From an uncultured Propionivibrio sp. (GTDB lineage Bacteria > Pseudomonadota > Gammaproteobacteria > Burkholderiales > Rhodocyclaceae): a stretch of 64,000 bases of DNA. Under the pieces are notes generated by a model. It had not been told where the DNA came from. It saw only the letters and a program-made list of their open reading frames with translations, and did no database searches. The stretch lies in contig NZ_OY762656.1 of NCBI RefSeq assembly GCF_963666255.1, forward strand, positions 62,001 through 126,000, read 5' to 3'. How positions within the stretch are numbered: position 1 is the first letter of the stretch; each line of letters starts with the position of its first letter. A program made the position numbers and the translations under genes. Below are positions 1 through 64,000 of the stretch, one piece after another.

Positions 1-161
1 ACCCGCCAGGGCTTGCGACCAGCAAGTTTCAGGCCCTCGAAGGCCTGCGGGCTGGTCACTTCGTGCACCAGATGGCGGTCAATGTAGATCAGCGCCGTCC
101 CGTCGGACTCCTCATGCACGACGTGACTTTGCCAGAGTTTCTCGTATAAGTTGTTCGGCAT
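1..161 (-). CDS. leuC: 3-isopropylmalate dehydratase large subunit (N-terminal fragment)
   Basis: Only the first ~53 codons lie in the window; the gene runs off the left edge. The reverse-strand translation begins [20 protein letters not shown] and continues through [19 protein letters not shown], the highly conserved LeuC amino terminus. LeuC with LeuD forms the [4Fe-4S] isomerase of leucine biosynthesis, converting 2-isopropylmalate to 3-isopropylmalate in the cytosol. The ATG at 161 is chosen because it matches the usual family start. A good sigma-70 promoter lies about 50 bp upstream, so leuC probably heads its own transcript. The iron-sulfur cysteines are outside the window, so activity cannot be judged. 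Confidence 0.93.
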
Positions 162-211
162 CTTTCGACTATCCGCTAAAGTCGGGCCGGAATCGGCCAC
201 ACGAACCTTCG

Positions 212-240
212 ATTATGGCACGGGACCCCCGACCTGTCAG
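212..240 (-). promoter_or_regulatory. Putative sigma-70 promoter of leuC
   Basis: Read on the minus strand, CTGACA (235-240) and CATAAT (212-217) are separated by exactly 17 bp, matching the -35/-10 consensus in five of six positions each. The -10 ends about 50 bp before the leuC ATG, leaving room for a leader of about 40 nt. Seen in sequence; activity is inferred. Confidence 0.6.
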
Positions 241-270
241 CCCACTGCCATACAGGCGAAGCCTCACCAA

Positions 271-1470
271 TCATCCTTCGAGCGGCTCCGCGGCCTCTGT
301 CGGCGCTTCTGCCGCCGGCACTTCCTCGTCGTCACGCAGGGTCAACGCGACGATCACGAGACCGATCAGCGCGTAGAGCGAACTCAACACGAAGGCCGCC
401 GCACCGCCGAGCGCATCCCAGGCCCAGCCGCTCGCCAAGCCGCCGACGAGGCCGCCGGCGCCGAAACTGACGCTTGAATACAGCGCCTGGCCGCGGGCGC
501 GCGTGCTGCCGGCAAACCAGCGATTGATCGCCGCGATCGCCGCCGCGTGGAAGGCGCCGAAGGTCAGACCGTGCATCAGTTGCATCGGAATCAGCACTGC
601 CAGCGAATCGCCGCCGATACCGATCGCCGCGAAGCGCACGACGGCGGCGGCGAAGCTCGCCAGGAGCAGCCGACGCAACCCGAAGCGCGGCAGCAAGGTC
701 GTCATGTAATAGAAGACGACGATCTCGGCGAGCACGCCGAGCGTCCACAAGGCGCCGGTCACCGACTTGCTGTGGCCGTGCTCGGTCAGGAAGATCGAAT
801 AGAAGATATTGAACGCCCCGTGTGCCGCGGTCATGGCAAAACAGGCCACCAGCAGGCCGCGCACGCGCGGCTGGGCGAGAATTTGTCCGATCGGCGGCTG
901 TTCGGCGCATTCCGGCACATGGCGCGCCTCCGGCACGACCAGCGTGCTCAGCACGATGCCGACGAGCAGCATCACATCGACCCAGAGCAGGAGGCGCAGG
1001 CCAAAGCGGTCGAGCAAGCCACCGACGATGAGCACGACGACGATGAAGCCGATCGAGCCCCAGATGCGGATACGGCTGTAGCGGCCCGGATTGCCGCGCA
1101 GATGGTCGAAGGTCAGCGTCTCGACGAGCGGCAGCGAGGCCACCCAGAAAACCGACAGCACGGCCAGCACGGCAAACACGGCGCCAAAGCTATGGACGAA
1201 GAAAAACAGGCTGAAGGCGGCCAGCGTCAGGGCGCTGGTGATGCGCACGATGCGCAGGCGTTCGTTGAGGCGATCGGCCAGCGTCCCCCAGAGATACGGG
1301 CCGAAGAGCCGCATCAACTGCATCAGCGACATCAGGACGCCGATGTCCCAGGCCGAGAACGAGAGGGATTGGAGGTACAGCCCGAAATACGGCGAGAATC
1401 CGCCGACGAAGGCGAAATAAAAGAAGTAGTAGGCGGAAATCCGCCAGTAGGGAAACGCTTGCGCTTGCAT
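271..1470 (-). CDS. MFS transporter, HcaT/MFS_1-like family
   Basis: The 399-residue protein is almost wholly hydrophobic, with about 12 predicted membrane segments. An N-terminal MFS signature follows TM2 (GTLADRLNERLR), and a charged cytoplasmic break (ARHVPECAEQPP) separates the two six-helix halves. Length and the YFFYFAFVGGFSPYFGLYL start resemble the 3-phenylpropionate permease (HcaT)/nucleoside-H+-symporter-like branch of the major facilitator superfamily. The substrate cannot be deduced. It ends 109 bp before the leuC start on the same strand; the intervening leuC promoter argues against co-transcription. The acidic C-terminal tail (EEVPAAEAPTEAAEPLEG) is not part of the fold. Confidence 0.85.
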   Translation of the reverse strand: MQAQAFPYWRISAYYFFYFAFVGGFSPYFGLYLQSLSFSAWDIGVLMSLMQLMRLFGPYLWGTLADRLNERLRIVRITSALTLAAFSLFFFVHSFGAVFAVLAVLSVFWVASLPLVETLTFDHLRGNPGRYSRIRIWGSIGFIVVVLIVGGLLDRFGLRLLLWVDVMLLVGIVLSTLVVPEARHVPECAEQPPIGQILAQPRVRGLLVACFAMTAAHGAFNIFYSIFLTEHGHSKSVTGALWTLGVLAEIVVFYYMTTLLPRFGLRRLLLASFAAAVVRFAAIGIGGDSLAVLIPMQLMHGLTFGAFHAAAIAAINRWFAGSTRARGQALYSSVSFGAGGLVGGLASGWAWDALGGAAAFVLSSLYALIGLVIVALTLRDDEEVPAAEAPTEAAEPLEG

Positions 1471-1547
1471 CCGGACATTCTACCGGATGCGGCCGCTCGG
1501 GATTGCCTCCGATCCGGGTCGGCAATCCCGACAACGGGTCGGAAAAA

Positions 1548-1814
1548 TCAGGACTTGGGATTGTGCTGGCCGGTGCGGTAGGCCAGCATCAGGTGGTAGA
1601 GGTCGTCTTTCAGTTTGACGCGGTGCTTCTTCATGTCCTCGATCGTGAAATCATCGACCGGCATGTCATGTTCTTCGAGATCTTCAACCTTGCCGGTCAG
1701 CCGGTTGTACGTCGCATAAAGCCGCTCGAACATCGGGTTCGAGTGTCGCAACGCTGCAATGGCATCCTGCATTTCCGGGAACTCGTGCTGAAGATCGTGG
1801 TGATCGACGTGCAT
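1548..1814 (-). CDS. YdcH-like small coiled-coil protein (DUF465)
   Basis: An 88-residue acidic/basic helical protein. The pattern HHDLQHEFPE near the start, HSNPMFERLYATYNRLTGKV in the middle and KKHRVKLKDDLYHLML near the end fits the DUF465/YdcH family, whose members are short and of unknown function. The lysine-rich segment KHRVKLKD is the family's most conserved part. It sits between the MFS gene and aroC on the same strand, with its own start at ATG 1814. No function should be inferred beyond family membership. Confidence 0.8.
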   Translation of the reverse strand: MHVDHHDLQHEFPEMQDAIAALRHSNPMFERLYATYNRLTGKVEDLEEHDMPVDDFTIEDMKKHRVKLKDDLYHLMLAYRTGQHNPKS

Positions 1815-1884
1815 TTTTGGAACCCTCCATCAAGAAACCCAAGTCGGAAATCCATCAACCAAACCGAACGTCATAGACGCGAGG

Positions 1885-2985
1885 TCAATTCATTGTGCCT
1901 CCAATGCGCGGCGTTTGGCAATCGACATCGGCACACTGGCCGCGATGCCGCAGGGCATGGTCGATCAGCACCAGCGCCAGCATGGCTTCGGCGATGGGCG
2001 TCGCACGGATGCCGACACAGGGATCGTGCCGGCCGTGCGTCTCGACCGTCACCGGCGCGCCGCTGCGATCGATCGACCGGCGCGGTAGACGGATGCTCGA
2101 CGTCGGCTTGATCGCCATCTGCACGAGCACATCCTGACCGGTCGAAATACCGCCGAGCACACCGCCGGCGTTGTTCGAGAGGAAGCCGTCGGGCGTCATC
2201 TCGTCGCCGTGCTCGGTGCCTTTCTGGGTGATCGACGCGAAGCCGGCGCCGATCTCGACGCCCTTGACGGCGTTGATGCCCATCATTGCGTAGGCGATGT
2301 CGGCATCGAGGCGATCGAACACCGGCTCGCCCCAGCCCGGCGGCATGCCGCTGGCGCAGACGCTGATGCGCGCGCCGATCGAGTCGCCCGACTTGCGCAA
2401 GTCATCCATGTAGGCTTCGAGCTGCGGCACGATTGCCGCATTCGGCACGAAGAACGGGTTGGCGTCGATCTCTGCCGCATCGACGAAGGGAATCTCGATC
2501 GGGCCGAGCTGGCTCATCCAGCCGCGAATCGTCACGCCGTAGCGCGCTTTCAGCCACTTGCGCGCGATCGCGCCGGCGGCGACGCGCACCGCCGTCTCGC
2601 GCGCCGACGAACGGCCGCCGCCGCGATAGTCGCGGAAGCCGTATTTCTGGGTATAGGCATAGTCGGCGTGACCGGGCCGGAAAGTCTCGGCGATGTTGCC
2701 GTAATCCTTGCTGCGCTGGTCCTGGTTGCGGATCAGCAGCGCGATCGGCGTTCCCGTCGTCTTGCCCTCGAAAACGCCGGAGAGGATCTCGACCGTGTCC
2801 GGTTCGCGCCGTTGCGTTACATGCCGCGAGGTGCCGGGCTTGCGCCGGTCGAGTTCGGCCTGGATATCGGCTTCGCAGAGTTCGAGGCCCGGCGGACAGC
2901 CATCGACGACGCAGCCGATCGCCGCGCCGTGCGACTCGCCAAAGGAAGTGACAGTGAACAAGGTGCCAAAAGTATTGCCAGACAT
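1885..2985 (-). CDS. aroC: Chorismate synthase
   Basis: AroC performs the last step of the shikimate pathway, converting 5-enolpyruvylshikimate-3-phosphate to chorismate with reduced FMN as cofactor. The 366-residue protein begins [20 protein letters not shown], carries the signature [20 protein letters not shown] near residue 130 and the FMN-site segment [10 protein letters not shown] near the end. The open frame extends to 3261, but the ATG at 2985 is preceded by AGGA at proper spacing and matches the family start, so the upstream 92 codons are not coding. The C-terminal tail is slightly longer than in E. coli (361 aa). No partner gene is adjacent. Confidence 0.96.
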
Positions 2986-3054
2986 GGTTTTCCTGCGTAC
3001 GTTAGAATTCCCCGAAAGTCTAGCATCCTTTGCCACCCGCAGCCCCGCCCCGCC

Positions 3055-3216
3055 ATGTCCCGCACCCCGCCCAAACCACCTTCCGGCCACGCCAAGTCGC
3101 CGCCGGCACCGTCGTTGCCGCCGCGTGCGTCCACGACCAACACCGGCGCGGAACGCTGGCAGCGCACGGTCCGCTTCAACTGGGACAAGGGTGGATCGAA
3201 GGGCGGCCGACGCTGA
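3055..3216 (+). CDS. Possible small basic protein (53 aa)
   Basis: A short ORF divergent from aroC, beginning [15 protein letters not shown] and ending [20 protein letters not shown]. It is proline/lysine-rich at the start and Arg/Gly-rich at the end, with no signal peptide or membrane segment. No convincing ribosome binding site is visible, and it lies in the aroC promoter region, which counts against it. The unusual W-Q-R-T-V-R-F-N-W patch is the only hint of selection. I do not recognise a family. Confidence 0.3.
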
Positions 3217-3218
3217 CG

Positions 3219-3249
3219 AAAAAAGCCGGCCCGAAACCACCGGGCCGGC
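3219..3249 (-). terminator. Rho-independent terminator of the degP-like gene
   Basis: A 9-bp GC stem (GCCGGCCCG at 3225-3233 with CGGGCCGGC at 3241-3249) is followed, in minus-strand sense, by a run of six T (3219-3224). It begins 27 bp past the stop codon of the protease gene at 3276. Confidence 0.85.
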
Positions 3250-3275
3250 AACGCCTGACAATCACCAAGAACGGA

Positions 3276-4736
3276 TCAGTTGAGATCGACCGGGACGAAC
3301 AACCGGGCGTCGTCGCGCTGGATCAGCAAGGCAACGCGCTTGCCGGCCTTGCCGACAATGGCCTTGAGTTGCTCCGGCGTCGTCACCGGTTCGCCATTGA
3401 CGGCAAGCACGACATCGCCCGGTCGGATACCGGCGCGCGCCGCCGCACCGCTGGCGTTCTCGACGCGCAACCCGGCCTTGCCATCGTTCTGCCGACGCTC
3501 TTCCGACGTCAGCGAACGCACCGCCAGCCCGAGCCGACCGGTCGCGGCCGGTTCCTTGCTCTCGCCGCTGGCGACTTTTTCCTCTTTCTGCGCACCGACC
3601 TTGACCTCGATCTCGCGCGAGGCGCCCTTGCGCCAGACCTGCAGCTTGACGCCATCACCCGGACGGATGGCGGCGACCAGCGGCGGCAGTTCGCTCGACG
3701 AACTCACTTCCTTGCCGTTGAGCGACAGGATCACGTCGCCCGGTTCCAAACCGGCCTTGGCTGCCGGGCTGCCGCCCTCGACCGAACTGACAAGCGCGCC
3801 GGTCGGCTTGCTGAGCCCGAAGGAATCGGCGAGCGACTGATTGACTTCCTGGATGGTGATGCCGAGCCGGCCGCGCTGCACCTTGCCGTGCTTGACGATC
3901 TGGTCCTGGACGCTCATCGCGACATCGATCGGGATCGCGAACGACAGGCCCTGATATCCGCCGGTGCGGCTATAGATCTGCGAGTTGATGCCGACCACTT
4001 CGCCGGCCATGTTGAACAGCGGCCCGCCCGAATTGCCCGGATTGACCGCGACGTCGGTCTGGATGAAGGGAACATAGCTGTCGTCCGGCAGCGAGCGCGA
4101 CTTGGCCGAGATGATGCCGGCCGTGGCGCTGTTCTCGAAGCCGAAGGGCGAACCGATCGCCAGCACCCACTCGCCGACGCGCGTCGCCGCCGAACTGCCG
4201 ATCTTGACGGTCGGCAGGTTCTTGCCATCGATGCGCAGCACGGCAACGTCGGTCGCCTTGTCGGCGCCGAGTACCTTGGCCTTGAATTCGCGCTTGTCGG
4301 TCAGCTTGACGATCACCTCGTCAGCGCCGTCGATGACATGGGCATTGGTCAGAACGAGCCCGTCCTCGCGGATGATGAAGCCCGATCCCTGGCCACGGAC
4401 ACGCTGCTCGCCGCGCTGCTGCGGGATGCGGAAATGACGGAAGAATTCATAGAACGGATCGTTCGGATCGACGCCGGGAAGGCCGGCGTCGCCGCCGCCC
4501 TTGGTCTTGCCGGACATGCTGATATTGACGACGGCGGCGCCGTTGCGCGCGACGATCGTACTCATGTCGGGCAGCGGCGTCGCCACCACCGGCGCCGGCG
4601 CAACCGTCGGCACAGCCGCCGTCGACGCGGCATGGGCGTCGCCGAGCGAACGCCCGCTGATCAGCGAATACGAGGCCAGCGCCATTGACGTCAGCACCGC
4701 GGCGATGACGCTTTTCTTCAAGGTTCTCAGTACCAT
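3276..4736 (-). CDS. Periplasmic serine endoprotease, DegP/MucD (Do) family
   Basis: A trypsin-like HtrA protease and chaperone that degrades misfolded envelope proteins. The N-terminal hydrophobic stretch (about residues 10-27) is a signal peptide. The catalytic triad is visible: His in NAHVID (~133), Asp in TDVAVL (~163), Ser in GNSGGPL (~236). Two PDZ domains follow (about 270-370 and 390-480), each with a G-[DV]-V-I/V-L core. Length (486 aa) is typical. The frame also opens with a GTG at 4739, but the ATG at 4736 sits 6 nt after AGGAGG and is preferred. Genes for the sigma-E/anti-sigma factors that often precede mucD are absent here, so it appears monocistronic and ends in a clear terminator. 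Confidence 0.93.
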   Translation of the reverse strand: MVLRTLKKSVIAAVLTSMALASYSLISGRSLGDAHAASTAAVPTVAPAPVVATPLPDMSTIVARNGAAVVNISMSGKTKGGGDAGLPGVDPNDPFYEFFRHFRIPQQRGEQRVRGQGSGFIIREDGLVLTNAHVIDGADEVIVKLTDKREFKAKVLGADKATDVAVLRIDGKNLPTVKIGSSAATRVGEWVLAIGSPFGFENSATAGIISAKSRSLPDDSYVPFIQTDVAVNPGNSGGPLFNMAGEVVGINSQIYSRTGGYQGLSFAIPIDVAMSVQDQIVKHGKVQRGRLGITIQEVNQSLADSFGLSKPTGALVSSVEGGSPAAKAGLEPGDVILSLNGKEVSSSSELPPLVAAIRPGDGVKLQVWRKGASREIEVKVGAQKEEKVASGESKEPAATGRLGLAVRSLTSEERRQNDGKAGLRVENASGAAARAGIRPGDVVLAVNGEPVTTPEQLKAIVGKAGKRVALLIQRDDARLFVPVDLN

Positions 4737-4842
4737 CACACACCTCCTGTTTCATCGACTGCGGGCAAATCCCCCGCGATGGCAGAAAGCGTACGACGGC
4801 GAAGCTTAAAACAAACTTAAGGAAGCCCGAGCGTGCAAAGAT

Positions 4843-5880
4843 TCAACGCAAAATATCGCGCAGCGCCGCCAGCGCCGCATCGACATCGTCGCGCTTGATG
4901 CCCCAGTGCGTCACCATCCGGCAGCGCGCCGCGTCAATCTGGCGAATCCGGATCTGTCGCGCCTGAAGCGCCACGACGATCGGCGTCGCATCGCGCCCGG
5001 CCGCGCCGAAATTGATCTGGACAACATTGGTCAGCGGCAGCAAGCGGTCGACGAGACGCGCATCGATATCGGCGAGTCCTTCGGCAAGACGGCACGCATT
5101 GTCGTGATCCTCGCCAAGGCGCAGGCTCATCGTTTCGAGCGCGACGATCCCGGCCGCCGCCATGTGACCGGCCTGGCGCATGCCGCCGCCGAGCCGCTGA
5201 CGCACCCAGCGCGCCCGGTCGATGAAGGCCCGCGACCCGACCAGCATGGCGCCCACCGGTGCCGCCAATCCCTTGCACAGGCAGAATTGCAGCGCATCGA
5301 TCGGCGCACACAAGGCCGCCACCGTGGTGTTCTGGCTGACCGCCGCGTTGAAGATGCGCGCGCCGTCGAGGTAGACAAGAAGATCGCGCTCGTGCGCCAA
5401 ATCGGCCATCTCGCGCAGATACTCGGCCGGCAGCGGGATGCCGCGGTGAAGATCGTAGGTATTTTCGAGGCAGAGCAGGCGACTCATCGGCGACTGCACG
5501 CCACGCGGCCGGATCGCCCGGCGCACCGCGTCGGCGTCGAAGCGCCCGGCTTCGCTGCGCAGCGGACGGGCCTGCACGCCCGACAATCCGGCGATGCCGC
5601 CGGCTTCAAGATTGAAGAGATGCGATTCCTCGCCGACGATGATCTCGTCGCCAAGCTGTGTCAGCGCCATGACTGCGACCTGGTTGGCCATCGTCCCCGA
5701 AATCAGGAAGAGTGCCGCTTCCTTGCCGAAGCGCGCCGCCGCCAGCGCTTCGAGGCGCGCGACGGTCGGGTCCTCGCCCATGATGTCGTCGCCGACGACC
5801 GCCGCCGCCATGGCCGCGCGCATCGCATCGGTCGGCTGCGTTACCGTGTCGCTACGAAAATCCAGCACTTTCTCGTTCAT
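4843..5880 (-). CDS. ltaE: Low-specificity L-threonine aldolase
   Basis: A PLP-dependent fold-type I enzyme cleaving L-threonine/L-allo-threonine to glycine and acetaldehyde. The 345-residue product starts MNEKVLDFRSDTVTQPTDAM, the conserved family opening. The Schiff-base lysine is in CLCKGLAAPVGAMLVG (about residue 200), with the PLP Asp in YLDGARIFNA upstream. The SxSKG motif of most homologues reads CLCKG here, a mild divergence. The frame extends to 6213, but the ATG at 5880 matches the family and has AGGA upstream. It follows the OmpA/FecR pair on the same strand with a 92-bp gap, so linkage is uncertain. Confidence 0.9.
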   Translation of the reverse strand: MNEKVLDFRSDTVTQPTDAMRAAMAAAVVGDDIMGEDPTVARLEALAAARFGKEAALFLISGTMANQVAVMALTQLGDEIIVGEESHLFNLEAGGIAGLSGVQARPLRSEAGRFDADAVRRAIRPRGVQSPMSRLLCLENTYDLHRGIPLPAEYLREMADLAHERDLLVYLDGARIFNAAVSQNTTVAALCAPIDALQFCLCKGLAAPVGAMLVGSRAFIDRARWVRQRLGGGMRQAGHMAAAGIVALETMSLRLGEDHDNACRLAEGLADIDARLVDRLLPLTNVVQINFGAAGRDATPIVVALQARQIRIRQIDAARCRMVTHWGIKRDDVDAALAALRDILR

Positions 5881-5972
5881 ATCGATCGTATCCTGTCTTG
5901 AGTCGGCGCCATCGCCGTGCTTCGAGTTCCCCATCGACGCCCCTGCGGGCGTGGTTTGACGGCGAACCCCGA

Positions 5973-6569
5973 TTACTTGATGCGAATTTCCACTCGCCGG
6001 TTTCTCGGTTCCGGCGTGCCATTTTTCGCCGGATAAAGCGGATCGCGCTTGCCGCGTCCGACCGTCGTCACATCGCGCGGCACGATCCCTTTGGCCTTGA
6101 TCAGGTTGAGAACGGTATTGGCGCGCTCCAGCGACAGCCGGTCGTTGACACTGTCCGAGCCGACATCGTCGGTATGCCCGACGATAATCAGTTCCGGCGC
6201 CGGCAGCGTCCACATCTCTTCCAGGACAGTGTCGAGCATGCGCTTCGATTCGGCCGTCAGCAGCGTCTTGCCGAACTCGAAATTCAGTGTGTAGACGCGA
6301 GCGCGTACCGGCAAGGCCTCCATCACGGCCCGATAGCGCGTACGCACGGCCGCTTCATCGGTCATCTCGGCCGTCACCCGACTGGGTTTGACGTTCGCCA
6401 CGGCATAGGGCTGGGTCAGGAGCAGATCACCGCCCTGACGCGCGCGCACGACGACCGCGCTCGCCTTGCCATCGGCCTCTGGCAACAGGACCACGCGTTC
6501 CGGCGTCGCGCAAGCGGTCAGCAGCAGACACGCCAGCGCGAGCAGCGCGCAAGGCCTATTGCTCGCCAT
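5973..6569 (-). CDS. OmpA-family lipoprotein
   Basis: A 198-residue lipoprotein. The signal ends in LLLTAC, a lipobox placing the lipidated Cys at about residue 20. The C-terminal OmpA domain (about 95-198) contains the peptidoglycan-binding signature ELIIVGHTDDVGSDSVND, then LSLERANTVLN and RNRRVEIRI. It probably anchors the outer membrane to peptidoglycan. ATG 6569 has GAGG 6 nt upstream and overlaps the end of the FecR-domain gene by 14 nt, so the two are translationally coupled. FecR-OmpA pairs often precede CHASE2-adenylate cyclase genes; none follows here. Confidence 0.85.
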   Translation of the reverse strand: MASNRPCALLALACLLLTACATPERVVLLPEADGKASAVVVRARQGGDLLLTQPYAVANVKPSRVTAEMTDEAAVRTRYRAVMEALPVRARVYTLNFEFGKTLLTAESKRMLDTVLEEMWTLPAPELIIVGHTDDVGSDSVNDRLSLERANTVLNLIKAKGIVPRDVTTVGRGKRDPLYPAKNGTPEPRNRRVEIRIK

Positions 6570-7008
6570 CAGGCACCTCGACAATGAAATCCGTGCCGCG
6601 AATGCCGATCGTCGCCGTCGGCGTGTTCACCTTGACCGCCTCGGGGTTCGTGCGCCCGATGAAACCGGTCACGTAGCGAAGGGTACCTTTCAGGAGCGAA
6701 GTCTCGACCTGCCCCTTGCGCGTCGTCGGGTCGTAGTTGAAACTGCCCATCACGAAATTGCTGTTCGGCCCCAGACTAAGCAAGGTTTCATCCTTGAGAC
6801 TGATGCCGACACTGCCGTCGCCGCGCACCCGCACCCGGTCGCCACTGTTCAGCGTATCGCCGACCTTGGCCTCGCTGACACTCCCCGCGCGTTCGATCTG
6901 CACCTGACCCTGCACCGTCTTGACGACGCCAGCCTCCGCCGCGCTGGCGGGCGCAGCAAACAGTAAAAAACTACAAGCGACTAATGCCGAAAACATACGA
7001 TGGCGCAT
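6556..7008 (-). CDS. Secreted FecR-domain protein
   Basis: A 150-residue protein with a signal peptide (MRHRMFSALVACSFLLFAAPASAAEA) and a single FecR domain: GVVKTVQGQVQIER, then GDRVRVRGDGSVGISLKDET, ending GIRGTDFIVEVPDGEQ. This fold occurs in iron-regulatory FecR but also in many periplasmic proteins unrelated to iron. There is no anti-sigma cytoplasmic segment and no fecI-type sigma gene, so a FecIR role is unlikely. The start at 7008 is chosen for the signal peptide and upstream AGGA; the frame extends further to 7167. It is coupled to the downstream OmpA lipoprotein gene. Confidence 0.85.
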   Translation of the reverse strand: MRHRMFSALVACSFLLFAAPASAAEAGVVKTVQGQVQIERAGSVSEAKVGDTLNSGDRVRVRGDGSVGISLKDETLLSLGPNSNFVMGSFNYDPTTRKGQVETSLLKGTLRYVTGFIGRTNPEAVKVNTPTATIGIRGTDFIVEVPDGEQ

Positions 7009-7102
7009 GATGGATTTCCTCGGTCGTTGCATCGAGAGGCCGGAATGACTGACGGGGCATGGTGCCACTCGCACCGCGGCATGGCAAGGATCAGGCCGTC
7101 GC

Positions 7103-7441
7103 CTAGGCGCCGCCGTCCGCCTTGCTGGCGACATAGCGCGGCCAGTCCTTTGGCACCAGCAACCCACGTACGGCGAAGGCGCCGGCGAAGATCAGCGCCA
7201 ACATGACGAGCGCGCCGGTCGGCGCAATCTTGACGCCGGAAAATCCGGAATAGAGGTTGAGTCCGAGCAAGGCCAGGAGGACGCCGGGGAAAAAGAATTT
7301 CTCGGCCGGATGCGGATGCAGCGCCAGCGCGCCACCACAGGCCGGACAGACGAGGACGCGACGCGTGCCGCCAGGATTGCTCCGGCGCACCGGTTTGCGC
7401 AGGCGCAGATCGACTGCGCAGTGAGGACAGGCCGTATTCAT
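7103..7441 (-). CDS. Zinc-ribbon membrane protein, hypothetical
   Basis: A 112-residue protein starting MNTACPHCAVDLRLRKPV. Two CxxC knuckles (CPHC at residues 5-8 and CPAC at about 36-39) form a likely zinc ribbon. Two hydrophobic segments follow (about 50-66 FFPGVLLALLGLNLYSG and 75-93 GALVMLALIFAGAFAV). It starts 4 bp after the stop of the histidine kinase gene and is probably the third gene of that operon. Its function is unknown. Similar ribbon-plus-two-helix proteins are often annotated as DUFs; I cannot assign one with certainty. Confidence 0.75.
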   Translation of the reverse strand: MNTACPHCAVDLRLRKPVRRSNPGGTRRVLVCPACGGALALHPHPAEKFFFPGVLLALLGLNLYSGFSGVKIAPTGALVMLALIFAGAFAVRGLLVPKDWPRYVASKADGGA

Positions 7442-7445
7442 CGAA

Positions 7446-8768
7446 TCACTTTTCAGAAGAGGAAGGAAACACCAGTTGTGCGCGCAGGCCGCCGAGCGGC
7501 GCCACATCAAGCACGATCCCGGCGCCATGGCGTTCGGCGATGGCACGCACAATGGCAAGGCCAAGACCGCTGCCGGTTTCGTCTCCGCCGGCCGACGCCG
7601 CCGGAGACTGGTAAAAGCGATCGAAAACCCGCTCACGTTCCGCCGTCGGGATCCCGGCGCCGCTGTCGTCGACGCGCAGCACGATACCCGATGCCTCGCG
7701 CGTGCAGGAGACGTCGATGCGACCGCCGGTCGGTGTGTGGCGCAACGCATTGCGGATCAGGTTGGCGAGCAGGATGCGCAGCGCATCGGCATCGCCGAGC
7801 ACGATGAGATCGGCATCGGCATCGGCAAGACCGAGATCGATCGCCTTGGCCTCGGCCAGCGGCGCATGCTCGACGACGCCGGCCCGGGCCAGCGCAGCAA
7901 GATCGACGGGCAGCAAGGGCGCCGTCGCCGCGCCGGGTTCCTGCCGCGCCAGCGTCAGCAACTGCTGCACGGTGTGGGCGGCACGGCCAAGCCCCTGCCG
8001 GAGCGCGTCGAGCGCCGCCGCACGGGCGCTCTCGTCGCCCGCACGCTCAACAAGCTGCGCCTGCAGTTGCAGCGCGGTCAACGGCGTACGCAACTCATGC
8101 GCGGCATCGGCGACGAAATCGCGCTGCGCGGCAAAGGCCGTGTCGAGCCGCGCGAGCAGGTCGTTGAGCGAGGCGACCAGCGGGCGCAGTTCCTCGGGCA
8201 AACCGGCCTCGGGCACCGGCGCCAGCGACTCGGGCGTGCGCTTTTGCACCGAATCGGCGAGCCGGGCCAGCGGACGCAAGCCATATCCGACCAGCAGCCA
8301 GATCAGCGCGCCAAGCGCCGGCAAGACGATCAGAAAAGGCTTCAGCGTGCTCCACGCGGCATCGGCCGCCAACCGGTCGCGCACGCGCATCGGCTGGGCG
8401 ACGGCAATCGTCATGCCCTGATACTGAGTGGCGAAGATGCGCCACTCGCCTTCGCGCGAATCGGCGAGCGAATAGCCGAGCTGCGTGATCTCCGGCAGCG
8501 CCTGGTGCGGCTTCGACGAATACAGCGTCAGCCCGGTAAAATCCCATACACGGATGACATAATCGAGATTCTCGTCGTTGGCGAGGAATTCGGCCGAGCC
8601 GAGGAAAGTCTGGTCGCGCACCGACAAGGCCAACTGGCGCAGGTGGTAGTCGAACAAGGCGTCGGCCTCGTGACGTGCGGCGCGGTACGTCGCCCAGGCA
8701 CCAACGGCCATCGCCAGACAGATGGCGCCGAGCAGCGCAGCGAGCAGGGTGCGCCGGATCGAATTCAT
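7446..8768 (-). CDS. Sensor histidine kinase, QseC/TctE type
   Basis: A 440-residue inner-membrane kinase with TM1 (about 8-27), a periplasmic sensor domain of about 115 residues, TM2 (about 143-163), HAMP-like linker, HisKA with the phosphoacceptor in DAAHELRTPLTAL (His ~224), and HATPase motifs N (LANLIRNALRHTP), G1 (DSGAGI) and G2 (GSGLGLAIVRAIA). The periplasmic region contains NLDYVIRVWDFTG, similar to QseC-family 2CSK_N domains. It overlaps the upstream response regulator by 4 nt, so they form one operon. The signal is unknown. Confidence 0.9.
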   Translation of the reverse strand: MNSIRRTLLAALLGAICLAMAVGAWATYRAARHEADALFDYHLRQLALSVRDQTFLGSAEFLANDENLDYVIRVWDFTGLTLYSSKPHQALPEITQLGYSLADSREGEWRIFATQYQGMTIAVAQPMRVRDRLAADAAWSTLKPFLIVLPALGALIWLLVGYGLRPLARLADSVQKRTPESLAPVPEAGLPEELRPLVASLNDLLARLDTAFAAQRDFVADAAHELRTPLTALQLQAQLVERAGDESARAAALDALRQGLGRAAHTVQQLLTLARQEPGAATAPLLPVDLAALARAGVVEHAPLAEAKAIDLGLADADADLIVLGDADALRILLANLIRNALRHTPTGGRIDVSCTREASGIVLRVDDSGAGIPTAERERVFDRFYQSPAASAGGDETGSGLGLAIVRAIAERHGAGIVLDVAPLGGLRAQLVFPSSSEK

Positions 8769-9427
8769 GGCCGCTCCGGGATCAGATAGCCGACGCCGCG
8801 CACGTTGCGTATCCAGTCGGCGCCAAGCTTGCGGCGCAAGGCGTGGATATAGACCTCGACGGCATTGCTCTCGATCTCCTCATCCCAACCATAGAGGCGC
8901 TCCTCAAGTTGGGCGCGCGAGAGCGGCGCACCGGGTTTCTCGAGCAAGGCGCGGAGCAGCGCGAATTCGCGGCCGGACAGCGTCACCGCTTGTCCGTCGA
9001 GCGTCACCGCATGCGTCGCCGGATCGAGCGTGAGCGCGCCGTGCACGATCAGCGGCGAGGCGCGGCCGGCCTCGCGGCGCTTGAGCGCCCGGATGCGCGC
9101 CGAGAGTTCGTCGAGATCGAAGGGTTTGACGAGGTAATCATCGGCACCGGCGTCGAGTCCCTTGACGCGGTCCGCCACCGAATCGCGGGCGGTGATCACC
9201 AGCACCGGCAGCGTGACGCCGCGCCGGCGCAGGCCGGCGAGCAAATCCAGGCCGGAACGCCGCGGCAAACCGAGATCGAGCAGGATCATTTCGTGCACGC
9301 CCAGCGCCACGGCCGCCTCGGCCGCCGCGCCATCGCGCACCCAATCGACCGAATGGCCTTCCTGCCGAAGGCCGTCCTGCACACTGGCGCCGATCATCGG
9401 ATCGTCTTCGACGAGCAGCAGGCGCAT
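8765..9427 (-). CDS. Response regulator, OmpR family (QseB/TctD type)
   Basis: The 220-residue protein has a receiver domain (acidic pocket VEDDP, phosphoacceptor Asp in ILLDLGLPRRSG, conserved Thr in VITARD, Lys in LVKPFD) and a C-terminal winged helix (LTLSGREFALLRALLEKPGA through RRKLGADWIRNVRGVGYLIP). It pairs with the overlapping histidine kinase (ATGA overlap). Target genes are not evident; the third operon member is the zinc-ribbon membrane protein. An 82-bp gap separates it from the yeiH stop. Confidence 0.92.
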   Translation of the reverse strand: MRLLLVEDDPMIGASVQDGLRQEGHSVDWVRDGAAAEAAVALGVHEMILLDLGLPRRSGLDLLAGLRRRGVTLPVLVITARDSVADRVKGLDAGADDYLVKPFDLDELSARIRALKRREAGRASPLIVHGALTLDPATHAVTLDGQAVTLSGREFALLRALLEKPGAPLSRAQLEERLYGWDEEIESNAVEVYIHALRRKLGADWIRNVRGVGYLIPERP

Positions 9428-9509
9428 CCGTATCTCTCCCCTGAAAAACCAGACGCCATGATACCCGCCTGCCGGCCGGGGATGAACCGCCGCAGGGAAA
9501 GCGCCGACC

Positions 9510-10520
9510 TCAGGCGGCGAGCCAGTTCACTAGCCCGCCGATGACGATCAGATGGATGAAGAGCCCGGCGCCGAGGATCAGCGGACGCGGCCCGGCCTGA
9601 CGCATGCGCGACAGGCGCGTGTCGATGCCGAGCGAGGCCATCGCCGCCGTCAGCAGCAGCATGCCGATCAGGCGCAGCGCATCGACCAGCGCCGGCGGCA
9701 GAATCTGCAACGAATTGACGCCAGCCATCGCGAGGAAGACCAGCGCGAACCACGGAATCGGCAGCGGCGCCGAACTGCCCTGCCCGTCGGCACGGCGCAG
9801 CGACAACCCGAGCAGCAGCAGGAAGGGGACCAGCAGCATGACGCGGATCATCTTGGCGATGACGGCATTGCCGGCGACCTCGCCGCCGATCGTGCTGCCG
9901 ATGGCGACAACCTGCGCCACCTCATGCACGGTCGATCCGACGAATATGCCAAAGTCAAAATGACCGGCACCGAGCCAGGCGTAGATCAGGGGATAGAGCA
10001 GCATTGCCAGCGTGCCGAAGAGCACCACCGTGGCGACGGCGACGCTACTTTTCTCGGCCGCGCGGGGATCGCGCGCCTGCAGCATCGGCAAGGTCGCCAT
10101 CACTGCCGCGGCACCGCAGATGGCGCTGCCGGCCGAGGCGAGCAGCACCGTTTCGCGGTCCATGCCAAGCACATGCCGGCCGAACCACCAGCCGACCGCC
10201 AGCGTCAGCGCCACCATCGCCACGTCGATGGCGATACCGGCGCTGCCGACCTGGGCGATCTGCTGCACGCTCAGGTTGAAGCCGTAGAGCGCGACACCGG
10301 CACGCAGCAGGCGCTTCTGCGCGAACGCCAGCCCCGGCTGGCAACGGCCGCCGGCAATCGCCGGCTTCAGATTGCCGAGCACGGCCCCGATCAGGATCGC
10401 CAGTGTCAGCGCGCTGACCCCGTAGCTGCCGATCCCCGTCATCCGGATCAGTCCATAGGACGTCGCCGCAATCAGGGAGACCAGCGCCAGGCCGGGCCAC
10501 ATCCGCAGGGGGTCGCGCAT
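9510..10520 (-). CDS. yeiH: YeiH-family putative sulfate exporter (UPF0324)
   Basis: A 336-residue membrane protein with about ten hydrophobic segments. Family hallmarks include LTLAILIGAVLGN near the start, RLLRAGVALYGFNLSVQQI, SAICGAAAVMATLP and FVGSTVHEVAQVVAIG. The family (PF03601) is often annotated as a sulfate exporter, although transport has not been shown for most members. It is divergent from a LysR regulator closely resembling YeiE, the same arrangement as E. coli yeiE-yeiH, which supports the assignment. The ATG at 10520 is preceded by a candidate operator hairpin. Confidence 0.88.
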   Translation of the reverse strand: MRDPLRMWPGLALVSLIAATSYGLIRMTGIGSYGVSALTLAILIGAVLGNLKPAIAGGRCQPGLAFAQKRLLRAGVALYGFNLSVQQIAQVGSAGIAIDVAMVALTLAVGWWFGRHVLGMDRETVLLASAGSAICGAAAVMATLPMLQARDPRAAEKSSVAVATVVLFGTLAMLLYPLIYAWLGAGHFDFGIFVGSTVHEVAQVVAIGSTIGGEVAGNAVIAKMIRVMLLVPFLLLLGLSLRRADGQGSSAPLPIPWFALVFLAMAGVNSLQILPPALVDALRLIGMLLLTAAMASLGIDTRLSRMRQAGPRPLILGAGLFIHLIVIGGLVNWLAA

Positions 10521-10524
10521 TTTC

Positions 10525-10551
10525 GTTTGCCTTTTCAGAAAGATGGCAAAC
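10525..10551. promoter_or_regulatory. 7-bp inverted repeat in the yeiH-yeiE intergenic region
   Basis: GTTTGCC (10525-10531) and GGCAAAC (10545-10551) form a perfect dyad with a 13-bp spacer, directly upstream of the yeiH start. It could be a LysR-family operator or an RNA hairpin over the yeiH ribosome binding site. A TATAAT at 10566-10571 downstream may serve as the -10 of the regulator gene. Confidence 0.45.
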
Positions 10552-10613
10552 GATAGCGCCGCGCCTATAATCCGTAAAACGAATTATTTAAATTACTTTA
10601 ATCAATATAGCTT

Positions 10614-11495
10614 ATGAAAATCACGCTGCGCCAACTCGAGATTTTCACCGCGATCGCCAGCCACGGCCACGTCACACGAGCCGCCGGCACCGTCGCGATG
10701 ACCCAGTCGGCCGCCAGCATGGCGCTCGCCGAACTCGAACAGCAACTCGACACGCCGCTCTTCGACCGCATCGGGCGACAGCTGCGCCTCAACGAATCCG
10801 GCCGCCAACTGCTGCCGCGCGCGCTCGACGTGCTCGACCGCGTCCGCGACATCGAAACCGCGACACGCCACGGCGCACTCGGCTTCGACCTGCACCTGGG
10901 CGCCAGCCTGACCACCGGCAACCACCTGCTGCCGGGGCTGCTGGCCGATCTGCGCACGCGCCACCCGCAAAGCCGGATTCGCCTCTCGCTCAAGAACACC
11001 GAACAGGTCGTCGCCGACCTCACGCACTTCCGCATCGATCTCGGTTTCGTCGAAGGACCGGTGCAGGACGATCGGATCGTCCGCCATTTCTGGCAACGCG
11101 ACCGGCTCTGCGTCTTTGCCGCGGCCGATCACCCGCTCGCCGGACGCGCCGCCACGCACGACGATCTGCGTCAGGCGACCTGGATCCTGCGCGAACGCGG
11201 TTCGGGTACCCGCGACGTTTTCGACCGGGCCCGTGCCAACGCCGGGCTGCCGATCACAGCCGCCTTCGAACTCGAACAGCCGGAAGCAATCCGCCAGTGC
11301 GTGCGCGCCGGCCTCGGCCTCGGCTGCCTGTCGATTCTCGAACTCCGCGACGCCTTCCAATCGGGCTGGCTGGCGCCGGTCGAGACGCATTTCCTCGACC
11401 TCGAACGCCAGTTCCAGGTGCTCATCCATCGCGACAAGCACCTGAGTCCCGGCATCCGCGCCATCCTCGCGCTGTGCGGGATCAACCCGGCTTAG
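10614..11495 (+). CDS. LysR-family regulator, YeiE-like
   Basis: The 293-residue protein has the N-terminal HTH (LRQLEIFTAIASHGHVTRAA then MTQSAASMALAELEQQL) and a periplasmic-binding-like effector domain (about 92-290). The effector domain contains the CysB/YeiE-like phrase LGASLTTGNHLLPGLLADL and a serine/threonine-rich anion pocket. E. coli YeiE responds to sulfite and is divergent from yeiH, the arrangement seen here, so this is probably the regulator of the adjacent exporter. The AT-rich region 10566-10613 is its likely promoter. It ends 3 bp from the convergent ilvN stop. Confidence 0.88.
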   Translation: MKITLRQLEIFTAIASHGHVTRAAGTVAMTQSAASMALAELEQQLDTPLFDRIGRQLRLNESGRQLLPRALDVLDRVRDIETATRHGALGFDLHLGASLTTGNHLLPGLLADLRTRHPQSRIRLSLKNTEQVVADLTHFRIDLGFVEGPVQDDRIVRHFWQRDRLCVFAAADHPLAGRAATHDDLRQATWILRERGSGTRDVFDRARANAGLPITAAFELEQPEAIRQCVRAGLGLGCLSILELRDAFQSGWLAPVETHFLDLERQFQVLIHRDKHLSPGIRAILALCGINPA

Positions 11496-11498
11496 CGC

Positions 11499-11807
11499 CT
11501 ACTGGAAAAACTCCTCAAGCCGTTCGAACACCTCGTGCGCGGCGCCATGGCGTTGCACGCCGAGCACGTCTTCGAGCTTCTCGACCTGGCGGATCATCTG
11601 TTCGAGGCGTTCGTCTTCCTTGACCAGCAGCCAGATGCGGCTGCGCGATCCGTCGCCGACCGGCATGCAGAGGATGCCTTCGACGTTGTAGGCGCGGCGC
11701 GAAAACAGGCCGACGACGTGCGACATGACCCCGGCATGGTTGTTGACGTCGAGTTCGAGCACCGTCGGCGCGAGGTCGCTCTTGCAGGCTTTGACAATCG
11801 AATTCAT
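11499..11807 (-). CDS. ilvN: Acetolactate synthase I regulatory subunit
   Basis: The 102-residue protein consists of one ACT domain: LELDVNNHAGVMSHVVGLFS, RRAYNVEGILCMPV, RIWLLVKEDERLEQMI, ending VFERLEEFF. Length and sequence fit the short enteric-type IlvN rather than the longer IlvH (about 160 aa). It binds the branched-chain amino acid that feeds back on the catalytic subunit, probably valine. It starts 2 bp after the ilvB stop, so the two are coupled. Expression is expected to follow the attenuator upstream of ilvB. Confidence 0.93.
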   Translation of the reverse strand: MNSIVKACKSDLAPTVLELDVNNHAGVMSHVVGLFSRRAYNVEGILCMPVGDGSRSRIWLLVKEDERLEQMIRQVEKLEDVLGVQRHGAAHEVFERLEEFFQ

Positions 11808-11809
11808 GC

Positions 11810-13513
11810 TCAGTCTCCAATCATGTTCTTGTTGGCGCCGCCCGGCGCGACCATCGGCAGGACCTGTTCGTGGCGATCGATGCCGACATGGATCAGCATC
11901 GGCCCCGGCGTCGCCAGCGCCTGGCGCAGCGCAGCGCCCGGATCGTCGGCGCGGTCGAGGTCGCAGGTCTGCCAGCCGAAGCCCTCGGCGACCTTGACGA
12001 AATCCGGCACGCCCTTGAACTTCGACGAGTAAATGCGTTTGCCGTAGAACAGCGTCTGCTGCTGGAAGACGAGGCCGAGCGTCGCGTTGTTCATCAGCAC
12101 CACCTTGACGTTGACGCCTTCCTCGGCCGCGGTCGCCATTTCCTGGATATTCATCAGGATGCTGCCGTCGCCGGAAAAGCAGACGACCGTGCGCTCGGGT
12201 TCGGCGAGTGCGGCGCCGATCGCCGTCGGCAGGCCAAATCCCATCGTGCCGAGGCCGCCGGAGGTGAGCCATTGGCGCGGACGGCGCAAGGGATACGCCT
12301 GCGCCACCCACATCTGGTGCTGGCCGACGTCGGTCGCCACCGTGGCCGAATCGCCGACCGCCTCGGCGACGGCGCGGATCAGCCCGTAGGGCGAGCGCGG
12401 ATCGTCGAGTCCCGGCATCTGCAAGGGATACGCGGTTTTCAGTTCGGCGACGCGGGCATGCCAGTCGGCGCGCTCGGCCGCCTCGACCTGCGGCAGCAGG
12501 CGTTCGAGCACGGCAGCGACGTCGCCGCGGATGCCGACGTGCGCCGTCTTGATTTTGTCGAGTTCGGAGTGGTCGATGTCGATGTGGATGATCTTCGCAC
12601 CCGGGCAGAACTCGGCGACCTTGCCGGTGGCGCGGTCGTCGAAGCGCGCGCCGACGGCGATCAGCAGGTCGCACTCTTCGAGCACCAGGTTCGTGCAGCG
12701 CGCCGCGTGCATGCCGAGCATGCCGAGTGAGAGCGGATGATCGACCGGCATCGCGCCGAGCGCCATCAGCGTCATCACCGTCGGCAACTGGGCCGTCTCT
12801 GCGAGGCGCAGGGCCTCATCAGAGGCCCCCGAATGGATGACGCCGCCGCCGAGGTACAACACCGGCCGCCGCGCCGCGTTGATCAGCGCCGCCGCCTGCG
12901 CGATCGGTTCCGGCTCGGGCGCCGGCGCCGGCAACCGCCCGCCCGGTGCCGGCCAGGATTCAACGACAATGCGTTCGTTCTGGACGTCCTTCGGGATATC
13001 GACCAGCACCGGACCAGGGCGCCCCGACACCGCCAGGCTGAAGGCCTTCGGAATCACCTGGAGCAGTTCGCGCGCCGAGCCGACGAGGAAATTGTGCTTG
13101 GTGATCGGAATCGACAGCCCGTAGGTATCGACTTCCTGAAAGGCATCGGTGCCGATCAATGAGCTCGCGACCTGGCCGGTGATTGCCACCAGCGGGATCG
13201 AATCGAGCTTGGCGTCAGCCACCGCCGTCAGGAGATTGGCGGCACCCGGCCCCGAGGTGGCGATGCAGACCGCCGCTTCGCCGGTAACGCGGGACATGCC
13301 CTGGGCCATGAACCCGCCGCCCTGCTCGTGGCGGGCGAGGATGTGCTCGATCCGCGTCGACTGCGACAGCGCGTCATAGAAAGGCAGGATGGCACCGCCG
13401 GGAATGCCGGCAACGTGGCGTATGCCTTGCCGTTCGAGCAGGCGCACGACAATTTCGGCGCCGCTCAGTGTTTCTCCGGCGGCTTCGGGTGCTCCGGATC
13501 GATCGTGGTTCAT
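11810..13513 (-). CDS. ilvB: Acetolactate synthase large (catalytic) subunit
   Basis: A ThDP/FAD enzyme condensing pyruvate to acetolactate (valine/leucine path) or pyruvate with 2-oxobutyrate (isoleucine path). The 567-residue product has the catalytic Glu in ILARHEQGGGFMAQG, the FAD-binding middle domain, and the ThDP motif GDGSILMNIQEMATAAEEG near residue 430. ATG 13513 lies 6 nt after AGGAGG; the frame continues to 13570 but that part overlaps the terminator. It is followed directly by ilvN. An upstream Val/Leu-rich leader and terminator point to attenuation control. Confidence 0.95.
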   Translation of the reverse strand: MNHDRSGAPEAAGETLSGAEIVVRLLERQGIRHVAGIPGGAILPFYDALSQSTRIEHILARHEQGGGFMAQGMSRVTGEAAVCIATSGPGAANLLTAVADAKLDSIPLVAITGQVASSLIGTDAFQEVDTYGLSIPITKHNFLVGSARELLQVIPKAFSLAVSGRPGPVLVDIPKDVQNERIVVESWPAPGGRLPAPAPEPEPIAQAAALINAARRPVLYLGGGVIHSGASDEALRLAETAQLPTVMTLMALGAMPVDHPLSLGMLGMHAARCTNLVLEECDLLIAVGARFDDRATGKVAEFCPGAKIIHIDIDHSELDKIKTAHVGIRGDVAAVLERLLPQVEAAERADWHARVAELKTAYPLQMPGLDDPRSPYGLIRAVAEAVGDSATVATDVGQHQMWVAQAYPLRRPRQWLTSGGLGTMGFGLPTAIGAALAEPERTVVCFSGDGSILMNIQEMATAAEEGVNVKVVLMNNATLGLVFQQQTLFYGKRIYSSKFKGVPDFVKVAEGFGWQTCDLDRADDPGAALRQALATPGPMLIHVGIDRHEQVLPMVAPGGANKNMIGD

Positions 13514-13560
13514 GGACAACCTCCTTGCAGGTGGGTGCCGGGTCCGTCCGATCGGGTGTC

Positions 13561-13602
13561 CAAAAAACAAACCCCCGCTCGGTCTGCACCGGCGGGGGTT
13601 TT
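13561..13602 (-). terminator. Attenuator terminator upstream of ilvB
   Basis: In minus-strand sense, AAACCCCCGC pairs with GCGGGGGTTT around a ~13-nt loop, followed by GTTTGTTTTTT. It lies between the leader peptide stop (13616) and ilvB (13513), in the sense direction of ilvB. It is therefore an intrinsic terminator inside the ilvB leader, not one ending another gene. Confidence 0.82.
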
Positions 13603-13615
13603 AGAATTCTGCGGC

Positions 13616-13780
13616 TTATCGGCCTTGCTGTCTTCTTGCCCTCTCCGGTGCGATGCGTACCAGGCGTACTACGCTGACGAGGCGTACTACGGACAGGGCA
13701 ACGACCGAAACGACGAGCGCGAGCACCGGCATCGCCGAGGCGATGAACAGTGAAGACGCGTGCAAGTCGGAAACGGGCAT
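13616..13780 (-). CDS. ilvB leader peptide (attenuation)
   Basis: An ORF of 54 codons from ATG 13780, or 38 codons from the internal ATG 13732, ends 14 bp before the attenuator stem. From the second ATG it reads MPVLALVVSVVALSVVRLV, then SVVRLVRIAP: 11 Val, 4 Leu and 1 Ile in the first 27 residues. This parallels E. coli IvbL, which controls ilvBN by ribosome stalling at Val/Leu codons. No strong ribosome binding site was found for either start, so the start is uncertain. An upstream in-frame GTG at 13846 would give 76 codons. Confidence 0.72.
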   Translation of the reverse strand: MPVSDLHASSLFIASAMPVLALVVSVVALSVVRLVSVVRLVRIAPERARRQQGR

Positions 13781-13947
13781 GATCGAAAGCTTGAAAATAA
13801 ACGACGAGCGCCCATTAGAAACGAGATCAAACAAAAACACAACCACCTCGACAACGCGGGTTTATTTCGGCACCGAATGCGGACGGACAAGGCCGGTCAA
13901 ATTTGTTAGTCTCCGGTTATCCCGACGTCTTTATTCCGGCACCGACC

Positions 13948-15645
13948 ATGCACGAAAGTACCCCGCTCATCACCACCATCGCACTGGCCCTGGGCTTCGG
14001 CCTGATCCTCGGCTACCTCGCCGAGCGCATCAAGCTGCCAGCCCTGGTCGGCTATCTGCTGGCCGGCGTGGTCATCGGCCCAAATACGCCGGGCGTCTTC
14101 GCCGACGTCAAGCTCGCGCACGAACTCGCCGAGATCGGCGTCATGCTGCTGATGTTCGGCGTCGGCCTGCATTTTTCGCTCGACGACCTGCGTCAGGTGC
14201 GCAAGATCGCCCTGCCCGGCGCCCTGCTGCAAATGGCGGCCGCGGCAACGCTGGGCACATCGCTGGGCATCGCCTGGGGCTGGACCTTCGGCGGTGCGCT
14301 GGTCTTCGGGCTGTCGCTCTCGGTCGCCAGTACCGTCGTCCTGCTGCGCAGCCTCGAAGCGCGCGGCGTTCTCGATTCGATGAACGGTCGCATCGCTGTC
14401 GGCTGGCTCATCGTCCAGGACCTCGTCATGGTCTTCGTGCTCGTCCTGCTGCCGCCACTGGCCGGGCAACTCGGCGGCAACGCCGTCAGCCATGACGCCA
14501 GCTCGCCGCTCTGGCTGGAACTCGCCAAGACGCTCGGCAAGGTCGCTCTGTTCATCGTGCTGATGCTCGTCGCCGGCCGGCGCTTCGTGCCCAAGCTCCT
14601 GTGGCGCGTGGCGCGCACCGGCTCGCGCGAACTCTTCACCCTGAGCGTCATCGCGGCCGCCGTCAGCATTGCCTACGTCGCTTCCGGCCTGTTCTCGGTC
14701 TCCTTCGCGCTCGGCGCCTTCTTCGCCGGCATGGTGCTCGGCGAGTCCGACTTCAGCCACCGCGCCGCTGAAGAGTCGCTGCCGCTGCGCGAAGCTTTCT
14801 CGGTGCTCTTCTTCGTCTCGGTCGGCATGCTCTTCGACCCGTCCATCCTGATCGAGCACCCGGTGCAGGTCCTCGCCGTGCTGGCGCTGATCGTCATCAT
14901 CAACCCGCTGGCCGCCGCACTCATCGTCATCGTCTTCCGCTACCCGCTCAACACGGCCTTGCTGATGCAGGCAGGACTCGCACAGATCGGCGAATTCTCG
15001 TTCATCCTCGCCGGCCTTGGCCTCGGCCTCGGCCTGATGCCGATCGAAGGCCAGAACCTGATCCTCGCCGGCGCGTTGCTGTCGATCACTCTCAATCAGC
15101 TGGTGTTTTCCCTGATCGGCCCCGCCCTCAGGTGGATCCGCTCCCGCTCGGCGCTGGCGCGCAAGCTCGAACGCAGCGACGACCCGCTGGCCGAACTGCC
15201 GATGAGCACCGACGAGAAATTCCTCTCCGGCCAGGTCGTCCTCGTCGGCTACGGCCGCGTCGGCCGGCGCATCGCCGCGACGCTGACCGACAAGGGCATT
15301 CCCTTCGTCGTCGCCGAGCAGAACCGCGAAACCGTCGAAGCGCTGCGCGCGCGCGGCTTCGCCGCCGTCTCGGGCAACGCCGCCGACCCGGCCGTGCTGA
15401 TCCAGGCGCACATCGCCCGCGCCGGACTCGTCGTCATCGCTGTTTCCGACACCTTCGAAGTGCGGCGCATGCTCGACACCGCGCTCACGCTCAACCCTGG
15501 CATCGAAGTCGTCGTGCGCTGTGCCAATGATGAGGAAGTCACCCTGCTGGCGCAGGAAACCACCGGCCGCTTCTTCCTCGGCGAAGCCGAACTCGCGCAA
15601 AACATCAGCACGCACATCCTCAACCGTTACGGCAAGTCCGCCTGA
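13948..15645 (+). CDS. ybaL: CPA2-type cation:proton antiporter with TrkA-N domain (YbaL/KefB-like)
   Basis: The 565-residue protein starts MHESTPLITTIALALGFGLI, nearly the YbaL opening. It has an N-terminal Na+/H+-exchanger domain (about 10-390, ~12 TMs; KLPALVGYLLAGVVIGP and AEIGVMLLMFGVGLHFS are family landmarks). A cytosolic Rossmann TrkA-N domain starts at about residue 425 (VVLVGYGRVGRRIAATL). It probably exchanges K+ or another monovalent cation for protons, gated by a ligand at the nucleotide site. The ORF opens at 13903, but ATG 13948 matches the family. It is divergent from ilvB and 13 bp upstream of the next gene, so it is likely co-transcribed with it. Confidence 0.9.
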   Translation: MHESTPLITTIALALGFGLILGYLAERIKLPALVGYLLAGVVIGPNTPGVFADVKLAHELAEIGVMLLMFGVGLHFSLDDLRQVRKIALPGALLQMAAAATLGTSLGIAWGWTFGGALVFGLSLSVASTVVLLRSLEARGVLDSMNGRIAVGWLIVQDLVMVFVLVLLPPLAGQLGGNAVSHDASSPLWLELAKTLGKVALFIVLMLVAGRRFVPKLLWRVARTGSRELFTLSVIAAAVSIAYVASGLFSVSFALGAFFAGMVLGESDFSHRAAEESLPLREAFSVLFFVSVGMLFDPSILIEHPVQVLAVLALIVIINPLAAALIVIVFRYPLNTALLMQAGLAQIGEFSFILAGLGLGLGLMPIEGQNLILAGALLSITLNQLVFSLIGPALRWIRSRSALARKLERSDDPLAELPMSTDEKFLSGQVVLVGYGRVGRRIAATLTDKGIPFVVAEQNRETVEALRARGFAAVSGNAADPAVLIQAHIARAGLVVIAVSDTFEVRRMLDTALTLNPGIEVVVRCANDEEVTLLAQETTGRFFLGEAELAQNISTHILNRYGKSA

Positions 15646-15658
15646 TCCGGAACCCCCC

Positions 15659-16111
15659 ATGCTCAAAGGCATCAATCCGCTGCTCACGCCGGACCTGCTC
15701 AAGGTTCTCGCCGAAATGGGCCACGACGAGGCGATCGTCCTCACCGACGCCAACTTCAGCGCCATGCACGTCGCCGCCGGCAAACCGCTGCTGCGCCTGC
15801 CCGGGATCGATATGCTGAGCGCGATCACGGCGGTTTGTTCGGTCTTTCCGCTCGCCGCCGACGTCGATTGCCCGATCGCCTACATGCAGGTCGGCAACAC
15901 CGAAGCGCCCTACCGCAGCGCCTTGCAGCGCGAGGTCCTCGCTGCATTGACGCCGGAGTTGCGGCCGGGCCAGGACGCCGAGGCGATCGAGCGCTTCGCC
16001 TTTTACGAACGCGCCCGCCACGCTTATGCCGTCGTCGTGACCGGCGAGTTGCAGCCCTACGGCAACTTCATTCTCCGCAAGGGCGTCATCGACGAAGCGC
16101 TGCGCCCTTAG
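15659..16111 (+). CDS. RbsD/FucU-family sugar mutarotase
   Basis: A 150-residue protein starting MLKGINPLLTPDLLKVLAEMGHDEAIVLTDANFSA. Family features are the His in EMGHDE, the LTDANF strand and the C-terminal TGELQPYGNFILRKGVI that closes the active site. The last motif matches FucU (L-fucose mutarotase) better than RbsD. Sugar transport or kinase genes are absent, so the physiological sugar is unknown. It probably forms an operon with the upstream antiporter. Its stop overlaps the convergent pepN stop by 4 nt. Confidence 0.85.
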   Translation: MLKGINPLLTPDLLKVLAEMGHDEAIVLTDANFSAMHVAAGKPLLRLPGIDMLSAITAVCSVFPLAADVDCPIAYMQVGNTEAPYRSALQREVLAALTPELRPGQDAEAIERFAFYERARHAYAVVVTGELQPYGNFILRKGVIDEALRP

Positions 16112-18741
16112 GCGTTGGTCACTTCCGCCAGCGCCTTGTCGACCACTTCGAAGACATCGCGCGACAGTCCCGGACGCACGTGCAGCGCCGCCAGTGCCGC
16201 GCGCGCATGCGCCTGACGCTGGACGTCGAATTTGCGCCAGCGGTCGAAGCAACGGGCGAGTCGTGCGGCGACCTGCGGATTGATCGCATCCAGATCGGCA
16301 ATGCGCTCGGCGACAAAACGGTAACCGCTGCCGTCGGCCGCGTGAAAATGGCGGTGATTGCCGCCAAAAGTGCGCAGCAGGGCATAGACCTTGTTGGGGT
16401 TCTTGAGATCGAAGGCCGCGTGCGCCATCAGACGCCCGACCCGTGCCGGCGTGTCGTCGCGACGGCTGCCGGCCTGGACCGCCAGCCACTTATCGACGAC
16501 CAGCGCCTCCTGCTGCCAGCGTGCGTAGAACGCCGCCAGCGCCGACTCGCCTTCGTTGCCGCCGGCATTGGCGAGCGTCGCCAGCGCCGCGAACTGGTCG
16601 GTCATGTTGTCCGCCTGCTCGAACTGGCGCAGTGCCAGCGCGCGGTAGTCGGCCCGATCGAGTTCGTTCAGGTAGCCGAGGCAGAGGTTGCGCAGACGCC
16701 GCCGGCCGGCGTCTGCCGTGTCGAACTGGTAAGCGCCCACGGGTGCCAGACGCTCGTAGACATCCAGGAATTCGCACTCGATTCCGGCGGCAAACGCTGA
16801 CGCGAGGGCATTGCGCGCCGCATGCAACGCGTCGGGTTCGACGACCGCCATGCGCTCGGCCAGCGTCGCTTCGCCGGGCAGCGTCAGCGCCTCGGCGATG
16901 AAAGCCGGGTCGCTATCGCTGAGCAGGACGGTCCGCGCCGCCGCGATCACGCCTGTCGGACACTCGGCGGCCTCACCACGCGCGAGCCGCGCCGCATTGG
17001 CGAGGATCAGGTCGCCGAACAGGCGCTGCCCGGCTTCCCAACGATTGAAGGGATCGCTGTCATGCGCCAGCAGATGCGCGAGTTCACGCTCCGAGTAATC
17101 GACGTCGAGGACGACCGGCGCCGAGAAATTGCGCAACAGCGACGGTACCGGCGCGGCAGCAATGTTCTCGAAGACGAAGCTTTGTTCGGGGCTGGAGAAC
17201 TGCAGGATTGCCGTCGTGCGGCCGCCGCCGAGATCGAGGTCGCGTCCGTCCGGCCCGAGCAGGCCGACGGCGACGGGAATCAGGCAGGGCGCCTTGTCGG
17301 GCTGTCCCGGCGTCGGCGGACAGACCTGCGTCAGCGTCAGGGTGTAGCGCCGCGTTGCCGCGTCGTAACTGCCGCGAGCACTCACTCTCGGCGTACCGGC
17401 CTGCCGGTACCAGGTCATGAACGGCGAGAAGTCGACGCCACTGGCGTCGGCCATTGCCGCGACGAAGTCCTCGCAGGTCACCGCCTGGCCGTCGTGACGG
17501 GCGAAATAGGTGTCCATGCCGCGGCGGAAGGCGTCCTTGCCGATCAGTGTGTGGATCATGCGTACGACCTCGGCGCCCTTTTCATAGACGGTTGCCGTGT
17601 AGAAGTTGTTGATCTCGACATAGGTCGACGGCCGCACCGGATGCGCCATCGGCCCGGCATCCTCGGGGAACTGCATGGCGCGCAGACCGCGCACCTCGCG
17701 GATGCGGGCGGTCTGGCGGCTGTGCGTATCGGCACCGAATTCCTGATCGCGGAACACCGTCAGCCCTTCCTTGAGCGAGAGCTGGAACCAGTCGCGACAA
17801 GTGACGCGGTTGCCGGTCCAGTTGTGGAAGTACTCATGCGCGACGACGCGGTCGATGTTCTCGAAATCGACGTCAGTGGCGACGTCGGCGCGCGCCAGCA
17901 CGTACTTGGTGTTGAAGATGTTGAGGCCCTTGTTCTCCATCGCCCCCATGTTGAAGTCGCCGACGGCGACGATCATGTAGTGGTCGAGATCGCATTCGAG
18001 CCCGAAGGTCGCCTCGTCCCAGCGCATCGCCTTCTTCAGCGCCGCCATTGCGTGGCCGCACTGGTCGAGCTTGCCCGGCTCGACGTAGATGCCGAGCTGG
18101 ACCTCGCGCCCGGACGTCGTCCGGTAGGTATCGCGCAGCGCGTCGAGCTTGGCGACGACCATGGCGAACAGGTAGCTCGGCTTGCGGAAAGGATCAACCC
18201 AGGTGGCGAAATGCCGCCCGTCGGCTTCATCGCCCTGAGCGACCGGATTGCCGTTGGCCAGCAGCACCGGATAGCCCGCCTTGTCGGCGTGCAGCGTCAC
18301 CGTGTAACAGGCCATCACGTCCGGCCGGTCGGGAAACCAGGTGATGCGACGGAAGCCCTGCGGCTCGCACTGGGTGAAATAGCCGTCCTTCGAGCGATAA
18401 AAACCTGACAGCTGCGTATTCCGGTCGGGCTGGATGCGCACCTTCGTTTCGAGCGTAAAGCGCTCGGGCGGCGCGGCGATGACCAGCGACTCGTCGCCAA
18501 GGGTATACGCCGACGGCGACAAGGACTGCCCGTCGATCGCCACCGACAACGTCTCGAGTTCGGCACCGTTCAGGCAGAGTGGCCCGGGCGCGACCTCCGG
18601 ATTGCGCCAGCAGGCCAAGGTGGCGCTGACCACCGTCCCGTCCGGGCGCAGATCGACATCGAGCGACACGGTATCGACCCACCAGGCGGGTGGCAGGTAA
18701 TCCTTGAGAAACACGGGCGCGGGAGAAACAGCGGAGGTCAT
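16108..18741 (-). CDS. pepN: Aminopeptidase N (M1 family zinc metallopeptidase)
   Basis: The 877-residue cytosolic enzyme removes N-terminal residues from peptides. The exopeptidase signature GAMENKGLNIF (about 268) and zinc site HEYFHNWTGNRVTC plus the downstream Glu in LKEGLTVFRDQEFG (about 300-330) are all intact. The C-terminal helical DUF3458 domains (about 440-877) are full length, as in E. coli PepN (870 aa). The frame runs on to 18918, but ATG 18741 gives the family start MTSAVSPAPVFLKDYLPP. It is divergent from tpx. Confidence 0.95.
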   Translation of the reverse strand: MTSAVSPAPVFLKDYLPPAWWVDTVSLDVDLRPDGTVVSATLACWRNPEVAPGPLCLNGAELETLSVAIDGQSLSPSAYTLGDESLVIAAPPERFTLETKVRIQPDRNTQLSGFYRSKDGYFTQCEPQGFRRITWFPDRPDVMACYTVTLHADKAGYPVLLANGNPVAQGDEADGRHFATWVDPFRKPSYLFAMVVAKLDALRDTYRTTSGREVQLGIYVEPGKLDQCGHAMAALKKAMRWDEATFGLECDLDHYMIVAVGDFNMGAMENKGLNIFNTKYVLARADVATDVDFENIDRVVAHEYFHNWTGNRVTCRDWFQLSLKEGLTVFRDQEFGADTHSRQTARIREVRGLRAMQFPEDAGPMAHPVRPSTYVEINNFYTATVYEKGAEVVRMIHTLIGKDAFRRGMDTYFARHDGQAVTCEDFVAAMADASGVDFSPFMTWYRQAGTPRVSARGSYDAATRRYTLTLTQVCPPTPGQPDKAPCLIPVAVGLLGPDGRDLDLGGGRTTAILQFSSPEQSFVFENIAAAPVPSLLRNFSAPVVLDVDYSERELAHLLAHDSDPFNRWEAGQRLFGDLILANAARLARGEAAECPTGVIAAARTVLLSDSDPAFIAEALTLPGEATLAERMAVVEPDALHAARNALASAFAAGIECEFLDVYERLAPVGAYQFDTADAGRRRLRNLCLGYLNELDRADYRALALRQFEQADNMTDQFAALATLANAGGNEGESALAAFYARWQQEALVVDKWLAVQAGSRRDDTPARVGRLMAHAAFDLKNPNKVYALLRTFGGNHRHFHAADGSGYRFVAERIADLDAINPQVAARLARCFDRWRKFDVQRQAHARAALAALHVRPGLSRDVFEVVDKALAEVTNA

Positions 18742-18938
18742 CGTCGAATCTTTCTTGAAAAGGCCGCAGGGCCGCGCGTCAAAGCGTCCGGCATACGGCA
18801 AATGCAACGTCAGGGATCTGCGGATCGGACAGCGTCGAACTTTTTGCCCGAACCATTGCCGAAGTGGCAAAAGCAGCAATGGTAACGAAGCCATCCCAAC
18901 CCGATCAACTCCGACCACATTCCACGAAAGGAATTCCC

Positions 18939-19442
18939 ATGGGCAACACCGTCACTCGCGCCGGCACCCCGGTTCAACTTTCCGGCAATTTCCCCGCCAA
19001 GGGCCAGACCGCCCCGGCCTTCAGCCTTGTCGGCAAGGATCTCTCCGACGTCAGCCTCGCTTCGCTCGGCGCCCAGCGCAAAGTGCTCAACATTTTCCCA
19101 AGCATCGACACGCCGACCTGCGCGCTGTCGGTCCGCACCTTCAATCAGCGCGCCAGCCAGCTCAAGAACACCGTCGTGCTCTGCATCTCGGCCGACCTGC
19201 CGTTCGCCCAGAACCGCTTCTGCGGCGCCGAAGGCCTTGCCAATGTGGTGACGCTGTCGACACTGCGCGGCGCCGAATTCCTTGAAAACTACGGCGTGCT
19301 CATCGCCGACCGTCCGATGGCCGGTCTGGCTGCCCGCGCTGTCGTCGTGCTCGACGAAAACAACGTCGTGCTGCACAGCGAACTCGTACCGGAAATCAAG
19401 TCGGAACCGAACTACGACGCTGCTCTGGCCGTCCTCGCCTAA
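18939..19442 (+). CDS. tpx: Thiol peroxidase (atypical 2-Cys peroxiredoxin)
   Basis: Reduces lipid and organic hydroperoxides using thioredoxin. The 167-residue product begins [19 protein letters not shown]. The peroxidatic Cys is in [15 protein letters not shown] (about residue 61) and the resolving Cys in NRFCGAEGL (about 95), both as in Tpx. The ORF opens at 18864, but ATG 18939 has AAAGGA upstream and matches the family. It stands alone, with its own terminator. Confidence 0.95.
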
Positions 19443-19460
19443 GCCAGTTAAACCCGCGTG

Positions 19461-19505
19461 AAAACGGGCGGTCCGGCATTTCGCCGCGCCGCCCGTTTTG
19501 TTTTT
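19461..19505 (+). terminator. Rho-independent terminator of tpx
   Basis: AAAACGGGCGG (19461-19471) pairs with CCGCCCGTTTT (19489-19499), with a T-rich tail to 19505. It starts 19 bp after the tpx stop. Confidence 0.88.
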
Positions 19506-19614
19506 GCGAGTCCACAGAAGCACGGGGCAAGTCTGTGGACAATCACTGGATCCACGCGCTAATCGACTGAGTCCAAAGCATTTACCGGCACCGCCCAAAA
19601 AACAGGCAAAGCCC

Positions 19615-20247
19615 TCACTCCCCCTTCTTGCGCAGCGTGGTCTGCCACTGCGCATAAGTGACGCGGGCAATATCAAACCGATCCGTCGTCCGGCAATACA
19701 CCGACGGCGACCCCATGCGACCGATCGGCGCAAATCCGTTGATGTGCAGGCGCTGCCCGACCAGATAATCGGCAACGTGAAACATGACAACCTCGCCGAT
19801 GAACATCGTGTAAGCCCCGAGTTGCTGCTCACTATGCAGCCGACATTCAAGGCTCGCCTGCGCCTCGGCAACCCGCGGCGTCCGGATCTTGACCGACGGC
19901 GCCACGCCGAGGCCGGCAGCATCGAGCTCGCTCTCGTCGGGCGGAAAATCGGCGGCGGAAATGTTCATCGCATCGAACACCTCCTCAGTCACCATATTCA
20001 CCACGAACTCGCGCTCGGCAAGAATATTTCGCGCCGTGTCCTTGAGTTCGCCGGCCTCGTTGCGGGCAACGCTGACCATGACGTAGAGCGGGTTGCTGCT
20101 GACCGCGTTGAAGAAGCTGAAGGGCGCGAGATTGACGGTGCCGGCCGGGCCGAGGCTCGTCACCCAGGCGATCGGCCGCGGCATGACGATGTTCGTCAGC
20201 AGCTTGTAGCCGTCGGCCCTGGAATGCTGTGCAGGATCGATTTGCAT
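19615..20247 (-). CDS. Flavin reductase-like domain protein
   Basis: A 210-residue FMN-binding split-barrel protein (flavin reductase-like, PF01613). Characteristic segments are LLTNIVMPRPIAWVTSLGPAG, NLAPFSFFNAVSSNPLYVMV and KDTARNILAEREFVVNM. Homologues of this branch are often annotated as flavoreductases of unknown partner. The C-terminal INGFAPIGRMGSPSVYCRTT is conserved in them. No monooxygenase gene is adjacent, so its electron acceptor is unknown. It is convergent with tpx across the terminator. Confidence 0.85.
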   Translation of the reverse strand: MQIDPAQHSRADGYKLLTNIVMPRPIAWVTSLGPAGTVNLAPFSFFNAVSSNPLYVMVSVARNEAGELKDTARNILAEREFVVNMVTEEVFDAMNISAADFPPDESELDAAGLGVAPSVKIRTPRVAEAQASLECRLHSEQQLGAYTMFIGEVVMFHVADYLVGQRLHINGFAPIGRMGSPSVYCRTTDRFDIARVTYAQWQTTLRKKGE

Positions 20248-20338
20248 GGGGATACTCTCCTTGATTCGGTTGCCATCACGACAGAAGCATCATGCCACAA
20301 GCACCGGCGAGAGGATGCCGAAGACATGACCCCGGCCC

Positions 20339-21103
20339 CTACTCTCCCGACATTTTCCGGTCGAGCAGGCAAGCCGCGAGGGCTTTCTCCTCATCCGGAG
20401 AAAGTCTGTTCTCATCGCCGGCGAAATGACGGAGAAAGGCGCGCCGGGCGCCCTCCGGCTGGGCCGGGTCGTACCCCAGTGCGACGAGCGCGATGGCAAG
20501 GTCGAAACCCTCCGGCGCCGGCGCCCACGGCGGATCGCACCACAGGCCGAAGCCGTTCTCGGCGAGCCGCTTCCACGGAAAATACACGCTTGGATCGACC
20601 TTGCGCGAGGGCGCCACATCGCCATGACCGACGACATTGGCAACCGGAAGGTGATACCGCTTCTGGATCCCCGCCAGAACCTCCAGCAAGGAGACGATCT
20701 GCGCATCGGCAAAAGGCTCGTCGCCGTTGTTGTCGAGTTCGATGCCGATCGACAGCGAATTGACGTCGCGCATGCCGCCCCACCAGGACAAGCCGGCATG
20801 CCATGCGCGCTCCTTTTCATCGACGAGCGCCACGACCTCGCCGTCGCGTCCGATCAGGTAATGCGCGCTGACCTTGCGCGCCGGCGTCGTCAGGGTCTGC
20901 AACGCCTCCTCGATCGTATCGTCGCTGGTGTGGTGGATGACCACCAGATTGGGGCGCCGCGCATCGAAATTCGGCGACGTCGGCCGTACGGTAGACGCCG
21001 TCGGCGCGCAGCCGCTCATCCCTGCGACCAGAACCGCCGCCAACGCGCACCGCAGGACAATGGCAAGGCCTGCTCGCTGAAAATCCTTCCCGACCGAAAA
21101 CAT
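20339..21103 (-). CDS. N-acetylmuramoyl-L-alanine amidase lipoprotein (AmiD-like)
   Basis: A 254-residue outer-membrane-type lipoprotein. The signal ends VLVAGMSGC (lipidated Cys at about 32). The Amidase_2 domain has zinc ligands visible in LVVIHHTSDDT and VGHGDVAPSRKVDPSVYFPW and the substrate-side phrase IGIELDNNGDEPF. It probably cleaves the lactyl-peptide bond of muropeptides at the outer membrane, as AmiD does in E. coli, contributing to wall recycling. It is longer than cytosolic AmpD because of the signal and a C-terminal helical extension (about 205-254). Confidence 0.88.
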   Translation of the reverse strand: MFSVGKDFQRAGLAIVLRCALAAVLVAGMSGCAPTASTVRPTSPNFDARRPNLVVIHHTSDDTIEEALQTLTTPARKVSAHYLIGRDGEVVALVDEKERAWHAGLSWWGGMRDVNSLSIGIELDNNGDEPFADAQIVSLLEVLAGIQKRYHLPVANVVGHGDVAPSRKVDPSVYFPWKRLAENGFGLWCDPPWAPAPEGFDLAIALVALGYDPAQPEGARRAFLRHFAGDENRLSPDEEKALAACLLDRKMSGE

Positions 21104-21158
21104 TTGCTATCCTCGCACCTGCGGCACCGCTGCCGCAAAACTGTTCCCATACCCTGCG

Positions 21159-21437
21159 ATGAACCTGAGCCTACACATTATCGCCGGCGCCATTATCGCC
21201 GCAAGCGCCCGCAACGCCTCCGAGGTTCTGCTCGGCGCGCTGATCTGGCCGGCAATCTACTGCGCCTATGCCACGTTGATAGAACGCGCGGCCTTGCGTG
21301 AAAGCGTTGCCAAACTGCGCGAGCGCGGCAAGCCTTCGCCGCTGGCCACTTATTACAGCACGATCGGCTCTGGCGCGCTGCTCGCCGCACTGGCCGTCGC
21401 GTCTGCCGGATTCGCGCTGCGCCAGTGGCTGAACTGA
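21159..21437 (+). CDS. Small membrane protein, unknown
   Basis: A 92-residue protein, divergent from the amidase gene with a 55-bp gap. It has two to three hydrophobic stretches: residues 4-16 (SLHIIAGAIIAAS), about 22-42 (VLLGALIWPAIYCAYATLIE) and about 70-88 (SGALLAALAVASAGFAL), with a basic linker (RESVAKLRERGKPSP) between the second and third. I do not recognise a family. Codon use is like its neighbours, supporting that it is real. Confidence 0.6.
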   Translation: MNLSLHIIAGAIIAASARNASEVLLGALIWPAIYCAYATLIERAALRESVAKLRERGKPSPLATYYSTIGSGALLAALAVASAGFALRQWLN

Positions 21438-21447
21438 CGCGGGCGCC

Positions 21448-22359
21448 TCATTGCCGCGACAGCCCCTGTCGCTCGAGCCATTCGGCAATGAATTCGACGA
21501 ACACGCGCACCTTGGCTGACGACGAGAGCCGCGCCGGATAGACGGCCCAGACGTTCGCCTCCTGCGCATAATCGGCGAGGATCCTGACCAGCCGCCCCTC
21601 GGCAATACTGGGCGCCACGTCCCACGACGAGCGCAGGATGATGCCATGACCATCGATTGCCCACTGGTGCACGATCTCGCCGTTGCTCGCCGATAGCGGT
21701 CCATGCACCCGCACCTTCTCGACGCCGCCCGGTCCGGAAAGCCGCCACAGGCCGAAATCGCGATCGCGTTCACGAATCTCGATGCAGCGATGCCGGGCAA
21801 GCTCGGTCAGCGTCGCCGGTATCCCCCAACGTGCCAGATACGCCGGCGCTGCGCAGATGATGCGGGCATTGTCGGCAACCTTGCGCGCGATCAGGCTCGG
21901 ATCGTTAACGGCGCCGACGCGAATATCCAGATGAAATCCCTCGCCGACGAGATCCACCGGCCGGTCGATGAGTTCCAGCTGGATCTCGAGCAGCGGATGC
22001 CGCGCGACGAATTCGGAAATTGCCGCCGCCAGCCGGTTGCGACCGAACCCTGTGCTTGTGCATACGCGCAACTGTCCGCGCAGATCGACGCGCCCGTCCG
22101 ACACCTCCTCGGTCAGGCGATCGACCTCGTCGATGATGCGCTGGGCATGACGCAGCACCAGTCCGCCCTGCTCGGTAAGGCTCACCTTGCGCGTCGTGCG
22201 ATGCAGCAACTTGACCCGGAACGCCTCCTCCAGCACCGCGATGCGCTTGCTGACGAGCGCGTTTGACACGCCGAGTTCGCGCGCCGACGCGGCAAAGCCG
22301 CCACAACGGACGACCGAGCAAAACAGACGCAGATCCTCAAGCAAGGGTCTATTATTCAC
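21448..22359 (-). CDS. LysR-family regulator, DmlR-like
   Basis: A 303-residue regulator starting at GTG 22359 with the HTH MNNRPLLEDLRLFCSVVRC, then GGFAASARELGVSNALVSKR. The effector domain follows from about residue 93. The SxRELGVSNALVSKRI pattern is typical of the DmlR/TtuA-like branch that sits divergent from D-malate or tartrate dehydrogenases. The adjacent divergent gene is exactly such a dehydrogenase, so this is its probable activator, with malate or tartrate as the likely effector (inference). Confidence 0.88.
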   Translation of the reverse strand: MNNRPLLEDLRLFCSVVRCGGFAASARELGVSNALVSKRIAVLEEAFRVKLLHRTTRKVSLTEQGGLVLRHAQRIIDEVDRLTEEVSDGRVDLRGQLRVCTSTGFGRNRLAAAISEFVARHPLLEIQLELIDRPVDLVGEGFHLDIRVGAVNDPSLIARKVADNARIICAAPAYLARWGIPATLTELARHRCIEIRERDRDFGLWRLSGPGGVEKVRVHGPLSASNGEIVHQWAIDGHGIILRSSWDVAPSIAEGRLVRILADYAQEANVWAVYPARLSSSAKVRVFVEFIAEWLERQGLSRQ

Positions 22360-22384
22360 GAAGCGTGTCCAGTGTATTCACGAA
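22353..22384. promoter_or_regulatory. 22-bp-spaced direct repeat TATTCACGAA (candidate LysR site)
   Basis: TATTCACGAA occurs at 22353-22362 and again at 22375-22384. The copies start 22 bp apart, two helical turns. The first overlaps the regulator's GTG start and the second lies in the divergent promoter region. This suits autoregulation plus activation of the dehydrogenase gene. Confidence 0.4.
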
Positions 22385-22457
22385 TGACGGGATTATAAAC
22401 GCGGACAAAATGATTAAGCTGCGTGCATTCCATCGTCCACTTCAGGAGAAAAGCCGC

Positions 22458-23537
22458 ATGAAAGCCCATCGCATCGCAGTTATCGCCGGTGACGGCATCG
22501 GCAACGAGGTCATGCCCGAAGGCGTGCGCGTCCTCGAGGCCGCCGCGCGCAAATTCGACATTCCGCTCGAACTCAGGACATTCGACTGGGCCCACTGCGA
22601 CTACTACCTGAAACACGGCAAGATGATGCCGGATGACTGGTTCGAACAACTGCGCAGCTTCGACGCCATCTTCTTCGGTGCTGTCGGCATGCCGTCCAAG
22701 GTGCCCGATCACGTCTCGCTGTGGGGATCGCTACTCAAGTTCCGCCGCGACTTCGACCAGTACGTCAACCTCCGCCCCGTGCGCCTGATGCCCGGCGTGC
22801 CCTGTCCGCTGGCCAACCGCAAGGTTGGCGACATCGACATGATGATCATCCGCGAGAATACCGAAGGAGAATATTCCTCGGTCGGCGGACGCATGTTCGA
22901 AGGAACCGAGCGCGAGACCGTCATGCAGGAGTCGGTATTCACCCGCAAGGGCGTCGACCGCATCCTCAAATATGCCTTCGAACTCGCCAATCGCCGCCCC
23001 AAAAAACACGTGACCTCGGCCACCAAGTCCAACGGCATGTCGATCAGCATGCCCTATTGGGATGAACGCGTCGAAGCGATGGCAAAGCAATACCCGCAGG
23101 TGCGCTGGGACAAGTACCACATCGACATCCTGACCGCGCGCTTCGTCCTCAGCCCCGATCGTTTCGACGTCGTCGTCGCCTCGAACCTTTTCGGTGACAT
23201 CCTCTCCGACCTCGGCCCCGCCTGCGCCGGCACCATCGGCATCGCCCCCTCGGCCAACATGAATCCGGACCGGACTTTCCCGTCGCTGTTCGAGCCGGTA
23301 CATGGATCGGCTCCGGACATCTACGGCCAGGCCATCGCCAATCCAATCGCCATGATCTGGTCGGCGGCAATGATGCTCGACTTCCTCGGCAACGGCGATG
23401 TCCGCCACCTCGCCGCCCATGACGCCATCGTCGCGGCAATCGAGAAGGTGCTGGTCGAAGGTCCGGTCACCCCGGACCTCGGCGGCAAGGCCCGCACTTC
23501 CGACGTCGGCAAGGCGATCGAAGCCGCGCTCGCCTGA
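22458..23537 (+). CDS. Tartrate dehydrogenase / D-malate dehydrogenase (decarboxylating)
   Basis: A 359-residue member of the isocitrate/isopropylmalate dehydrogenase family. It begins MKAHRIAVIAGDGIGNEVMP, has the substrate-binding arginine region LRPVRLMPGVPCPL, the metal-binding VVASNLFGDILSDLGP and the nucleotide loop PVHGSAPDIYG. The tract WGSLLKFRRDFDQYVNLRP is typical of TtuC/DmlA rather than LeuB. It oxidises D-malate and/or L-tartrate with NAD+ to pyruvate-level products. The ORF opens at 22263, but ATG 22458 has AGGAG upstream. Nearby TRAP transporters for C4-type acids fit this chemistry. Confidence 0.9.
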   Translation: MKAHRIAVIAGDGIGNEVMPEGVRVLEAAARKFDIPLELRTFDWAHCDYYLKHGKMMPDDWFEQLRSFDAIFFGAVGMPSKVPDHVSLWGSLLKFRRDFDQYVNLRPVRLMPGVPCPLANRKVGDIDMMIIRENTEGEYSSVGGRMFEGTERETVMQESVFTRKGVDRILKYAFELANRRPKKHVTSATKSNGMSISMPYWDERVEAMAKQYPQVRWDKYHIDILTARFVLSPDRFDVVVASNLFGDILSDLGPACAGTIGIAPSANMNPDRTFPSLFEPVHGSAPDIYGQAIANPIAMIWSAAMMLDFLGNGDVRHLAAHDAIVAAIEKVLVEGPVTPDLGGKARTSDVGKAIEAALA

Positions 23538-23556
23538 CGCGCAGGGGCAGCCGCGA

Positions 23557-23601
23557 AAAAAATGCCGGAACCGGCCCCGCCCAGGGACCGGTTCCGGCAT
23601 C
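23557..23601 (-). terminator. Rho-independent terminator of argC
   Basis: A 13-bp stem (ATGCCGGAACCGG with CCGGTTCCGGCAT) is followed, in minus sense, by seven T. It starts 40 bp past the argC stop. The plus-strand dehydrogenase gene also ends just before it, but the T-run serves the minus strand. Confidence 0.85.
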
Positions 23602-23640
23602 GTCATCTAGACCCGCCGGCATCATGCCGGCAGCATTGGA

Positions 23641-24579
23641 TCAGATCAGTCCGAGGCTTTCCTCGATACCCAGGTGGACGTTCATCGACTGCACGGCGGC
23701 GCCCGACGCGCCCTTGCCGAGATTGTCGAGACGCGCGACGACGAGCATGCGTTCGTCGTTACCGAAGACGAAGAGATCGACGCGATTGGTATCGTTGTTG
23801 GCTTCGACATTGAAGAAGCCGCCGTCGGTATTGCCATCGAGATCGACCGGTGCGACGCGCACGAAGGCCTCGCCGGCGTAATAGTCGGCGAGGATCTGGC
23901 GGACATCAGCGGTGCTCGCCTTGCGCGTGAATTGGCGCGGATGCAGATAGGCCGTCACGGCCAGTCCCTTGTAGAACGGCCCGACGATCGGCTGGAAGAT
24001 CGGCGCGACCGAGAGCCCGGTATGCGCACACATCTCCGGCAGATGTTTGTGGGTCAGGCCAAGGGCATACGGGCGCGGCGCATCGATACGCTGCGGGCTC
24101 TGATAATGCTCGATCATCTTCTTGCCGCCGCCCGAATAACCAGTGATCGAGTTGGCCGCGATCTGCGTGTCGGCAGGCAGCAAGCCGGCAGCGACGAGCG
24201 GGCGGATCGCCAGGATGAAGGCGGAGGCATGACAACCGGGATTGGCGATGCGCTTGCTGGCGCGGATCTTGTCGCGCTGATCGGCCGCCAGTTCAGGCAA
24301 GCCGAACGCCCAACCGGGATTGACGCGATGCGCCGTCGACGCATCGATGATGCAGGTCTCGGGGTTGTCGACGAGCGCCACCGCCTCGCGCGCGGCATCG
24401 TCGGGCAAGCAGAGGAAGGTCACCTTCGACGCATTGATCAGGCGCTTGCGTTCGGCCGGGTCCTTGCGTTTGTCGGCATCGATCCGGAGGACCTCGATAT
24501 CGTCGCGCTTGGCCAGATACTCGTTGATCTGCAGACCGGTGGTACCTTCCTGGCCGTCGACAAAAACTGTGTACGTCAT
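23641..24579 (-). CDS. argC: N-acetyl-gamma-glutamyl-phosphate reductase, type 2
   Basis: The third step of arginine biosynthesis, an NADPH-dependent reduction of N-acetylglutamyl phosphate. The 312-residue length and start [20 protein letters not shown] match the short type-2 ArgC rather than the ~345-residue type 1. The catalytic Cys is in [14 protein letters not shown] (about 117) and the conserved His-bearing segment in [10 protein letters not shown]. The dinucleotide fold is unusual in starting DGQEGTTG, as in other type-2 enzymes. No other arg gene is adjacent. Confidence 0.93.
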
Positions 24580-24653
24580 GGGATTCCTGAACTGGGTTTA
24601 TACCGGGCGCCTATTATCCCACGAAGCCGGCCGCCTCGTCCGGACGGCCTCTC

Positions 24654-25661
24654 TCATTTCCGGGGCGGGAATGTCGACTCGCGCACCTGCAGTTTTGCCT
24701 CGCTGTACTGCGTGCGGATCGCCAGATCCGGCTGTTCCATGCGCTGTGCCAGCAAGGTCGCCGCATGCTTTCCGAGTTGCCGCGCGCCGATCGACATCGT
24801 TGTCAGCGGCGGGCGCCAGTTGCAGGCAGCCTCCACATCGTCGAAGCCGACTACCGATACGTCATGTCCCGGCGACAGTCCGAGTTCGTACAGCCCCAGC
24901 GTCGCGCCGAAAGCGATGATGTCATTGAAACAGACGAGGCCCGTCGTTTCCGGCGACTCGGCGAGAACGTTCTTGGCCGCCTGAGCGGCGGCGCCGTAGG
25001 TATGCCGACAGGTAATCATCGGCATTGACGCCGGTGAAAACCCGCGGCGTTCGATGGCGTCGCAAAAGCCCATGTAACGCTCCCGGTTGACCGACGGGGA
25101 AATCAGACTGCCGAGAAAGGCAATTTGCCGATGCCCCAGTTGCAGCAGGTGGTCCGCCGCCTGCCGCGCCCCGAGCCGATTGTTGATGCCGGCATAATCG
25201 AAGGGCGCGCCATCGATCATGCGCAGCACCTGCACCAGAGGAATGTTTTCGCGCCGGTACGGTTCCAGCACGGAAATCGGCGTTCCCGAAACCGTACTGA
25301 TAATCAGGCCATCAACACGCATTTCCAGCAGACGCTGCAGAAAATGCGACTGGCGCTCGAACAGTTCGTTGGTATCGGCGACGAACACAACCTTGCCGAG
25401 AGGATCAAGCACTTCCTCGAGTCCGGACAGCAATTCGGCATAAACCGGATTGGAGATATCCGGAATGATCAGCCCGACGGTATTGGTCTGCGACGACCGC
25501 AGATTGGCGGCATTGCGGTTATAGACGTAACCCGCCTGCAGCATCGCCGCTTCGATCTTTTTCCGCGTCTTCTCGGCAACCAGCGGACTACCGCGGCAGA
25601 CAAGCGACACGGTGGCGCGCGATACGCCGGCAATCAGGGCGACATCCTTGAGCGTGGTCAC
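24654..25661 (-). CDS. LacI-family transcriptional regulator
   Basis: A 335-residue repressor. The HTH reads TLKDVALIAGVSRATVSLVC, with hinge region NRNAANLRSSQT, followed by a sugar-binding-protein-like domain (GLIIPDISNPVYAELLSGLE at about 63). The frame continues to 25871, but GTG 25661 has GGAG 6 nt upstream and starts exactly at the HTH (VTTLKDVALIAG). Two perfect operator-like palindromes lie in the divergent promoter region, 235-270 bp upstream. It therefore probably controls the adjacent 2-hydroxyacid dehydrogenase/TRAP genes and perhaps itself. The inducer is unknown; a hydroxy-acid is plausible. Confidence 0.9.
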   Translation of the reverse strand: MTTLKDVALIAGVSRATVSLVCRGSPLVAEKTRKKIEAAMLQAGYVYNRNAANLRSSQTNTVGLIIPDISNPVYAELLSGLEEVLDPLGKVVFVADTNELFERQSHFLQRLLEMRVDGLIISTVSGTPISVLEPYRRENIPLVQVLRMIDGAPFDYAGINNRLGARQAADHLLQLGHRQIAFLGSLISPSVNRERYMGFCDAIERRGFSPASMPMITCRHTYGAAAQAAKNVLAESPETTGLVCFNDIIAFGATLGLYELGLSPGHDVSVVGFDDVEAACNWRPPLTTMSIGARQLGKHAATLLAQRMEQPDLAIRTQYSEAKLQVRESTFPPRK

Positions 25662-25896
25662 GAAAAGCTCCGGTAGCGAAGGGGGCAACAGCTTCGCATG
25701 ATATACGAGACATCCGCCCGTCCGCAGGCGGATACGCGGGAGAAGCAGCCGCCCCAGGCATGGGAACTGCGCGGCGACGGGACCAATGTCTCGACAAATG
25801 CGCCCGAAATGGAAACCGGCACCGCAGCCGGAACGCAGCCGACAATCACCACCGCTTGACAAGGCCGCCAATGAAACCTAATCTTTCGCAAAAAAT

Positions 25897-25932
25897 TTGG
25901 ATCGATCTAATTTGTTTTTTGGATCGATCTAA
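25897..25932. promoter_or_regulatory. Tandem LacI-type operators
   Basis: TTGGATCGATCTAA occurs twice, at 25897-25910 and 25919-25932. Each is a near-perfect palindrome centred on the central CG of GATCGATC, the pattern of LacI-family operators. Centres are 22 bp apart (two helical turns). They lie 46-81 bp upstream of the dehydrogenase ATG. The rest of the 316-bp intergenic region (25662-25977) shows no gene. Confidence 0.8.
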
Positions 25933-25977
25933 AACGACACAAAACAGCCGGATTTTTACCCTGTCGGAGAACATTGA

Positions 25978-26991
25978 ATGGACACTGCCGAAGCCCTCGA
26001 CCGCCGCGCTCCGCGAAAAGCGACACCGGTCGTCGGAATCACCGAACCAGGCTACGCGGACCACAGCGTCGAGGCCGGAATCCTGAAATCGATCGGCGCT
26101 GAAGTGCGCATCCTGCGCTGGGAGGGAAAGCGCGACAAACTCCTGGGCATGCTGCCGGAACTTGACGTCATCATGATCCGCGACCTGCCGCTGCTCGACC
26201 GCGAAGCCATCGCCGCCCTGCCCGCCGGGGCCGGCATCGTCCGCTATGGCGTCGGCGTCGACAACATTGATCTCGACGCCGCCAGGCAGCGCGGCATCCC
26301 GGTGGCCAACGTTCCCGACTACGGCGCCGACGTCGAGGTTGCCGACCATGCCGCCGCCCTGACACTGGCACTCGTCCGCAGGGTCGTCTCACGCGCACGC
26401 CAGGTCGACAGTCTCAAATGGAATATCGCGCAACAGGAGCCGATCTACCGGATCGCCGGGTCTACGCTCGGCCTGGTCGGCTTCGGCAAGATCGCCCGCG
26501 CCTATCTGGCGCGGATGCGCGCGTTCGGTATCGACGACGTACTGGTCTACGATCCTTACGTCCGCGACCACTATCTTGCCGAGCATCATGCCCGGGCGGC
26601 AAGCTTCGCCGAAATTTGCGGCAAGGCACAGATCATCTCGCTGCATGCACCGGCCACGCCGGAAACCCACCACCTCGTCAACGCCGACACGCTGGCGTTG
26701 ATGAACACGCGCACCTGCCTGATCAACACCTCGCGCGGCGGACTCGTCGATACCGAGGCGCTGGCCGTTGCCCTTCGGGAGGGGAAAATATTCGGTGCCG
26801 CGCTCGACGTGCTCGAGCAGGAGCCGATTGCCGCCGCCTGCCCATTGCGCGGTCTTCCGAACGTCATTCTTACCGACCACACCGGCTGGTATTCGGAAGC
26901 CAGCGTACGGTCCATCCAGGAGAAAGCGGCGCTGGCCGCCTGCGAGATCCTGACGACCGGCGTGCCGACGCACTGGGTCAATCGCTGGTAA
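25978..26991 (+). CDS. D-isomer-specific 2-hydroxyacid dehydrogenase (NAD-dependent)
   Basis: A 337-residue cytosolic dehydrogenase. The NAD-binding domain carries GSTLGLVGFGKIARAYL. Catalytic residues are visible: Arg in NTSRGGLVD, Glu in LEQEPI, His in LTDHTGWYSE. The first half has YGVGVDNIDLDAARQRGIPV as in phosphoglycerate dehydrogenase-like enzymes (C-terminal binding protein branch). Substrate specificity cannot be read. It sits directly downstream of the LacI operators and 122 bp upstream of a TRAP transporter, suggesting oxidation or reduction of the imported hydroxy- or keto-acid. Confidence 0.88.
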   Translation: MDTAEALDRRAPRKATPVVGITEPGYADHSVEAGILKSIGAEVRILRWEGKRDKLLGMLPELDVIMIRDLPLLDREAIAALPAGAGIVRYGVGVDNIDLDAARQRGIPVANVPDYGADVEVADHAAALTLALVRRVVSRARQVDSLKWNIAQQEPIYRIAGSTLGLVGFGKIARAYLARMRAFGIDDVLVYDPYVRDHYLAEHHARAASFAEICGKAQIISLHAPATPETHHLVNADTLALMNTRTCLINTSRGGLVDTEALAVALREGKIFGAALDVLEQEPIAAACPLRGLPNVILTDHTGWYSEASVRSIQEKAALAACEILTTGVPTHWVNRW

Positions 26992-27113
26992 TCGCGGATT
27001 ACGACGCACGCAAGAACAATGGCATCACCCCACGCAATCTGTCTCACCCAAGTTTGTCGCACCTCGTTCAACCAATCGTCACCCCAGAAGTGGCCCAAAC
27101 AGGAGGAATCAAC

Positions 27114-28130
27114 ATGAAGGCGTTTTCGCTGAAAACGATGAGTAAAGTGCTGGTTGCAGCAGCAGGTTTGAGCCTCTGCGCAGCGGCATTCGCGCAGCAG
27201 GTTGTTGGCAAGCTCGGGCATTCGATGCCGCCGGAGCACCCGCAGGCCGTGGCCATGAACAAGTTCTCCGAACTCGTCGGCAAGTACACCGACAACCGCG
27301 TCAAGATCCAGGTTTTCCCGAGCGCCTCACTCGGCAGCGATGACAAGATGCTGCAGGCGACGCAGGCCGGCACGCAGGAAATGTACTACGGCGCCTTCGC
27401 CGCCATCGCCGGCAATGTGCGCGAACTCGGCATCTTCGACTTCCCCTTCCTTTTCCAGAACCACAAGGAAGTTGACGCTGTCATGTGGGGTCGGATGGGC
27501 CAGAAGATTTTCGACAAGATGGCGCCGACCGGGCTGATCGGTCTCGGCTGGACCGAAGCCGGCTTCCGCAACCTCACCAACAGCAAACGCCCGGTCAAGG
27601 CCGCCGCCGACATTGAAGGCCTGAAACTGCGCGTCATGCCGAACAAGGTGGCGCTCGACACCTGGAAGGCGCTGGGCGCCAACCCGCAGGCGATGGCCTT
27701 CTCCGAGGTATTCACCGCGCTTGAAATCAAGGCGATCGACGGCGAGGAAAATCCGCTGATCCTGATCTTCACCAACAAGTTCCACGAAGTAAACAAGTAC
27801 ATCAGCATTACGAACCACGTCTATACGCCGTGCGGCATCGTTGCCAACAAGAAGTTCTGGGACAAGGTGAGCCCGCAGGATCAGGACGCCATGCGGCGCG
27901 CCGGTCGTGAAGCCGTCAAGTTCCATCGCGACCTGATGGACGAAGCCAACAAGGACGTCGTCGCCAAACTGAAAGCCGCAGGCGCCCAGGTCGACGTCAT
28001 GCCACCCGAGGAGATCAAGAAGCTGCGCGACAAGACCAAGTCGGTCATCGACGCCTACACCAAGCAGATCGGCGAGGAATTCGTCCAGGAGTTCTACGCC
28101 GAAATCGAAAAGGTGCGTAACAGCAAGTAA
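27114..28130 (+). CDS. dctP: TRAP transporter solute-binding protein DctP
   Basis: A 338-residue periplasmic receptor. The signal peptide ends LSLCAAAFA-QQ. The DctP-family core has GHSMPPEHPQAVAMNKFSE, FDFPFLFQNHKEVDAVM, LGWTEAGFRNLTNSKRPVK with the conserved Arg that binds the ligand carboxylate (LRVMPNK), and FSEVFTALEIKAIDGEENPL. ATG 27114 follows AGGAGGA at 7 nt. It binds a carboxylate (C4-dicarboxylate or related) and delivers it to the DctQM permease encoded next. A strong hairpin after the gene would give excess receptor over permease. Confidence 0.93.
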   Translation: MKAFSLKTMSKVLVAAAGLSLCAAAFAQQVVGKLGHSMPPEHPQAVAMNKFSELVGKYTDNRVKIQVFPSASLGSDDKMLQATQAGTQEMYYGAFAAIAGNVRELGIFDFPFLFQNHKEVDAVMWGRMGQKIFDKMAPTGLIGLGWTEAGFRNLTNSKRPVKAAADIEGLKLRVMPNKVALDTWKALGANPQAMAFSEVFTALEIKAIDGEENPLILIFTNKFHEVNKYISITNHVYTPCGIVANKKFWDKVSPQDQDAMRRAGREAVKFHRDLMDEANKDVVAKLKAAGAQVDVMPPEEIKKLRDKTKSVIDAYTKQIGEEFVQEFYAEIEKVRNSK

Positions 28131-28145
28131 ATTGCCGATGCATAC

Positions 28146-28179
28146 GGGGAAGGACTTCAAAGAGTCCTTCCCTTTTTTT
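28146..28179 (+). terminator. Intra-operon terminator-like hairpin between dctP and dctQ
   Basis: GGGAAGGACT pairs with AGTCCTTCCC around a short loop, followed by seven T. It lies 15 bp after dctP and 56 bp before dctQ on the same strand. Partial read-through is expected, giving more DctP than DctQM. Confidence 0.8.
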
Positions 28180-28234
28180 GCACGTCATTCTGGCCGGCAA
28201 GAGAAGTCCTTGTACCGGCTCACGAGGAGGTCGC

Positions 28235-28816
28235 ATGAAGGAAGGGTTGCACGCCTTAAGGCACGGTTTCTACCGTTTGCTGGAAGTGATTCTGGTAATC
28301 AGCATGGTGGTGATGTTCGTGCTGGTATTCACGAACGTGATGCTGCGGATCTTTTTGAATACGGGCATCGATTTTGCTGAGGAGATTCCGCGCTTTGCGT
28401 TTATCTGGATGACCTTTGTCGGTGCGGTGATCGGGATGAACAAGCACACGCACCTTGGGGTGGATATGGTGGTGGCGGCCTTGCCGGTATTCGGGCGCAA
28501 GGTGTGCTGGGGCATCAGCCAGGTGATCATGACGGTGTGCAGCCTGTACATGCTGTACGGGACGTGGATGCAGCACGAGATCATTGCGTCGAACGCGTCG
28601 CCGGTGCTGCAGTTGAGCATGCTGTGGGTGTATGGCGTGAGCTACCTGACGGGGACGGCGATCACGATCATCTGCCTGTCGAATATCGTCCGGCTGTTCC
28701 TTGGTCAGGTTGATGAGAGCGAGCTGATCGACGTGCAGGAAGAAGGCATGGAAGAGGCGCACGAGATCGAGAAGGAAATGGCCGAACACGCGAGCCACGG
28801 GGGGAACAAGGCATGA
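28235..28816 (+). CDS. dctQ: TRAP transporter small permease subunit DctQ
   Basis: A 193-residue inner-membrane protein with four TM helices (about 17-40, 52-70, 92-114, 130-156) and the family motif FAEEIPRFAFIWMTFVGAVIGM. The charged C-terminal tail (EEGMEEAHEIEKEMAEHASHGG) is longer than in many DctQ. ATG 28235 follows GAGGAGG. It overlaps dctM by 4 nt. Base use changes sharply at this gene: GCG, GTG, ACG and GGG codons replace the GCC, GTC, ACC and GGC of dctP. Confidence 0.92.
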   Translation: MKEGLHALRHGFYRLLEVILVISMVVMFVLVFTNVMLRIFLNTGIDFAEEIPRFAFIWMTFVGAVIGMNKHTHLGVDMVVAALPVFGRKVCWGISQVIMTVCSLYMLYGTWMQHEIIASNASPVLQLSMLWVYGVSYLTGTAITIICLSNIVRLFLGQVDESELIDVQEEGMEEAHEIEKEMAEHASHGGNKA

Positions 28817-30096
28817 CCGTATTAGTCTTTATCACGTCGCTGCTCGGGCTGATGGCGCTGGGCATGCCGGTGGCGTTTGCGCTGGTCGGCTGCGGCCTGT
28901 GCATGATGTATTTCATGGGCATGACGGATCCGCAGATCGTCATTCAGAACATGTGGGACGGGGCGAACAGTTTTCCGCTGCTGGCGGTGCCGTTCTTCAT
29001 GCTGGCGGGCGAGCTGATGAATGCTGGCGGGATGACGCGGCGGATCATCACGATGGCGATGGCCTGGGTCGGACACATTCGTGGCGGACTTGGCTATGTG
29101 GCGGTCATGGCGGCGGTGATCATGGCGGCCTTGTCGGGATCGGCGGTGGCTGACACGGCGGCGCTGGCGTCGGTGCTGGTGCCGCTGATGCGCAATGCCG
29201 GCTACAACGTGAACCGTTCGTGCGGGCTGATCGCCTGCGGCGGCATCATCGCACCGATCATTCCGCCGTCGATCGGCTTCATCCTGTATGGCGTGACGGG
29301 CGGGGTGTCGATCACCAAGCTGTTCATTGCCGGGATTGTGCCGGGGGTGCTGATGGGTGTCTCGATCATGATCGCGTGGTGGTGGTGCACCAAGCATGAC
29401 GAGATGCGCGTCGAGGCGAAGACGAGCCTGAAGGTGAAGCTGGAGGAAACGCGCAAGGCGGCGTGGGCACTGGTGTTGCCGATTGTCATTGTCGGCGGCC
29501 TGAAGATCGGCGTATTCACGCCGACCGAGGCGGCGGTGATCGCGGCGGCCTATTCGCTCTTCGTCGGCGTGGTGATCTATCGCGAGATCAAGATTCCGCA
29601 GCTCTTCGGCCTGTTCCTGCGGGCGTCGGAGACGACGGCGGTGATCATGTTCCTGGTATCGGCGGCGGGTGTGTCGGCGTGGCTGATCACGGCGGCGGAC
29701 ATTCCGGGGCAGCTGGCGCAGATGGTCGAGCCGTTCATGGACAACAAGATGCTGCTGACCTTCGTGCTGATGCTGCTGGTCTTGGTGGTCGGGACGGCGC
29801 TGGATATGACGCCGACTATCCTGATCATGACGCCGGTGTTGATGCCGGTGTTGAAGCAGGCGGGGATCGACCCGGTCTATTTCGGCGTGCTGTTCATGAT
29901 CAACAACGCGATCGGGCTGGTGACGCCGCCGGTCGGGACGGTGCTCAACGTCGTCTGCGGCGTGGCGCGGATTCCGATGAGCGGGGCGATCCGCGGTGTC
30001 GTGCCGTTCATGATCGCCCAGACGGTGGTGCTCTTCCTGCTCGTCTTCGTGCCCGAACTCGTCACCTTGCCCCTCAAGTGGATGACGGCGCGCTGA
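28813..30096 (+). CDS. dctM: TRAP transporter large permease subunit DctM
   Basis: The 427-residue permease catalyses Na+-driven uptake of the DctP ligand. It has about 12 hydrophobic segments. DctM hallmarks include FPLLAVPFFMLAGELMNAGG, VADTAALASVLVPLMRNAGY, GGIIAPIIPPSIGFILYG and INNAIGLVTPPVGTVLNVVC. GTG/ACG/GCG-rich codon use continues from dctQ until the last ~30 codons, where C-rich native usage returns (from about 30000). This suggests a recombination mosaic or recent acquisition. No terminator was found after it. Confidence 0.94.
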   Translation: MTVLVFITSLLGLMALGMPVAFALVGCGLCMMYFMGMTDPQIVIQNMWDGANSFPLLAVPFFMLAGELMNAGGMTRRIITMAMAWVGHIRGGLGYVAVMAAVIMAALSGSAVADTAALASVLVPLMRNAGYNVNRSCGLIACGGIIAPIIPPSIGFILYGVTGGVSITKLFIAGIVPGVLMGVSIMIAWWWCTKHDEMRVEAKTSLKVKLEETRKAAWALVLPIVIVGGLKIGVFTPTEAAVIAAAYSLFVGVVIYREIKIPQLFGLFLRASETTAVIMFLVSAAGVSAWLITAADIPGQLAQMVEPFMDNKMLLTFVLMLLVLVVGTALDMTPTILIMTPVLMPVLKQAGIDPVYFGVLFMINNAIGLVTPPVGTVLNVVCGVARIPMSGAIRGVVPFMIAQTVVLFLLVFVPELVTLPLKWMTAR

Positions 30097-30211
30097 CCGG
30101 CGATCGTCGGCGTCTGCACGCCAACCGGGTTTGCGTACTCACCGGCGAGTCGCGCAGTCCCGGTGGCGGTGCCCTGTTGACGGTAATCACCGCACCGGCG
30201 CCGAACAGCGG

Positions 30212-33121
30212 TCAGCTTTTTGACGTGGGCTGAGTCAAGACAGCCACCAGATCTCCTGACTGGATTGTCGATGGAGTACCGCCCCCCGTTGCCAGCGGCA
30301 TGGCCGACAACGACGGCGAACCGAGCTTGTACTGGGCAATTGCGTTGGCCAGCAAAGCGGTCTGGGTTGACGAGGCAGTACTATCAACGGAGAGCGTCGA
30401 GGTAGTGCTCACCGAAGTAGTGTTTGCATAGTTGCCAATCGCGTTCGCCAGAGCGCTGCTATTTTGGGCAAGCGTGGTCCGGAACCAGACATCGGCCATC
30501 GCGTGCTCGGTGCCGTCTGTCGTTTCATAAGTGGAGCTGAGGCCAACCAGGTTGCCCGCATTAACTTCACTGCTCGCGACCGCATTGAGATTCAACTGGG
30601 TGATGCCAAGATCTTGAAGCGATTTCAATTCGCCGGCATCGGTTTCTCCGTCGCTGTCCTGGTCCACCCAGACCTGCAAGGATGACCAAGCAGAATCTTG
30701 CGCATTCAGCAGCCCATCACCGTTCGCATCGAGTTCGCCAAGTGCCTCGTACCCGTTGCTGGCCGTACTGCCGTCAGCAAGAAGAGTCGCAGTACCGAAC
30801 AACTCCGTGCCATCGTTGATGATGCCATCGTGATTTCGATCCAGAACGAGAAGACCGTCGCCTCCGGTTATCCAGCCCGTCGTCAGTTTTTCCCCGGTTG
30901 CAGAAATATCAAACTGAACGCCCGCCGTATAGCTTTGCGTCGTGATGCCATCACCGTTCAGATCAAGAACGATGGGGGAAACATAGGGCTGAATGACAGC
31001 GAGTTGATCTGCTGAAAGTGCTGCTTGTTGCGTCGTCGTCAGCGCCATGATCTGGTCGGTGGAAAGCGCAGCAAGCTGTTGCGTCGTCAGTGCTTGCAGG
31101 TCGGTAGTCTCGATAGCCTGCAACTGATCACTGGAGAGCGCCACCACCTGCGCCGTCGTCAGCGCGCCAACCTGTGCGCTGCTCAGTGCGACAATGTCAT
31201 CGGTGCTGAGCACCTGGAGCTGGCTCGACGAGAGTGCCGCCGTGGCCTCGGTCGACAGGCTGCTGATCTGACTGGTCGTCAGGACCGCAACCTGATCGCT
31301 GCCCAAGGCCAGAACCTGCATCGTCGTCAACGCTGCGACATCCCCGGTTTCGATGGCCTGCAGCTGATCACTGGAGAGCGCCACCACCTGCGCTGTCGTC
31401 AGCGCGCCAACCTGTGCGCTGCTCAGCGCGACAATGTCATCGGTGCTGAGCACCTGGATCTGGCTCGACGAGAGTGCCGCCGTGGCCTCGGTCGACAGGC
31501 TGCTGATCTGACTGGTCGTCAGGACCGCAACCTGATCGCTGCTCAGTGCTTTCACCTGCGCCGTCGTCAGTGCCGCAATATCTCCCGTTTCGATGGCCTG
31601 CAACTGATCACTGGAGAGCGCCACCACCTGCGCCGTCGTCAGCGCGCCAACCTGTGCGCTGCTCAGCGCGACAATGTCATCGGTGCTGAGCACCTGGAGC
31701 TGGCTCGACGAGAGTGCCGCCGTGGCCTCGGTCGACAGGCTGCTGATCTGACTGGTCGTCAGGACCGCAACCTGATCGCTGCCCAAGGCCAGAACCTGCA
31801 TCGTCGTCAGTGCCGCAATATCTCCCGTTTCGATAGCCTGCAGCTGATCACTGGAGAGCGCCACCACCTGCGCCGTCGTCAGCGCGCCGACCTGTGCGCT
31901 GCTCAGCGCGACAATGTCATCGGTGCTGAGCACCTGGAGCTGGCTCGACGAGAGTGCCGCTGTGGCCTCGGTCGACAGGGCGCCAATCTGTCCGGTCGTC
32001 AGGACCGCAACCTGATCGCTGCCCAAGGCCAGAACCTGCATCGTCGTTAACGCTGCGACATCCCCGGTTTCGATGGCCTGCAGCTGATCACTGGAGAGCG
32101 CCACCACCTGCGCCGTCGTCAGCGCGCCAACCTGAGCGCTGCTCAGTGCGACAATGTCATCGGTGCTGAGCACCTGGAGCTGGCTCGACGAGAGTGCCGC
32201 CGTGGCCTCGGTCGACAGGCTGCTGATCTGACTGGTCGTCAGGACCGCAACCTGATCGCTGCCCAAGGCCAGAACCTGCATCGTCGTCAGCGCGCCAACC
32301 TGTGCGCTGCTCAGTGCGACAATGTCATCGGTGCTGAGCACCTGGAGCTGGCTCGACGAGAGTGCCGCTGTGGCCTCGGTCGACAGGCTGCTGATCTGAC
32401 TGGTCGTCATGACCGCAACCTGATCGCTGCTCAGTGCTTGCACCTGCGCCGTCGTCAGTGCCGCAATATCTCCCGTTTCGATGGCCTGCAGTTGATCACT
32501 GGAGAGCGCCACCACCTGCGCCGTCGTCAGCGCGCCAACCTGAGCGCTGCTCAGCGCGACAATGTCATCGGTGCTGAGCATCTGGAGCTGGCTCGACGAG
32601 AGTGCCGCCGTGGCCTCGGTCGACAGGCTGCTGATCTGACTGGTCGTCAGGACCGCAACCTGATCGCTGCCCAGCGCCAGAACCTGCGCAGAGGTCAGCG
32701 CCCCGATATCCGCAGTTTCGATCACCGCAATCTGCGCGCTGTTCAACACACCAAGTTGCGCTGTGGTCAGAACATGGACCTGCGCCGTCGTGAGTGCCGG
32801 AATCTGACTTGTGTTCAGTGCCGAAAATTGACTGGGCCACAAGGCAAGGATCTGGTCCGGCGAAAAATAGGGAATCTGGTCAGTGGTAAGCGCTGAAATC
32901 TGGTCCGTACCCAGAAGGCTGATGTCGCCTGTGGACAAACCGGAAATATCGCTCCCCGACAGCGCTGCAATTTCTGCGGGGGAGAGCGAAGTGATACTGC
33001 GTGCGGCACGAGTGACAGGAGCGGCGGGGCTGGAAGGAATTCTTCCGCCATGTGCGATCCACGACCCCGTCTTGCGAAGTCCGCCAAGTGTGTTTTTGAC
33101 TAACCTTTGTAGAAAATTCAA
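30212..33121 (-). CDS. Octapeptide-repeat protein with C-terminal calcium-loop block, probably secreted
   Basis: A 969-residue protein in three parts. (1) N-terminal 44 residues, basic, no classical signal peptide (MNFLQRLVKNTLGGLRKTGS). (2) Residues 45-708: 83 consecutive octapeptides with consensus xL[ST][ST]xQ[VI]x, for example ALTTAQVV, ALSSDQLQ, VLTTSQIS, without a break in register. (3) Residues 709-969: DLNGDGITT, DRNHDGIIND, DANGDGLLN and DQDSDGETD, four DxNxDG-type calcium loops as in type-I-secreted RTX-like proteins. No other start codon than TTG 33121 fits; GGGG lies upstream at modest spacing. Absence of a Sec signal plus the calcium block suggest type I secretion; the operon at 53-60 kb is a candidate exporter. 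No family name is offered for the octapeptides. Confidence 0.8.
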   Translation of the reverse strand: MNFLQRLVKNTLGGLRKTGSWIAHGGRIPSSPAAPVTRAARSITSLSPAEIAALSGSDISGLSTGDISLLGTDQISALTTDQIPYFSPDQILALWPSQFSALNTSQIPALTTAQVHVLTTAQLGVLNSAQIAVIETADIGALTSAQVLALGSDQVAVLTTSQISSLSTEATAALSSSQLQMLSTDDIVALSSAQVGALTTAQVVALSSDQLQAIETGDIAALTTAQVQALSSDQVAVMTTSQISSLSTEATAALSSSQLQVLSTDDIVALSSAQVGALTTMQVLALGSDQVAVLTTSQISSLSTEATAALSSSQLQVLSTDDIVALSSAQVGALTTAQVVALSSDQLQAIETGDVAALTTMQVLALGSDQVAVLTTGQIGALSTEATAALSSSQLQVLSTDDIVALSSAQVGALTTAQVVALSSDQLQAIETGDIAALTTMQVLALGSDQVAVLTTSQISSLSTEATAALSSSQLQVLSTDDIVALSSAQVGALTTAQVVALSSDQLQAIETGDIAALTTAQVKALSSDQVAVLTTSQISSLSTEATAALSSSQIQVLSTDDIVALSSAQVGALTTAQVVALSSDQLQAIETGDVAALTTMQVLALGSDQVAVLTTSQISSLSTEATAALSSSQLQVLSTDDIVALSSAQVGALTTAQVVALSSDQLQAIETTDLQALTTQQLAALSTDQIMALTTTQQAALSADQLAVIQPYVSPIVLDLNGDGITTQSYTAGVQFDISATGEKLTTGWITGGDGLLVLDRNHDGIINDGTELFGTATLLADGSTASNGYEALGELDANGDGLLNAQDSAWSSLQVWVDQDSDGETDAGELKSLQDLGITQLNLNAVASSEVNAGNLVGLSSTYETTDGTEHAMADVWFRTTLAQNSSALANAIGNYANTTSVSTTSTLSVDSTASSTQTALLANAIAQYKLGSPSLSAMPLATGGGTPSTIQSGDLVAVLTQPTSKS
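31100..32690 (-). repeat. Nested in-frame tandem repeats (24-bp units in 240-bp super-repeats)
   Basis: The marker ACAATGTCAT ends at 31200, 31440, 31680, 31920, 32160, 32328 and 32568. Spacing is therefore 240 bp except one copy of 168 bp, which is shorter by exactly 72 bp (three 24-bp units). Each 240-bp unit encodes ten octapeptides. Near-identity of copies implies recent expansion or gene conversion. It is coding throughout. Confidence 0.93.
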
Positions 33122-33641
33122 GTCTTGCCCCGTAACGCAACAGCACCAGGTGAAGCCCCCTCGCCGGTTTTGCCGAAAAGAGGGATTTTATGCAATCAGC
33201 TTTTCCACCAGCTTTTCATGTTGCCATTGACGCCATTCGTTAACGAACTTCATCGGAACTCGTTGGAATGTCTGCAAACTGAACTCTGGATACGCCGCAA
33301 TTCTACCGGGTTTTGCACAACATGCCGGACTATGCCATTTCCGTATCGTGTTAGGGAATTTCCAATCGAAAAACTACCGACGAGCTTCGTCAACCGCAGG
33401 TCCGGGTTTGTTTTCTCTGAAGGAATCGCTCGGCAAGCAGTGCCCGCCCAAACGGGCAGATGCAGCGCAAAAGAGTGCGCCGACTGTTCCCCTGCGCCAG
33501 CGCCGGTTCTGGCGAACGCTCGATTCGCGTGGTCAATGGCCGGGGTAAGCTCATTGTTGTCAGCCCCTCAATCCCGTTGGCCAATCGTGCGACAACATCA
33601 AGAGCTGCAGAGAGGAGAACCCTCTCTGCAAGCTGCGTGTT
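33122..33641. other. Intergenic region without recognisable gene (~520 bp)
   Basis: Between the repeat-protein start and the second dctP stop. Only short ORFs of unlike codon use are present in any frame. It must hold the promoter of the repeat-protein gene, but no clear -35/-10 pair was found. A hairpin at 33607-33629 near the dctP end is listed separately. Confidence 0.6.
33607..33629 (-). terminator. Hairpin after dctP (second TRAP operon)
   Basis: GCAGAGAGG (33607-33615) and CCTCTCTGC (33621-33629) form a perfect 9-bp stem with a 5-nt loop, 13 bp past the dctP stop. There is no T-run on either strand, so intrinsic termination is uncertain. Confidence 0.45.
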
Positions 33642-34664
33642 TTACTTGATGCCCAACACCCTGGCGACCTCGGACTTGTAGAGCTTCTGGATTTCCGGAT
33701 CGTAACTGCTCATGAACTTGTCGATCACTGGCTGAACCGCACGACGCATCCTTTCCTGCTCCGCAGGCGAAACGTCGTTGTACTGCATCCCGGCCTTCTT
33801 CAGTTCGCTGACGGCATCTTCCGCTGCCGCCAGGCTGACCTTGCGCTGGTAGTCACGCGCCTCGACCGCAGCATCCTTGAGGATTTTCTGCTCCGTTGCC
33901 GAGAGTTTGTCCCAGAACATCTTGCTCACCAGGATAATGTTTGCGGCATAGACATGGTTGGTGGCGCTGACATATTTCTGAACTTCATAGAACTTGTTCG
34001 AGCGAATGACGTTGAACGGGTTCTCCTGCCCATCGACGGCTTTGGTTTCGAGCGCGGTATAGAGCTCGCTGAAACTGAGCGGCATGGGCGACGCCTTGAG
34101 CGCCTGGAAGCTCTCCAGAAAGACCGGGTTCGGAATAACGCGGAGCTTGAGTCCCTGGAAGTCCTCAAGCTTGGCGATCGGACGCTTGCTGTTGGTGACG
34201 TTGCGGAAGCCAAGATCCCAGAAAGTCAGGGCGACTAGGCCCTTCTCAGGGAGCTTTTGCATCAAGGCGTCGCCGAGCGGACCATCGACCAGCGCAAACC
34301 CCTGCTTATAGGTGCTCACCGCGAACGGGAAGTCGATGACACCGAGATCCTTGACGAGTCCGACCACCGACGTCGTCGCCGGCGACTGCATTTCCTGCGT
34401 GCCGCCGCGCAAAGCCTGCGTCTGTTGCTGTTCGGTCCCGAGCTGGTTGGACGGATATTCCTTGACCTGAATCTTGCCGCCGCTCTTTGCGGCAACGATC
34501 TCGGCGAATTTCTTGACGCCAGCGCTGATCGGATGGTCAAGGTTGTTCAGATGCCCGAACCGAATGGTCCGCGGCTGGATGTCGTCGGCGGCCATGGCCG
34601 ATGACGAGGCCATCAGGCCGGCGAAAAGACAGGACAACAGAATGCTTGGCGTTCGATTCTTCAT
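33642..34664 (-). CDS. dctP: TRAP transporter solute-binding protein DctP (second system)
   Basis: A 340-residue periplasmic receptor whose signal ends SSSAMA-ADD. Core motifs are FGHLNNLDHPISAGVKKFAE, FWDLGFRNVTNSKRPIAK, LKLRVIPNPVF with the ligand Arg, and FSELYTALETKAVDGQENPF. It is clearly a different paralogue from the receptor at 27 kb. It is the last gene of dctQMP, separated from dctM by 137 bp. The ligand is probably a C4-dicarboxylate-like acid. Confidence 0.92.
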   Translation of the reverse strand: MKNRTPSILLSCLFAGLMASSSAMAADDIQPRTIRFGHLNNLDHPISAGVKKFAEIVAAKSGGKIQVKEYPSNQLGTEQQQTQALRGGTQEMQSPATTSVVGLVKDLGVIDFPFAVSTYKQGFALVDGPLGDALMQKLPEKGLVALTFWDLGFRNVTNSKRPIAKLEDFQGLKLRVIPNPVFLESFQALKASPMPLSFSELYTALETKAVDGQENPFNVIRSNKFYEVQKYVSATNHVYAANIILVSKMFWDKLSATEQKILKDAAVEARDYQRKVSLAAAEDAVSELKKAGMQYNDVSPAEQERMRRAVQPVIDKFMSSYDPEIQKLYKSEVARVLGIK

Positions 34665-34801
34665 GAAACCCTCCGGGTGGTGAACGATGCACTATGTACT
34701 GCGAACTCAGAGAAGGAGCAACAAGGGATGCTCCGCCTGTTCATGCCGGACATACCCGCCATCACGCCGCGCGCCCCGGCCAGGCGCGAAGCCGGGATTC
34801 A

Positions 34802-36082
34802 CTACGACAACCATTTCATCGGAACAAGAACCAGCGACGGGAAGAATACGAGCAGGAACATCAGCGCCGTTTCGGCGAACAGGAACGGCCAGACGCCTTT
34901 GATGACGTCATCGAGCGATTCCTTCGACACACCGGCAACGACGTTCAGCACGTTGCCGACCGGCGGCGTCAGCAATCCGATCGCATTGTTCATGATGAAG
35001 ATGACGCCGAAATAGATCGGATCGATGCCAGCCTGCTTCACGACGGGAACCAGAATCGGCCCAAGAATCAGCACGGTCGGCATGAGGTCGAGCGCAGTGC
35101 CGATGACAATGACCAGCAGCGTGATGACAAACATCAGCGTGATCTGGCTATCCATGAAGGGTTGCAGCAGGACGACCACCTGGGCCGGGATATCGGCGAC
35201 AGTAATCAGCCAGGCCGAGACCATGGCGCTGGCGACGAGGAACATGATCGTCGCAGACGTTCTGACGGCAGCCACCAACACCCGGGGAATCATCGTCAAC
35301 TTGAGTTCGCGATAGATGAGCAATCCGGCAAACAGCGAGTAAAAAACGGCAACCGACGCCGCTTCGGTCGGCGTGAACACCCCGGCCTTCATGCCGCCGA
35401 TGATCACCAACGGCAACACCAGAGCCCAGACGCCGTCCCGGAGCGCCTTACGCAAACGGCCGAAATCCATCGTGCGGGGCGGTACGTCCTTGAAGTCCTT
35501 GCGGGCCACCAGCCACCAGGTCGCGGCAAGGGCCATGGCCATCATCAGGCCGGGAAAAATACCGGCGAGAAACAGTTTGGTGATCGACAGTTGCGCCGTC
35601 ACCCCAAAAATGACGATGGGAATCGACGGCGGCACCACTGGTGCGATGCATCCCGCCGAGGCAATCAGCCCCGCTGAACGGGGGACGTTGTAATTGGCGT
35701 TGCGCATCATCGGAATGAGCAGCGCCGCCACGGCCGCGGTATCGGCGACCGCCGAGCCGGAAATGCTGGCGACGATCGCCGCCGCGATGATTGCCACATA
35801 ACCGAGGCCGCCCCGCACATGGCCGACCAGTGCATCGGCAACATCGACAATGCGCTGGGAGAGGCCACCGGCATTCATCAATTCGCCGGTCAGCATGAAA
35901 AACGGAACCGCCATCAGCGGATAGTTGTTGGCGCCTTCCAGCAGGTTCTGCGCGACAATCTGGGAATCAAAATTCCCCATCTGTACCATCATCGCCACGC
36001 CACAGATCAACAAGGAGAAGGCAATCGGCGCGCCGAGTGCCATTGCCGCCAACAACGCCAGAACAAAGGTTGCTATGGTCAT
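34802..36082 (-). CDS. dctM: TRAP transporter large permease subunit DctM (second system)
   Basis: The 426-residue permease has about 12 TM segments. Family motifs are NYPLMAVPFFMLTGELMNAGG, VADTAAVAALLIPMMRNANY, GCIAPVVPPSIPIVIFG and MNNAIGLLTPPVGNVLNVVA. Codon use is C-rich and native, unlike the first dctM. It starts 11 bp after the dctQ stop. Confidence 0.94.
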   Translation of the reverse strand: MTIATFVLALLAAMALGAPIAFSLLICGVAMMVQMGNFDSQIVAQNLLEGANNYPLMAVPFFMLTGELMNAGGLSQRIVDVADALVGHVRGGLGYVAIIAAAIVASISGSAVADTAAVAALLIPMMRNANYNVPRSAGLIASAGCIAPVVPPSIPIVIFGVTAQLSITKLFLAGIFPGLMMAMALAATWWLVARKDFKDVPPRTMDFGRLRKALRDGVWALVLPLVIIGGMKAGVFTPTEAASVAVFYSLFAGLLIYRELKLTMIPRVLVAAVRTSATIMFLVASAMVSAWLITVADIPAQVVVLLQPFMDSQITLMFVITLLVIVIGTALDLMPTVLILGPILVPVVKQAGIDPIYFGVIFIMNNAIGLLTPPVGNVLNVVAGVSKESLDDVIKGVWPFLFAETALMFLLVFFPSLVLVPMKWLS

Positions 36083-36093
36083 AATTGGTTCGC

Positions 36094-36591
36094 CTACTCG
36101 CCCGAGCGGGCGCTATTTGGGATGAGTTCATCGCTGGGCATGCGGCCGGTCATCTGTCGCCACAGCGAAACCGCGAGAACAACGGTCATTCCGGCACTTG
36201 CGATCAGCAGCGAGGCCTGGATGATCCCCATCGGGATATTGGTCACAGGGGCAAGATCCTCCATGCCGAGGACGACCTGTTTCCACGATCCATGCACGAG
36301 CAACAGGCAGCAGAGCAGCGAGAGAAAGTCGGCCAGGAAGCGGCAGACCCGCCGCCCGGTATCGCCGAACAGGCTAATGACGCTGCTCATGCCGAGATGA
36401 GCGTTGTCTTTCATGACGACCAGCGCGCCGATCAGCGTGATCCAGATGAAAAGAAAGCGCGACATCTCTTCTGAAAATACGATGCCCGTGTTGAATCCAT
36501 AACGCAGGACGACATTGCCGAAGACAAGCGTTGCCATGATGGCAAGCACGACCGCCAGCAGTCCTTCCACCCACTTCACTATTCTTGCCAT
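36094..36591 (-). CDS. dctQ: TRAP transporter small permease subunit DctQ (second system)
   Basis: A 165-residue four-TM protein with FSEEMSRFLFIWITLIGALV, the DctQ signature. It is the first gene of the minus-strand dctQMP operon and is divergent from a two-component system. The 240-bp gap between them carries repeated GATACA/TGTATC sites. Confidence 0.9.
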   Translation of the reverse strand: MARIVKWVEGLLAVVLAIMATLVFGNVVLRYGFNTGIVFSEEMSRFLFIWITLIGALVVMKDNAHLGMSSVISLFGDTGRRVCRFLADFLSLLCCLLLVHGSWKQVVLGMEDLAPVTNIPMGIIQASLLIASAGMTVVLAVSLWRQMTGRMPSDELIPNSARSGE

Positions 36592-36700
36592 AGCGCCCCC
36601 TCTGGTGATGCCGGTGTCACGTCATTCCCCGAAATCGCGGAAACCAGCGGTCAGGCGTATGCCGTTTCCTTATCAGGGCGAAGCGATTAAAGCAGCGCCA

Positions 36701-36776
36701 TGTATCGTCAATTTGTCCTGGCCGACGCGCTTTGTATCTTTCTGTGTCAAAGTCATAGGCGATACATCCCGATACA
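36701..36776. promoter_or_regulatory. GATACA/TGTATC repeat cluster (candidate response-regulator sites)
   Basis: TGTATC at 36701-36706 and 36733-36738; GATACAT at 36761-36767 and 36771-36777. The last two are direct repeats exactly 10 bp apart, the half-site spacing bound by OmpR/PhoB dimers. The two upstream copies are in the opposite orientation. The cluster lies between dctQ and the response regulator gene. Confidence 0.6.
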
Positions 36777-36831
36777 TACCGACGGTCGAAACGACTGGAA
36801 ATGGACGTAACTAGGGAGTTAAATTGATGCC

Positions 36832-37572
36832 ATGAACGAACCGAAATCGGCCCATATCCTGGTCATCGATGATGATCGCGACATTCGTGAACTGGTCGGC
36901 GAATATCTTGAGCAGAATGGTTTTCGCGTTTCCTGCGCCGGCGACGGAAAGCAGATGGACACCGTCCTTGCGAGCAAAGCCCCGATTGACCTGATCGTCC
37001 TCGACCTGATGCTGCCCGGCGAGGACGGACTCTCTATTTTTCGCCGCCTGCGCACCGACTATCGTCCGCCGATTCCGGTCCTAATGCTTACCGCCAGGTC
37101 CGACGACATTGATCGCATCATTGGCCTCGAACTGGGCGCGGACGATTACCTGACCAAGCCCTTTGTCCCCCGCGAACTGGTCGCCCGGATCCGTGCGGTG
37201 TTGCGGCGAGTCCGCATGCTGCCGCCCTCGAGCGTGACCGAGTCCAGCGCCCGTGCGGCTGCGTTTGGCGAATGGCGACTCGATCTGCTGCAACGCAACC
37301 TGATCGACCGGTATGGCGTCGTCACCCCGCTCGGCGGCGCCGAATATGCGCTGCTGCGCCTGTTTATCGATCATCCGCAACACATCTTCAGCCGTGACCA
37401 GTTGCTGACACAGTTGGCACGACGAGAGTTCGAGATCGAGGACCGTTCGATCGACCTGAGGGTCAGTCGCCTGCGACGCCGACTCGGCGATCATGCCCGC
37501 GATCCCAAGTACATCCGGACGATTCGCAACGAGGGCTATGTATTCGCTCAAGCCGTCAGCTACGAGGCTTGA
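36832..37572 (+). CDS. OmpR-family response regulator
   Basis: The 246-residue protein has a receiver domain (VIDDDRD acidic pocket, phosphoacceptor Asp in IVLDLMLPGEDG, Thr in MLTARS, Lys in LTKPFV) and a winged helix (LGGAEYALLRLFIDHPQH to IRTIRNEGYVFAQAV). It is divergent from the second TRAP operon and just upstream of its kinase, so it probably controls dicarboxylate-type uptake through the GATACAT sites. This differs from rhizobial DctBD, which uses an NtrC-type regulator. Confidence 0.92.
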   Translation: MNEPKSAHILVIDDDRDIRELVGEYLEQNGFRVSCAGDGKQMDTVLASKAPIDLIVLDLMLPGEDGLSIFRRLRTDYRPPIPVLMLTARSDDIDRIIGLELGADDYLTKPFVPRELVARIRAVLRRVRMLPPSSVTESSARAAAFGEWRLDLLQRNLIDRYGVVTPLGGAEYALLRLFIDHPQHIFSRDQLLTQLARREFEIEDRSIDLRVSRLRRRLGDHARDPKYIRTIRNEGYVFAQAVSYEA

Positions 37573-37574
37573 CC

Positions 37575-38960
37575 GTGTTTCGCTCGCTTTCCGCCCGTCT
37601 CTTTGCGATTCTGACCATTGGACTGGGAGTCATTCAAATAGCCAGTTTCCTTGGTTTCATGGCTTACCGCGGCCAGGAGATCAAGGAACAGATCACCCGT
37701 TTTCTCGGGGCCGACCTCTCGTTCGCCTACGATTTCATGCGCAGCCTTCCGCCCGAGCAGCGACTGGAATGGTTGGCAAGACTGAACCAGGGCTTCCATT
37801 ACCGTTTTTCGCTGGAACCTGCCACGGCACACAGCGTCGAGACACAGCCCAATGACGAACGACTGGTTGCGCTGTCGGCGGTGTTGCGGGCGAACCTTCC
37901 CCCGGAAGCCAAGCTGACCTTCAGGGAACCGGTTGGTGTCCCCGCATCGGCAAAGGACAAGGCGATCCAGACGGTATTGGTGTTGGACGAGCATCATGCC
38001 CTTGTCCTTCATCTGTTTGACCCGTTCAGCATGCCCTCCGAGGGGTCGCTCATGGTGTTCCTCGTCGTCGTCCTGCTGGCGGTTTCGCCTTTTGTCTGGT
38101 GGGCCGTACGGGTGGCAACGCGGCCGATCGATCGCATGCTCCTCACCATCGAACAATTCGGCAAACATCCGAACTCTCCTCCGGTGCCGGAGTCCGGCCC
38201 GGATGAACTGAAACGGGCGGCGCAGGCGGTCAATGCCATGCGCGAACGAATCCTTCGGCATATCGAGGAAAGAACGCAAATCCTGGCCGCGATTGCCCAT
38301 GATCTCCAGACGCCGCTGACGCGCTTGCGTCTTCGGTCTGAAGCCCTGGCCGCCGGACCGCAGCGTGACCATCTGATTCACGATGTCGAATACATGGCAG
38401 AACTCGTCACCGAGGGGCTCGACTACGCCCGCAGCGCGCAGTTGTCGGAGACCCTGACCGCCATCGAAGTCAACCAGTGGCTTGAAGGGATGATCGACGA
38501 CGCGCTCGACTCAGGCGCCAAGTGTCGTCTGACGGGACGCGCCAACACCCCGTATTCGGGTGCACTGCGTGCGCTGACGCGCGCGATGCAAAATCTCATC
38601 GAGAACGCACTCAAGTATGGAGAGGAAGCCGAGATCCGGATTGAAGACTCGCCGGAGCGACTGGTTATCCGCGTGCTGGATAATGGTCCCGGACTCAGCG
38701 AGGACATGCTGCGCAGGGTGTTTGACCCATTCTTCCGCGTCGAACAGTCGAGAAGTCGCGAAACCGGTGGCAGTGGTCTCGGATTGAGTATCGCGCGCAA
38801 CATCGTCTGCGCGCATGGCGGTGACATACGTCTCGCCAATCGACAGGACGGTGGGCTCGAAGCAACCGTTGACTTGCCGCGGGAAATGCCGGGCAGCATA
38901 TCCTCGACGGCGGAAGCCGAGGATATGCGGTTCCCGAGCCATGCCCGCTCCGGGCGGTGA
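37575..38960 (+). CDS. Sensor histidine kinase, EnvZ type
   Basis: A 461-residue inner-membrane kinase with TM1 (about 10-30), a periplasmic domain of about 120 residues and TM2 (about 157-178, LMVFLVVVLLAVSPFVWWAV). HAMP follows, then HisKA with HDLQTPLTRLRLR, and HATPase with N box (NLIENALKYGEE), DNGPGLSE and GGSGLGLSIAR. Start: GTG 37575, 8 nt after GAGG; the TTG at 37569 overlapping the regulator stop is an alternative. It is coupled to the regulator and may sense the TRAP substrate or load. Confidence 0.9.
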   Translation: MFRSLSARLFAILTIGLGVIQIASFLGFMAYRGQEIKEQITRFLGADLSFAYDFMRSLPPEQRLEWLARLNQGFHYRFSLEPATAHSVETQPNDERLVALSAVLRANLPPEAKLTFREPVGVPASAKDKAIQTVLVLDEHHALVLHLFDPFSMPSEGSLMVFLVVVLLAVSPFVWWAVRVATRPIDRMLLTIEQFGKHPNSPPVPESGPDELKRAAQAVNAMRERILRHIEERTQILAAIAHDLQTPLTRLRLRSEALAAGPQRDHLIHDVEYMAELVTEGLDYARSAQLSETLTAIEVNQWLEGMIDDALDSGAKCRLTGRANTPYSGALRALTRAMQNLIENALKYGEEAEIRIEDSPERLVIRVLDNGPGLSEDMLRRVFDPFFRVEQSRSRETGGSGLGLSIARNIVCAHGGDIRLANRQDGGLEATVDLPREMPGSISSTAEAEDMRFPSHARSGR

Positions 38961-38964
38961 CATC

Positions 38965-39237
38965 ATGTATCTCTGTATTGGCGGCGGCGTATTGACCACT
39001 GACCACGAGGCGGCTTCATTTGCGCATCCCGTGTTCGTCTTCCAGTTCAACGCCTACGGTCCCGATGATTCTCTGGAAGAGGACTTGCTCGACGCGCGCC
39101 CCATGCAGGCCGCGGATTTTGTCGCACGGGCATTTGTCGCCGAACAGGCGGAAGGCAGACGCTACTCGCTGAACGAGTACAACCTGATCGCGCGTTTTAC
39201 ATCAATGCCGTCCAGTGAATATGGCTACGATGAATAA
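38965..39237 (+). CDS. Small conserved-looking protein, unknown
   Basis: A 90-residue acidic protein starting MYLCIGGGVLTTDHEAASFA and ending SMPSSEYGYDE. It starts 4 bp after the kinase stop (an upstream in-frame ATG at 38941 is possible), so it may be the third gene of that operon. There is no membrane segment and no recognised domain. Composition (YGPDDSLEEDLLDARP) is that of a soluble protein. Confidence 0.5.
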   Translation: MYLCIGGGVLTTDHEAASFAHPVFVFQFNAYGPDDSLEEDLLDARPMQAADFVARAFVAEQAEGRRYSLNEYNLIARFTSMPSSEYGYDE

Positions 39238-39282
39238 CCACGGCCAAAAAATGGCCACCGCGACGGGATGAGCGGAAGCAAT

Positions 39283-39310
39283 AAAAAAGCGCCCCGAAAG
39301 GCGCTTTTTT
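39283..39310. terminator. Bidirectional rho-independent terminator
   Basis: AAAAAA-GCGCC-loop-GGCGC-TTTTTT, a symmetric hairpin that can stop transcription from either side: the two-component/small-protein operon on plus and tRNA-Ser on minus. Confidence 0.88.
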
Positions 39311-39320
39311 GCTTGGTACC

Positions 39321-39413
39321 TGGCGGAGACGGAGGGATTCGAACCCTCGATTCAGGTTTTGCCCGAATGCTCCCTTAGCAGGGGAGTGCCTTCGACCTCT
39401 CGGCCACGTCTCC
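39321..39413 (-). tRNA. tRNA-Ser (GCU anticodon)
   Basis: A 93-nt class II tRNA on the minus strand: GGAGACG acceptor, long variable arm, anticodon loop CTGCTAA (GCT), T-arm GGTTCGAATCC, and encoded CCA (39321-39323). The terminator at 39283-39310 lies just downstream. Confidence 0.95.
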
Positions 39414-39464
39414 GGAAGGGCGCGATGATAGCCGTTATCGCGACCTCGGTCAAACGAAAATCAG

Positions 39465-40688
39465 CTATTCCTTGTCCAGCCCGAAAACCTTGTGCAGCAC
39501 GCGAACCGCCAATTCCAGATACTTCTCTTCGATCACCACCGAAATCTTGATTTCCGAGGTCGAGATCATCTGGATGTTGATACCTTCGGCGCCGAGCGCG
39601 CGGAACATCTTGCTGGCAATCCCCGGATGCGAACGCATGCCGACGCCAACCGCCGACACCTTGCAGGTCTTGCTGTCACCAACAACGCCGCGGGCCTTCA
39701 TTTCGACAGCACAGTTATCGAGAATGCTCTTGGCCTTGTTGAAATCCCCACGATTGACCGTAAACGAGAAATCAGTCAGCCCTTCCTGGCTGACGTTCTG
39801 GATAATCATATCGACATCGATATTCGCTTCCGCGATCGGCCCCAGAATCTTGTAGGCAACGCCGGGCAGATCCGGCACGCCAAGGATGGTCAACTTGGCT
39901 TCGTCACGATTGAAGGCGATGCCTGAGATGATCGGTTGTTCCATGTTTTTGTCTTCCTCAACGGTAATCAGAGTCCCTTCGCCTTCATCCTCGAAGCTCG
40001 AAAGCACACGCAGTTTGACCTTGTATTTCCCCGCAAACTCGACGGAACGAATCTGCAGCACCTTGGACCCCAAACTCGCCATCTCCAGCATTTCTTCGAA
40101 GGTGATGGTGTCGAGCTTGCGCGCTTCAGGAACAACGCGCGGATCGGTCGTATAAACGCCATCGACGTCGGTATAGATCTGACATTCGTCGGCCGTCAGG
40201 GCGGCGGCAAGCGCCACTGCCGAGGTATCCGAACCGCCACGTCCAAGCGTCGTGATATTCCCGTCTTCATCGGCCCCCTGGAATCCCGCCACGACAACAA
40301 CATTGCCGTCTGCCAGATCGCGGCGAATTTTCTTGTCATCGATTTTCAGAATCCGCGCCTTGGTATACGTGCTGTCCGTCAGCACCTTGACCTGCGGACC
40401 GGTGTAGCTTTTGGCCTTGAGACCACACTCATGCAACGCCATCGACAGCAATGCGATCGTCACCTGCTCACCGGTCGACGCAATCACATCCAGTTCGCGC
40501 GGCGACGGCGTCGCCGATACTTCTTTCGCCAGCGCGATCAGCCGGTTGGTTTCTCCCGACATTGCCGACGGTACAACCACGATGTCATGACCCTGCGCTT
40601 TCCAGCGAGCAATGCGCTTGGCCACATTCTTGATGCGTTCGGCCGAACCGACCGAAGTCCCTCCGAACTTCTGAACTATCAGCGCCAT
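39465..40688 (-). CDS. lysC: Aspartate kinase
   Basis: Phosphorylates aspartate to start lysine/threonine/methionine synthesis. The 407-residue protein starts MALIVQKFGGTSVGSAERI, has the catalytic GGSDTSAVALAAAL and FAGKYKVKLRVLSSF, and two ACT domains at the end (ISGIAFNRDEAKLTILGVPD to ISTSEIKISVVIEEKYLEL). It fits the monofunctional, lysine/threonine-inhibited class of beta- and gammaproteobacteria. ATG 40688 matches the family start; an in-frame ATG at 40724 is possible. No lysine riboswitch structure was recognised upstream. Confidence 0.94.
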   Translation of the reverse strand: MALIVQKFGGTSVGSAERIKNVAKRIARWKAQGHDIVVVPSAMSGETNRLIALAKEVSATPSPRELDVIASTGEQVTIALLSMALHECGLKAKSYTGPQVKVLTDSTYTKARILKIDDKKIRRDLADGNVVVVAGFQGADEDGNITTLGRGGSDTSAVALAAALTADECQIYTDVDGVYTTDPRVVPEARKLDTITFEEMLEMASLGSKVLQIRSVEFAGKYKVKLRVLSSFEDEGEGTLITVEEDKNMEQPIISGIAFNRDEAKLTILGVPDLPGVAYKILGPIAEANIDVDMIIQNVSQEGLTDFSFTVNRGDFNKAKSILDNCAVEMKARGVVGDSKTCKVSAVGVGMRSHPGIASKMFRALGAEGINIQMISTSEIKISVVIEEKYLELAVRVLHKVFGLDKE

Positions 40689-40833
40689 TCCTAATCCAGT
40701 GTGTTGGTCTTGAAAGGTTGCCATTCTACCCTATTACCAAGCTGAATATACAGGGCAAATCCCCACTTCCGGCCTGCCGGAGAAGGGCTCGAGCAGAACG
40801 CCCGTTCATGCCACTTGCAACTTACCAGCACAG

Positions 40834-40881
40834 TGTCCTATACTCCGAAACGCTATTACTAAAGTAATACCGAATAGGACA
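40834..40881. promoter_or_regulatory. Nested palindromes upstream of the XRE gene
   Basis: TATTACT-AA-AGTAATA (40854-40869) lies inside a wider dyad TGTCCTAT (40834-40841)/ATAGGACA (40874-40881). Both are perfect. They sit 80-125 bp before the XRE start and are good candidates for its own operator. Confidence 0.55.
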
Positions 40882-40958
40882 ACAGCAACCAATCAGCGGT
40901 TGGATGCAATTCAAACCAAATCCATGAACGGTGAGAGATCACCAATAGAAAGGATGCC

Positions 40959-41261
40959 ATGAGCAACACGAAAGCAACTGAAACGATCGACTCCCGCGAA
41001 ATTCGTCGCAAACTGGGCCTGAACCAACAACAATTCTGGTCGCAGCTCGGCGTGACGCAGAGCGGCGGTTCCCGCTACGAGAGTGGCCGCAACATGCCGA
41101 AACCGGTGCACGAACTGCTCCGCTTGGTACACGTCGAACAGATCGATCTTCAGCGCGTCAAGCGCGACGACATGGACATCATCGCGTACCTGAAGAGCCA
41201 GGACGCAGCGCTCTACAAGACGCTCAAGAAATCGGCAAAGGCCTGGAAAAAGGGCGCCTGA
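40959..41261 (+). CDS. XRE-type helix-turn-helix protein
   Basis: A 100-residue DNA-binding protein. The HTH spans about residues 12-55: IRRKLGLNQQQFWSQLGVTQ, SGGSRYESGRNMPKPV. The lysine-rich tail ALYKTLKKSAKAWKKG is unusual. There is no effector domain and no toxin partner beside it, so it is probably a stand-alone autoregulated regulator. It is convergent with the radical SAM gene. Confidence 0.82.
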   Translation: MSNTKATETIDSREIRRKLGLNQQQFWSQLGVTQSGGSRYESGRNMPKPVHELLRLVHVEQIDLQRVKRDDMDIIAYLKSQDAALYKTLKKSAKAWKKGA

Positions 41262-41275
41262 GCTTCAGTCCCCAC

Positions 41276-42109
41276 TCAAGGGCTGACCGTCACGCGAATT
41301 CCAAGCGTTTCGATCCGGTCGGCAAAACGCCGGAGATACTCCGGCGGAAGCGCTGAAAGACGCGGCGCTTCCGGCTGAAGGGATGGGCGTGCCAAACCGT
41401 AGAGGTGCACGCCCTTGACCTTGTCCTTGAGCGACGCCAACAAGGCCAGGTAGGCCTGTTGTTCGGTCTCGTCCGCTTCCTCCCCATCCATCGCGAACCA
41501 GCAGGTTTGCACCCAGGTATCGGCGAGTTCCGCACACTGCAGCAAGGCTTTTTGCGTCTTTTCGAGCGAAAAGGCGACCTGGTTGATGCGCGCGACCGCC
41601 GCTTCGCTCGCCCGATCGACCTTGAACCAGACCTCACCGCGCAAGGCACCGATGCGCCGGATACCCTCTCGCACGGCCGGTCGGTGCATGAGGCTCCCGT
41701 TCGTGATGAGACGGACAGTCAGCGCATCGGACAGCGAAAACTCACGCAACACACGCTCGACACAGCCGACCGCATCGGCAAAGCCATCGGCACTCGTCGG
41801 TTCTCCGTTCCCTGAAAACGCCACATCGACAAGACGCCGCATCTCGGGCGGCACTTCACGCTCAAGATAGTCACCCGCGCAGACTTGCCCGATGAATCCG
41901 CGCAACTCGGTCTCCAGCAAGGCAAGATCGACAGCCGGCGGACCACCGCGCTTCAGATCCGGCACCTGACAATAGACGCAGGCCCAGTTGCAGGCATTGT
42001 TGGGGTTGAGATTGATGCCGATCGACACGCCGCCGGCCCGGCGGGAAATCACCGGGTAGACGTAAAGCAATCCGACACGGTCGCGGCGATGATCATCGAT
42101 CGTCAGCAT
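41276..42109 (-). CDS. Radical SAM protein
   Basis: A 277-residue radical SAM enzyme. The cluster motif is CNWACVYC (Cx3Cx2C, about residues 38-45), preceded by INLNPNNA, followed by FSGNGEPT (the SAM-binding GGE-like motif) and LITNGSL. There is no extra iron-sulfur SPASM domain. The ATG at 42109 follows GGAG; the frame goes further to 42142. It is divergent from queD, but sequence length and motif context do not match QueE. Substrate unknown. Confidence 0.85.
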   Translation of the reverse strand: MLTIDDHRRDRVGLLYVYPVISRRAGGVSIGINLNPNNACNWACVYCQVPDLKRGGPPAVDLALLETELRGFIGQVCAGDYLEREVPPEMRRLVDVAFSGNGEPTSADGFADAVGCVERVLREFSLSDALTVRLITNGSLMHRPAVREGIRRIGALRGEVWFKVDRASEAAVARINQVAFSLEKTQKALLQCAELADTWVQTCWFAMDGEEADETEQQAYLALLASLKDKVKGVHLYGLARPSLQPEAPRLSALPPEYLRRFADRIETLGIRVTVSP

Positions 42110-42181
42110 GAAAACTCCGTCGAGAAAGGGCTGTATGCCCAATGATATAATTGAGAACTGCTCAGTACCCGGTTTTTTTCA

Positions 42182-42637
42182 ATGTTCATCACTCGCCGTC
42201 TGGAATTCGACGCCGGACACCGTATCCCCGACCACAAGAGCCAGTGCCGCCACCTGCACGGGCATCGCTATGCCATCGAGATCACTCTGGGTGGCGATAT
42301 CATCCGGCAGGCCGGCAATGCCGCCAACGGCATGGTCATGGATTTTTCCGAGGTCAAGGCACTCGCCAAGACGCACCTCGTCGACCTGTGGGACCATGCG
42401 TTCCTGGCTTTTGCCGGAGACACGGCGATCGTCGAGTTTCTCGGCACCCTCCCCGGCCACAAGACGGTCATCCTTGACTGCGTCCCCACCGCGGAGAACC
42501 TCGCGGAAAAGGCTTTCGCCATTCTCGACGAAGTCTATCGCGACTCCTTCGGCAACCACCTGCACCTCGAACGCGTGCGCCTTTACGAAACGCCCAACTG
42601 CTGGGCCGACGCTGTCCGTCAGAAACCCGCCATTTAG
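42182..42637 (+). CDS. queD: 6-carboxy-5,6,7,8-tetrahydropterin synthase (QueD) / PTPS family
   Basis: Converts dihydroneopterin triphosphate to carboxytetrahydropterin in the queuosine/7-deazaguanine pathway. The 151-residue protein has zinc ligands in EFDAGHRIP and CRHLHGHRY (the HxH motif) and the C-terminal glutamate in LYETPNCWADA. The catalytic Cys falls in DHKSQCRHLHGH, as in QueD. QueC and QueE genes are not adjacent. Its stop overlaps the convergent neighbour by 4 nt. Confidence 0.9.
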   Translation: MFITRRLEFDAGHRIPDHKSQCRHLHGHRYAIEITLGGDIIRQAGNAANGMVMDFSEVKALAKTHLVDLWDHAFLAFAGDTAIVEFLGTLPGHKTVILDCVPTAENLAEKAFAILDEVYRDSFGNHLHLERVRLYETPNCWADAVRQKPAI

Positions 42638-43416
42638 CGGGCACTGTTCGGCATTTTTTGTGCCGCGTCGATCACCGGTTTGATGTGTTTGTCGTAATCG
42701 GCGATCGCAGCGCCATACACCACCTGCATCAAGTCCCCCAACTTCGCCGCAAGTTCAGGACAGTGGGTCTGCATCCATTCGAAGCGCGCGATATCGGTCC
42801 GCACCGTGCAATTCCAGCACTCGAGAGAATCGGGCAGCCCTTGCTGATACTGAGACGGCAGCGCGACACCTTCGTCCTGGCAGAACGCCAGCACTTCCGC
42901 CGACGTCCACGCATCGATCGGGGCGACCAGGCGTTCGCTCGGAAACGGCCTCAGCATGCGCGGGAATGAGGTCTTCTGATTGCGCAGGTCCTCCGCCGTC
43001 TGGCCATGCAAGACCATATCGGCGTCATAACGCCTGATGTAGTTCGCCAGCGGTCGATATTGCAGGTCCTTGCAGCAATATCCGTTCGACTGGATCAGCA
43101 CGCCCGGATTCTTCTCATGCGGCCGATGGCGGACGGGAATGAGCGCCGAAGGCAAGCCTTTCCGGGCGAAATACCGCGCCTGATCGGAAACGAGTTCCAC
43201 ATGGTCCCATCCGGCCAGTTGTTCGCGGACAAACCCGACCATATGCGGGAACATTTCGCTGGTCCGCGCCCAGGCGATGTGCAAACGATCGCGATAGGGC
43301 CGGCACAGGTGCAGCAGCAGCAACGAATCCTTGCCCCCCGAGAGCGTCAATACCGGCCGCGATGCCGTTGCCATTGCGGCGTCGATGATTCTTCGCGTTT
43401 CCTCGAGCTTGCTCAC
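42634..43416 (-). CDS. PAPS reductase-family protein (ATP-PPase fold)
   Basis: A 260-residue protein with the PP-loop LTLSGGKDSLLLLHL (about 25), the CysH-type core (GYCCKDLQYRPLANYIR) and HGQTAEDLRNQKTSF. CysH proper ends with ECGLH; here the end is ECWNCTVRTDIARFEW, a CxxC pair, so sulfate reduction is doubtful. The family also includes thio-modification and 7-deazaguanine enzymes. Its true substrate is unknown. Confidence 0.75.
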   Translation of the reverse strand: MSKLEETRRIIDAAMATASRPVLTLSGGKDSLLLLHLCRPYRDRLHIAWARTSEMFPHMVGFVREQLAGWDHVELVSDQARYFARKGLPSALIPVRHRPHEKNPGVLIQSNGYCCKDLQYRPLANYIRRYDADMVLHGQTAEDLRNQKTSFPRMLRPFPSERLVAPIDAWTSAEVLAFCQDEGVALPSQYQQGLPDSLECWNCTVRTDIARFEWMQTHCPELAAKLGDLMQVVYGAAIADYDKHIKPVIDAAQKMPNSAR

Positions 43417-43790
43417 TTGACCCTCTCCACATCCCGCCGACGCAACACACCCGTCATTGATACTTTCACGCCACTTCCCTCACGACGCCATTGCCGGCAC
43501 GGCCCTCGAGAATACCACAGTGCATTTTCCTCACAGCGCCGTCCGCGATACGATACCCTGCTGATTTCCTGAGGCGACGTAAGCGCATGAACAAGGCATC
43601 GACTGGATTTCGACAGGCGCACCCGCTCGGCGCGTTACCGACGCGGGCGGAGGGGGCTCCGGCGGCTCGATATCGCGGGTACAACCCGGCAGCAAAGCGG
43701 CGACACCGGCGCGCCGGACAATGTCAGGAACCAGGCAGCTGACGGAATAACCGCCATGCATTTCTTCACCAACGCCGCCTTCCCGCGCCC
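43417..43790. other. Intergenic region, no supported gene (~370 bp)
   Basis: Lies between two divergent genes and should hold both promoters. A 51-codon ORF (43587-43742, plus) is Arg/Pro-rich and unlike a real protein. No strong promoter pair or terminator was identified. Confidence 0.55.
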
Positions 43791-45233
43791 ATGACCACCA
43801 ATCCCGGGGACATCCTCTCGAGCGGCGCAGCCCCCGACGGAGAGGCCGCGCGACAACGCGCTGCCGATGCAGCCTGCCTGTGCGGCATCCGCGCGTTGGA
43901 GAATGGCGATAAGGCGACGGCCTTGCGCGCATTCAACGAATCGCTGGCGATCGACCCGTGCCATTCGGATGCCCACGCCAATCTCGGCTACCTCCGCTTC
44001 AATCGCGGCAACGTCACCGACGCCGAAACCCATCTGCGCCGCGCCATCGAACTGTCGCCGCAGTGCTCCGAAGCCATCCTGAATCTCGGTGTGCTGCTGA
44101 CAACATCGAAACGCTACCGCGAGGCCGACGCCGTCTGCCAACTGGCAATCGCTCGCCGCCCCCTGTCGCCCCAGGCTTGGTCGAACCTCGGCGTGCTGTA
44201 TGCCCGCCAGAAGCGCGAAACTGATGCAGAACAGTGCTACCGCACCGCAATGAGCATCGACGCCGACCATCTCGCCTCGCGCTTCAACCTGAGCTACCTG
44301 CTGCTGCGCCACGGGCACTACGAAGAGGGCTGGTCATGCCTCGAGGCGCGCCGCTGGTATGCCCCCCTCGAAGACAAGCTTCCATGCCCGCGCTGGCGCG
44401 GCGAATCACTGCACGGGAAATCGCTGCTGATCGCCTACGAGGCCGGTCATGGCGACATGATCCAGTTCGTGCGTTATGCCCATCTGCTTCGCCGAAACGC
44501 GCCGGCATCCATCGACCTGCTCTGTCACCCGGCACTGAAGTCGCTATTTGCGGGCCAGTGCGGCATCGACCACGTTTATGCCTTCAATGAAGACATCCCG
44601 CTACGCGACTGGGATTTCTGGTCACCGCCGTTGAGCCTGCCCTACTATTGCCGCACACGCCTTGAAACCATTCCCGATACGATCCCGTACCTCAGCGCCT
44701 CCGCCGAAAAAGTGGCCGCATGGGCGCCACGCATCCCGGGCGGGCGTTTCCGCGTCGGGTTGGTGTGGAAGGGCAATTCCGGATTCGAGAACGATGCCGA
44801 CCGCTCGCTGCCCAGGCTCGATCTGCTCGCAGCGCTCGGTGAAATTGATGATGTCCGCTTCATCGGATTGCAGAAGGGCGCCGGCGAGGACGAGGTCCCG
44901 TCAGCGGCCTCACATGCACTTGGTCTGATCAATCTCGGTCCGCTGCTTCAGGACTTTTCCGATACCGCCGCAGTTGTCAGCCAACTGGATCTCGTCATCA
45001 GCGTCGACACCGCCGTCGCTCACCTCGCCGGCGCGCTCGGCGTCAGGAGCTGGATCATGCTCCCCGATCACATGACCGACTGGCGTTGGCTCACCGATCG
45101 CAACGATTCGCCGTGGTATCCCGACGTCGTACGCTTGTTCCGGCAAACAACCGCTGGATGCTGGGAGGATGTTGTCATTCGACTGCGCGAGGCACTCGGC
45201 GAACTGGTTTCCAACCCGGCGGCCAGCGCCTGA
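43791..45233 (+). CDS. TPR protein with GT-B glycosyltransferase-like C-terminus
   Basis: A 480-residue protein. Residues about 25-190 are four to five TPRs (for example HSDAHANLGYLRFNRGNVTDAETHLRRAIELSP). Residues about 200-470 resemble the heptosyltransferase/GT9-like domain often fused to TPRs: SLLIAYEAGHGDMIQFVRYA, FRVGLVWKGNSGFENDADRS, then LVISVDTAVAHLAGALGVRSW, a conserved donor-binding loop. No signal peptide. Such proteins may glycosylate surface or flagellar proteins, but the acceptor here is unknown. Confidence 0.8.
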   Translation: MTTNPGDILSSGAAPDGEAARQRAADAACLCGIRALENGDKATALRAFNESLAIDPCHSDAHANLGYLRFNRGNVTDAETHLRRAIELSPQCSEAILNLGVLLTTSKRYREADAVCQLAIARRPLSPQAWSNLGVLYARQKRETDAEQCYRTAMSIDADHLASRFNLSYLLLRHGHYEEGWSCLEARRWYAPLEDKLPCPRWRGESLHGKSLLIAYEAGHGDMIQFVRYAHLLRRNAPASIDLLCHPALKSLFAGQCGIDHVYAFNEDIPLRDWDFWSPPLSLPYYCRTRLETIPDTIPYLSASAEKVAAWAPRIPGGRFRVGLVWKGNSGFENDADRSLPRLDLLAALGEIDDVRFIGLQKGAGEDEVPSAASHALGLINLGPLLQDFSDTAAVVSQLDLVISVDTAVAHLAGALGVRSWIMLPDHMTDWRWLTDRNDSPWYPDVVRLFRQTTAGCWEDVVIRLREALGELVSNPAASA

Positions 45234-45314
45234 AACCGGGACGACGCCGACACGGCAACTTTTCAGGCTTTTACACGTTCCGGGACGAAAGATTTCCCCA
45301 CCGCAGGCGTTATC

Positions 45315-45336
45315 CCTGATGACACATCATCAGGAG
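45315..45336 (+). promoter_or_regulatory. Hairpin over the ribosome binding site of the FlxA-like gene
   Basis: CCTGATGA (45315-45322) and TCATCAGG (45327-45334) form a perfect 8-bp stem with a 4-nt CACA loop. The 3' arm includes the first part of CAGGAG (45331-45336), which precedes ATG 45343. Folding would hide the ribosome binding site. Confidence 0.55.
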
Positions 45337-45342
45337 CCCGCC

Positions 45343-45693
45343 ATGACCACCGCCGTCAATGCAACCACCACATCCGGCACCACATCGTCATCATCGTCTT
45401 CGAGCATCAGCTCGCAGATCGCCGCCATCCAGAAACAGATCACAGCGCTGCAGAAAGAACTGACGGAACTGAGCAAGAGTTCATCGAAAGACGCCAGCAA
45501 ACAGGCTCAACTGATTCAGAACCAGATCGTCGCGCTCGAAAACCGTCTGGCGCAACTCGAATCGGAGCGAGCCAAGGCGGCAAAGACCTCCGTCTCGACG
45601 AGCGCCGCCACATCGACACAGACCGCAAACGAAAACGCATCGAGCGCAAAATCGACCGGAAAGACTGGCGGCACGGTCGATACCTACGCGTAA
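45343..45693 (+). CDS. FlxA-like small coiled-coil protein
   Basis: A 116-residue protein. A Thr/Ser-rich start (TTTSGTTSSSSSSS) is followed by a coiled coil (about 22-80: SSQIAAIQKQITALQKEL, KQAQLIQNQIVALENRLAQL) and a disordered Ser/Thr tail. This matches the FlxA-like family, whose E. coli member is sigma-28-linked. No flagellar gene is in the window. A hairpin covers its ribosome binding site. Confidence 0.7.
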   Translation: MTTAVNATTTSGTTSSSSSSSISSQIAAIQKQITALQKELTELSKSSSKDASKQAQLIQNQIVALENRLAQLESERAKAAKTSVSTSAATSTQTANENASSAKSTGKTGGTVDTYA

Positions 45694-45919
45694 GGGGCGT
45701 ACGCCTATTCACCGCCGGATGCAGTACGCCATGCACAGGGGCGGACTCGTCACCGCCACCTGGCTCGCTGCCAGTTCCGACGACATCTTCTCCGCGTCGC
45801 GGGCATTCCCGTTTCGCCGCGTCGGACCCTGCCCTTCTCGTGATGACGAATAGTTTGCAACATTCCACGGAATACAAGGATACTGGATAGGTCAAACCAA
45901 AAATTCCAAAGCGGAATAA

Positions 45920-46834
45920 ATGAAATTACGGACAGACCTCTCGTTTTTCTCGACACTGGTGAAGTGCGGCAGTCTCTCGGCCGCCGCACGAGAATTCAAC
46001 GTTACCCCATCGGCGGTCAGCAAATGGCTAGCCCAACTGGAAAGCCGAATTGGCGTTCGCCTGATCGCCCGCAACACCCGTCGCATCAGCCTGACCCAGG
46101 AGGGCGAGATCTACCTCGCCGAAGGGCGACGCATCCTCAGTGAAATCGACGACCTCGAACGATCGATTTCAAGCAGCCAGGGCGCCCCGCTCGGACTGCT
46201 GAAAGTTCAGGCCACGTTCGGCTTTGGCCGCAGCTTCATCGTGCCGGCCGTATCGAAGTTTTCGGCGCTGTATCCGGACCTGGAAATCCAGCTCCTGCTG
46301 ACCGACCGCCCGATCAGTCTGGCAGAAGGCAACATTGACGTGAGCATTCGCTTCGGCCCGCCACCGGACGGCCGCGTCCTGGCGCGAAAACTCGCCAATC
46401 ACCGCCGGAGGATTTTCGCCTCGCCGCGCTATCTCGAAGGCAGGACCCGCCCCGTCGTACCGAACGACCTGACAATGCACAACTGCCTGATCGTCCGGCA
46501 GGACGACGTCGCCTACGGACAATGGCATTTCACCAAAGCGCGCAAGACGCATACCGTCAAGGTACGCGGCACGCTCAGCAGCAATGACGGTGCGGCCGTT
46601 CTGACCTGGGCGCTGGAAGGCCGCGGCATCATCATGCGTTCCGAATGGGATGCAGCACCTTTCGTCCGCGCAGGGCAACTCGACGTCCTGCTCGAAGACT
46701 ACGCCCTGCCTCCCGCCGACATTTACACGGTCTATCCTCACAAGGAAAATCTAGCCGCAAAAACGCGGATGTTCGTCGACTTTCTGGCCGAACACTTCGC
46801 CCAGAAGTCCGGGCAGCAACGCAGTCCTTGGTAA
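45920..46834 (+). CDS. LysR-family transcriptional regulator
   Basis: The 304-residue protein has an N-terminal HTH (FFSTLVKCGSLSAAAREFNV then TPSAVSKWLAQLESRIGVRL) and a full effector domain (about 90-295). It is in the same broad branch as the regulator at 21.4-22.4 kb (TRKVSLTEQ/TRRISLTQE wing). The adjacent plus-strand gene is a hybrid kinase rather than an enzyme, so its target is unclear. Confidence 0.88.
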   Translation: MKLRTDLSFFSTLVKCGSLSAAAREFNVTPSAVSKWLAQLESRIGVRLIARNTRRISLTQEGEIYLAEGRRILSEIDDLERSISSSQGAPLGLLKVQATFGFGRSFIVPAVSKFSALYPDLEIQLLLTDRPISLAEGNIDVSIRFGPPPDGRVLARKLANHRRRIFASPRYLEGRTRPVVPNDLTMHNCLIVRQDDVAYGQWHFTKARKTHTVKVRGTLSSNDGAAVLTWALEGRGIIMRSEWDAAPFVRAGQLDVLLEDYALPPADIYTVYPHKENLAAKTRMFVDFLAEHFAQKSGQQRSPW

Positions 46835-46849
46835 AGCGGCACGACTTTC

Positions 46850-46990
46850 GCCGTCACCAAAGCAATCATCATCACCGGCCATGATGACCCTCAGGACCGA
46901 ACAGAGGCCGAGAACCTCAATATCGATCACTACCTCGTCAAACCGGTCGACACTGCCGAACTGCAGGCACTCATCGCCCGTCTGGAGGCT
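46850..46990 (+). pseudogene. Remnant of a response-regulator receiver domain
   Basis: Directly after the LysR stop, the same frame reads [20 protein letters not shown], then [20 protein letters not shown]: the last two-fifths of a CheY-like domain (the T of beta-4 and the K-P of beta-5). There is no start codon, no acidic pocket and no phosphoacceptor. The frame stays open into the following hybrid kinase. It looks like the tail of a decayed receiver gene. Confidence 0.72.
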
Positions 46991-47194
46991 TGGCGATCGA
47001 CAATTGAAAAGTGGGTCGTTCCGACACCACGAAACCTGACAACGCCGGATCGTCCGGCAGCGAGGACACAACGGCGAATTGTCATCGCAAAGCAAAACCT
47101 GTCATTGGACTATCATGCACATGAGCATATGATGATAGAGCAGGCACAGGCACGTGACTCGCATCATCGCAGGACCGGTACGGCAGACTCGACC

Positions 47195-50100
47195 ATGGAT
47201 TCCGGCACACCTCTCTCGCAGACACTTCCACCACCGGCCAACCCGAGGCCTTTTCAACGCTGGGTACTGCTGGTCATCGCGGTAGCCAACCTTGTCGCCT
47301 GGTGTCTCGGCGCACACGAAATCGTCGTCAGTCGCCAGCGCACGATCGAGCATATCCAGACTGTCACGACCAACCTCGTCGAACTGCTCGAATCGAACAT
47401 TTCCGAATCGGCCCGTACTATCGACCTGGCCTTGCAGAACATCGTCGATTCGCTTGAACATGCGGGAAGCGAAAACTCCGATTCATACATCGAGTCGCTG
47501 CTCTCCCGCCAACTGGCCCGACACCCGGAGGTCGACGCGTTCCGCGTCAGCGACGCCGGGGGCAACGTACTCTGGGGGAAAGGCGTCGTCCGCTCGAAAC
47601 CCGCCTCCTATGCCGACCGCGACTTCTTCAGGGCACACCGGAAACAACCAGGCCTGCGACTGATCATCACCGAACCGATCGTCGGCCGGGTGTCGAATAT
47701 GCAGGTCGTCGCTTTTACCCGCTCCTATCGCACGGTCAATGGCACCTTGGCGGGTGTCGTGTCGGCCGCCGTTCCTGTGCAGCACTTCACCGATCTTCTC
47801 TCGCGACTCGATCTCGGCCCGAACGGCACAGCGCTGATGCGCCAACTCGACAACGCCCTGCTGACGCGTTTTCCGCCGGTCGACGGGACAGCGGGAGAGA
47901 CCGGAGCCCGAGCATCTCCCGACGAAATAAGGAGACTGATCGACGCCGGCAAGGATAGCGGCGTATTCCATCTCGACCCGGCACCGGACGGCATCGAGCG
48001 TCACTACGCCTTCAAGCGGGTACGCGCCATGCCGGCCGTCGTCGCCATCGGCGCCGCCCCCGTCGACACACTCGCCGAATGGCGCCGCGACACTGCCACA
48101 ACCATCGGTCTGCTCACCGCTTTGCTGATCGCCAGCGCCTTCGCCGCCTGGATCGACCAACGCTACTGGCAGCGATACAGGCAGGATGCCGAATCCATAC
48201 GGCGCAGTCATATGCGCTTCAAGGCCATCATCGATGCCTCGCCCGTTCCGCTAGCACTCAACGATGCAGATAGACGCATTGCCTATATCAATCCTGCTTT
48301 CATAAAAACCTTCGGCTATCAACTTACCGACATCCCGCGACTCGAAGACTGGTGGACAAAAGCCTACCCGGACACCGCATATCGCGCCGAAATCATGGGC
48401 GAATGGCAAGAGCGCGTCGCCAATGCCATCGACACCGGACAACCATTCGACGACTTTCTCACCCGCATCATCTGCAAGGACGGCAGTCAACGTTTCGTGC
48501 TCTGCTCGGCTGCTCACCTGCCGGAACGGGACGACACGCTCCTCGTCGTCCTCTATGACATTACCGAACGCAGGCACGCCGAAGCCACCCTGCTATCGGT
48601 GATGGAAGCCGCCAACGATGCCATCATCGTGACGGATCCGGGGGGCCTCATTACCCACTGGAACAATGCAGCTGCGGAGATCTTCGGCTATTCGGCCGAA
48701 GAAGCCATCGGCAAAAATCTCCATACACTGGTCGTTCCGCCCCGCTATCTCGACGCCCATCGCGCCGCATTCCCAGGCTTCCAGAGAACCGGCACCGGTG
48801 CCGCCGTCGGGCGCTCCATGGAGCTTCAGGCGTATCGCAAGGACGGGCGTGAAATCGCCGTCGAAGTCTCGCTTGCCTCCGTCCGCCTGCGCGACGGATT
48901 TCATGCCATCGGTATTGTCCGCGACATCACGGAACGCAAACAGACCGAGAGCGAACTCAAGCAATTCGCCGCGATCGTCCAGTCGTCCGATGACGCGATC
49001 ATCGGAAAGACGCTCTCGGGCGTCGTCACCAGCTGGAACCCCGGCGCGGAAGCCGTTTTCGGCTACAGCGCCGAAGAGATGATCGGCCGACCGATGCTGG
49101 ATGTCTTCCTCCCAGCGCTGAAAAACGAAGAAGCGATCATCCTCGACCATATCAAACGCGGGGAGTCGGTTACCCACTTCGAAACCCTGCGGCGACGCAA
49201 GGATGGCCAGGTGATCAACGTATCGGTCAGCATCTCGCCAGTTCGCGACAACGATGGGAGCATTGTCGGCGTATCAACGATTGCCCGCGACATCAGCGAC
49301 AAGAAACAGGCTGAGGTCGAACTCGAACGGCATCGCTTCCACCTCGAGGAACTGGTAACGGACCGCACCGCCGAGCTCGATCGCGCCAACAAAGCACTCT
49401 CCCTGGCAAAAGATCAGGCAGAAAATGCCAATCGCGCAAAGAGCATATTCCTGTCGAACATGAGCCACGAAATTCGCACGCCGATGAATGCCATCTTCGG
49501 TATGGTTCATCTGCTGCGGCGCAGCGAGCTCACGCGATCACAGCAGGAGCGTGTCGACAAGATCGATACCGCCTCCCGGCATCTCCTGAATGTCATAAAT
49601 GACGTCCTCGATCTCTCCAAGATCGAGGCCGACAAACTGGAGTTGCAGAACGAGCCGGTATCAATACCCGCATTGCTCGACAGCATTCAAAGCATTCTGA
49701 TCGACTCCGCACAAAAACGCGACAACACCCTGCGCATCGAGTCCGATCCATTCCCCGATGTATTGCTGGGCGATACCACGCGACTGCAGCAGGCATTGCT
49801 CAACTATGCCACCAACGCACTCAAATTCACCGACGGCGGCCTGGTGACGATCCGGGCAAGGCGCATCAGCGAATCAACGCGATCCGTCATCATTCGTTTC
49901 GAAGTCGAGGACAATGGAATCGGCATCCCGGCGGAGACCGTCCCACGTCTTTTCAATTCCTTCGAACAGGCCGACGGATCGACGACACGCAAGTACGGAG
50001 GCACAGGTCTCGGGCTCGCCATCACACGTCGTCTGGCCGAACTGATGAAGGGCGACGTCGGCGTCCGCAGCACGCCCGGCGTGGGCAGCACCTTCTGGTT

Positions 50101-50566
50101 CACCGCCTGCCTGGACAAGGGCGACACATCCGATCTTACGGCCACGAGAACCAGCAGCGATGCCGAACGGCATCTGCGCGAACGTCATATCGGCTCATTC
50201 ATACTCGTCGTCGATGATGAGCCGACCAATCGCGAGGTGGCACGCGACTTTCTCGAATCCGCCGGACTGGTCGTCGATATTGCCGAAGACGGGGAAAAAG
50301 CCGTCAGCATGGCGAAAAACACCAACTACGATCTTATTCTGATGGATATGCAGATGCCGAAGGTCGACGGTCTCGAAGCGACGCAACAGATCCGCAAGAA
50401 CGCCTCGGGTGGTCACATTCCGATTCTCGCGATGACCGCCAATGCCTTCGCCGAAGGCAGAAGCAGGTGTTTCGCTGCCGGCATGGACGATTTCATCGCC
50501 AAACCCTTCAAGCCCGAGCATCTGTTCGCCTGCGTACTCAAATGGCTGGACGGGAGACTGCAGTAG
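47195..50566 (+). CDS. Hybrid sensor histidine kinase with dCACHE-like sensor, three PAS and a receiver
   Basis: A 1123-residue membrane kinase. TM1 is at about 23-40; a ~260-residue periplasmic region of the dCACHE type ([38 protein letters not shown]) follows; TM2 is at about 304-320. Three PAS domains (about 336-458, 466-582, 588-705) precede HisKA ([20 protein letters not shown], His ~758) and HATPase ([19 protein letters not shown]). The C-terminal receiver has its phosphoacceptor Asp in LILMDMQMP (~1049). No response regulator partner is adjacent. The open frame also contains starts at 47105 (TTG) and 47129 (ATG); ATG 47195 gives a short cytosolic N-terminus and is my choice. Confidence 0.88.
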
Positions 50567-50847
50567 CACGACGACGCGAGTGCAGCGCACCCTCTCGGCA
50601 GTACGGACACATTGGGAACCAGCATCACACGACCAAGCGCATCGAGATTGATCTTGGCGCGGCCAGCCGAGGCGGCTTTTATGACAAAAGTGTTTTGTGC
50701 TTGCCGCTACCGATAGCCTGCATTGCGCCGGACAAAGACCTGGCTGACAGGCGCCTGGATATGCATCGCAAGTACCACGGGAAAGCCCGACGCCAGGAAT
50801 CCCGGCCTGCTGATTCCCTTTATTGGCGGACCTAACGGAATATCGCC

Positions 50848-50921
50848 TGGTGCCCCTGCGCGGAATCGAACCACGGCCTGATGATTACAAATCAACTGCA
50901 CGACCTTCATGCTACAGGGGC
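50848..50921 (-). tRNA. tRNA-Thr (UGU anticodon)
   Basis: A 74-nt tRNA on the minus strand: acceptor GCCCCTG/CAGGGGC, discriminator A, encoded CCA. The anticodon loop TTTGTAA gives UGU. T-loop is TTCGATT on a CGTGG/CCGCG stem. The D-arm is GCAT/GTGC, and the anticodon stem has one U-U mismatch (second pair). Confidence 0.85.
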
Positions 50922-51053
50922 ACGCCCGCCAAACGCGGTGGCGAATTATAGCTTATCATCGGTGCTTCGTGCGCCGTCCGGCCGGCGTAGAATGTTCCGG
51001 CGACGGCAACCAACGCTGTTGCGCACGTTACGACCGACCCCTTGCCCACGACC

Positions 51054-52859
51054 ATGCCGATGTCCAAACCCAGCTCCCCCGCCGAAATCGCCCGCGAAAC
51101 GCTCAAGTTGCTGATGACAAGGCGCATGGCACCAACGCCGGACAACTACAGGGCAATCTACGGCGAGATCGCCGGCGAGACGGAAAAGGCTGACGAGGCC
51201 TTTCCGGAAAAGGAACTGCGGACGCTGCTCGGCGCGCTGCCGAAAGAGATTCCGCAACAACAGCGACTGGCCCGTGAACTCGAGCAGGCGATCAGGAACA
51301 GGGACTGGAACGAGTGGCGCAAGACGTTCGCCGACTATGTCGCTGAGCAAGGCGCCGAAGCGAGCCGGAGATGGGGCGAACTGATCGGCGACCTCATGCG
51401 ACAGTGGGAGGCAAAACAGGCCAACATCACCGCAGCCCGCAAGCGCGAATCGCTGGAGCATATCCTGGCAAGCGCTTCAAGCAACAGCGACCTGCTCTTC
51501 GAACGGCTGCAGCGACTGGTCAGATCGTGGGCGACCAGTTGGGGGGAGGGCGGCGAGATCGATCTTGTCGAGGGAGACCTTCTCCCCCCGGAAGACAGCG
51601 CCCCCCAATCGCTTCGCGCTCCCGGCAGCAACACCGTCGCGACGCCGAGCCGCGCCAGCGAGCTTCTGCCGGAACTACGCGAGACTTTCGCCTTTGCCCT
51701 CGAAGCCGCTGTCATCGGCCAATTGAGGGACGAACCCGCACTTGCCGCCGAGGCACGCAATCTGGTCGTCATGGTGAGAAATGCCAACACGCTGCAAGCG
51801 GCGCAGGAACTGCTTGCCGCGGTCAAACGCCTGGCATATCGACTGGAATTCGTCGCCGAAGACCGGGAAGAACTCCGCAGCGGACTCCTCAAGCTGCTGC
51901 AGATCATGATCGAAAACGTCAGCGAACTCGTTGTCGATGACCGCTGGCTCAACGGCCAGATCGCCATCGTCCGCGACATCGTCGCCCGTCCGATGAACAT
52001 CCGCGCCATTAACGACGCGGAACATCGCATCAAAGAAGTCATCTTCAAGCAAAGCCAACTCAAGCACAGCCTCGTCGAGGCCCGCGAGGCACTGAAGACC
52101 ATGCTTGCCGGATTCGTTGACCACCTGGCGGATTTCGCCGGATCGACCTCTGACTATCACGACAAGATCGAACACTGCGTAGAGAAAATCAGTAAGGCCA
52201 ATGACATTTCCCAGCTGGAAAGCGTCCTCTCGGAAGTCATTGATGCCACACGCATCATCCAGCTCAGCACCCAGCGCTCGCGCGATGATCTGAACGCGAG
52301 CCGGCAGCGGGTCGAGGATGCCGAACGAAGGATCCATGAACTGCAGGAAGAACTGGACCGCGCCAGCACGCTGGTGCGCCATGACCAACTGACCGGTACC
52401 CTCAATCGACGCGGGCTCGAAGAAGCATTCGACGGTGAGTTCGCGCGTTCGCGGCGGCGCAATGCGCCGCTCTGCATGGCACTCCTCGATATCGACAATT
52501 TCAAGAAGCTCAACGACTCGCTCGGCCACGATGCTGGCGATGCGGCATTGATCCATCTGGCCACGACGATCCGCGACACCTTGCGCCCGCAAGACACCGT
52601 CGCCCGCTTTGGCGGCGAGGAATTCATCATCCTGCTGCCCGACACAGCAATCACCGACGCGGAAAAGGCACTCGTCCGGCTGCAACGCGAATTGACCAAA
52701 CGCTTCTTCCTGCATGACAACGAGAAGGTGCTCATCACCTTCAGCGCCGGCATTACCGACTTCCGCCCGGACGACACCCAAACAACGATCACCAAACGTG
52801 CCGACGAAGCGATGTATACCGCCAAGAAGACCGGCAAGAACCGCGTCGTGATCGGATAA
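51054..52859 (+). CDS. Diguanylate cyclase (GGDEF)
   Basis: A ~601-residue cytosolic protein. The first ~380 residues are largely helical without membrane segments (starts MPMSKPSSPAEIARETLKLL). A coiled coil (about 395-435) precedes a GGDEF domain with the active site ARFGGEEFIILLPD (GGEEF, ~521) and an intact product-inhibition site RPQD five residues before it. It makes cyclic di-GMP. Start uncertain between 51042, 51054 and 51060. The N-terminal part is not recognised, but resembles the helical regulatory domain seen ahead of some DGCs. Confidence 0.9.
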   Translation: MPMSKPSSPAEIARETLKLLMTRRMAPTPDNYRAIYGEIAGETEKADEAFPEKELRTLLGALPKEIPQQQRLARELEQAIRNRDWNEWRKTFADYVAEQGAEASRRWGELIGDLMRQWEAKQANITAARKRESLEHILASASSNSDLLFERLQRLVRSWATSWGEGGEIDLVEGDLLPPEDSAPQSLRAPGSNTVATPSRASELLPELRETFAFALEAAVIGQLRDEPALAAEARNLVVMVRNANTLQAAQELLAAVKRLAYRLEFVAEDREELRSGLLKLLQIMIENVSELVVDDRWLNGQIAIVRDIVARPMNIRAINDAEHRIKEVIFKQSQLKHSLVEAREALKTMLAGFVDHLADFAGSTSDYHDKIEHCVEKISKANDISQLESVLSEVIDATRIIQLSTQRSRDDLNASRQRVEDAERRIHELQEELDRASTLVRHDQLTGTLNRRGLEEAFDGEFARSRRRNAPLCMALLDIDNFKKLNDSLGHDAGDAALIHLATTIRDTLRPQDTVARFGGEEFIILLPDTAITDAEKALVRLQRELTKRFFLHDNEKVLITFSAGITDFRPDDTQTTITKRADEAMYTAKKTGKNRVVIG

Positions 52860-52995
52860 CCGTCGGCCACCGCGCCACGATCCCGCCAACCGGTACACAC
52901 GCATTCGCATTCTTGCCTGGCGAATGCCCCATTATCCCGTAAAAATAAGAACATACCCGGGATATTTAAAATTCGACTGTGATACGATACGCAGC

Positions 52996-55900
52996 ATGCG
53001 GGGAAGTCAAGACAACACCACGACGGGGACGTCGAGCCAATCATCCAAGACTGCGAAAGGGCGGCCCGGTCTTTCGCCGCTTGCGTGCGCGATACTGTAC
53101 TCGTTGACGGCCACAGTGCTACCCGGTTGCATGACCAAACGCAGCACCTACGACGTCCCTGAAATCCCGCTCTCGGCAAAATTCCAGAACGACAAAAAAA
53201 CCGACGAAGGCGATACAACATCGTCATCGAAACGTGGCCCCGGCGCCCAAGGCAATGATGACGCCGGCTTTGCCGACTGGTGGCGTTTCTTCGGCAACAG
53301 CGAACTCGAAGGACTGATCAACCGCGGACTGGCGAACAATCCGGACGTGCGCATTGCCACGATCCGGCTTTCGCAAGCAAAAGTACGGAGCGACCAGGCC
53401 ACCGCCGGGTTGTTGCCGAACATCACCGCACCGGCAGTCATCGCCCGCCAAATGCCAGGCGGTTATGTCGGATCGGTTCCGGTCGGCGCCACCGGACGCG
53501 ACGTAACCACTGTGCTCCAGGGAAGCCTGCGCAGCGACTGGCGCGCCGACATCTGGGGCGAACAGAGCGCGCTGCTCGAATCGACCCAGCTGCAACTCTG
53601 GCGCGCCGCCTTCGAGCGCGACAACGTTCAGCGCAACGTCACGGCGGCGATTGCATCGAGCTACATCGAATTCGTCACCCTCAACGACCGCTTGCGCGTG
53701 GCGCAGGAAACCGAGCGCATCCTCAGCAAGACACTGCGCATCACCGAAGATCGGATGAAAATCGGCGACGCGACAGCCGGCGAACTCGAACAGCAACGCG
53801 CCATTGTCTTCGGCCTGCGCGCGTCCATTCCGACCATGGAGCAGCAACGCATCGACGCCATCAATACGTTGGCATTCATGGTCGGCACGGTACCCGGCGC
53901 GCTCAAGCTTTCCGATCAGGGACTGGAGAGCCTGGCCGTCCCGGAGATCGTGCCGGGACTCCCCTCTTCGCTGCTACTGCGCCGCCCCGACGTCAAGATG
54001 GCCGAAGCCCGGTTGCTGTCGGCCGATGCCGATATCGATGTCGCACGCGCCCGCATCCTGCCGCCGCTCGATCTCACCACGCAGGCCGGCTACAGCGCCA
54101 ATTACCTGGCCCAGTTCTTCCAGCCGCAGCAGTTCTTCTGGACGGCCATCGCCAACCTGACGACGAGCATCTTCGACGGCGGACGTCGCCGGGGCGAGAA
54201 GAAATTTGCCGAAGCCGTCTATGAGGAGATGGTCGAAACCTATGCGCGGACAATCTACCAGGCGATCCGCGAAGTCGAGAGTGCGCTCGCCTCGGTCAAT
54301 CTCGCCAACAAACGACTGCAAGCACAACAGGATGCCGCGACGGCGGCCAGGCGCGGCTGGGAGCTGAACCTCAAGGCATTCTCGATGGGCGGCGTCGACC
54401 AAACGACGCTGCTTGATTCCGAGCGAAATTACCATCGCATGCTCGACGAATACCAGCGCTCGCAGATGGAGCAATACCGGGGATACATTTCCCTCTTCCA
54501 GGCGCTCGGTGGCGGCGTTCGACCCGCCGGCACGATTCCGGGAGAAGGACGGAGGCCGGGGATCGCCAACGATGGCCCCGGCGTTTCGGGCGGAGCCGGT
54601 CGCGCCGCGGCGCCGCTCGCCGCTCGCCAATCGGATGGCATGGATTGGCAGTTGAGCGGTACCGCGGCACCGGGAGGCGCTCAGATCGAAAAGTTCTGGC
54701 AGATCGAACTTCCCGGGCTATATCACCGCACCACCGTTGGCGCCGCATGGCGCGACCTGCGTGACCGCTACCCGCAATTGATGTCGGGACGGATCGTGCG
54801 ACCGCGGCTGAGCGGAAAGATTGACGACAGTGGAGAAGGCGGACAGGAAGCCTGGTATCGCCTGTACATCGCCAAGTTCGACGACGAAAACGAGGCGCAA
54901 AAATTCTGCGATGCCATGCTGGCGGTCCAGGAACGTTGTCGCGTCGTCTCGTCTCAAGGCGACGAAAAGCGCGTCGACAAGAAAATCCCGTTGGCGCAAC
55001 CGCCGATCGCCGGACAGGGTACGAGCAACGATGCGGCCACGACGCCGACTGAGCCCGCCCGCCCGCCCGCTTCGACAGCGGCAGCCGAGACCGAACCCAA
55101 GCACGCCCCCAGCACCACCGCCGTCACCGCGCAACCGGCAAGCAGCGGCTATGCCGTGCAGTTCGGCATTTTCTCGAATCTCGAAAACGCAGCGATTTCG
55201 AGCGCGGCCTGGCAATCCCGGGGGTATGACACGTACGTCGTCAGAACGAAAAATGCCGCCGGCAACGAATGGTATGCGGTACGCACGGGCGCCTACCGGC
55301 AACAAAGCGAAGGCGCCGACATCGCCAGGGAAATCCGCAGCAAGGAGGACGCACCTGCGGTCCTCGTCCAGACGCCGCTGAACGACGACGGCTCGCCCGA
55401 AAAGATGGCGCCCGCCGAACTCGCCAATGCCACTGCATCGACGCCGGAAACCGCAACAGAAGCCGAACTCCGGCCGGAACTTCCGGAAGCCACCCCCAGC
55501 GGCGTCGCCGACGTCATCAATGTGCCGTTGATCAGGAAGAGCCCGTCAAGGGCAGGCGAAAAAGCCCGGTTCGCCGTACAACTCGGCGCGTTCTCCAACC
55601 AGCAGAACGCGCAAATGGCGCTTGAATTCTGGCGCGCGCGCGGTTTCGCGCCCTATCTCGTCAACCTGACTGACAGTCAGGGACATGGCTGGCTCGCCGT
55701 TCGCAGCGGCGAATTCCGCAACCGGCGTGAAGCGTCGGCACTGGCACTGCAACTCGGGCGCAAGGAAAAGATCTCGGCGCTTGTCGTCGCCTACCGGCCT
55801 GAAAGCACGGTCGCATTACCGGCAGCGCCCGCGACAACGCCTAGCGAACCGGTCAAGGTGGCGGAACCTCCCGCCGAAACACCCGCGCCTCTCAGACCCG

Positions 55901-56445
55901 AAGAGAAATCCGCCGAGTCGGCGACGACAAAAACCGCGCCCGCAGAAGCGCCGGCGCCGACCCCGACGCCTGCCACACCAGCCGCGGCGGCAACGTCTCC
56001 AACGACAGAAACGACCAGCGCCGAACCTGAGAGCGTCGTAGCCGAACCTTCCATGCCAACGCCGCCCTCAAAGAAAGGTGTCGCTGCGCGAAAAGTGTCG
56101 AAGCCACGCTTCTCCGTTCAACTCGGCGCTTTTGCGACCATCGAGAACGCCGCCGCGTCCTATGCCGAATGGATCAACCGCGGTTATGCCGCCTATGTCT
56201 GCGAGATGGCCGACCGGCTTGGCAAGCTGCGTTTCGCCGTCCGGGTCGGCGAGCACACCCGCCGCCTGGAAGGCCTGAGCCAGGCGCGCAGCATCCACCG
56301 CCGGTCCGGCACCCATGCCGTTGTCGTTCCGGCCCTGCTCGACGAACAAGGTAAGCTGGCGACAATCGACGTCGCCCCTTTGCTGAACGCGACGGAAATT
56401 TCCGTCCGGCCTCTTTCTGAACAGGCAAACCCACATGCCCGATAA
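52996..56445 (+). CDS. TolC/NodT-type outer-membrane factor fused to four SPOR domains
   Basis: A 1149-residue lipoprotein. The signal ends TATVLPGC (lipidated Cys ~45). Residues about 80-505 are an outer-membrane efflux protein: WWRFFGNSELEGLINRGLAN, LPNITAPAVIARQ, LLLRRPDVKMAEARLLSADA and EVESALASVNLANKRL are two repeats of the OEP fold. Then come SPOR modules near residues 618-660 (WYRLYIAKFDDENEAQKFC), 717-792 (YAVQFGIFSNLENA), 858-933 (FAVQLGAFSNQQNA) and 1038-1111 (FSVQLGAFATIENA), joined by Pro/Thr/Ala-rich linkers. SPOR domains bind denuded septal peptidoglycan. The fusion is in one uninterrupted frame. It overlaps the ABC transporter by 11 nt. Start: ATG 52996; an upstream ATG at 52924 is possible. 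Confidence 0.88.
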   Translation: MRGSQDNTTTGTSSQSSKTAKGRPGLSPLACAILYSLTATVLPGCMTKRSTYDVPEIPLSAKFQNDKKTDEGDTTSSSKRGPGAQGNDDAGFADWWRFFGNSELEGLINRGLANNPDVRIATIRLSQAKVRSDQATAGLLPNITAPAVIARQMPGGYVGSVPVGATGRDVTTVLQGSLRSDWRADIWGEQSALLESTQLQLWRAAFERDNVQRNVTAAIASSYIEFVTLNDRLRVAQETERILSKTLRITEDRMKIGDATAGELEQQRAIVFGLRASIPTMEQQRIDAINTLAFMVGTVPGALKLSDQGLESLAVPEIVPGLPSSLLLRRPDVKMAEARLLSADADIDVARARILPPLDLTTQAGYSANYLAQFFQPQQFFWTAIANLTTSIFDGGRRRGEKKFAEAVYEEMVETYARTIYQAIREVESALASVNLANKRLQAQQDAATAARRGWELNLKAFSMGGVDQTTLLDSERNYHRMLDEYQRSQMEQYRGYISLFQALGGGVRPAGTIPGEGRRPGIANDGPGVSGGAGRAAAPLAARQSDGMDWQLSGTAAPGGAQIEKFWQIELPGLYHRTTVGAAWRDLRDRYPQLMSGRIVRPRLSGKIDDSGEGGQEAWYRLYIAKFDDENEAQKFCDAMLAVQERCRVVSSQGDEKRVDKKIPLAQPPIAGQGTSNDAATTPTEPARPPASTAAAETEPKHAPSTTAVTAQPASSGYAVQFGIFSNLENAAISSAAWQSRGYDTYVVRTKNAAGNEWYAVRTGAYRQQSEGADIAREIRSKEDAPAVLVQTPLNDDGSPEKMAPAELANATASTPETATEAELRPELPEATPSGVADVINVPLIRKSPSRAGEKARFAVQLGAFSNQQNAQMALEFWRARGFAPYLVNLTDSQGHGWLAVRSGEFRNRREASALALQLGRKEKISALVVAYRPESTVALPAAPATTPSEPVKVAEPPAETPAPLRPEEKSAESATTKTAPAEAPAPTPTPATPAAAATSPTTETTSAEPESVVAEPSMPTPPSKKGVAARKVSKPRFSVQLGAFATIENAAASYAEWINRGYAAYVCEMADRLGKLRFAVRVGEHTRRLEGLSQARSIHRRSGTHAVVVPALLDEQGKLATIDVAPLLNATEISVRPLSEQANPHAR

Positions 56446-58579
56446 GCCCTCCCATACCGTCGTGCAGTGCCTGTCGGCCATTGCCCAGCATCACGGCCTG
56501 GCCGTCAATCCCGAGCGCCTGATCCACGACTACGCACTGGGCGACACGGAACCGGAAGAATCGCTGATCCTGCGCATGGCGACCGAAATTGGCCTGAAGG
56601 CCAAGGCCGACCGGCTGACCTGGGACGGCATCTTCTCGCAGGGCGGCGTTTTCCCGATCCTGGCGTTGCTGAAAGACGGCAAGGCCGTCATCCTGGTCGG
56701 TCTGAGAACCGAGGAAGAAACGAAGAAAGTCGCGATCCTCGACCCTGGCGCCGACATGGGCGACATCAAGCAGTACGACCAGGCCGCGCTCGAGGCCCTC
56801 TGGGACGGCCACGTGGTATTCCTGAAGCGCGTCCACGCACTGACCGATCTCAACCAGCCGTTCAGCCTGCGCTGGTTCGTACCGGAAATCCTGAAGCAGA
56901 AATCGGCGTTCCGCGACATCGCCATCGCGGCCATGGCGATGAACATCCTGGCACTGGCCTCGCCGATGTTCTTCCAGGCGGTGATCGACAAGGTGCTGGT
57001 GCATCAGACCTCGACCACGCTCTGGGTGCTGACTGCTGGCGTCATCCTCGCGCTCCTGTTCGACGCGGGCTTTGGCTACCTGCGGCAGTTCATGCTGCTG
57101 GCTGCAACCAACAAGATCGACATGCAACTCACCCGGCGCGTGTTCGGGAAGCTGCTGTCACTGCCGATCGACTATTTCGAGATGGCCTCCGCCGGTGTCA
57201 TCACCCGCCACATGCAGCAGCTCGAGAGCATCCGCAACTTCCTGACCGGACGACTGTTCTTCACGGTGCTCGACACCGGCTCGCTGATCATCTTCTTCCC
57301 GCTGCTCTTTGCCTACTCGTTCAAGTTGGCGCTGATCGTTCTTGGATTCACCGGGTTGATCGCCGCGATCATCGCCGGCCTGCTACCGACCTACCGACGC
57401 CGGCTGGACGCGCTCTACTCGGCCGAGGGCAAGCGCCAGTCGCTGCTCGTCGAAACGATCCACGGCATGCGCACGGTCAAGGCACTGGCGATCGAGCCGA
57501 TGCAACGACGACTGTGGGACCAGTATTCCGCCGAAGCGATCACGACGCATTTCCGGTTGGGCCAGTTGACGATCTCCGGCGGCACGATCACTGATCTGCT
57601 CGGCAAGCTGATGCCGATCATCATCATCCTGATCGGAACCCAGGACGTCTTCGACCAGACGATGACCGTCGGTGTGCTGATCGCTTTCCAGATGCTCTCC
57701 GGACGCGTCGTCGGCCCGCTGATCCAGCTGGTCAGCCTGATCAACGAGTACCAGCAGACGGCGCTGTCGGTACGCATGCTCGGCGAGGTCATGAACCGCC
57801 CTTCCGAAGGCAAGGGCGGCGCGGCGGGGCTGCGACCACAGCTTAATGGCGAGATCACTTTCGACAACGTCACCTTCCGTTACCCCGGATCGAGCAACAC
57901 CGCGCTCGACGGCGCGAAATTCACGATCCAGCCCGGCTCGGTGATCGGCATCGTCGGCCGCAGTGGTTCGGGCAAAACAACGCTGACCAAGCTGATCCAG
58001 GGGTTGTACCCGGTCCAGGAAGGGATCATCCGATTCGACGGGATCGACGCCCGCGAAATCGACCTCGCCCACCTGCGGCGCCAGGTCGGCGTGGTGCTGC
58101 AGGAGAACTTCCTGTTCCGCGGCAGCGTCCGTGACAATATCGCGATGACCAAGCCGGATGCTTCGTTCGACGAGATCGTCGCCGCCACACGCGCCGCCGG
58201 CGCCGACGAATTCATCGAACGGCTGCCACAGGGCTACGACACGATTCTCGAGGAAAACGCCTCGAACCTCAGCGGCGGGCAGAAGCAGCGGCTGTCGATC
58301 GCACGCTCGTTGCTCGCCAAGCCGCGCGTGCTGATCCTCGACGAGGCGGCGAGCGCGCTCGATCCGGAAAGCGAGGCGATCTTCATCAACAATCTGTCGC
58401 AAATCGCCATCGGTAAAACCGTCATCATGATCTCCCACCGGCTCTCGACGCTGGTCGATTCCGACGCGATTCTCGTCATGCAGCGCGGACGTCTTGCGGA
58501 CTGCGGGCGGCACGAGGAGCTGCTCGATCGCTGCGAGACCTATCAACAACTCTGGAACCAGCAAACGAGCCACCTGTGA
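56435..58579 (+). CDS. Type I secretion ABC exporter with C39-like domain
   Basis: A 714-residue HlyB/LapB-type exporter. The N-terminal ~130 residues are a C39-like domain (HTVVQCLSAIAQHHGLAVNP) in which the catalytic Cys position reads Thr, so it should recognise rather than cleave the substrate. The membrane domain is about 150-420. The NBD has Walker A GRSGSGKTT (~508), signature LSGGQKQR (~612), Walker B VLILDEAAS (~632) and SHRLST H-loop (~668). It overlaps its neighbours on both sides. It exports unfolded proteins with a C-terminal secretion signal. Confidence 0.93.
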   Translation: MPDKPSHTVVQCLSAIAQHHGLAVNPERLIHDYALGDTEPEESLILRMATEIGLKAKADRLTWDGIFSQGGVFPILALLKDGKAVILVGLRTEEETKKVAILDPGADMGDIKQYDQAALEALWDGHVVFLKRVHALTDLNQPFSLRWFVPEILKQKSAFRDIAIAAMAMNILALASPMFFQAVIDKVLVHQTSTTLWVLTAGVILALLFDAGFGYLRQFMLLAATNKIDMQLTRRVFGKLLSLPIDYFEMASAGVITRHMQQLESIRNFLTGRLFFTVLDTGSLIIFFPLLFAYSFKLALIVLGFTGLIAAIIAGLLPTYRRRLDALYSAEGKRQSLLVETIHGMRTVKALAIEPMQRRLWDQYSAEAITTHFRLGQLTISGGTITDLLGKLMPIIIILIGTQDVFDQTMTVGVLIAFQMLSGRVVGPLIQLVSLINEYQQTALSVRMLGEVMNRPSEGKGGAAGLRPQLNGEITFDNVTFRYPGSSNTALDGAKFTIQPGSVIGIVGRSGSGKTTLTKLIQGLYPVQEGIIRFDGIDAREIDLAHLRRQVGVVLQENFLFRGSVRDNIAMTKPDASFDEIVAATRAAGADEFIERLPQGYDTILEENASNLSGGQKQRLSIARSLLAKPRVLILDEAASALDPESEAIFINNLSQIAIGKTVIMISHRLSTLVDSDAILVMQRGRLADCGRHEELLDRCETYQQLWNQQTSHL

Positions 58580-59919
58580 TCTTCAACAGAAAAAAGCCGC
58601 AAGAGGCACAGACCGCCCTCGATTTCCTGCCTGACGCAGACGAAATCGAGCGCCGGCCGCTTCCCCGCCAGGCCCGGATCACGCTGCATGTGCTGGCAGT
58701 GGCCGTCATCGTTTTCCTGGCCTGGGCAAGCCTGTCCGAAACCGACCTGATCGTCACCGCCCGCGGACGCCTGGTCACCCCGCTGCCGAACGTCGTGGTC
58801 CAGCCGCTCGACACCGCGATCATCCAGACAATTGACGTCCGTCCCGGACAGGTCGTCAAGAAAGGCGAACGCCTGGCGACCCTCGACCCGACCTTTACCG
58901 AAGCCGACGAAGCGCAGCTGCGCAGCCGGCGGCACAGCCTCGACACGCAGGTCGACCGACTCGAACACGAACTCTCGGGCAAGCCGCTCAAGCCCGCCAA
59001 AACCACAGACCCTGACACGCTGCTGCAGAACCGCCTGGCCGAAGAACGGCGGGCCAACTTCAACGCCCAGAGCCGCCGGCTCGACGAGTCGATCTCCCGC
59101 CTCAAGGCAGCGATCGAGACGAACCGCGCCGAGCAGCAGAGTATCGGCGCGCGCGTCGGCGTACTGCGCGAAATGGAAGCGATGCAGTCGGCGCTCGTTG
59201 AACAGCGGCTCGCGATACGCGCCCGGATGCTTGACGCGCAAGACCGCCTGCTCGAAGCGGAGCGGTCGTTGCAGACCGCGCAGAACCGCGCCAACGAACT
59301 GCGCAAGGAACTCGGATCGCTGGAGGCGGAAAAAACATCGTTCGAAACCGGCTGGCGACAGAAGGCGATGGAAGAACTGCTGAGCGTCACGCGCGAGCGC
59401 GACACGGTCAACGAGCAGTTGCTCAAGGCCGACAAGCGCAATCAGCTCGTCACGCTGGTATCTCCGGTCGACGCGGTCGTGCTGGAAGTCGCCAAGCTCT
59501 CGCCGGGGTCGGTTGCAAGAGCGACCGAGCCTGTGTTCACGCTCGTCCCGCTGAGCTCGGAGCTTGAAGCCGAAGTCAAGGTCGACGCGGCCGACATCGG
59601 TTACATCAAGGTCGGCGACGAAGCGCATATCAAGCTCGATGCCTACCCATTCCAACGGCATGGCGGATTGAGCGGCCAGCTGCGTACGATCAGCGAGGAT
59701 GCGTTCCGGCGCGAATCCGACCCCAGTGCGGGAATGGAAGCCTTTTACACCACGCGGATCCGCCTGACGACCACGCGCCTGCGGACAATGCCAGAACACG
59801 CGCGGCTGTTGCCAGGCATGACGCTGAGCGCGGAAATTGTCGTCGGCAAGCGCTCCGTCATGTCTTATATGGTGTGGCCGTTGATCCGCGCACTCAACGA
59901 ATCGATCCGCGAACCGTAA
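58576..59919 (+). CDS. HlyD-family membrane fusion protein
   Basis: A 447-residue periplasmic adaptor. A single TM lies at about 34-52 (LHVLAVAVIVFLAWASLSE). Two long coiled-coil arms (about 110-290) join a lipoyl/barrel-sandwich domain (VIQTIDVRPGQVVKKGERLA, SPVDAVVLEVAKLSPGSVAR), ending in the beta-barrel RLLPGMTLSAEIVVGKRSV. GTG 58576 overlaps the ABC stop. It links the exporter to the SPOR-fused outer-membrane factor. Confidence 0.92.
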   Translation: MIFNRKKPQEAQTALDFLPDADEIERRPLPRQARITLHVLAVAVIVFLAWASLSETDLIVTARGRLVTPLPNVVVQPLDTAIIQTIDVRPGQVVKKGERLATLDPTFTEADEAQLRSRRHSLDTQVDRLEHELSGKPLKPAKTTDPDTLLQNRLAEERRANFNAQSRRLDESISRLKAAIETNRAEQQSIGARVGVLREMEAMQSALVEQRLAIRARMLDAQDRLLEAERSLQTAQNRANELRKELGSLEAEKTSFETGWRQKAMEELLSVTRERDTVNEQLLKADKRNQLVTLVSPVDAVVLEVAKLSPGSVARATEPVFTLVPLSSELEAEVKVDAADIGYIKVGDEAHIKLDAYPFQRHGGLSGQLRTISEDAFRRESDPSAGMEAFYTTRIRLTTTRLRTMPEHARLLPGMTLSAEIVVGKRSVMSYMVWPLIRALNESIREP

Positions 59920-59946
59920 GCGCGGAACGCGGCAAGAGGGACGCAG

Positions 59947-62478
59947 GTGGCCGAACAACAAAACAAGGATATCTTTCGCTTTCGCGAAACGCATCGTTCC
60001 GCCGACCTCGGCGATCCGGGCGCGCAGTTCAACCTCGGCCTGATGTATGCGAACGGCGTGGGCACCGAGCAGGATTTCAACAAGGCGCTCTTCTGGTATC
60101 GCAAGGCTGCGGACAAAGGCGTGCCGGCGGCCCAGTACATCCTCGCCGGGAAATATGCTAACGGCCAGGGCGTCGGGCAGGATCTGCGACAGGCGCTCTC
60201 CTGGTATCTGAAAGCCTCGAACCAGGGTTATTCGCGCGCCATTTTCCGGCTGGGCCAGTTCCTCGCCGAACCGCACGAGGCTTTCGCCGAGGAGTGCTTC
60301 AGGCAGGCAGCCGAGAAGGGGCTGCCGGAAGCGCAGGTGGCGGTCGCCGAAAAAATTGCCGGACAACCTGGCGAAGCGGCAAGTGAAGCCGATGCCGACA
60401 AGGCGCTGGCGCTGTTCCTGAAAGCGGCGGAGGGCGGAAGCGCCAACGCCCAATACGTCGTCGGCAGTTACTACGAGAGCGGCCGGATCGACGGGGCCGC
60501 GGATCTGCAGACAGCGATCGCCTGGTACCGGAAAGCTGCCCGCCAGGGCTTTGCCGCGGCGCAGGCAAGGCTTGGCATGATGTACGCTCACGGCGAAGGC
60601 CTTGCGAAGGACAACCGGCAGGCGCACGCCTGGTTTTCCCGCGCCGCCGAGCAGGGAGACGGCTTCGCCCAGTACCAGCTGGCGCAGATGCTCGAACACG
60701 GCGCCGGCATTGAGGCAGACCCGACGCTCGCCGAAGCCTGGTACCTGAAAGCCGCCGAGCAGGGCATCGTCGAGGCGCAACTGCGCATGGCGAAATTGCG
60801 CGAAGGCGTAAATGACGAGGAGTCGGCGTGCTGGTTCCGCCTCGCCGCAGAAGCCGGCAATGCGCAGGCGATGCTGATGCTGGGCAGCCTGTATGCCGAA
60901 GGCTGCGGCGTCGAACGCAGTTTCGAGCGGGCGCTGTCCTGCCTGCTCGCCGCCGCCGGACAGAACGAGCCAGCTGCCTACCAGGCGCTCGCGGAATGGA
61001 TCGACCGCGAGGGACTGGAACTGACGACGTCCTGGTACCGGAAGGCCGCCGAGCATTCCGTCGTCGACGCCCAGTACGAACTCGCCAACCGACTGATGCG
61101 TGGCCGCGGGACGAAGGAAGACAAATTCGAAGCCGCGTCGTGGTATCTCAAGGCGGCTGAAGGCGGCCTCGCCGAAGCGGAATTTGCGCTCGGTGAAATT
61201 TTCATGGCCAAGGACGCCGACCCGGAAGCGATCGGCGAAGCCACCCACTGGTTCCGCGCAGCGGCAAAAAAGGGCTTTGCCCCGGCCCAGACAGCGCTCG
61301 GCAACCTGTACGCACAAGGGATCGGCGTTCCCAAGGATCATCGCCAAGCCGCGATGTGGTGGCAGAAAGCGGCCGAACAGGGCAATGTCGATGCCCAGTT
61401 CTATCTCGGGCAACTGTATGAACGGGGGCTGTCCGTTCCCGTCGACAAGGCTCACGCCGAACGCTGGTACCGGCGCGCGGCCGAACAGGGAAACGATGAG
61501 CGCGCCATCGTGGCGCTGGCCCAGTTGTATCGCAAGTCGCAACACCGCAAGGCGGAATCGCTGTTGCGCCGGGCCGCCGAGCGTCATTTGCCGCAAGCGC
61601 AATACGACCTCGCCATGCTGCTCGAAGACAAGTCCAATGGCGAGATGAGCGCCGAGAGCCTGTCCTTCCTGCTGCTGGCCGCAGGGCAAGGGCACACCGA
61701 AGCGCTCAGGACGCTGCTTGAATACCTGCAACGCCCGGAGAACCCGCTTGCCGCGCTTCTCAAGGCGATGGGCGGCGCTGCGCCGGGACCCGCCAAACCG
61801 GAACACGGACAGCGTCCGCTCGCTGCACGACGGCGGGCACTGGGCGTGACGATCGGCCCGGCCATGCCCGACCGCTCCGAACACGCACAATTACTCGAGG
61901 AGGCTGGGCGCGGCACGCCGGAAGCGCTGTGGGCACTCGGCTCTCGGCTCGTCAAGGGCGAAGGAGGACTTCCCCGCGACCTCGAAAAGGCGCACGAATA
62001 TTTCCGCCAGGCAGCCCAGTCCGGGCATGCCGCTGCCCAGGCGGCGCTGGCCGTCATGCTCTCCTCCGGAAAGGGCTGCCCCCAGGACAGCAGGGAAGCG
62101 GTCTTCTGGTGGACAAAAGCCGCCGAGCAGGGCGATGCCGAGTCGCAGTACAACCTCGGGTTGATGTACGAGAAAGGCGTGGGCGTCGCCGCCGATATCG
62201 TTCAGGCGGAGACCTGGATGCGCAAGGCGGCCGAGCAAGGCGTCGTCATTGCGCAAATCCGTCTCGGCCTGTTTCACGCGATGGGCCGGCTTGGAAAGCC
62301 GGATCTTGTCGAGGCATACGCCTGGTTTGCGCTTGCCGCGCGCAGCGGGAATGAGGCGGCGCTGGCCAATCGCGAACATGCAGAATCCATGCTGTCGCCG
62401 CAGGATCTTCGCGAAGGACGGCGGCGGGCCGAGCAGATTTACAAGAGATTGCCGGGTTCGCGCGGCACCGCCGCTTGA
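59947..62478 (+). CDS. Sel1-like repeat protein (843 aa)
   Basis: About 18 Sel1-like repeats of ~36 residues in tandem, for example AQFNLGLMYANGVGTEQDFN followed by KALFWYRKAADKG, and AQYNLGLMYEKGVGVAADIV near the end. No signal peptide or membrane segment (MAEQQNKDIFRFRETH). Sel1 proteins scaffold protein complexes. It follows hlyD by 27 bp, with GAGG before GTG 59947, and is probably the last gene of the secretion operon. A cytosolic helper or substrate-docking role is inference. Confidence 0.85.
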   Translation: MAEQQNKDIFRFRETHRSADLGDPGAQFNLGLMYANGVGTEQDFNKALFWYRKAADKGVPAAQYILAGKYANGQGVGQDLRQALSWYLKASNQGYSRAIFRLGQFLAEPHEAFAEECFRQAAEKGLPEAQVAVAEKIAGQPGEAASEADADKALALFLKAAEGGSANAQYVVGSYYESGRIDGAADLQTAIAWYRKAARQGFAAAQARLGMMYAHGEGLAKDNRQAHAWFSRAAEQGDGFAQYQLAQMLEHGAGIEADPTLAEAWYLKAAEQGIVEAQLRMAKLREGVNDEESACWFRLAAEAGNAQAMLMLGSLYAEGCGVERSFERALSCLLAAAGQNEPAAYQALAEWIDREGLELTTSWYRKAAEHSVVDAQYELANRLMRGRGTKEDKFEAASWYLKAAEGGLAEAEFALGEIFMAKDADPEAIGEATHWFRAAAKKGFAPAQTALGNLYAQGIGVPKDHRQAAMWWQKAAEQGNVDAQFYLGQLYERGLSVPVDKAHAERWYRRAAEQGNDERAIVALAQLYRKSQHRKAESLLRRAAERHLPQAQYDLAMLLEDKSNGEMSAESLSFLLLAAGQGHTEALRTLLEYLQRPENPLAALLKAMGGAAPGPAKPEHGQRPLAARRRALGVTIGPAMPDRSEHAQLLEEAGRGTPEALWALGSRLVKGEGGLPRDLEKAHEYFRQAAQSGHAAAQAALAVMLSSGKGCPQDSREAVFWWTKAAEQGDAESQYNLGLMYEKGVGVAADIVQAETWMRKAAEQGVVIAQIRLGLFHAMGRLGKPDLVEAYAWFALAARSGNEAALANREHAESMLSPQDLREGRRRAEQIYKRLPGSRGTAA

Positions 62479-62494
62479 CCGGCCGGCTCCGTCC

Positions 62495-63397
62495 TCACGC
62501 CGACAGGGCTGCGATCGCCGCGAGCAAGGTGTTGCGCGCGACACCAGGCCAGCGCGGGTCATTCACGAACGCCTGAAGCCGGCGCCCGGCGGCAAGAAGC
62601 CGGCGGCCATCGCGCAATACGTCCGCCAGCGTTTCGGCAAACCGGTCCTTCGGAATGAAAATCACGCCACTGTGTTCCCATGACGCGACTTCGGAGTGCA
62701 CTGACGTTTCCGAGAGGATCGGTATTCCCATCGCGGCAGGGCGCAAACAGCGAATTGTCTCGAACACCTCGGACTGAAATCCGTGAATATTGAGTACGCC
62801 GGCGCAGTCCATCAGGACAGGTGTCAGGTTGGCCCCGTAGGCACCGGAAAAACACTTGAGATTGACGCCATGGCGAGCAATGTCCTTCAAGCGCTCGATA
62901 CGGTCCCCCAATCCGGTTGATCCGTAGAACGCAAGATCGTGCCGGATCGCCACGCTGTCATAGGGCACCGTATGTTCCCGGGCAAAGCTCGGGTCCGGCA
63001 GCAGCGGAAATTCGAAACAGCGGGCCCCCTTGCCGAACACGGCCTTGAGCTTCGTGATGTTACCGACGTTGTAATCCAGGCTGACATAGTCCCCCAGCAG
63101 GCTCAGGTATTCATCGGTAATCCACGACGATTCACCGGCGAGCTGTTCGGTATTGAATATGATCGTGTTCTGCGGCGAGCTGATTTGCCGGACGTCGACA
63201 AGACTGGCCGTTCCCGGCATTTGCAGACCGAAAAGAATATTGATCTGCCCCGGATCGATGACGTTGAACGACATGGCCGTCCGAAAGCCTGCGCGTTGCA
63301 AGAGGCTATTGACCGAACGCACCGTGTCGTCGAGCACATACGGAAGCTCAAGCGGGGGACGCTTGAGCAGTACCAGATTGATCAACTTGTCATCCAT
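62495..63397 (-). CDS. Glycosyltransferase-like protein
   Basis: A 300-residue protein, convergent with the Sel1 gene. N-terminal segments (INLVLLKRPPLELPYVLDDT) precede a region NTIIFNTEQLAGESSWITDE. The C-terminal GVLNIHGFQSEVFETIRCLR, then PILSETS and HSGVIFIPKDRFAETLADVL resemble GT-B donor domains with an E near the end. Assignment is moderate. It is probably in an operon with the downstream-lying GT2 gene. Confidence 0.6.
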   Translation of the reverse strand: MDDKLINLVLLKRPPLELPYVLDDTVRSVNSLLQRAGFRTAMSFNVIDPGQINILFGLQMPGTASLVDVRQISSPQNTIIFNTEQLAGESSWITDEYLSLLGDYVSLDYNVGNITKLKAVFGKGARCFEFPLLPDPSFAREHTVPYDSVAIRHDLAFYGSTGLGDRIERLKDIARHGVNLKCFSGAYGANLTPVLMDCAGVLNIHGFQSEVFETIRCLRPAAMGIPILSETSVHSEVASWEHSGVIFIPKDRFAETLADVLRDGRRLLAAGRRLQAFVNDPRWPGVARNTLLAAIAALSA

Positions 63398-63464
63398 CGA
63401 TACCCCCGCGGATTCACGTCATCCCCGTCGGCACCCACCACGGCAGGGCTATCCTTGCCTGACA

Positions 63465-64000
63465 TCACAGCAGGTCTTCCGACACCCCGACCCCCAGGCT
63501 CGCCAGCACGCGCCCCCGGGCACTGCGTATCTGACTGTCGGACGACGGCCACTTGCGATAAATCGACAGGAAATCCAATGCATAGACCATGGCCTTGTCG
63601 GCAGGATTATTCCGGCTTTCGCCTTCGGCCAGATGCACGACCGGACCGCGCAGCGGAACATGCCGGAAATTCAGGCGCGATCCGCTCTTCAGCGAGATGA
63701 GCCACTCCCAGTCCTCGTGCGTGGCCAGGCGCGTGTCAAAGGGAAAGGCTTTCGCCGTGGCCGCCGGCAGCAACAGGGAATTGACCGGAATGAAGTTTCC
63801 GATAAAGAGATAGTCCGAAGCTGTCTTCGACTGGTCAACGAACTCCCGGCGCAACTCGACGGGCAAGGCCTGATCCCGGCTTTCGGAAAGCCTCGTAAAG
63901 TCAAAATAGAGTATCGCGCCGTGATCGCCCAGATACGCTGACGCGTTGGCGAGGTAGTCCGGCTCGAAGCTGTCGTCATCGTCAAGAAAACAGAGCCACT
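63465..64000 (-). CDS. Glycosyltransferase family 2-type protein (C-terminal fragment)
   Basis: The gene enters from the right edge. The visible part starts WLCFLDDDDSFEPDYLANAS, the DxD-type metal site of GT2 enzymes, continues with FIGNFIPVNSLLLPAATAKA and the acceptor-side THEDWEWLISLKSGSRL (ED-W motif), then ends ASLGVGVSEDLL. Upstream residues and start lie outside the window. It probably builds a surface polysaccharide or glycan. Confidence 0.8.
   Translation of the reverse strand, partial: WLCFLDDDDSFEPDYLANASAYLGDHGAILYFDFTRLSESRDQALPVELRREFVDQSKTASDYLFIGNFIPVNSLLLPAATAKAFPFDTRLATHEDWEWLISLKSGSRLNFRHVPLRGPVVHLAEGESRNNPADKAMVYALDFLSIYRKWPSSDSQIRSARGRVLASLGVGVSEDLL

Follow-up and report, generated by a model that had tools for sequence, protein, structure and literature searches.

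How export channels that span the envelope are accommodated by the peptidoglycan layer is an active question, as seen in the excerpted account of the Escherichia coli TolC-YbjP pair (PMC13082787). In that excerpt, a TolC-family channel near the wall is accompanied by a lipid anchor, YbjP, which is a separate lipoprotein and may not bind peptidoglycan avidly. The nearest printed idea that we found is SiiA of Salmonella SPI-4, a type I system with a giant adhesin as cargo; the available part of PMC12607715 presents SiiA as a separate peptidoglycan-binding subunit of the Mot/Exb/Tol type, located in the inner membrane. SPOR domains (PF05036) bind preferentially to stripped glycan, and septa are enriched in it; the SPOR septal proteins treated in the excerpt of PMC6895207 are division proteins or wall enzymes. 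The same excerpt reports that Q270 of RlpA contacts glycan and that the matching Gln of FtsN and DamX is required for septal localization.

The locus described here carries modules of this kind on an export channel. It lies in a 64,000-nucleotide stretch of DNA from an uncultured Propionivibrio sp. (the window), in which a single open frame of 1149 codons without a stop (52996..56445, +) encodes a SPOR-armed outer-membrane channel lipoprotein of 1149 aa. NodT channels, type I-like ABC/HlyD pairs, and SPOR domains are each known singly; their combination was not found in the open-access literature, nor was any paper on an OMF/SPOR fusion. The protein shares with NodT/OprM/CusC-type factors (TIGR01845, PF02321) the lipobox, the OEP domain, the NodT model, and the predicted fold, but it differs from them by a C-terminal extension of ~640 residues, consisting of a module that we call M (module 1) and three ordinary SPOR modules (2-4), and by adjoining ABC and HlyD genes. 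As in HlyB/HlyD/TolC type I secretion, a HlyB-like ABC transporter with a C39-like domain, a HlyD protein, and a channel are encoded in one operon; here, however, the channel is NodT-type rather than TolC-type, it bears the wall-binding-type modules, and an extra Sel1 gene is present. In contrast to SiiA, which has another fold, the putative wall-binding part sits on the outer-membrane channel itself. Modules 2-4 share with FtsN, DamX, RlpA, and CwlC both the passing of the Pfam SPOR model and the glycan-contacting Gln, which M lacks.

The protein starts with a lipoprotein-type signal (residues 1-45; 52996..53130, +) containing the lipobox LPGC, the Cys45 of which is invariant across 27 aligned proteins. 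The NodT-type outer-membrane channel follows (residues 93-507; 53272..54516, +; PF02321 E 7.9e-43). It passed the NodT model TIGR01845 (284.2 bits vs a cut-off of 210.05) and failed the type I TolC model TIGR01844 (75.2 bits vs a cut-off of 225.15), as did the family channels that were scanned (5/5 pass TIGR01845, 0/5 pass TIGR01844). When the whole protein was scanned with Pfam, SPOR was found with an E value of 1.9e-27 in four stretches. The fusion of a channel to SPOR modules, which had been proposed from the letters of the frame and its translation, was thus borne out by the HMM search, OEP (PF02321) and SPOR (PF05036) both being found in one conserved frame that is under purifying selection. 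The predicted structure consists of a channel fold, matching OprN, OprM, and CusC, and four separate modules on disordered linkers; the CwlC-SPOR structure also matches the full-length predicted model.

The linkers between the modules are rich in Ala, Pro, Thr, and Glu. They are found at residues 657-717 (54964..55146, +; pLDDT <50 at 657-714; dN/dS 0.316), 795-856 (55378..55563, +; pLDDT <50 at 813-854; dN/dS 0.246), and 935-1036 (55798..56103, +; pLDDT <50 at 939-1033; dN/dS 0.356). In a comparison of the window with Propionivibrio dicarboxylicus, dN/dS was 0.012 for M, which is the most conserved module, 0.062 for the channel, 0.057, 0.076, and 0.096 for SPOR modules 2, 3, and 4, respectively, and 0.17-0.36 for linkers. 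These ratios indicate that the modules are kept under purifying selection while the linkers drift.

The four modules are not equivalent. Modules 2 (residues 718-794; 55147..55377, +; 36.5 bits; Gln722), 3 (residues 857-934; 55564..55797, +; 45.7 bits; Gln862), and 4 (residues 1037-1114; 56104..56337, +; 22.7 bits; Gln1042) each exceeded the Pfam SPOR cut-off of 21 bits when scanned apart. Gln occupies the position of RlpA Q270 in each of the 23 ordinary SPOR modules compared, which come from nine proteins, and an Arg that possibly matches RlpA R311 by its spacing is likewise present in 23/23. Across species, SPOR modules at the same position are more alike (50.7% identity) than those at different positions (39.8%), a positional likeness that was reached by 0/5000 shuffles with seven proteins and 2/5000 with five. 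As same-position modules are the more similar ones, the pattern fits one ancestral set of three SPORs.

Module M (residues 563-656; 54682..54963, +) reached 16.8 bits when scanned alone, below the same cut-off, and the cut-off was reached in two (L089, L099) of the eight scanned family channels that carry M without ordinary SPOR modules. Its predicted fold is SPOR-like, and direct comparison with modules 2-4 revealed a weak likeness. Trp568, Cys638, and Cys648 are invariant in 41 M modules from 32 proteins, and in 37 of the 41 Glu occupies the strand position that is Gln in SPORs, an equivalence that is a reading of the strand motif. Matches to a profile built on M occur in 41 of the 299 phylum genomes searched, one of them the source genome. 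All eight of the matches checked pass the Pfam SPOR cut-off; eight host proteins were also checked, seven of which share loci with those eight matches, and all have SPOR and none has OEP (one, L156, is cut by the locus end). With module 1 as the sole query, a sample of the class yielded the source genome only (1/274). By profile and predicted fold, module 1 is probably a SPOR relative that has diverged, and the known glycan-binding signature is, on the residues compared, confined to three of the four modules (2-4). The count of four SPOR modules in the sequence-only reading therefore holds for modules 2-4 as ordinary SPORs, and for module 1 as a probable divergent SPOR-like one without the key Gln.

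The channel gene is part of an operon. It overlaps by 11 bases a gene for a HlyB-like ABC transporter with an N-terminal C39-like domain (56435..58579, +; PF00664, PF00005, and PF03412 above cut-off), the best NCBIfam match of which, TIGR01846 (HlyB-type), scored 655.4 bits, under the cut-off of 725.55. This gene overlaps by 4 bases one for a HlyD-type periplasmic adaptor (58576..59919, +; TIGR01843 298.8 bits vs a cut-off of 208.65). After 27 bases comes a Sel1-repeat protein gene (59947..62478, +; PF08238, 14 stretches), probably the fourth gene of the operon. Scans for promoters and terminators gave no excess over shuffles. The order of the genes supports the assignment of the 52996-56445 product as the putative channel component of a secretion operon of type I-like kind. 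The proposal of a type I secretion channel thus stands as regards the HlyB-like ABC and HlyD partners, but the channel itself is of the NodT rather than the type I TolC model.

A scan of genome contigs returned 53 loci, 37 of which (L077-L113) make up the family as counted here. Of the rest, L128 is a fragmentary locus that has a window-type operon, and the other 15 have low identity and match the channel part at most. The family taxa are mostly Betaproteobacteria, some being labeled only as proteobacterium and three being gammaproteobacterial. The copy of P. dicarboxylicus DSM 5885 (L077) is full length with 85% identity, and the fused gene is present in further relatives, which, together with the SPOR matches by HMM, excludes both of the refuting outcomes named in the sequence-only reading. 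M was detected by HMM in a readable frame at 31/37 family loci; at four more (L082, L087, L108, L111) the tblastn alignment runs through M, L101 is cut by the contig end, and L106 is without M. The layout of M plus three ordinary SPORs is found in the window, L077-L081, and L083, and that of M plus one ordinary SPOR in L084 and L085. As many family members carry M only, ordinary SPORs are evidently not essential to the channel family. The family seems to build wall-reading modules into the channel itself, one to four by lineage.

Analysis of the neighboring genes at 38 loci (the 37 and L128) separated two transporter types. A window-type ABC transporter (63-88%) lies by the channel at 16/38 loci; HlyD was found with it at 15 of these 16, L085 ending inside the ABC gene, and the Sel1 gene was detected by tblastn at eight. 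A different ABC transporter (21-28% to the window ABC) is present at 18/38 loci, 17 of which have two ABC stretches in one long frame (L094 ends early), and no ABC was seen at four (L081, L089, L101, L109). Where the second transporter type is the neighbor, the channel carries M once or twice, and no ordinary SPOR was found in it by HMM. Judged by gene neighborhood, the channel family has kept company with two transporter types. For the nearest ABC transporters outside the family (54-55%), no similar channel gene adjoins at two of the three loci fetched, so that these two could not serve as a source of a control channel lacking M. In a tree of the channel part alone (34 of 38 family sequences and four outgroups), the family had a support of 100/99, and all channels of the second transporter type that were placed fall in a group of 19 rows (97/85). 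The deeper forks are open, and thus the order of SPOR gains and losses is not derivable from this tree.

Within the genus, the module was found in 2/28 genomes, and in 2/17 of those with a completeness of 90% or more and a contamination of 5% or less; the SPOR-armed channel system is accessory. Its C-terminal half had no match among 72,556 plasmid records; for the whole protein, none of the records covers 80%, and the 20 matches listed are to the channel part.

The likely cargo of the operon is a group of ALTTAQ-repeat proteins. One is encoded within the window ~20 kb upstream of the operon (30212..33121, -; 969 aa; PF20080, 30 stretches). Its C-terminal part has Asp/Asn-rich LDLNGDGI-like motifs of a kind typical of type I cargo that binds calcium. 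Elsewhere on contig C2 of this genome, a larger ALTTAQ frame lies at 134.6-142 kb, ~10 kb downstream of the operon, and another is found near 557-564 kb, the larger frames reaching up to 2697 and 5207 aa; P. dicarboxylicus also has ALTTAQ genes ~10 kb downstream of its operon. An ALTTAQ gene is found on the operon's contig at five of the 16 window-type loci (L079, L103, L105, L108, L110) and at none of the remaining 37 of the 53 loci; 11 of the 16 are without one, several of these contigs being short.

Co-occurrence was also observed in a sample of 200 genomes of the order, where frames with channel and M were found in four and ALTTAQ in nine, the four all being among the nine; 28 further genomes had matches, with frames of 168-462 aa at the match. 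The probability of this co-occurrence by chance is 1.9e-6, or ~4e-5 without the source genome, shared ancestry being ignored in both values. No channel of this family was detected in five of the nine ALTTAQ genomes, which must either use another exporter or have a channel that the search missed. No paper on ALTTAQ-repeat proteins was found under that term in the open-access literature, and the association with the operon suggests an exporter for them.

We give about even chances to a model in which the protein serves a type I-like system as its outer-membrane channel, with giant ALTTAQ proteins as probable cargo, and its SPOR arms enrich it at the division site and young poles. The lipid-anchored NodT-type channel would form the usual trimer and, as suggested by its fold and the operon, work with the ABC and HlyD proteins of the adjoining genes. 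Each chain would end in M near the channel, followed by three ordinary SPORs on long disordered tethers, so that a trimer would display up to nine glycan-reading SPOR domains and three M modules. Arms leaving the C-terminal end of the channel could reach the wall, as the equatorial zone of TolC is proposed to lie at the peptidoglycan in the excerpt of PMC13082787. The SPOR domains would bind peptide-stripped glycan strands, as the retained Gln and the RlpA complex suggest, and many joint contacts would hold the channel to the wall, enriching it where stripped glycan is made. Such sites would be the division site and the young poles, and export would be concentrated there. With its Glu in place of Gln and its Cys pair, M would more likely be a docking or spacing arm near the channel than a glycan reader; as the module nearest to the channel and the most conserved, it may fix the geometry or dock a partner. 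The parts of this model differ in strength. Modules 2-4 probably bind the wall, and we infer septal localization of the channel. That septal or young-pole enrichment is the main purpose of wall binding falls somewhat short of an even chance, and slightly more doubtful still is the idea that the arms read the state of the wall, recognizing freshly stripped septal glycan, with release of giant ALTTAQ proteins mainly at division sites and new poles. Counting against the model are the missing glycan-binding signature in M, the most conserved module, the many family members with M alone, the failure of the channel to pass the type I TolC model, and the missed HlyB cut-off of the ABC transporter. 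The cargo assignment is weakened by the five ALTTAQ genomes in which no such channel was detected and by the 11 window-type loci, several on short contigs, at which no ALTTAQ gene was seen.

Three other explanations were considered. The arms might anchor the channel to peptidoglycan over the whole cell circumference without favoring the septum, and in this way steady a channel that exports very large proteins. Long tethers with several modules per chain suit anchoring, and the excerpted literature offers parallels in the equatorial zone of TolC, thought to lie near the peptidoglycan with YbjP as a lipoprotein partner there (PMC13082787), and in SiiA, the separate SPI-4 type I subunit that binds peptidoglycan (PMC12607715). 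We nonetheless regard a general anchor as rather unlikely, as the preference of SPORs for stripped glycan enriched at septa, stated in the available text of PMC6895207, means that even a plain anchor should favor division sites.

It is also conceivable, though improbable, that all four modules now contact HlyD, the Sel1 protein, or the cargo without reading glycan. Such docking would agree with M being the most conserved module (dN/dS 0.012), lacking the Gln and keeping its Cys pair, and with the channel family staying with its two transporter types. It does not sit well with the Gln kept in 23/23 copies of the ordinary modules, nor with modules 2-4 sitting on disordered linkers that drift, which differs from what a fixed interface would show. 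To a sequencing error or a read-through joining two genes we attach practically no probability, given the full-length relative at 85% identity, the frame without a stop, and the layout of M plus three SPORs in six other contigs (L077-L081, L083); joined genes were ruled out by the same fusion in relatives. Under the preferred model of wall-reading arms, it becomes directly testable whether a secretion system can be positioned by the chemistry of the wall, and the SPOR arm would be a portable part to try on laboratory channels.

Additional domains were observed in some relatives. Two channels with two M modules (L089:8857-11937, L098:907-4512) have a Csd6-like NTF2 domain (PF24125) between the M modules; it was found in both of the two-M channels scanned with Pfam and is possibly a second wall-related module. 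Large second frames adjoin the channel at two loci (L092:11829-16037, L091:11929-15213), each with an M-like stretch; that of L091 has no Pfam match, and that of L092 contains two PF24125 stretches.

Putative regulatory genes lie near several of these operons. In the window, a gene for a GGDEF diguanylate cyclase (51042..52859, +) is located upstream of the channel gene, and a GGDEF gene is also found at the same place in P. dicarboxylicus (91%); this conserved position hints at c-di-GMP control. A hybrid sensor kinase with PAS, HisKA, and receiver domains, plus a Cache match that stays under its cut-off, is encoded further upstream (47105-50566, +). At two loci with the second transporter type (L088:11127-12752, L096:11549-13423), the channel gene is separated from the double ABC gene by one for a protein with a LuxR-type HTH and an AAA_16 ATPase domain, an odd site for a regulator.
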